IMG/VR virus record: IMGVR_UViG_3300047508_000181
Span: 1 to 20,508 of that record
Length of the DNA stretch: 20,508 nt
Reading direction: 5' to 3' (one strand)
From: a virus
Shown here one piece after another: positions 1 through 20,508 of this stretch. The number at the start of each line of letters is the position of its first letter. Within the stretch, counting starts at the first letter, position 1. The notes under the pieces are model-generated. The model saw only the letters and a program-made list of their open reading frames with translations. It ran no database searches and was not told where the DNA came from. The position numbers and the translations under genes were made by a program.

Positions 1-1002
1 ACCGCCGAAGCCTGTTACGCCGTCCGGCGTCACTACGCGCCTTCCTGCGCGCGTTAAATCGATGGTCTGACTGAAAGGAGATAATCCAAGGTTCTGTTGT
101 TCAAATCCGGGACACGTAATAATGACCTTTCCGCTTGTGGCGGGTTGAAACACAGTGACAATCATGTGTTTCAGGTTTCCCCAAATGCGACCATAGTTGG
201 CCTGATAGGCTGCATTAGGCACCTGTCTCCCCACAAACCCTCTCTTGAACCTCGAGAAAATCGGCTCATCTATGGCGCCGTTAAGGTCCGTAATGCCCTG
301 GGTGCCCGTATTTGCTAGCGACGTGAATCGCGCACACGGGTGGACATTGATGTGCAGAGGGTTGGCGACAACGGTTAGCGCGCCTTTCCCGGACGAATTG
401 ATGGGGGCGCCGCCCGGCGTTGCCGACAAATTTCCCGAGTTCCAGTAATAGACGGTCGTGTTTGGCACGAATGGTGACGGCAGCGTTCCAATAGTCTGTA
501 GCAATACGGGCGTGCCGTTTGCCAACGTCAGACCAGTGAAAACGCCATTTTCTACAGTGACGGTGTACGATACCTGAATGCTAGGTATCGCCTGCAACGT
601 GGTGTCAATTTTGAAGACGCTGCCAGACATGTAGACGTTCAATATAACAAACGGATACCCCATGTTGTTATAAACGTTTGCCTCGTCCGACAGAAAGCAT
701 TTCGCTCCCGGAACAGCCCACGGCTGGGGCGTATGCTCCTGCGGAAGAGTGCTCAAATCGCGGCTTAATGTGCCGTTGGAAAACGTCCAATTGGCTAGGA
801 TGGCATTGCCACCGTTACTTGCGCCCAGGCCCGGACCATCGAGCCGCCCGCCATACGTGAAATAATTGAAGCGGTTATTTATGGCAACCACCGAATCAGT
901 GACGCCGTTTATCAGGCATCCGATTTTCATTTGGTCGAGGGTGCTGCTCTCAACCAGCAAGTTGCGCGGAGTATTTATAATCTGACCGCGAACTCTCTTC
1001 AT
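1..1002 (-). CDS. C-terminal part of beta-helix tailspike-like protein, second frame, runs off window
   Basis: On the minus strand one frame is open without a stop from 1035 to base 1, over 340 codons, and leaves the window. The first in-frame ATG is at 1002, but no Shine-Dalgarno sequence lies close to it. The translation reads like a repetitive beta-rich virion protein (for example VRGQIINTPRNLLVESSTLD, then GGRLDGPGLGASNGGNAILA), with many Asn, Gly, Thr and Val residues as in parallel beta-helix tailspikes. It begins inside the 3' end of the preceding tailspike frame (950-1918) and lies one base forward of it. The most likely reading is that the two frames are one gene interrupted by an indel, a sequencing error or recoding. 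A separately translated second subunit is the alternative. Coding character is clear from the long open frame; the function is inferred. Confidence 0.7.
   Translation of the reverse strand, partial: MKRVRGQIINTPRNLLVESSTLDQMKIGCLINGVTDSVVAINNRFNYFTYGGRLDGPGLGASNGGNAILANWTFSNGTLSRDLSTLPQEHTPQPWAVPGAKCFLSDEANVYNNMGYPFVILNVYMSGSVFKIDTTLQAIPSIQVSYTVTVENGVFTGLTLANGTPVLLQTIGTLPSPFVPNTTVYYWNSGNLSATPGGAPINSSGKGALTVVANPLHINVHPCARFTSLANTGTQGITDLNGAIDEPIFSRFKRGFVGRQVPNAAYQANYGRIWGNLKHMIVTVFQPATSGKVIITCPGFEQQNLGLSPFSQTIDLTRAGRRVVTPDGVTGFGG
568..590. repeat. Perfect 8-bp inverted repeat inside tailspike coding sequence
   Basis: CGATACCT and AGGTATCG are exact reverse complements separated by 7 bases. The arms lie in the frame of the tailspike C-terminal part. 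No T-run follows on either strand, so a terminator is not supported. It may be chance or a local RNA hairpin. Confidence 0.35.
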
Positions 1003-1918
1003 TACGCACGTATGGGTAGATTCCTTCGCAATCCTCTAATACAAGGCGCTCCATGCATTTGTCGATTTGATTGAGAGGGCTGGACATCTTGCATCTAAGA
1101 TAGCTCAGGTCTCTGCCAACGGTAGGAGCCCAACTGCCAGTCCATTCGCAATCTATATGCGCTTGACTCCGGCCTGTGCCCTCAGGCTGATTTACGGCAA
1201 ATCTCGCCCCGGCAATCTCGAAACCCATATCCCAAGCCGGGTTCATAGGAACAATCATTGCTTGACCACCACCAATGGCAGTCGGTCCAGTTCCGGGCGC
1301 TCCGTTCCACATATTCGGAAACGCGTCGGAATATGCGAATCTAGTAGGAGACTTGAACCAAATAACTCCAGTTTCGGCATTGATAGCCGCCACCTGGGAG
1401 TACTCTTGAAAATGATTGCATGGCGGGCCAGATGTGAACTTTCCTAGCCGACTCATGGTATCTAGACCGAGAAAGCAAACCCACATACCAACAGAATATT
1501 TGCTAATGTTGGCAAGATTTTTTAGCTTACCCGCGAAGCCGCCGGCCGAATACGAATTCGGCATATTGGTACTGTTTATAAAATCGTACCATTGAAGCAT
1601 GCCATTCAAAGAGAAGAATTGTGAGGCCGACCCTGCCGGCCTGAGATTTATAAGGTCGTCAAAAACTGCCCCATAAGCCGATACCCTAACCTTGGAAATA
1701 CCAGCCGGGAAAAGGTCGACACTGGCGCGATTTTTGGCGCTTCCGAATGGAAGGCTTGTGGCGTAGATGCCGGGCGGAATATAAAGGCTAAGCCATTCCC
1801 GAGACGGAACTAGGGCTTGTAGGCTCCTCGCGATATTTTGCCACGCGGCCAAATTGCTAGTGAGGCCGTCGCCTACGAGCGGGACGGAGGTCAAGGTGTT
1901 AACGTCAATTCCGTTCAT
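950..1918 (-). CDS. Tailspike-like protein, N-terminal part with pectate-lyase-like start
   Basis: This frame encodes 322 residues. The start at 1918 was chosen because GGAG lies 5 bases upstream of the ATG; a longer frame to 2062 overlaps the HNH gene and has no such site. Residues about 15-60 (VGDGLTSNLAAWQNIARSLQ, then LYIPPGIYATSL) fit the opening of the pectate-lyase/beta-helix superfamily found in phage tailspikes, in which a Gly-Asp-Gly segment is followed by an amphipathic helix and a 'YIPPG.Y' strand. The rest is Gly, Asn and aromatic rich with alternating hydrophobic strands. Such proteins bind, and often cleave, host surface polysaccharide. The frame stops at 950 in mid-fold, while an adjacent frame stays open from 1035 to the window edge and continues the same kind of sequence. 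The gene is therefore probably frameshifted. No catalytic residues could be assigned. Confidence 0.75.
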   Translation of the reverse strand: MNGIDVNTLTSVPLVGDGLTSNLAAWQNIARSLQALVPSREWLSLYIPPGIYATSLPFGSAKNRASVDLFPAGISKVRVSAYGAVFDDLINLRPAGSASQFFSLNGMLQWYDFINSTNMPNSYSAGGFAGKLKNLANISKYSVGMWVCFLGLDTMSRLGKFTSGPPCNHFQEYSQVAAINAETGVIWFKSPTRFAYSDAFPNMWNGAPGTGPTAIGGGQAMIVPMNPAWDMGFEIAGARFAVNQPEGTGRSQAHIDCEWTGSWAPTVGRDLSYLRCKMSSPLNQIDKCMERLVLEDCEGIYPYVRNEESSRSDYKYSAQLAG

Positions 1919-1986
1919 TACGTCTCCAATGGAGCGCACCCCTGTCGCGCAATAGATAGCGGGCTCTGCGCTGCGAGGACTCGCCG

Positions 1987-2304
1987 TTAACGGCGCGGCA
2001 GGGGCAATGCGAGGCGCTTCGCGCGCTCGGCGTTTGTCTTGAGTGTGTGGCATGACCCGCACAACGCTTGGCCGTTCGACATGTCGAGGGCCATACTCGG
2101 GTCGTCCTTAAGCTCGACAATGTGGTCGGCGAAAAGCAGCTTGCCCGTTTGCAGGCATTTGTCGCAGCGCCCGTTAGCCCGGAAGACCACGGCAGCCGCC
2201 CATCGCTTGTGCTCAGGCGTTCGATAGTGCCCGTTGCGGTCGTCCACTTGGCGCACGGTGCGCAGGTCGAGGACACCTCGACGAGGAAGCATCTTAACGG
2301 GCAT
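1987..2304 (-). CDS. HNH endonuclease
   Basis: This is a 105-residue protein with a complete HNH zinc-finger nuclease signature: C47-x2-C50, then D60-H61 in ADHIVEL, N77, and C82-x2-C85-H86 in LCGSCHTLKT. The preceding HYRTPEHKRW segment is typical of small phage HNH proteins. HNH enzymes nick or cut double-stranded DNA. Some stimulate terminase-dependent packaging and others are free-standing homing nucleases. Here the gene follows the tape measure gene, its ATG at 2304 overlapping that gene's 3' end by 11 bases, and not the terminase genes about 14 kb upstream. The position leaves its role open. A second in-frame ATG at 2292 is an alternative start. Longer in-frame extension to 2508 would lie wholly inside the tape measure gene and was rejected. 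Confidence 0.88.
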   Translation of the reverse strand: MPVKMLPRRGVLDLRTVRQVDDRNGHYRTPEHKRWAAAVVFRANGRCDKCLQTGKLLFADHIVELKDDPSMALDMSNGQALCGSCHTLKTNAERAKRLALPLPRR

Positions 2305-5300
2305 GGGAGGGCCTTCGTCCGATTGCGCCAACCTGTTGCATGACAGCGTGCCGGCTGAGTTGCTCAACGGCGCCTTTGCCGCCAGAGAAGCCAGAGAAGG
2401 TTTTGCCATCAAGCACGAAGGACACCGGGTGACCGCTGCCAGAGGCGTCAGCAAGCCCGCCAGAGGCGAACCGCCGCGCCTCGCGGTGATAGCCGCTCGC
2501 GCTCTCAAACGCGCCTACGAGCCCGCCAGTGGAGAATCCTTTGCCGCTGTTCAAGGCGTGCATGAAGGGTACGCCTAGCCTCGACACCGCGGCGGCATTG
2601 ACCACGTACTCGCCGTGCGAAAGTTGCGCCGGTATCGAATCCGATGTGCTAGTCCCGGGCCCGGAAATCAGACCGCCAGCCGCGTGGCCGGCGCCTTCCT
2701 CGCTTGCGTCGCCGCCACCGCCGCGCTCGCTAAGCGCATCGGTGGCCGTTTTGATTGCGGATTCAAATTGACCTAGCGCGGAGGCGGCATCGTTAACCTT
2801 GGGTTTGAATCCTTCAAGAGCCGCAAGTGCGGCTGCCGCCTTCGAGGTGTCGCCTTGAGCGCCAGGCGGGAACGGCCCTCCAGTGGCATCGAAAAAACGA
2901 CTCAGGTCACTCGGAGGGTGAGGACCACCGGTTATATCAAAAGGTCCCCTGCCACCGGGACTCATACGCCAACTAGCCGGCCTTTTGGGGTCCCAGGCCG
3001 GAATTATGGAACCATCCGGCCTTTGATATGAGCCATCCGGCAATTGTTTGATGCCGTGACCGGGTCCTCCCTCAGCATCAAACCAGTAGCTAGTGTCAAT
3101 GGGAGGATGAGGGCCGCCCTTTCTGTCGGGGTGAAATCCAACCCCCTGCCCGCCAACCATTACCCAGCCCGGTCCTCGCGGCGCCGCCGTCTCTGGAACT
3201 CTCTCTGGAACTCTCTCTGGAACTCTCTCTGGAACTCTCTCTGGAACTCTCTCTGGAACTCTCTCTGGAACTCTCTCTAGCGATCTCTCTGGCGGAGCGC
3301 TTTGACGTGACGGGAGCATGTCCAGAACCGGCTCTGCCGATCTCTCAAGGCGCCGTTTCTGCTCGTCGATCTCTCTTTGGTGTTCTGCTCGCCGACGCTG
3401 CTCCGCTCTTGTCTCGGGGAAGGGAGGCTCTAGCCTCGATCTTGTGTGTCCTTCGTATTTTTTTTCTGGATTTTCCTCGCCCTCGCCATCGCCCTTTTTA
3501 CTGCCAAGCGAGTCGAAAAATTTACTGACAGTTCCGCCAATACCGTGAATAAGCCCGTCTTCCAAATGCGTCTGAGTTCGCTGAACTGCGTCAGCATTAG
3601 CGCCCTCCGCCGTAAGCTTCCGCGGGTCCGGGAAATTGTGTTCCCTGTTTTCCTTATCGATTTCGCTGATAGGCGCCCCGAATGCGTCCTTAACCTCGCC
3701 AGCGTGTTCGCTTATGTGCCGCGCGGAACCACCGAAAAGGTCATTGTCAGTTCTAATGATATTTTGGTCAACCCCGTGCGCGGCGATATACCTGCGACGT
3801 TCTTCCAGCACGGCGTCCTCCTGCTCGGAGTCGCCTAGCTTACTGATTTCGCGGAGCCTAGCCTTAGCGCTCTTGTACGCTTCCTCGCCACCCGGGTCGC
3901 CGATGTTGGCGAATCCCGAGAACAGGCGCAGCAAAGCCGGACTATTTACCTCTATCTGACGAGCGAATTCGTTTTTGCCGGCATTGATGCGGTCTTGCAT
4001 CGTGTGTGCGCGGTCGAGAGTCTTGCGCGCCTTATCGGCTTCCTCGCCCTGCTTGCGCTCATCGTCTTCTAATTTTCTGGACGCCTTCTCTTTGCGCTCC
4101 TCACCCTTGCGCGCACCGTCCTTTTGATTCTCAAGGGCCTTTGCAAGTCCATCGACCGATTTTTGAAGGTTATTTTCAGCCTCGACAAGCTCGTGATGCG
4201 ATGAAAGCTCGCGTTGAACCTGAGCCCTTTTCTCGGCAATTTCCGCGCGGCGTTCTGCTTGGTCTTCCTTAGCGCGCTGCTCTTCTTTTGCAATCTTCGC
4301 GTTTTCTTTTTGAAAATCCTTATCCGATATTTGCCCTGACTTATGTCTCTCGTTTAAGTCGCCGTACCGTTCTGCAAAGTCCTCTTTGCTGCGCTTCTCG
4401 TTGCGGTATTCGGTTCTTTCCGAGCGCGCCTCGTCGGTCGCCGAATCTCTTTCGTGCTGGCCAGCTTTTTGGACGTTGTATTGAGCATTCTCAACAGAAT
4501 GCTGCGCATCTACGACTCTTCTAGCGGCGTCAACCTGCTGCTCTGCTGACTCTATTGCCGCGTCCGCCACCTCTCGCTTGGCATCCTTGATAGCCTCTGC
4601 CGAGGATATCGCGGACTCTGCCTGCTCGGTTTCTGCGACGCTAACGGCCTCTGCGGCAGTAGATACACGTTCCTTCATTACCTCCCAGGACTCGACGACC
4701 GAGTCGGCCGCAAGCGAGGCCTCTCGGAAGCCCGAACGGACATTCTTGGCAATGTCGGCCATTGCCTTAAACGGTATCGCCGCGCGGTCCGCCGCAGCCG
4801 CCAACCTCTGCACGTCTTCAGCCGTTGCGCCCGCTGCATATGCAAGGTCGAGTATTTCTGCGCCGGCTTGGCCGGCCTTGTAGGTAAGTACGCCTACGCC
4901 AACAGCAACCGCGGCAACGGCGGTGACAACGCCAACCGCAACGGCCGCAAAACCGGCAAGTGTGCCAATAACCCCCGCAAACCCGCTACCGCCAGCCGCC
5001 GCAGCCTGCCCGGCAGTCGCCGCTGCGGCGCCGACCGATTTGAGTCCAGTCTCGGCCTCGGAACCGCCCGAACGTATGCTGCTGAATACGCCAACCAGCG
5101 CCCTGCCCGCGGTTACCGCATGCTTCGCCACCTCGTCGAAAAGCTTGCCGCCCTCGCCGAAGCTTGAACCAGTCAGGGCGCCAACGCCCGCGCCGATTTT
5201 CTCAAATACGGTCGACGCTGCCTCGCCAAGCTTTTCAAGGCCCTTGCCCATATCGCCCTTATTGAGGGCAGCTTGAAGCTTTCTAGAGGCCTGTTCGCCG

Positions 5301-5374
5301 GCAGGGCCGAGCTTGTTAAGTTCGGCGATAGCCTCGTTAACGCCTTTGATTGATATTTTTTGTTCAAAGGCCAT
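2294..5374 (-). CDS. Tail tape measure protein
   Basis: At 1026 residues this is by far the longest gene. It follows the tail-tube, chaperone and DUF6441-like genes, the usual place for the tape measure protein, which sets tail length and helps DNA entry. A hydrophobic Ala/Gly/Val stretch lies at about residues 131-164 and could span a membrane. Residues about 220-480 are Ala/Glu/Lys/Arg rich and look like long coiled-coil helix. Seven exact copies of Arg-Val-Pro-Glu occupy residues 701-728. A Gly/Pro-rich region after them contains two related GGPHPP segments. The C-terminal part (GGLISGPGTSTSDSIPA, then LSHGEYVVNAAAV, about residues 895-922) resembles a motif common near the end of tape measure proteins of siphoviruses. 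The start directly follows the upstream stop (TAAATG). At roughly 0.15 nm per residue the tail would be near 150 nm, an inference from the family rule. Confidence 0.93.
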   Translation of the reverse strand: MAFEQKISIKGVNEAIAELNKLGPAGEQASRKLQAALNKGDMGKGLEKLGEAASTVFEKIGAGVGALTGSSFGEGGKLFDEVAKHAVTAGRALVGVFSSIRSGGSEAETGLKSVGAAAATAGQAAAAGGSGFAGVIGTLAGFAAVAVGVVTAVAAVAVGVGVLTYKAGQAGAEILDLAYAAGATAEDVQRLAAAADRAAIPFKAMADIAKNVRSGFREASLAADSVVESWEVMKERVSTAAEAVSVAETEQAESAISSAEAIKDAKREVADAAIESAEQQVDAARRVVDAQHSVENAQYNVQKAGQHERDSATDEARSERTEYRNEKRSKEDFAERYGDLNERHKSGQISDKDFQKENAKIAKEEQRAKEDQAERRAEIAEKRAQVQRELSSHHELVEAENNLQKSVDGLAKALENQKDGARKGEERKEKASRKLEDDERKQGEEADKARKTLDRAHTMQDRINAGKNEFARQIEVNSPALLRLFSGFANIGDPGGEEAYKSAKARLREISKLGDSEQEDAVLEERRRYIAAHGVDQNIIRTDNDLFGGSARHISEHAGEVKDAFGAPISEIDKENREHNFPDPRKLTAEGANADAVQRTQTHLEDGLIHGIGGTVSKFFDSLGSKKGDGEGEENPEKKYEGHTRSRLEPPFPETRAEQRRRAEHQREIDEQKRRLERSAEPVLDMLPSRQSAPPERSLERVPERVPERVPERVPERVPERVPERVPETAAPRGPGWVMVGGQGVGFHPDRKGGPHPPIDTSYWFDAEGGPGHGIKQLPDGSYQRPDGSIIPAWDPKRPASWRMSPGGRGPFDITGGPHPPSDLSRFFDATGGPFPPGAQGDTSKAAAALAALEGFKPKVNDAASALGQFESAIKTATDALSERGGGGDASEEGAGHAAGGLISGPGTSTSDSIPAQLSHGEYVVNAAAVSRLGVPFMHALNSGKGFSTGGLVGAFESASGYHREARRFASGGLADASGSGHPVSFVLDGKTFSGFSGGKGAVEQLSRHAVMQQVGAIGRRPSHAR
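3191..3274 (-). repeat. Seven tandem 12-bp repeats coding for Arg-Val-Pro-Glu
   Basis: The plus strand shows the unit GGAACTCTCTCT seven times in exact tandem. In the tape measure frame each copy encodes RVPE. The unit length is a multiple of three, so copy-number change by slippage or recombination would keep the frame and alter the length of a Pro-rich linker between the helical and C-terminal parts of the protein. The copies are identical at DNA level, which suggests recent expansion. Confidence 0.93.
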
Positions 5375-6016
5375 TTAGGAACCCATTCTTTTTGCGAAAA
5401 ATTCAAGTACCTGTTCGGCACCCTTTTTGATTGCGTCCGTGACATTATATCGCACAGGCATTTTTACAGAACTAACTCCGATGTACATCGGCACGAGGTC
5501 CCCGAACTCGTTACCAAACACCGCGGACCCGCGCTTCTTTTTGATGCGAACAGTTTTTGCAGTTGCCCGGACGATTCCACCCGAGCCAGGACCAAGTAGC
5601 ATAGGAGGATGACCGGGCAAGTTGACAGAGACAAGTTTCTGACCGAGGCGCGCGACGAACTGTTTCGGTGTCAGTTGATTGTGCCCAGTCCCCTTCGGCA
5701 CGGCGTCGGTCGGTATCCATAGAAGAGGCTCGCCGTTAATCGACGTGCCCTTTTCGAAGACGGTCGATATTCTGATTTTGTCGTAAACAGTAACGAATGG
5801 GCCGCCGTTTTCGTAGGCTAGCTTTGTGATTTTCACGCCGCGTTGCCACCACGAGCCAAAACCACCGCCAGCAATAGCTTCTTTTGCGTACTGGACAGCC
5901 GCGGCACCCGCGTCCTTCACCGCGTCTTCTGACGCCTTCTTAATTTTTGCATTCTCCGCGTCTATTTCTTTTTTGAATGATCCGTCGATTACCTTGCAAA
6001 CGAGTTCAATGCTCAC
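5375..6016 (-). CDS. DUF6441-like tail protein
   Basis: The product is 213 residues. An N-terminal helical segment rich in Lys, Glu and Ala is followed by WWQRGVKITKLAYENGGPF, VFEKGTSINGEPLLWIPTDA, TPKQFVARLG and LVSVNLPGHPPMLLG. This order fits my recollection of the DUF6441 family, found near tape measure genes in alphaproteobacterial siphophages. Its exact role in tail assembly is unknown to me. The GTG start at 6016 is preferred because it overlaps the upstream stop as GTGA and has AAGGA 9 bases before it. An ATG at 6025 is nearly adjacent to that AAGGA and would lack proper spacing. The stop abuts the tape measure ATG. Confidence 0.8.
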   Translation of the reverse strand: MSIELVCKVIDGSFKKEIDAENAKIKKASEDAVKDAGAAAVQYAKEAIAGGGFGSWWQRGVKITKLAYENGGPFVTVYDKIRISTVFEKGTSINGEPLLWIPTDAVPKGTGHNQLTPKQFVARLGQKLVSVNLPGHPPMLLGPGSGGIVRATAKTVRIKKKRGSAVFGNEFGDLVPMYIGVSSVKMPVRYNVTDAIKKGAEQVLEFFAKRMGS

Positions 6017-6189
6017 CGGCCCCATTCCTTCACGGTGTTTTGAACGTCGCGCCATTCCCCGCGCGCGCCCATGGCAGCAATAGAAAGTAGCTGCGCTTGG
6101 ACGCGACGGGATTCGGTGCGGTCTAGTTTCAGCATGAAGGCAGCTTGCCGCGGTGTGTAGTCGAGCGCGGCTGCGCCGTCAGTTTTCAT
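6013..6189 (-). CDS. Tail assembly chaperone, second (downstream) protein
   Basis: This is a 58-residue protein whose ATG overlaps the upstream stop codon as TAATG. It is small and helical, with AALDYTPRQAAFMLKLD followed by RRVQAQLLSIAAMGARGEW, the pattern seen in small tail chaperones encoded just before tape measure genes. In many phages the two chaperone frames are joined by a -1 frameshift. Here the frame is indeed in the -1 register and is open upstream to 6405, but no XXXYYYZ slippery heptamer is visible near the upstream stop. Stop-start reinitiation is the simpler explanation. The gene overlaps the next start as GTGA. Confidence 0.78.
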   Translation of the reverse strand: MKTDGAAALDYTPRQAAFMLKLDRTESRRVQAQLLSIAAMGARGEWRDVQNTVKEWGR

Positions 6190-6614
6190 TAGCTCGCGGA
6201 GGCTGCGGGAGAGGACTCGGTCGAGGCTTCGCTCTTGGCCGGCGCGGGCGAGATGTCTAGCGTGCTTACTAGCTGGGCTATGCGCTCCGAAAAAGGGGCG
6301 AGGCCCTGCGGAAACGTCTGAGAAAACACAGCGCCTATGATGTCGATTTGAGCCGAAGCGGAAAGGAACTCGAACTCCTGCTCTGACTCGGCCGGCGCGC
6401 GACATCCGGCCGCCATGATGGCGTTAGCCGCCTCGGGTTCTTTCCCCAGGATAGAGGCGAATGCTAGCCCACTGCCCAGGAATAGCTCGGCGATTTTTGG
6501 AAAGCGCGAGATAATGCTAGCAAGTTGTCGGAAGGACAGCCCGTAAACGTCGAGGACCTTTTCGCCGATTAGAACCTTCTCGGGTTGCGGAATCAGTTCA
6601 GCTAGAAAACTCAT
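6189..6614 (-). CDS. Tail assembly chaperone, first protein (gpG-like position)
   Basis: The 141-residue product starts MSFLAELIPQPEKVLIGEK, then has an extended helical region (FRQLASIISRFPKIAELFLG) and a low-complexity Ala/Ser/Pro/Glu tail (residues about 120-141). Size, acidic and helical character, and position between the major tail protein and the tape measure gene match tail assembly chaperones that hold the tape measure protein before tube polymerisation. GGAG lies 7 bases before the ATG. The gene ends with the TAATG overlap shared with the 58-residue partner. Sequence similarity to lambda gpG cannot be judged by eye, so the call rests mainly on synteny. Confidence 0.78.
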   Translation of the reverse strand: MSFLAELIPQPEKVLIGEKVLDVYGLSFRQLASIISRFPKIAELFLGSGLAFASILGKEPEAANAIMAAGCRAPAESEQEFEFLSASAQIDIIGAVFSQTFPQGLAPFSERIAQLVSTLDISPAPAKSEASTESSPAASAS

Positions 6615-6635
6615 ATGACCACTCCGTTGAAAGGT

Positions 6636-6663
6636 TCCCCAAGGGCCGGTTGGCCCTAGGGGA
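6636..6663 (-). terminator. Strong hairpin after the major tail protein gene
   Basis: Starting 18 bases after the tail tube stop, TCCCC and AGGGCC arms pair with GGCCCT and GGGGA around a 4-base loop. This gives 11 base pairs with one internal mismatch. No clean T-run follows, so it may act as a weak terminator, an mRNA-stabilising 3' structure, or an attenuator that lowers expression of the chaperones. Confidence 0.6.
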
Positions 6664-6680
6664 TTAGATAGATAGAACCA

Positions 6681-7214
6681 TTACCCGATAGGCGTACCAG
6701 TGTAGACGTTGCCCTTACCGATGAAATAATCAACGGTCGAGGGCGGAGTGGTCGGAGCGCCGTTCGCGGTAACGAACTGCACGGTGCCGAAATTCAGACC
6801 GTTTGTGGTGTTCAGAAGGACGTCGCCGGAAATTTCCAACTCGCCCCAATCGTCGCCGATGAAATTAATCGCCTTGTTACAGTTGAGGAACACATTCGGG
6901 AGAATCACAGTTAGGTGAGCCCCGATGTCGTTTGTGCCGACGAGCTTGACCTGCCGCTGGATGACAGACGTCGCGCCGATGTCGATGGTCATCGATGTGG
7001 TGTCGGACGCGTCGAGCGCGCCAAACAACGCCATGATGATGTTATCCGGCACCCACTCGTCGAGCTTCATTTGAAGCTCGTACTCTTGCGCGGTGACGGC
7101 AATCTTATCCATCTTCTTTGTGCCGGTCATCGAAGACCAATGCTTTTTGATTTCCGGCTTAGGTGTGATGATAAACGAAGGGCAGTTGCCCACGTGAACC
7201 CAGGTAGTAGTCAT
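6681..7214 (-). CDS. Major tail tube protein
   Basis: The 177-residue product has the opening expected of siphovirus tube proteins: an N-terminal segment, then a HWSSMTGTKKMDKIAV strand pair and an LQMKLDEWVPDNIIMALFGA segment, in which 'DEW.P.N' is recurrent in this family. Later strands (KLVGTNDIGAHLTVILPNVF and DDWGELEISGDVLLN) fit the beta-sandwich tube fold that polymerises as hexameric rings around the tape measure. An excellent ribosome site, AGGAGA, lies 5 bases before the ATG. The neighbours, a tail terminator upstream and chaperones downstream, agree. A stable hairpin follows, as also happens after the capsid gene, which fits high expression. Confidence 0.88.
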   Translation of the reverse strand: MTTTWVHVGNCPSFIITPKPEIKKHWSSMTGTKKMDKIAVTAQEYELQMKLDEWVPDNIIMALFGALDASDTTSMTIDIGATSVIQRQVKLVGTNDIGAHLTVILPNVFLNCNKAINFIGDDWGELEISGDVLLNTTNGLNFGTVQFVTANGAPTTPPSTVDYFIGKGNVYTGTPIG

Positions 7215-7226
7215 AATTTCTCCTAA

Positions 7227-7712
7227 TTATAGCTCAGTTGATTTGAGCGGATACGTGATTTGAAAATTCAGCGAGACTCTTCCGATTGTCGAGCGACCGG
7301 GAACTATCTCGCTTGCCATTCCCTTGTATAGTACTCGCCCGTTAGTTCCGTAAATTGATGCCAAAGTCGCATCGGTCAAAACCGCCTTCACGAGGCCGAC
7401 CCGAATTGCGCTCAGCTTAGGGCCGAGATTATCCGCCCAAATATTCGTACCGCCAACCTGAACAATATTTCCAGGCGGCGCCATCGCGGTGACCATAATA
7501 TAAGGTACCATATGCACGCGATTAGGAATCTGGCCCGAACGTCCGAGAGACTGGTCCCGTTCGTCAATTTCCTCGTCGCCCTCGAAAACCATTGCGGCAG
7601 GCAGGAGTTTGTCCGGCGGGTCAAAGTAGTTCCTCCCCGCGAGGCTGATTAGAGGCTGCGCTGCGGCTATCGTGACAAGCTGATTAAGTAGCGCCTCGCG
7701 ACGGTCGGTCAT
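7227..7712 (-). CDS. Tail terminator / minor tail protein (gpU-like position)
   Basis: The product is 161 residues: an N-terminal helix (RREALLNQLVTIAA), a strand with AAMVFEGDEEID, a long central strand (VHMVPYIMVTAMAPPGNIV), a helix containing LGPKLSAIRVGLVKAVLTD and a last pair of strands ending QITYPL. This alpha/beta layout and the place between the head-tail joining and tail tube genes fit the tail terminator family, which caps the tube and joins it to the head. The ATG overlaps the upstream stop as ATGA, and GGAGGT lies 8 bases before it. The assignment is from pattern and synteny. Confidence 0.72.
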   Translation of the reverse strand: MTDRREALLNQLVTIAAAQPLISLAGRNYFDPPDKLLPAAMVFEGDEEIDERDQSLGRSGQIPNRVHMVPYIMVTAMAPPGNIVQVGGTNIWADNLGPKLSAIRVGLVKAVLTDATLASIYGTNGRVLYKGMASEIVPGRSTIGRVSLNFQITYPLKSTEL

Positions 7713-8173
7713 AATGTAGCACCTCCGCCAGTCACGTTGGCCGAACCATCGGCCTCGCCGCGCGGTGTCGCGTCGCCAGATACGCTTGCCGAACCGTCGG
7801 ATTGACCGCCAGCCATAACGACCTCGGCGATTGTCAGCATCAGTTCAAGCTCGCCATCGTCCTCACCATTCGGCGAGGGCTTCGGTTCGTAGCTTCGAAT
7901 GCGCCATGACCGGTTGCTAAAAATGACCGATGCCATGTCGAGCGCGGCAATCGTCGCATTGATCGCGGCTAGCCCGCCAGTCAATTCGGGCATACGGACG
8001 CGGCACATCGGGGTTACCGTTTCGACTATCATCCCGTGTCCGAGCTTTTCGGACGACCCTGCCGTGCGGTCGAGGACGAGGACTGAGACGTTTCCGGATG
8101 GTGTCGTTATGAGCGCGTCAACTCCGTGAAACCCGTATATCGGTCCGTATAGGAGTGTTTGGTAATCAATCAT
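7709..8173 (-). CDS. Head-tail joining protein with C-terminal G-E-A-D-G-S repeats
   Basis: The 154-residue product begins MIDYQTLLYGPIYGFHGVDA and carries VLDRTAG, VRMPELTGG and a SWRIRSYEPKPSPNGEDDGE segment. I recognise this arrangement from small head-tail joining proteins of HK97-like prophages, where it precedes the tail terminator gene. The last 32 residues are a separate Gly/Ser/Asp-rich tail with two copies of a motif (GQSDGSASVSG and GEADGSANVTG). Related copies occur in the 138-residue protein at 18739-19155. The start at 8173 overlaps the glycosyltransferase stop as ATGA. The longer frame to 8248 was rejected for that reason. Confidence 0.68.
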   Translation of the reverse strand: MIDYQTLLYGPIYGFHGVDALITTPSGNVSVLVLDRTAGSSEKLGHGMIVETVTPMCRVRMPELTGGLAAINATIAALDMASVIFSNRSWRIRSYEPKPSPNGEDDGELELMLTIAEVVMAGGQSDGSASVSGDATPRGEADGSANVTGGGATL

Positions 8174-9123
8174 GACCCTCTCACTGCGGCCATGGCGAAC
8201 GGCGCTGTGTTCGAGTCCTCGTCGCGCGCAAGCAGGTACCTGTTCCAATCGGACTCAAGCGCGGGCTTGTTGCCTGCGAACTCGATTACTCCGAATGAAT
8301 TTCGCTTTAAATCGGTATGCGGATTGAACCCGTGCTTCACGAACATTTCCCAGCGGCCTTGGTAGGCTCGGTTGGCTTTTGTTCCGTGGAAGGGGTGCTC
8401 AATGGTTGACCATATGTGGCCAAGCTTGCCTCGTGCTGCGGAGAGGGCGCGGGCTTGCCAAGCAAGAATTGCGTCCATGTACTGTGTGCCGACTCGACCA
8501 TCAACAGATTTTTGTCCATATCCCACCATCGCTAGCGCCATGTGATAATCGCCGGAACCCATCCCGCCAAAGTCAATAAGCCCGCCGACCGCGTCAAGAA
8601 ACTCTCTGCGCCACGCCCAGGCATATCCGGGGTGCGGGTAATCGTACGGCCCACCCTCGAATTTCCAGAGCTTGCCGGTATTCACGACTGGGAACCCGGC
8701 AACAAGTTGCCGGCCGAAACTGACATGGTGTTGCAGAATTTCATCGCGCGGACCGAGGTCGAGCGCGTCACTCCACATTTGCACGACAGGCCAGAGGTCT
8801 AGAGCCTTGACCGTCTTATCCATCCACGAGTCGTCGCGCCAAGTCACGTCTGCGTCGATTGTCGCAATCTTGGAAATATCGTGCGGAAGCGAGGCAATGC
8901 CAATATTGAGAAGGTTTTCCTTCGACCACGCGGTCGTCGTGGCTCGGACTCCTATGTGCCTAATTCTAGGCAATCCAGAAAGCTCAAAGGCTCGGTCCCC
9001 GTGTGCACACTCGACGAGGGTAACGGCTGCGCCGTGGCCGACCCAAGATGTGATGGCCTTGGCTGCTAGGTCAATGCGGCTGCGCCAGCCGTGCGGGTTG
9101 GAAACGCAAGTGACGACGTGCAT
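8170..9123 (-). CDS. Glycosyltransferase-like protein 2 (GT-A fold)
   Basis: The 317-residue product begins with a beta strand (MHVVTCVSNPHGW) and continues with AVTLVECAHGD, ENLLNIGIASLP and IATIDADVTWRDDSW. The last segment is a DxD-type metal and nucleotide-sugar binding motif within the core of GT-A glycosyltransferases. A later GGLIDFGGMGSGDYHMALAM segment fits the acceptor-side acidic motif of the same fold. The enzyme would transfer a sugar from a nucleotide donor; the acceptor is not evident. AAGGGGGG lies just before the ATG. It sits between spike-base-like genes and the head-tail joining gene, an unusual place for an enzyme, so a virion protein is one possible substrate. Phage glycosyltransferases may instead modify host surface glycan or DNA. 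Confidence 0.78.
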   Translation of the reverse strand: MHVVTCVSNPHGWRSRIDLAAKAITSWVGHGAAVTLVECAHGDRAFELSGLPRIRHIGVRATTTAWSKENLLNIGIASLPHDISKIATIDADVTWRDDSWMDKTVKALDLWPVVQMWSDALDLGPRDEILQHHVSFGRQLVAGFPVVNTGKLWKFEGGPYDYPHPGYAWAWRREFLDAVGGLIDFGGMGSGDYHMALAMVGYGQKSVDGRVGTQYMDAILAWQARALSAARGKLGHIWSTIEHPFHGTKANRAYQGRWEMFVKHGFNPHTDLKRNSFGVIEFAGNKPALESDWNRYLLARDEDSNTAPFAMAAVRGS

Positions 9124-9135
9124 TAGGGGCCCCCC

Positions 9136-9414
9136 TTAGACTAGCGCTTCGATACCGACAACCGTTGTGTTCGTACTCAGAACGCGCGTCACGCGCACGT
9201 AGCGTGTTTCGCCGGCCGCGAAAGCCAGCGTCCTCGGGTTGGCGCTTCCGCCGCCTCGCGTCCAAACGACCATGTTTCCGGCCGCGTTTGCGCGGAGTCC
9301 CTTAGCCGCGGTCGGAAGGTCGACCGAGTCGGATTTTGTTACCGGATAGGCGTCTTCGGCCGCAGACGAAACCAGAAAATTGACGGCATCGTTCGGGTCG
9401 TTTGCGTTTGCCAT
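9136..9414 (-). CDS. Head spike-base-like protein, paralogue B
   Basis: The product is 92 residues and is a close paralogue of the gene directly upstream. They share NDPND, FLVSS, AED, DLPTAAKGLR, GETR, RV and IEAL in register. The layout (an acidic 'ED..PV..D..DLP' turn, a basic GLR strand, a central beta region, then GETRYVRVTRVLSTNTT and a hydrophobic end) resembles the spike base protein of the Rhodobacter capsulatus gene transfer agent, a small beta protein that anchors head spikes at capsid vertices. That link is from memory of the family. The start overlaps the upstream stop as TAATG. Confidence 0.72.
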   Translation of the reverse strand: MANANDPNDAVNFLVSSAAEDAYPVTKSDSVDLPTAAKGLRANAAGNMVVWTRGGGSANPRTLAFAAGETRYVRVTRVLSTNTTVVGIEALV

Positions 9415-9683
9415 TAAATTAGAGCCTCAATTGTGCCGGCAGTGGTGCCAGTGCTGTAAACTCGGATGACACGGATATGCCGCGTTTCGCCGTTGGCGAA
9501 ATTCAGTAGGCGCGAAGCGTTGCCCCGCGTCTTTACCGTGACGGTTCCGCCTGTGACGACACGCAAGCCCTTTGCCGCGGTCGGCAAATCGTTATTGTCG
9601 TCTGGGCTCACGGGCTGCACGTCCTCGGCCACGGATGAAACGAGGAAGGTAACGCCGTCGTTAGGGTCGTTTACGTTTGACAT
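9414..9683 (-). CDS. Head spike-base-like protein, paralogue A
   Basis: The product is 89 residues, starting MSNVNDPNDGVTFLVSS. Aligned with paralogue B, about 54 of 89 positions match by eye, so the pair arose by tandem duplication. The beta-rich sequence with AEDVQPVSPDDNNDLP, TAAKGLRVV and GETRHIRVIRVYSTGTTAG fits the spike-base family noted for paralogue B. The ATG at 9683 was chosen because the similarity to paralogue B starts exactly there. The frame extends to 9887 but would then overlap the signal-peptide gene. The ribosome site is weak; coupling to the gene ending 3 bases upstream is likely. Confidence 0.74.
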   Translation of the reverse strand: MSNVNDPNDGVTFLVSSVAEDVQPVSPDDNNDLPTAAKGLRVVTGGTVTVKTRGNASRLLNFANGETRHIRVIRVYSTGTTAGTIEALI

Positions 9684-9685
9684 TT

Positions 9686-10018
9686 TCAGGGTGCCACATA
9701 AGAGAAAAAGTAAGTGTACCCGTACCCTGTATTCGTCATCAGGTTTACGGCTGCTGCGGAACCATCGGCCGATGTCGCAAATACTCCAAGGTCCTGAGAA
9801 ACGCGGAAAATTTGCGATTCGTTTGTAGCAAGCTGCGCCGCTAAGGCCACGGCCTCTAGCTGTCCTGCGGGAGTGGCGGGATAGCAAAGATAGGCATCAT
9901 TGCGTAGCATCCACGTATGCGAATAATGGTTGTAAGCGCCGCTTTCGCCGTAGGCGCACCACGCGTTAGCCGCGGTGCTAAAACCGAGCAATGCGAGTGT
10001 TAATGTCAACGTCTTCAT
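9686..10018 (-). CDS. Small secreted protein with signal peptide, unknown function
   Basis: The 110-residue product starts with a clear Sec signal peptide: Lys2, a hydrophobic core (LTLTLALLGF) and an A17-N18-A19 signal peptidase I site before Trp20. The mature part is about 91 residues, begins WCAYGESGAYNHYSH, has two Cys (21 and 45) that could form a disulfide, and ends with aromatic-rich GYGYTYFFSYVAP. No lipobox is present. GAGG lies 5 bases before the ATG. The frame could extend to 10096, but that would enter the tRNA-Thr gene. An exported protein inside a head/tail operon may be a superinfection-exclusion or host-surface factor, or a lysogenic conversion gene. That is inference; I do not recognise the family. 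Confidence 0.75.
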   Translation of the reverse strand: MKTLTLTLALLGFSTAANAWCAYGESGAYNHYSHTWMLRNDAYLCYPATPAGQLEAVALAAQLATNESQIFRVSQDLGVFATSADGSAAAVNLMTNTGYGYTYFFSYVAP

Positions 10019-10035
10019 TTCAACCTCTTCCAAAG

Positions 10036-10111
10036 TGGTGCCGCCTGTAGGAGTCGAACCCACGGCCCTCGCATTACAAAAGCGACGCTCTACCAACTGA
10101 GCTAAAGCGGC
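10036..10111 (-). tRNA. tRNA-Thr (anticodon TGT)
   Basis: The 76 bases fold as a complete cloverleaf including an encoded CCA. The acceptor is GCCGCTT with AGGCGGC. The D arm has GCTC with GAGC. The anticodon loop is TTTGTAA with TGT at 34-36. The T arm is GTGGG-TTCGACT-CCTAC. The discriminator is A, as usual for Thr. One anticodon-stem pair (31-39) is a T-T mismatch. It begins 3 bases after the connector gene stop and ends 17 bases before the secreted-protein ATG, so it is co-transcribed with virion genes. Confidence 0.95.
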
Positions 10112-10114
10112 AAA

Positions 10115-10768
10115 TTAGAATACAGCCGATTGCCACGGTGCGAGTAGCGCCGCGATTTGCGGTGTTGGCCACCCTCCGCGCATAACGTCAGCGTAGGTAA
10201 TGCTCGCAACGTTCGGGATTTCGTGCGCCTTCACATACGGGTCGCGCGAACGGAAAAACCAAAGCTGCTTTACGGTTTCGATAGTGGCGCGTTGCACGTC
10301 GTCGTCAATGTTGCCAACGGCAAACCCGCCCGTGTAGGGAATGACCAATTTTCGGAAATGCCAGCGCAGCGGCATGTCATTCCACAGCCAAACAATGCGG
10401 CCGACCGAGTGGTCGCACTCAAAGTCAACGTTTTCGGTTAACGCTTCCCCGTCACGCGTGAACAGTAAATGGCCATTGCCGTCCTGAGCGAACGAGACGA
10501 CAGGCGTACGCCTAAGCCAAATATAATCAGGTAGACTATTGAGAGATGCGCTGTCCACAAAAGGATACGGCCGAAATGTCTCAGTGACGGTTTCCGCAAC
10601 GAATTCCCTCCTGCAATACTTGGCGACGAACTTGGATGCCTGCGTAACCATGGTCGCCAGCACGGCGTCATTGGTCGTGTTGGCCATCCCGAGGTCGGCT
10701 TTTACAGCCGCGACCGTCGTTAGGTCTTTAGATATGGCGGGCGTGGTGACGGTCAAAAAGCGATACAT
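10115..10768 (-). CDS. Head-tail connector protein, gp6-like
   Basis: The 217-residue product has an N-terminal helical domain with SKDLTTVAAVKADLGMANTT and LATMVTQASKFVAKYCRREF, the recognisable opening of the HK97 gp6-like connector family: 'd...vk..L....d..d..l...i..As.fv..yc.r.f'. A beta middle region (YIWLRRTPVVSF) and C-terminal helices (VQRATIETVKQLWFF) follow. Family members form a dodecameric ring under the portal that completes the head. The gene starts directly after the 68-residue gene (TAAATG) and ends 3 bases before tRNA-Thr. Length and order agree with the family. Confidence 0.85.
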   Translation of the reverse strand: MYRFLTVTTPAISKDLTTVAAVKADLGMANTTNDAVLATMVTQASKFVAKYCRREFVAETVTETFRPYPFVDSASLNSLPDYIWLRRTPVVSFAQDGNGHLLFTRDGEALTENVDFECDHSVGRIVWLWNDMPLRWHFRKLVIPYTGGFAVGNIDDDVQRATIETVKQLWFFRSRDPYVKAHEIPNVASITYADVMRGGWPTPQIAALLAPWQSAVF

Positions 10769-10975
10769 TTATGAACGCTTCGCCTTAGCGGGCGTCTTCT
10801 GGGCCACCTCATCCTCGGCCACCTCGACCACGGGCTCGACGGTGACCGCGCTGCCCTCGTGCACGAAGTGTCCCATGTCCTGCTCCATTTTATGCACGGA
10901 GTCGGCGAGGAACTGAACGAGTTCTTTTCGATTGCCGCGGAGTAGCTGGCGCGTCTCACGAAATTTTATGAACAT
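10769..10975 (-). CDS. Small hypothetical protein, 68 aa
   Basis: The product is charged. An N-terminal helix is predicted from FRETRQLLRGNRKELVQFLA and DSVHKMEQDM. An acidic stretch (VEPVVEVAEDEVAQ) precedes a basic end, KTPAKAKRS. AAGGT lies 7 bases before the ATG, and the start overlaps the glycosyltransferase 3' end by 20 bases. The stop abuts the connector start, so coupling is likely. I do not recognise it; it might be a small head or assembly factor. Confidence 0.65.
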   Translation of the reverse strand: MFIKFRETRQLLRGNRKELVQFLADSVHKMEQDMGHFVHEGSAVTVEPVVEVAEDEVAQKTPAKAKRS

Positions 10976-11612
10976 CCGATAACCTTCCCTTGAATTCAGA
11001 TTCGCCTACGTGTGACAGTTCGATATCCGGGCAAACCCAAACATCCCCACCAAGCGCGCGATACCTGCTGCAAAAATCGTAGTCCTCGCCCTCGTCGTCC
11101 GGAGTGCGAAAAATGTGAAAGTACGGGATTAACCGCTGATGCTCTGCGTTTCGTCGGACAACGCCCATACGCCCGCAATCGGGGTCGGCCGCAACCATCC
11201 GCTTTATGGCCGTTCGGCTTATCTTCATGAAAGCCGCGCCAACCTTTTTAACCTCGACGTTTGCGCCCTCGGTGCGCCCGCCTTTGAGCGGTACATAGCA
11301 GTAGGAGGCATCTTGACATCGACGGCGCCCTACGCCTGCGATAACGTCCTTGTCGGACTCGGCGAGGCGCATAAAGCCCTCGACGTTCCAACCCATGTCG
11401 TCGTCAATGAAGACTAGAGAGTCTTTTTTGGACGCTAGGAATAGAGCAACTAATTGATTTCGCGCTTTTGCGGCAATCGCGCAGCCGACCACAAACTCAT
11501 GGGAAAATTCAACACCGCGCCGTTGCAGTTCCAACGCGGTGTTGAGTAGGGAGCGCGTATACTGCCACGCTGGTTTTCTGGCAACCGGAGTGGCAATAAA
11601 CACGCTATTCAT
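10956..11612 (-). CDS. Glycosyltransferase-like protein 1 (GT-A fold)
   Basis: The 218-residue product has strand-rich MNSVFIATPVARKP at the start, an AKARNQLVALFLAS helix, then SLVFIDDDMGWNVEGFMRL. The last segment is a DDD variant of the DxD motif that binds metal and nucleotide sugar in GT-A enzymes. DVIAGVGRRR and VGAAFMKISRTAIKRM follow, and DDEGEDYDFCSRYRALGGDV matches the 'GED..FC' acceptor-side element of GT2-type enzymes. The end, DIELSHVGESEFKG, is also typical of phage members. The TAATG overlap ties it to the putative decoration protein gene. The sugar and acceptor are unknown. This is a different enzyme from that at 8170-9123. Confidence 0.82.
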   Translation of the reverse strand: MNSVFIATPVARKPAWQYTRSLLNTALELQRRGVEFSHEFVVGCAIAAKARNQLVALFLASKKDSLVFIDDDMGWNVEGFMRLAESDKDVIAGVGRRRCQDASYCYVPLKGGRTEGANVEVKKVGAAFMKISRTAIKRMVAADPDCGRMGVVRRNAEHQRLIPYFHIFRTPDDEGEDYDFCSRYRALGGDVWVCPDIELSHVGESEFKGRLSDVHKIS

Positions 11613-12115
11613 TAGTTAGCCGAGGAGTCAACAGCCGCCGGCACGACTTTGCCGTACTTGGCCGACCAAAGGATAATCTCGACGTTCAGAGTCGTCGCAA
11701 CCGCGTTCCCGGTGCCGACGCGCAAGCAGTCGAAGCCGCCATTGATGTCGAGCATTTCGGGGGTCACCTCAATGACGTATTGCATCTCTTTCGAGTTTAC
11801 AGCGCCAGTCGTGAAGGTGTTGTTAGAAACCGCAGTGTTGACGAGGACGTTAGACGCTCCGACGTCGAGGTTCGCATACATGGCGGTGAAGGCAACGGCC
11901 TTTTCGTCAGTGTTTGCGTTAGCGATGTCGGTCGTCTGCTTCAGGGTAATGGCCGAGCCGGTAACAGTCGTCGCGTTCAGAGCGCTGATAACGACAGTCG
12001 CGCGGTGATAGCCCTTCATCGAAACGCGACGGGGTGTCGTGCTCGAAGGTGTCGTATTCGACAGTGTTTGAGCAATAACGGCCTGCTCAACAAACTGTGC
12101 ATTTTCGGTAATCAT
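11612..12115 (-). CDS. Putative capsid decoration or other virion surface protein, 167 aa
   Basis: The product is Thr, Val, Ala and Asn rich and looks all-beta (for example KGYHRATVVISALNATTV, then MQYVIEVTPEMLDINGGFDC). It lies immediately downstream of the major capsid gene, the common place for decoration proteins, and I have a general memory of similar small proteins after capsid genes in alphaproteobacterial prophages. No enzymatic motif is visible. AGGAG lies 11 bases upstream of the ATG. Between it and the capsid stop is a strong hairpin. A minor head or head-fiber role is equally possible. Confidence 0.6.
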   Translation of the reverse strand: MITENAQFVEQAVIAQTLSNTTPSSTTPRRVSMKGYHRATVVISALNATTVTGSAITLKQTTDIANANTDEKAVAFTAMYANLDVGASNVLVNTAVSNNTFTTGAVNSKEMQYVIEVTPEMLDINGGFDCLRVGTGNAVATTLNVEIILWSAKYGKVVPAAVDSSAN

Positions 12116-12147
12116 TTTGGGAAAATCTCCTATTCGGGGAAAAGGGG

Positions 12148-12170
12148 TTCCCCGCGGCTAGCGCGGGGAA
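12148..12170 (-). terminator. Strong hairpin after the major capsid gene
   Basis: Six bases after the capsid stop, TTCCCCGCG pairs perfectly with CGCGGGGAA around a 5-base loop. CCCCTTTTCCCC follows, so the T-run is short. It could be a partial terminator or a 3' stabiliser that raises capsid mRNA over downstream genes. A comparable structure follows the tail tube gene. Confidence 0.65.
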
Positions 12171-12176
12171 TTAAAA

Positions 12177-13595
12177 TTAGGACGTGCGTGCGTCGAGCGT
12201 CACGTAATGCGAAAGCGTCTTAGCATTCGTATCGCGCGGGCTGATGACCTGATTCCACCACGGCTGACCGGCAACCCGCAGGATAAAGCGGAACGCGACT
12301 TGGTCATAGTCGAACCAAAGATGGATAGATGTCTCGGCGCGCAATCCGCCAACCTTCTGAGCCGCAAGATAGGCCTTAAGGTCGGTCAGAATCACGTCGC
12401 CCTGATACCCGAGGGCATTACAAGCCTGGGTCACGATGACCGGCTTGCCGTACAGAGTCGCGTAGGGAGCGCCAGAGACGCCACCGGGCGGCATGTAAAC
12501 CGGGAACTGCAGAGTCGTCGCGCCATTGGACGGGAAGCCCATGGCATTTAACTGTTGCTCAACATCCTGGTTGATTAACCACACCGCATTTGCACGCGCC
12601 GGAGCATAAAGCCGGCTGTACATCTTCGACACGTTCGCGAAATTGACCGTGAATGTCGTCTGTGCGCTTTCCTTGGCGACGCTGACGAGCGCAGGGCTCT
12701 TCAGAATGCCGAGGGGCTGGCCGACGCCGCTGCCCTGAACAATCGCGTTCGAAACCTTGAAGTCGATTTTCTCGGGAGCCTTGCGATTGATGTACGAACC
12801 AAGCGCCGCGGAATCTTCCAGAAGCTCGGAGGTGACAGGCACAAGAGCCGCCAGCTTGTTCAAGCGGATTGTGGTGTCTTGCAGGCTGGGCTTTGTCTGA
12901 GAAATCTGTGCGCCTTCACCTTCCCAGTACGCGAGAATGCCGCCGGAGCTCTGCCACGGGGTTGTCTCGTCGGTCGGGATTGTCAGGGAGTTTCCAGCAA
13001 CGTCGATGAGGTCGGTACGGGCCAGCAAGCTGGTCTCGCCCATAACCTTTTCCATAATCATCGTCCTGAATTCTGGGGGTACCGCAAAACCACCATCGGC
13101 GCCAACGCCTTCCGAACCGTATGTGGTCGGCGCGTCGAGGACGAGTCGGGGGTCAACATGCGAGTGGCCGCCGGGAAGGCCGGCCGAATACACGGACGCT
13201 GCGAAATGACCGAGAGTCGGGAAGCCGCGGCGACGCGTGTCGCTCAGGTCGATGGGTTGAGCGAAAGGCTTGCGGGCCGCAGGAACGGCCGCCTTTGCAG
13301 TCGCAACAGCCGCCGCAACCGGGTCGGATGTGTCAGCCGCAACAGTCGCCTCGGTCTGCCGGCCGGAACCGACATGCAGGCTCGCCATATTCGCCTGAAT
13401 CATTTCGCGTCGGCTAATCTGGGCCTTTGTGGCATCGATGTCTGCGAAAATGGTGTCCAGGTCAGAAGCCTCTTCGGCGCTAAACCCACGCTTTGCAGCG
13501 TCGGCCGCAGCCTGAATCGTCACAGCCCGCTCGTTCAGCGTGACTAAAGTGTCACGCAGAAGCTGAAGGGGGTTGCCTTCGTTAAACATTCTCAT
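12177..13595 (-). CDS. Major capsid protein, HK97 type
   Basis: The product is 472 residues. Residues about 1-110 form a helical, Ala-rich scaffolding (delta) domain, with LQLLRDTLVTLNERAVTIQA and FSAEEASDLDTIFADIDATK. The capsid core follows: YGSEGVGADGGFAVPPEF at the N-arm, then LIDVAGNSLTIPTDETTPW, a LAALVPVTSELLEDSAALGS spine-helix region and QGSGVGQPLGIL near residues 287-297, all hallmarks of HK97-fold capsids. The delta domain is expected to be removed by the ClpP-like protease two protein genes upstream. The ATG at 13595 has AGAGG about 10 bases before it. A longer frame to 13880 would run back through the 53-residue gene and into tRNA-Asn, so it was not used. Confidence 0.95.
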   Translation of the reverse strand: MRMFNEGNPLQLLRDTLVTLNERAVTIQAAADAAKRGFSAEEASDLDTIFADIDATKAQISRREMIQANMASLHVGSGRQTEATVAADTSDPVAAAVATAKAAVPAARKPFAQPIDLSDTRRRGFPTLGHFAASVYSAGLPGGHSHVDPRLVLDAPTTYGSEGVGADGGFAVPPEFRTMIMEKVMGETSLLARTDLIDVAGNSLTIPTDETTPWQSSGGILAYWEGEGAQISQTKPSLQDTTIRLNKLAALVPVTSELLEDSAALGSYINRKAPEKIDFKVSNAIVQGSGVGQPLGILKSPALVSVAKESAQTTFTVNFANVSKMYSRLYAPARANAVWLINQDVEQQLNAMGFPSNGATTLQFPVYMPPGGVSGAPYATLYGKPVIVTQACNALGYQGDVILTDLKAYLAAQKVGGLRAETSIHLWFDYDQVAFRFILRVAGQPWWNQVISPRDTNAKTLSHYVTLDARTS

Positions 13596-13681
13596 GAAAA
13601 TTTTACCTCTTGGTATGAGTTGGCGCGCGCTCGGCGAGCCGATTGAATTGCGTTGCCCAAACGCGCGTTTGAAAAGGGCCT

Positions 13682-13843
13682 TCAACTCGCTAAAGCGAGT
13701 ATTTTGGAAATGCGCCGTTCTCGACGGCGGTATGAACGCTTTGTGCGAGCGCGAACACCCGCACGGAAGATATGATAACGACGTCCGCCCTTGGTAAGCG
13801 CGGCGTATTCGTCGCCGCTCACCATAGGTATGCGTGCTGTCAT
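13682..13843 (-). CDS. Small basic protein, 53 aa
   Basis: This gene starts 4 bases after the tRNA-Asn 3' end and reads MTARIPMVSGDEYAALTKGG, then a very basic helix (RYHIFRAGVRARTKRSYRRR, ERRISK). The aromatic-then-basic layout resembles small basic proteins found in phage head regions; I cannot name the family. Its Shine-Dalgarno sequence, GGGGAG, would be supplied by the tRNA acceptor stem and discriminator, 6 bases before the ATG. A nucleic-acid-binding role is suggested by charge alone. The last codons form a short hairpin at 13685-13700. It could be spurious. Confidence 0.55.
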   Translation of the reverse strand: MTARIPMVSGDEYAALTKGGRRYHIFRAGVRARTKRSYRRRERRISKILALAS

Positions 13844-13846
13844 TAC

Positions 13847-13922
13847 TGGCTCCCCAGGCTGGACTCGAACCAGCAACCACGCGGTTAACAGCCGAGTGCT
13901 CTACCGATTGAGCTACCGGGGA
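13847..13922 (-). tRNA. tRNA-Asn (anticodon GTT)
   Basis: The 76 bases form a full cloverleaf with encoded CCA. The acceptor is TCCCCGG with CTGGGGA (one G-T pair). The D arm has GCTC with GAGC. The anticodon loop is CTGTTAA with GTT at 34-36. The T arm is GCTGG-TTCGAGT-CCAGC. The discriminator is G, as in bacterial tRNA-Asn. One anticodon-stem position (28-42) is a T-C mismatch. It starts 1 base after the protease stop codon and its 3' half supplies a ribosome site for the next gene. Confidence 0.95.
13850..13855 (-). promoter_or_regulatory. Ribosome binding site embedded in tRNA-Asn acceptor stem
   Basis: GGGGAG, made of tRNA positions 68-73, lies 6 bases before the ATG of the 53-residue basic gene. 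If the tRNA is folded or processed out of the transcript, this site is lost, so translation and tRNA maturation would be mutually exclusive. Confidence 0.4.
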
Positions 13923-13923
13923 A

Positions 13924-14631
13924 TTACTTGGCGCGTTGCGCCGCTAAATTGATTTTCGTCAAATCGGCCTTAGCCGCCTCGACGCGGTCGCGCAAACGCT
14001 TGTCGCGTTCCACGTCTAAAGCCACGACCTCGACGATTGCCTTTGGCACGTTCCGATATTTGAATTTCTTGTTATTGAACACGCAAGCCATTGGCTTCAT
14101 GTTGTCAGAAACTCGGTCGGCCAAGCCGTACTTGACGCAATCCTCGGAAAGCAACCAAGTTTCTTTTTCCATCAGGTCTCGGATTTTGGCCAAGTCCGTG
14201 TTGGAACGCTTTACGTAAATGCTGGCGATATTTTCGCTTTGAGCTTGGAGAACGTCGGCCTGCTTTCGCATTTCGGCCGCGTTGCCCATGACCATGCCCC
14301 ATGCGTCGTGAATCATCATGGTTGCGTTATCGGCAATTTCGATGTCGTCACCGGCCATTGCGATGACGCTGGCAATAGAAGCCGCGAGGCCGTCAATGCA
14401 CATCGTCACCTTTGCGGGGTGCGAGGCAAGCAGGTTGTGAATCGCCAATCCGTCAAAAACGCTTCCGCCAGGAGAGTTGATGCGGCAGGTAATCTTGGAA
14501 ACTTTTCCGAGCGCCGCTAAATCCTGCGCAAAGTTTTTGGCGGTAATGCCGTCTTCGAAATACCCAGGTTCGCCAATCGGCTCATAAATGTAAATGTCAG
14601 CCTCAGTTCCCTTTGCAACAAACTTAATCAT
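13924..14631 (-). CDS. Head maturation protease, ClpP-like (S14 family)
   Basis: The 235-residue product has the ClpP fold pattern: ITCRINSPGGSVFDGLAIHN, GLAASIASVIAMAG and NATMMIHDAWGMVMGN. By comparison with E. coli ClpP the triad is Ser85 (in GLAAS), His108 (in MMIH) and Asp172 (in KYGLAD). Phage members self-assemble inside the prohead and cut the capsid delta domain. The ATG at 14631 was chosen because it overlaps the 71-residue gene by 8 bases and begins the conserved domain; the longer frame to 14913 would run back across the whole of that gene and into the portal. The C-terminal region (about 180-235) is charged and helical. The stop lies one base before tRNA-Asn. Confidence 0.94.
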   Translation of the reverse strand: MIKFVAKGTEADIYIYEPIGEPGYFEDGITAKNFAQDLAALGKVSKITCRINSPGGSVFDGLAIHNLLASHPAKVTMCIDGLAASIASVIAMAGDDIEIADNATMMIHDAWGMVMGNAAEMRKQADVLQAQSENIASIYVKRSNTDLAKIRDLMEKETWLLSEDCVKYGLADRVSDNMKPMACVFNNKKFKYRNVPKAIVEVVALDVERDKRLRDRVEAAKADLTKINLAAQRAK

Positions 14632-14839
14632 GGGACTCGGGCGCCTCTTCGAGGGGTGCCGCGGGCATCTCGGCGACGGGCGTAAACGCCAGCATGTCTT
14701 CAAGCGAGCGAAACACGCCGTCGCCGCAAAGGACAACGTGCGGGTTGCCGCCCGTGGTTTCCCAAACGAGGTCGGAAAGCTTTGCGACAAGCGACTTGCC
14801 GTGGTGTTCGATATGCAAAACGGTATTAAAATCGGCCAT
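14624..14839 (-). CDS. Small hypothetical protein between portal and protease, 71 aa
   Basis: The product begins MADFNTVLHIEHHGKSLVAK, has a short beta/helix region (DLVWETTGGNPHVVL, then LEDMLAF) and an acidic Pro/Ala-rich end (EMPAAPLEEAPESHD). It starts directly after the portal stop (TAAATG) and overlaps the protease start by 8 bases, which supports co-translation. No family is recognised. A role in prohead assembly is suggested only by position. Confidence 0.65.
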   Translation of the reverse strand: MADFNTVLHIEHHGKSLVAKLSDLVWETTGGNPHVVLCGDGVFRSLEDMLAFTPVAEMPAAPLEEAPESHD

Positions 14840-16165
14840 TTAATCTGATTCCTTTGTTTGTGTGCCGCGGGCCGGGTCGGCGCCCGCGGGTTCGTCGTCG
14901 CCTTCGCCGCCACCGTCGTCAGAGCCAGGGGGCTCAGCCTCGCCCGCGTCTGCCAGCAATTGCCAGTTCAGCGGCACGAAGCGTTTGTTGCCGCCCTCTG
15001 CCTCGGGTATCGCGTTCATGCCTTCCATGTGGAGGATGTCATTCGCGGATAGGACGCCTCTGTCCCACATTGCGGAGTAAAATGCTTGTCTTGCGACCAT
15101 GTCGCCGCGTTGCAGGGCCCGCACGTCAATACGGGTATAAAACCCTTTCGGATTGCGCGTCGATATCAGCTTGTAGTTTGCTTCTTGCTCGAAAAGAACG
15201 GTCAATGGAAGGATGCCGTCCTGCACGAACTCGATGCCTTGGTGTTCGATATTGTTGTTCGTCGACCGCGTGAGATGCGCCACCTTATGCGGCGGAACCC
15301 CGAACCATCGGCAAATCTCCTCGATTTGGTGTTCGCGCGATTGGGTAAACTGGCCCTTATCCGGCTCCACCTCTAGCGGCTTGAATTTCATGCCGTTGTC
15401 GATGTACTTTACACGGAAAGCCTTATCCGGCCCTTGATGTCTCTCGTTAAAGCTCGCCTCTAGCGCGTCCTTCGCTTCCGGCGTCAGGTTCGATTTATCG
15501 CTTTCGATAACGCCGCCAAGTTGGCAGTTATTGCCGAAGAAACTCGCGCCGAAGCGTTCGATAGCCATCGCGAGGCCAATACTCTGCGCCGCATATCCAA
15601 CAGTCCGATAACCGGTAACGCCATCAAAACCGAGACCGTGAACATGGAACATATCCATAAAATCGAGTTCAGTTAGGCCCGTGGTTTGGTTATTCACCTC
15701 GTAGTAGAGCCGGTTCGTACCGTAATCTCGCCGGACATAAACTCGGTCCGGTTCGATAGGCCACAGCGCAACAGGGCGCCCGGCAACGTCGCGCTCGATT
15801 TCCGCGTACGCGTTGCCCCAGGTCATAAGATTTCCGACCATCGTTTGCCTAAACGTAAAGCTAGACATTTCAGGATTCGGCCGGTTATTCAAAATGCTAT
15901 CAAGGTCGCCAGGAGCGATAAGACTCGACCCCGGACCGTTCTCGCGCATAACGCGCCAAGGAAGGTGCGCGACGCTTTTCGCTAGGACATTTACGCAAGC
16001 CCAAACAACTGCGCTCTGTAGCGCCGTGTCGGGAGTGACCCGAATGCCCGAAATCGTCGATTGAACGTAAACAATCCTCTGCGCCCGATTCGGCCAATGG
16101 GATTGCGTTTCGCGATTGCCAAAATAGCCGGCTAAGGCGTTCCAAGCCGTTTTAAAAACATTCAT
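14840..16165 (-). CDS. Portal protein, HK97 family
   Basis: The 441-residue product has the usual portal features: VWACVNVLAKSVAHLPWRVM near residue 60, then NLMTWGNAYAEIERD, VYVRRDYGTNRLYYEVNN and EEICRWFGVPPHKVAHLTR, the 'VPP' segment that marks HK97-type portals. A C-terminal RGVLSANDILHMEGMNAIP region and an acidic Gly-rich tail follow. Twelve copies form the channel for DNA entry at one capsid vertex and dock the terminase. It lies between the 42-residue membrane peptide (ATGA overlap) and the 71-residue gene, with large terminase just upstream. Confidence 0.94.
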   Translation of the reverse strand: MNVFKTAWNALAGYFGNRETQSHWPNRAQRIVYVQSTISGIRVTPDTALQSAVVWACVNVLAKSVAHLPWRVMRENGPGSSLIAPGDLDSILNNRPNPEMSSFTFRQTMVGNLMTWGNAYAEIERDVAGRPVALWPIEPDRVYVRRDYGTNRLYYEVNNQTTGLTELDFMDMFHVHGLGFDGVTGYRTVGYAAQSIGLAMAIERFGASFFGNNCQLGGVIESDKSNLTPEAKDALEASFNERHQGPDKAFRVKYIDNGMKFKPLEVEPDKGQFTQSREHQIEEICRWFGVPPHKVAHLTRSTNNNIEHQGIEFVQDGILPLTVLFEQEANYKLISTRNPKGFYTRIDVRALQRGDMVARQAFYSAMWDRGVLSANDILHMEGMNAIPEAEGGNKRFVPLNWQLLADAGEAEPPGSDDGGGEGDDEPAGADPARGTQTKESD

Positions 16166-16290
16166 GGCATCGGCCTAAACACGGGCGACCACGCAATAAA
16201 CATGTTGCCGGCCAATACGAGTGTGAAAGCCTCGCATAGGGCTCCCGCGAAAAGCAGAACGGCGCCCGCTAAGGCAAAAATCTTGCTCAT
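16162..16290 (-). CDS. Small membrane or exported peptide between terminase and portal, 42 aa
   Basis: This 42-residue frame reads MSKIFALAGAVLLFAGALCE, then AFTLVLAGNMFIAWSPVF and a short end. Its ATG overlaps the large terminase stop as ATGA, and its own TGA overlaps the portal ATG as ATGA, so it fills the gap between the two genes exactly. Lys3 followed by a 16-residue hydrophobic stretch suggests a membrane anchor or signal peptide, with a second hydrophobic stretch behind it. Small hydrophobic frames at this place occur in other HK97-like phages as I recall, but no function is known to me. Confidence 0.72.
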   Translation of the reverse strand: MSKIFALAGAVLLFAGALCEAFTLVLAGNMFIAWSPVFRPMP

Positions 16291-18038
16291 TCCGACCACT
16301 CCGCGCCGTCTTCATTGAAAAACCGTTCAATGCGCGCTCTTTCGGCCTCTTGAGGCGGTTGCGAGGCCTTTGAGGCCTCTTTTAAAGCCGCTACAGCCTC
16401 ATAAACCGAGGGTCCGGCGGAAGGATTTAGAGCCATTAGGGCAGCAGCGTCGAATAGCGCCATCAAAGGGTCAATCTTGGCCTTGCCGGCCTGTTGCTTG
16501 GTGATGATAATTCCATTGCCTCGGGGCTCGACTTTTGCGTTGCCGACACACCAATTCATGAGGGCGCTTCCGTCGTGGCGCAGCTCTCCACCCGCAAGCT
16601 TCCGCTCTACCGTCTTGATTGCGCCGGTCAGTTTCCAGCCCTGCGGAATGCCGACAATCCGGTCCTGGCTGATGCCGCGGGCCACAATCGCCTCGACCAC
16701 CTCGCCGATACCGGCAGGGTCGACACCGATTGCATTCGTTTCGGGCAATAGCCCGGAAGCGTCGAGCCTTTCGATTATGTCAGCTACGGCCGTCAAATCG
16801 TCGCCTACACGAGGAACGATTGTCAAGGTGCCGTCATCGGCAAAACCGCGCAACGCGCCAGCGACGTCCTTACGCTTTTCTAGCGTTGAGCCGTGGCACC
16901 ATGCTCTTGACCACGCGAGCCAGTTTCCGGTGTTTCGTTCTCTGCCGATGACGCTAAACCCGAAAAGGTCGTCAAGGCCTCCGCCATCAATGCCAACCGT
17001 AGCGCAGTCGCATCGCTCCGTAAGTGCATCCAACGTGATGCTAGTATCAGCATTGCTTTCCCAAAATCCTGCGCCCGACCACATGTCTGACATGAGGCGC
17101 ACGCCTACCTCGACGTTCAAGTGTTGGCTGGCCCAGCGGCGAAGCTCTTCTTCGCCCTGGAATTCGGCATCGCGCCACCCGTCTTTGAGTGTCTCAACCG
17201 TGACCGGTCGACCGAGGTTCGGGCTGACCATCCACCAATTGGCAGGGTTTTTCCAATCAACGTCTTCCGGAAACTCATAAATGACCGGAAGCATCCGGCC
17301 TTGCAGCCGACCGTCGCGGATAGCCCGAGCCTTTTGAAGCTCGGACCGAAACACTCCCGCGGGAGCGCGCTCGCCCTGGGTCGTGATAAAAACTAGAAAG
17401 CCCTCAGGCTGTGAAATCAATCCGCCGCGGAGCTGCCCGATAACACGGTCGGCATCGTTTGTTTCGGCGACAACGTGAAGCTCGTCGAGGAGGATACCGG
17501 AACCGCGCGAGCCCGTAACAATCGCAGGGTCGAAAGTCTTGACTTGTAGAGTAGCGCCAGTTTTTCGATCCGTGACAAGGCGCGTATAATCCTTGCAGTG
17601 AATCCGTTTAGATAGGAAAGGATCAATTTCTATCATCCCTCGCGCTTGATTGTAGGCAAGCTCGGCGATTTTGATGCTCGGAGCGACAAACAGAAACTCG
17701 GCCCTCGGCCTTCTGTTTTGGAGCAGCGCAGTCAACATGAGCGCCGCGGAATAGGTCGTTTTGCTGCTCTTCTTCGGCACCACACAAAATAGTTCGCGGA
17801 TGCTTCGCTCGCCAGTCGCAGGGTCGTATGCGCCGAACAGCGCCCGGACAATGTCGCGGAACCACTGGCCTGAGGCCTCGGCGAGCCTCGGGTTTCCGGC
17901 AACGTCGGGGAGCTTCAACGCGTTAAATGTGCGCTCGGCAGCCAGAGCCTCGTCGAGATTCAAAGATAAATTTTCGGGTAGTAAACTCGCCCCGGATTTT
18001 ATGCGCTCGCGCCAGTCGGTCCGGGAAAGGTCGAGCAT
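16287..18038 (-). CDS. terL: Terminase large subunit
   Basis: The 583-residue product has both domains of a DNA-packaging motor. The ATPase domain has a Walker A-like VPKKSSKT (residues 87-94), a hydrophobic strand then D185-E186 (GILLDE) as Walker B with the catalytic Glu, and a coupling motif FITTQG (217-222). The nuclease domain has acidic residues in VGIDGGGLDD (D351, D356, D357), IGVD440 and KID523, which fit the RNase H-like metal site. It cuts concatemeric DNA and pumps it through the portal. It starts 3 bases after the small subunit stop, with TGAGGT shortly upstream, and ends in an ATGA overlap with the 42-residue peptide. Confidence 0.96.
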   Translation of the reverse strand: MLDLSRTDWRERIKSGASLLPENLSLNLDEALAAERTFNALKLPDVAGNPRLAEASGQWFRDIVRALFGAYDPATGERSIRELFCVVPKKSSKTTYSAALMLTALLQNRRPRAEFLFVAPSIKIAELAYNQARGMIEIDPFLSKRIHCKDYTRLVTDRKTGATLQVKTFDPAIVTGSRGSGILLDELHVVAETNDADRVIGQLRGGLISQPEGFLVFITTQGERAPAGVFRSELQKARAIRDGRLQGRMLPVIYEFPEDVDWKNPANWWMVSPNLGRPVTVETLKDGWRDAEFQGEEELRRWASQHLNVEVGVRLMSDMWSGAGFWESNADTSITLDALTERCDCATVGIDGGGLDDLFGFSVIGRERNTGNWLAWSRAWCHGSTLEKRKDVAGALRGFADDGTLTIVPRVGDDLTAVADIIERLDASGLLPETNAIGVDPAGIGEVVEAIVARGISQDRIVGIPQGWKLTGAIKTVERKLAGGELRHDGSALMNWCVGNAKVEPRGNGIIITKQQAGKAKIDPLMALFDAAALMALNPSAGPSVYEAVAALKEASKASQPPQEAERARIERFFNEDGAEWSE

Positions 18039-18041
18039 GGG

Positions 18042-18305
18042 TTACCTCAGATGCGACCACTCGCTTTCGGTCGGCGGAGCGGTTCCGGCCTCTTGGTCGA
18101 GGTCTTTTTTGCCCCTCTTTTGAATGATGGCCTTCTCGGCGCCAGCGGCGGCGACCGCAGCCTTTATCCGTATCTCGATGTCGAGAAAGTCGTTATTGTA
18201 AACGCGTGTCAGAAACTCCAGCGCAGTGCGCGCTTTCTTGATTACCGCAACTGTCGGCACTTTGGGCTTTCTGCCGGCATTCTTGCGCGCTCCTCCTGCG
18301 GGCAT
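18042..18305 (-). CDS. terS: Terminase small subunit-like protein
   Basis: The 87-residue product begins MPAGGARKNAGRKPKVPTVA, a basic Gly/Arg opening common in small terminase proteins of HK97-like phages. A helical middle (ALEFLTRVYNNDFLDIEIRI, KAAVAAAGAEKAII) and a QKRGKKD segment near residues 62-68 are also typical. It recognises the packaging site and activates the large subunit. The ATG at 18305 was chosen because the recognisable domain starts there and it lies one base after the stop of a 28-residue peptide. No strong ribosome site precedes it, so reinitiation is likely. The frame could extend to 18458, but that part reads as non-coding. Confidence 0.82.
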   Translation of the reverse strand: MPAGGARKNAGRKPKVPTVAVIKKARTALEFLTRVYNNDFLDIEIRIKAAVAAAGAEKAIIQKRGKKDLDQEAGTAPPTESEWSHLR

Positions 18306-18306
18306 G

Positions 18307-18393
18307 TCAGGTATGGAAAAGCCAAAAGAAGATGCCGGCAAGGCATGCGCCCAGAGCGACGAGCAAAAGCCACGCAAACAAATCGGGACCCAT
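18307..18393 (-). CDS. 28-residue membrane peptide upstream of small terminase
   Basis: The frame reads MGPDLFAWLLLVALGACLAG followed by IFFWLFHT. It is almost entirely one transmembrane segment. GGAG lies 5-6 bases before the ATG. The TGA is one base from the small terminase ATG, so the peptide could drive that gene by translational coupling. It is too short to judge by length; the evidence is the ribosome site, the composition and the junction. Confidence 0.55.
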   Translation of the reverse strand: MGPDLFAWLLLVALGACLAGIFFWLFHT

Positions 18394-18414
18394 GGGACTC
18401 TCCGTGAATTAATA

Positions 18415-18439
18415 CCGGCGGAAATATCGCAACCGCCGG
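18415..18439. repeat. Inverted repeat, 7-bp stem upstream of the 28-aa peptide
   Basis: CCGGCGG and CCGCCGG are exact reverse complements with an 11-base loop. The structure is 21 bases upstream of the peptide ATG on the minus strand and could affect translation or serve as a protein-binding site. No T-run follows. Confidence 0.45.
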
Positions 18440-18689
18440 ATTGCGCTGTGACCAGCATTTATAAGGTAGGCGCCCTGGTTGCAGCGCCCATGGTCGGTAT
18501 TTGTCCTCGCCCTCGACCGGCGATATACGCTGCCCGGCCTCGAAATCCCGCGCTTTCCATCGCGCTACACGAGAAACTATTGCCGGCAACGGCGCTTGCC
18601 AGGGTACCGTCCCCACTGGCTGGAACTGCGCTAGACGCCCTAGTTTGTGGGCCGCGCCTCGACCGCCCGGCCCATTCGCCGCGGTCACA

Positions 18690-18717
18690 ACCCAGCCGGT
18701 TTAACCGGTCGCTGGGT
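18690..18717. repeat. Strong hairpin after the 138-aa gene
   Basis: On the plus strand ACCCAG pairs with CTGGGT and an inner CCGG pairs with CCGG, with a small bulge and a 5-base loop. It lies just downstream of the 138-residue gene. No T-run follows on the minus strand, so it is either an unconventional terminator, an mRNA 3' stabiliser or part of the packaging site. Confidence 0.5.
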
Positions 18718-18733
18718 ATCTCAAATCAAATGT

Positions 18734-18754
18734 TGCGCTTATCCTGCGCTTATC
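18734..18754. repeat. Two 10-base direct repeats
   Basis: TGCGCTTATC occurs at 18734-18743 and again at 18745-18754, one base apart, spanning the stop codon of the 138-residue gene. Tandem sites of this kind can bind small terminase, but chance cannot be excluded. Confidence 0.5.
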
Positions 18755-19155
18755 GTTAGTGTTCCGCTGCTATTCCAAACCGCGCCGTTAATGTGCGGGT
18801 CGGTCGTGGGCGGAACGAAAATGGACACGATAGAAAGGCTACCGTCACCTAAAATAACTTTCGTCTTGTCGTAATTTCCCGAGGCTGCGACTAAATCTCG
18901 CAGGGTCGAGACGATGTGAGTGCCGTCAACCGCCTCAAGACGCAAAAGCTTTGAAAGGTCAGACATATTCAGCACTATCTCTGTAGGAACGTATTTTGCG
19001 CCACTGACGCTTGCCCTTCCATCGGCCTCGCCAGAGGCCTTAAATACTCCAGCGCCTACGCCTGCAACTGCCGATGAACCGTCAGCCTCGCCAGTTCCCG
19101 TAATCAGAGACGTGCCGACTGGAAGCTCGGCAATCAAACCATAGTAATGGAGCAC
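18739..19155 (-). CDS. Putative virion protein with G-E-A-D-G-S repeats, 138 aa
   Basis: The start is GTG at 19155, chosen because GGAGG lies 9 bases upstream and the previous stop is only 3 bases away. Residues about 20-55 contain two copies of a Gly-rich motif, GEADGSSAVAG and GEADGRASVSG, related to the C-terminal repeats of the head-tail joining protein at 7709-8173. The rest has LNMSDLSKLLRLEAVDGTHI and a beta-like end (GSLSIVSIFVPPTTD). The family is unknown. Shared repeats and operon position suggest a virion component. Confidence 0.65.
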   Translation of the reverse strand: MLHYYGLIAELPVGTSLITGTGEADGSSAVAGVGAGVFKASGEADGRASVSGAKYVPTEIVLNMSDLSKLLRLEAVDGTHIVSTLRDLVAASGNYDKTKVILGDGSLSIVSIFVPPTTDPHINGAVWNSSGTLTISAG

Positions 19156-19158
19156 GGA

Positions 19159-19482
19159 TTAAATCCTCCGCACACTCCACGGGAAAGCTCGCCCGGTGCC
19201 GGCAGTTTGCTTCAATGTGAACTTGGCCTGCGTAGTGACCGCAATCGGCGGGCTGACCTTGGCGTTGTTTATCTGGCCATGCTGGAAGGTTCCCTTCCAC
19301 ATTTGCCGATAGTTCGTACCGTCGACCATGTCGTAACAGCGCAGCTCGACGAGGTCGCCTAGCGTCAAGTTGACCGTATCGGCCGACAGAACATAGGTCG
19401 CGACCGTGGTCGGGGCGTCGAGCACGTGTTCGGTGCTGATAACAGCGGTCTGTGTGCCGGATGCGTCAACTGCCCAAGCCAT
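19159..19482 (-). CDS. Putative small virion protein, 107 aa
   Basis: The product starts MAWAVDASGTQTAVISTEHV, continues VATYVLSADTVNLTLGDLVE and ends TLKQTAGTGRAFPWSVRRI. I recall this pattern (a short beta protein with a closing 'LKQTaGTGRaF.W') from many uncharacterised phage proteins, so it is conserved, but no function is known to me. The ATG overlaps the upstream stop. A minor head or surface protein is a guess from context. Confidence 0.68.
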   Translation of the reverse strand: MAWAVDASGTQTAVISTEHVLDAPTTVATYVLSADTVNLTLGDLVELRCYDMVDGTNYRQMWKGTFQHGQINNAKVSPPIAVTTQAKFTLKQTAGTGRAFPWSVRRI

Positions 19483-20312
19483 TACTGATAGACTCCATAA
19501 AGCGCGAGGCCCATAACCCTAGTTCCCGTAGTGTTGTTTGCACTCTGAGCGCGCGCGGAAATGCGAGTCCCTGCCGGTATTTGTGCGGGCATTAGTGAAG
19601 GCGAGCCATTGGTAAAATTCCCATTTCCAAAAGAGAATCCGCCGACATCAGATATCAAAACCTGCTCGGAGCCGGAACCGCCCACCGCAATGTCAAATAA
19701 TGTGGGTGCGGTCGGCGAGCAATTGTTGGTGCTGTTTTGGCCGGGCGATACAATTAGCCCGCAATAATCACGAGTTGCGCTTGCAACAAGTTGAGTCCAT
19801 GCGCCTTTGGTATTCACCGTCGCGCCAGGGTCAATGTCGGTAGCGATTGAGCTGCCGATGGTGACTCCAATGCTGTCAACTCCTGCGCAGCCGTCTTGAG
19901 AAAACGAGCCATCGTATAGGATGACCAGAACGTTGTTTGCGTCCGTTCCAGCGCTTTGACAACTTTGCGCCGATATGCTGGTTCCGGCCGGTATGCTGCA
20001 TGGGAACCAGTATTCTGAGAATGTTGCGCCACCTGTGTTGCTCGACGCGTATAGGTCGTTGATTATTGCAATTTCGTTGCCGGACGAACCCACGCCAATA
20101 GACGTGAACGTGCGGAACGAACTATTGTTGGTCGGCCAAATGCGAACGCACATCCAACAGGCGTCGACCGCGGTTGAGGCAACAAGCTGCGTCCAAGCGC
20201 CATAGGCGTTGTGACCGCCTGTCACCGAAACGCCCTTGCCGCCGTTCGTGGCAGAGTTAGGCGAATAGGCGTTGCAAAGGCCAGCGTCGAATAGGTTTAA
20301 CCCGCCGGACAT
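19482..20312 (-). CDS. Putative virion surface protein with internal duplication, 276 aa
   Basis: The product contains two copies of a domain of about 100 residues. Copy 1 begins GAWTQLVASTAVDACW (near residue 38) and copy 2 GAWTQLVASATRDYCG (near residue 169). Each then has an S-G-x-E-x-x-I segment (GSSGNEIAI, GSGSEQVLI), an IPAGT(S/R)ISA segment and a closing hydrophobic strand. Gly, Ser, Thr and Asn dominate, as in beta-sandwich virion proteins. AAGAGGT precedes the ATG. Similar domains exist in uncharacterised phage proteins as far as I recall. The gene lies upstream of the terminase genes, so it may be a head fiber or other surface component. Confidence 0.7.
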   Translation of the reverse strand: MSGGLNLFDAGLCNAYSPNSATNGGKGVSVTGGHNAYGAWTQLVASTAVDACWMCVRIWPTNNSSFRTFTSIGVGSSGNEIAIINDLYASSNTGGATFSEYWFPCSIPAGTSISAQSCQSAGTDANNVLVILYDGSFSQDGCAGVDSIGVTIGSSIATDIDPGATVNTKGAWTQLVASATRDYCGLIVSPGQNSTNNCSPTAPTLFDIAVGGSGSEQVLISDVGGFSFGNGNFTNGSPSLMPAQIPAGTRISARAQSANNTTGTRVMGLALYGVYQ

Positions 20313-20315
20313 TAG

Positions 20316-20508
20316 TTACCTCTTAGGCATCGCAAAAACGTCGTCAACAGCCTTTTCGGCCTGATTTTCGTCGCTCGGCCCGCCCGTCATTGCCGAAATC
20401 GACCACAACGGCATCATGGTCATGAGAGACCAAAACAAGTTGAACGGCATCGGCCCGACCCTCAAAACTTTGAAAAAACTCAAACCCGTGAAAAAAACTA
20501 CGAATCTG
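20316..20508 (-). CDS. Small membrane protein, 5' end outside the window
   Basis: One minus-strand frame is open from the right edge to a TAA at 20316. From the edge it reads RFVVFFTGLSFFKVLRVGPM, then PFNLFWSLMTMMPLWSISAM and a short polar end (EKAVDDVFAMPKR). Two hydrophobic stretches suggest one or two membrane segments. An internal ATG at 20450, with GAGG 9 bases before it, gives a 44-residue version. The hydrophobic sequence continues upstream of that ATG, so the true start may lie outside the window. The stop is 3 bases before the next gene. Confidence 0.55.
   Translation of the reverse strand, partial: RFVVFFTGLSFFKVLRVGPMPFNLFWSLMTMMPLWSISAMTGGPSDENQAEKAVDDVFAMPKR

Follow-up and report, generated by a model that had tools for sequence, protein, structure and literature searches.

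Virion glycosylation by the enzymes of tailed phages themselves is established in the literature for a few mycobacteriophages. Proteins of Che8, Corndog and Myrna were reported to be glycosylated (PMC12363180), and the mycobacteriophage capsid and tail tube carry glycans according to Freeman et al. (2023), as cited in PMC12363180. In Corndog, a methyltransferase and glycosyltransferases (gp35-38) are encoded inside the structural operon (PMC4351075). The capsid protein of Sulfolobus turreted icosahedral virus (STIV) is also glycosylated, and A197, which is essential, was proposed to glycosylate it (PMC10551542). Moreover, a capsid-glycan role was shown for A064R of PBCV-1, a GT-GT-methyltransferase protein (PMC9614988). 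Finally, the head-spike base of RcGTA (Rcc01079) bears a capsule-binding fibre (Rcc01080) (PMC7296036).

Two Glycosyltransferase Genes in a Late Structural Operon

The window, i.e., the whole stretch of 20,508 nucleotides analysed here, includes, on its minus strand, the late operon of an HK97-type siphovirus, and no near match to it was found in the phage collection searched. From head to tail, the operon block encodes TerL, portal, ClpP-type protease, capsid, connector, major tail protein and tape measure. An initial annotation had placed two GT-A glycosyltransferase genes with DAD and DDD motifs inside a head/tail operon. The gene order recognised from TerL to tape measure agrees with this, and both open reading frames, here termed GtA and GtB, were found within it on the minus strand. 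Their co-location, which was also claimed, holds for the shared operon and not for adjacency, as ~1.8 kb with a 68-aa gene, the connector, a tRNA-Thr, a 110-aa protein and two spike bases separates them. Promoter and terminator scans gave no signal above chance. The relevant features are:

12177..13595, minus: major capsid protein, HK97 type, 472 aa (PF05065, E 1.1e-47; phrog_10, E 5e-48)
11612..12115, minus: putative capsid decoration protein, 167 aa, beta-rich, directly after the capsid gene; candidate GtB acceptor
10956..11612, minus: GtB, predicted soluble GT-A glycosyltransferase, 218 aa (IDDDM = D70/D72; ED base E176-D177; H201)
10769..10975, minus: 68-aa protein, overlapping the end of GtB
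10115..10768, minus: head-tail connector, closing the GtB slot (phrog_442 head-tail adaptor, E 1e-14)
9686-10018, same operon: 110-aa protein with a signal-peptide-like start
9414..9683, minus: head-spike base paralogue 1 (NF048002 spike_base, 65.8 bits, cut-off 28)
9136..9414, minus: head-spike base paralogue 2, directly upstream of GtA (NF048002, 50.7 bits, cut-off 28)
8170..9123, minus: GtA, predicted soluble GT-A glycosyltransferase, 317 aa (IDADV = D90/D92)
7709..8173, minus: 154-aa protein of the tail-completion region, with a 4-nt overlap with GtA and co-translated
6681..7214, minus: major tail protein with an Ig-like domain (phrog_807, E 1.1e-17)

The start codon of GtB overlaps the stop codon of the putative decoration gene (TAATG), and the stop codon of GtA overlaps the next gene (ATGA). 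A homologue of the 68-aa protein was found in the closest relative only, and a similarly short gene lies behind GtB in several relatives.

Predicted Folds and Families of GtA and GtB

Both enzymes are of the GT-A fold by prediction, as the initial annotation had expected. The AlphaFold2 models of GtA and GtB had pLDDT values of 91.1 and 90.4 and pTM values of 0.90 and 0.89, respectively, and their top PDB matches were GT-A enzymes with Z scores of 13–19. Those of GtA were GT2-like GT-A folds (Z 13–15). The aspartates of both motifs are invariant in their families: D90 and D92 among 52 GtA homologues, and D70 and D72, together with E176, D177 and H201, among 47 GtB homologues. GtA itself matched no Pfam, PHROG or NCBIfam family, and Glycos_transf_2 (PF00535) was matched weakly by 12 of the 52 GtA family members (best E 4.5e-4). 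GtB belongs to phrog_1574 (E 7.7e-20), which is without an annotated function, and had no Pfam match; PF00535 was matched, weakly, by 3 of the 47 members of its family.

That both genes are non-functional passengers is extremely unlikely. Their accessory distribution would fit such a role, but the putative catalytic residues are invariant, the dN/dS values against a close relative (0.059 for GtA and 0.175 for GtB) indicate purifying selection and both genes are maintained in a near relative.

Similar to A197 of STIV (PDB 2C0N), GtB is predicted to be a small stand-alone viral GT-A domain. A197 is its closest solved structure (Z 18.7, 162 aligned, 2.3 Å) and was also matched by GtB at the profile level (E 1.7e-5). 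By sequence profile and predicted fold, GtB is an A197-like viral glycosyltransferase. The identity between A197 and GtB is, however, ~18%, and STIV infects archaea, is non-tailed and has a capsid of another fold. Moreover, A197 is essential in STIV, whereas GtB is sporadic here.

Similar to the mycobacteriophages Che8 and Corndog, the window encodes its own glycosyltransferases, and those of Corndog are also in the structural operon. The mycobacteriophage enzymes, however, come from phages of a different host phylum and occupy a different slot. No significant similarity was found between GtA or GtB and Che8 gp108-110, for which the best hmmsearch E value was 0.006 (3.4 bits, three sequences searched) and the hhalign probability was <1%. 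Phage-particle glycosylation is known in kind from the mycobacteriophages, and GtA and GtB are a different, unannotated set of enzymes. PBCV-1 is a eukaryotic algal giant virus, and different from A064R, the enzymes of the window are single-domain. The D1 domain of A064R was among the Foldseek matches of GtB, weakly (rank 50), and the multi-domain layout of A064R resembles that of GtB relatives fused to glycosyltransferase or methyltransferase domains.

The GtB Slot Behind Capsid Genes

The order of capsid, ~160-aa protein and GtB was found in 11 of the 11 loci of the closest clade. The connector follows GtB in 10 of them, and the contig of the eleventh ends there. Three of these loci are from alphaproteobacterial genome contigs; the scan of genome contigs yielded no locus with a single-protein query and eight loci with an alignment query. 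As contigs with related elements come from alphaproteobacterial MAGs, evasion of animal defences, which had been suggested initially, is not the explanation that would come first.

The slot varied in content. In L101, it also contains an NDP-sugar epimerase (PF01370, E 3.8e-55) and a methyltransferase (E 1.1e-12), and a GT-like domain is fused in front of GtB. GtB was repeatedly found fused to a methyltransferase domain or a further GT-like domain (L188, L190, L097, L095 and L156). The wider GtB homologues follow capsids unrelated to that of the window, which are of the T4 gp23 type (21 loci), the P22 coat type (5) and another type (6), and further homologues are located in recombination or tail modules.

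GtB retains its place behind the capsid gene in close relatives and recurs behind unrelated capsids, and the slot of one relative holds an epimerase, a methyltransferase and two glycosyltransferase domains. For these reasons, virion proteins are the most plausible target of modification, as the initial annotation had proposed. The position of GtB behind shell-protein genes in all close relatives examined points to a virus that adds a sugar coat to its particle. We consider it somewhat probable that GtA and GtB glycosylate virion proteins, GtB at the capsid surface and GtA on a spike base or a tail/tail-completion protein. The activity, donor, acceptors and benefit are what we infer, and the link between the enzymes and virion proteins is solely positional. 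As a GtB-like gene was found in only 2 of the 80 closest capsid relatives, the modification would be dispensable.

The T4-like GtB clade (16 loci as well as phiM12, Cr30, DLP6 and RHph_I1_18) adjoins clamp, clamp-loader and recombination genes, which speaks against the virion reading. TAGT-family GT-A enzymes act on phage DNA (PMC13216743), and a clade of GtB homologues beside clamp, helicase and recombination genes would be consistent with glycosylation of phage DNA against restriction. Nevertheless, DNA is a very unlikely target here, and this alternative, named in the initial annotation as one that would count against virion modification, is disfavoured. Family searches in the records, possibly incomplete, of three GtB-carrying relatives identified neither TAGT (PF20691) nor a thymidylate synthase/hydroxymethylase homologue. 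PF20691 was not matched by the 99 GtA/GtB family members at an E value of 0.01, and its single weak match was in a wider homologue (E 0.018). Moreover, both genes are late, and the early region of a near relative contains ORFs that, judged by eye, are DNA methyltransferase-like.

Glycosyltransferases that modify host glycans are common in phages. GtA and GtB could therefore be moron genes, inserted by chance, whose products modify host surface polysaccharide (LPS or capsule) for superinfection exclusion or seroconversion. The presence of a GtB-like gene in 2 of 80 capsid relatives fits an accessory gene, and the scattered contexts of the GtA family and the signal-peptide-like start of the 110-aa protein in the same operon also point in this direction. 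However, neither enzyme has a membrane or hydrophobic segment, the slot of GtB behind the capsid is conserved in close and wider relatives and overlaps with neighbouring genes integrate both GtA and GtB into the late structural operon. In addition, a general scan recognised no gtrA/gtrB-like gene among the ORFs that it covered. Thus, the host glycan, which the initial annotation had listed as the other possible target, is an unlikely one.

For virion-protein modification, both enzymes would be soluble, probably metal-dependent and made late with the structural proteins, and would use the nucleotide-sugars of the host as donors to glycosylate virion proteins. The resulting sugar coat may change how the particle adsorbs or serve as its shield. 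Should the GtB slot indeed be a marker of capsid glycosylation, a large phage protein family of "unknown function" becomes interpretable and testable. Particle glycosylation would then be expected in phages of Alphaproteobacteria as well as in T4-like and P22-like phages, with bearing on adsorption, on the stability of the particles and on how they are shielded from factors of the host surface.

Candidate Acceptors and the Context of GtA

The most likely acceptor of GtB would be the 167-aa protein, whose gene is translationally coupled to GtB, or the major capsid protein, an alternative candidate. The initial annotation had named a putative decoration gene nearby; the position of the 167-aa protein after the capsid gene is in agreement with this, and its identity is putative. 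Its serine and threonine content is 21%, and it weakly matched phrog_28483 of unknown function (E 3.6e-5). In profile-profile comparison, no homology was detectable between the ~160-aa protein in front of GtB in the window and those of other relatives. Thus, a conserved acceptor is unsupported.

For GtA, a head-spike base or a tail/tail-completion protein is the most likely acceptor, and which of the spike, tail or tail-completion proteins it would modify is uncertain. Spike base paralogue 2 is a candidate. The 154-aa protein, for which no convincing family match was found, and, by analogy to the mycobacteriophages, the major tail protein are possible acceptors. The spike-base-like neighbours noted initially were confirmed: both tandem genes scored above the cut-off of the NCBIfam family "spike base protein, RCAP_Rcc01079 family". 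Similar to RcGTA, the window has spike bases, in the two genes before GtA; different from RcGTA, a glycosyltransferase gene follows them. In a relative, a fibre-like gene is found at the position of GtA.

The neighbours of GtA relatives were mixed, including terminase, portal, baseplate, tail fibre, ParB and endolysin, and neighbour scans and clustering found no constant partner. The capsid-side slot of GtB is fixed, and it is conceivable that GtB alone acts on the virion while GtA acts on host glycan or lysis-related polymers. Such a division of roles is, however, rather improbable. Spike-base and tail-completion genes flank GtA, which overlaps its neighbour on the tail-completion side, and L189 and L190 carry a second GT-like gene, of other families, between the connector and the major tail protein. 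Stepwise action of GtA and GtB on one glycan, as initially suggested, is not borne out, as the two families differ in distribution, and the window and its near-copy were the only cases in which both were found. The relatives with fused GT+GT or GT+methyltransferase domains are those for which stepwise chemistry is suggested.

As a tentative extension, which we hold with less than even confidence as a whole, phrog_1574-like GtB may form a modular "capsid glycan cassette" outside the mycobacteriophages. In several tailed-phage lineages that are unrelated to each other, its preferred slot would immediately follow the capsid gene, and an epimerase, a methyltransferase and a second glycosyltransferase domain would be optional members. 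In the window, GtA would replace the fibre-like gene, such that the spike bases would carry sugars and no fibre. A scan of spike-base loci for a broader association with glycosyltransferases showed neither GtA nor GtB near 10 of 12 loci, and the remaining two belong to near relatives of the window. A spike base was found behind GtB at three GtB loci.

Organization of the late operon

The viral record of 20.5 kb, which was taken whole as the window, is probably a fragment of a genome. Its minus strand carries the late operon of an HK97-type siphovirus, in which the genes are arranged in the following order:

terminase, portal and ClpP-type protease genes, minus strand
12177-13595, minus strand, HK97-type capsid gene
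11612-12115, minus strand, 167-aa putative decoration protein gene
10956-11612, minus strand, GtB, 218 aa with a DDD motif
68-aa protein and head-tail connector genes, minus strand
10036-10111, minus strand, tRNA-Thr
9686-10018, minus strand, 110-aa protein gene
9136-9683, minus strand, two spike-base paralogues
8170-9123, minus strand, GtA, 317 aa with a DAD motif
two small tail-completion-region protein genes and the major tail protein gene, minus strand
tape-measure gene, minus strand

Both open reading frames named in the initial annotation were thus present. GtB begins at the stop codon of the preceding 167-aa gene (TAATG), and the stop codon of GtA runs into the start codon of the gene behind it (ATGA), so that both genes are built into the operon.

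The structural operon also contains a tRNA-Asn (13847-13922). The position of tRNA-Thr was conserved in the near relative L002 (7023-7098), where tRNA-Asn was not found; in the related locus L189, a tRNA-Met lay upstream of the capsid gene. The 110-aa protein right after tRNA-Thr has a signal-peptide-like start and, with 71% identity and a dN/dS of 0.24, was the fastest-evolving among the genes compared; it is perhaps a moron. In the tape-measure protein (within 2294-5374), PERV units are briefly repeated in tandem, VPERVPERVPERV. An HNH endonuclease gene (1987-2300, PF01844) lies at the end of the tape-measure gene; the near relative has an HNH gene too.

Predicted fold and conservation of GtA and GtB

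The predicted folds and conserved residues bore out the identification of GtA and GtB as glycosyltransferases. The closest structures to the GtA model (pLDDT 91.1, pTM 0.90) were GT2-like GT-A enzymes (Z 13-15). The top match of the GtB model (pLDDT 90.4, pTM 0.89) was A197 of STIV (Z 18.7), followed by lysyl-hydroxylase LH3 entries (Z 16.9 and below). In both family alignments, the DXD aspartates were invariant, as were other residues that are putatively catalytic. The dN/dS values against the closest relative were 0.059 for GtA and 0.175 for GtB. Neither protein reached a Pfam family; GtB belongs to phrog_1574, a family of unknown function.

Genomic position of GtB

GtB homologs, gathered by sequence alone, came from 80 viral loci and 8 loci of bacterial genomes. 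In all 11 loci examined from the closest clade (L005, L089-L093, L096, L101 and L188-L190), the capsid gene was followed by a gene for a small protein of ~160 aa and then GtB, and the connector gene followed in 10, L101 stopping inside GtB. A spike base was found behind GtB in L090, L092 and L093. Apart from the near-copy, GtB identities to that of the window were 41-47%, while capsid identities in five of these loci were only 21-25%. The hosts are probably Alphaproteobacteria, since the source MAGs of L188-L190 were named as Rhodopila, Ancalomicrobiaceae and Rhizobiales.

In a tree of 78 homologs, of which several deep branches were long and unsure, GtB was behind a T4 gp23-type capsid gene in 21 loci, a P22-type coat gene in 5 and another capsid type in 6, although loci within each group were mutually related and these counts are not independent events. 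A clear exception was a clade of 16 loci adjoining T4-like replication genes instead, an arrangement also found in the cultured phages phiM12, Cr30, DLP6 and RHph_I1_18. Therefore, gene position weighs strongly as evidence within the clade of the window and less so across the family as a whole.

Starting from the capsid as a control, a GtB-like gene was found in only 2 of the 80 closest capsid relatives, the near-copy and one weak match, and the sister phages L209 and L210 had the same decoration-type gene without GtB. Thus, GtB is an accessory insertion, yet one landing in a fixed place.

In L101, the slot was shared by an NDP-sugar epimerase and a methyltransferase, and GtB was fused to a GT-like domain; a related extra domain was fused in front of GtB in L188, L190, L097 and L098. 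Behind GtB, L095 had a fused GT2 domain (PF00535, E 1.5e-16) and L156 a weakly matching methyltransferase domain. In one P22-like phage record, a methyltransferase gene directly preceded the GT gene. By eye, MptE/DUF115-like proteins were seen behind the capsid gene of a phage without GtB (L218:7750-9489), and the slot may thus take several enzyme types.

Genomic context of GtA

Of 222 GtA homologs found, 80 were kept. Their neighbors were mixed, including terminase/portal, baseplate or tail-fiber, ParB-like and endolysin genes, and no constant partner was found among these loci. In the window, GtA follows the two spike-base paralogs. In L210, a gene for a 590-aa fiber-like protein (8138-9907) lies behind the spike base, and thus GtA occupies the place of that gene. 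By eye, the start of this protein, MLGPALDLSLR, resembles the hydrophobic peg of the RcGTA head fiber (PMC7296036) and its C-terminal part is SGNH esterase-like. The window's tandem spike bases, of RcGTA type, are 62% identical, with no fiber gene directly behind them. L189 and L190 had a second GT-like gene, of other families, between the connector and major tail protein genes.

Proposed function

The analysis shows the predicted fold, the conserved residues, the selection on both genes and their position, whereas activity, donor, acceptor and benefit are inferred. Most economically, both would add sugars from host nucleotide-sugars to virion proteins: GtB would modify the decoration or capsid protein during their production, and the acceptor of GtA would be a spike-base or tail protein. 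Stepwise action of the two enzymes on one glycan was unsupported, because GtA and GtB co-occurred in none of the loci examined apart from the window and its near-copy. Alternatively, the enzymes could glycosylate DNA, but TAGT and a thymidylate-synthase family gene were absent from three relatives' records, which may be incomplete. Modification of the host surface is another possible role, against which weigh the solubility of GtA and GtB, neither of which had membrane segments by hydropathy, and their coupling to the operon.

Glycosylation of virion proteins by phage enzymes is already established in mycobacteriophages, as two papers (PMC12363180, PMC11256854) report from another study, and the structural operon of Corndog contains an O-methyltransferase, two GTs and a putative N-acetylglucosaminyltransferase (PMC4351075). 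A197 of STIV and A064R of PBCV-1 are functional parallels from other virus realms. The sequence similarity of GtA and GtB to the Che8 enzymes was not significant.
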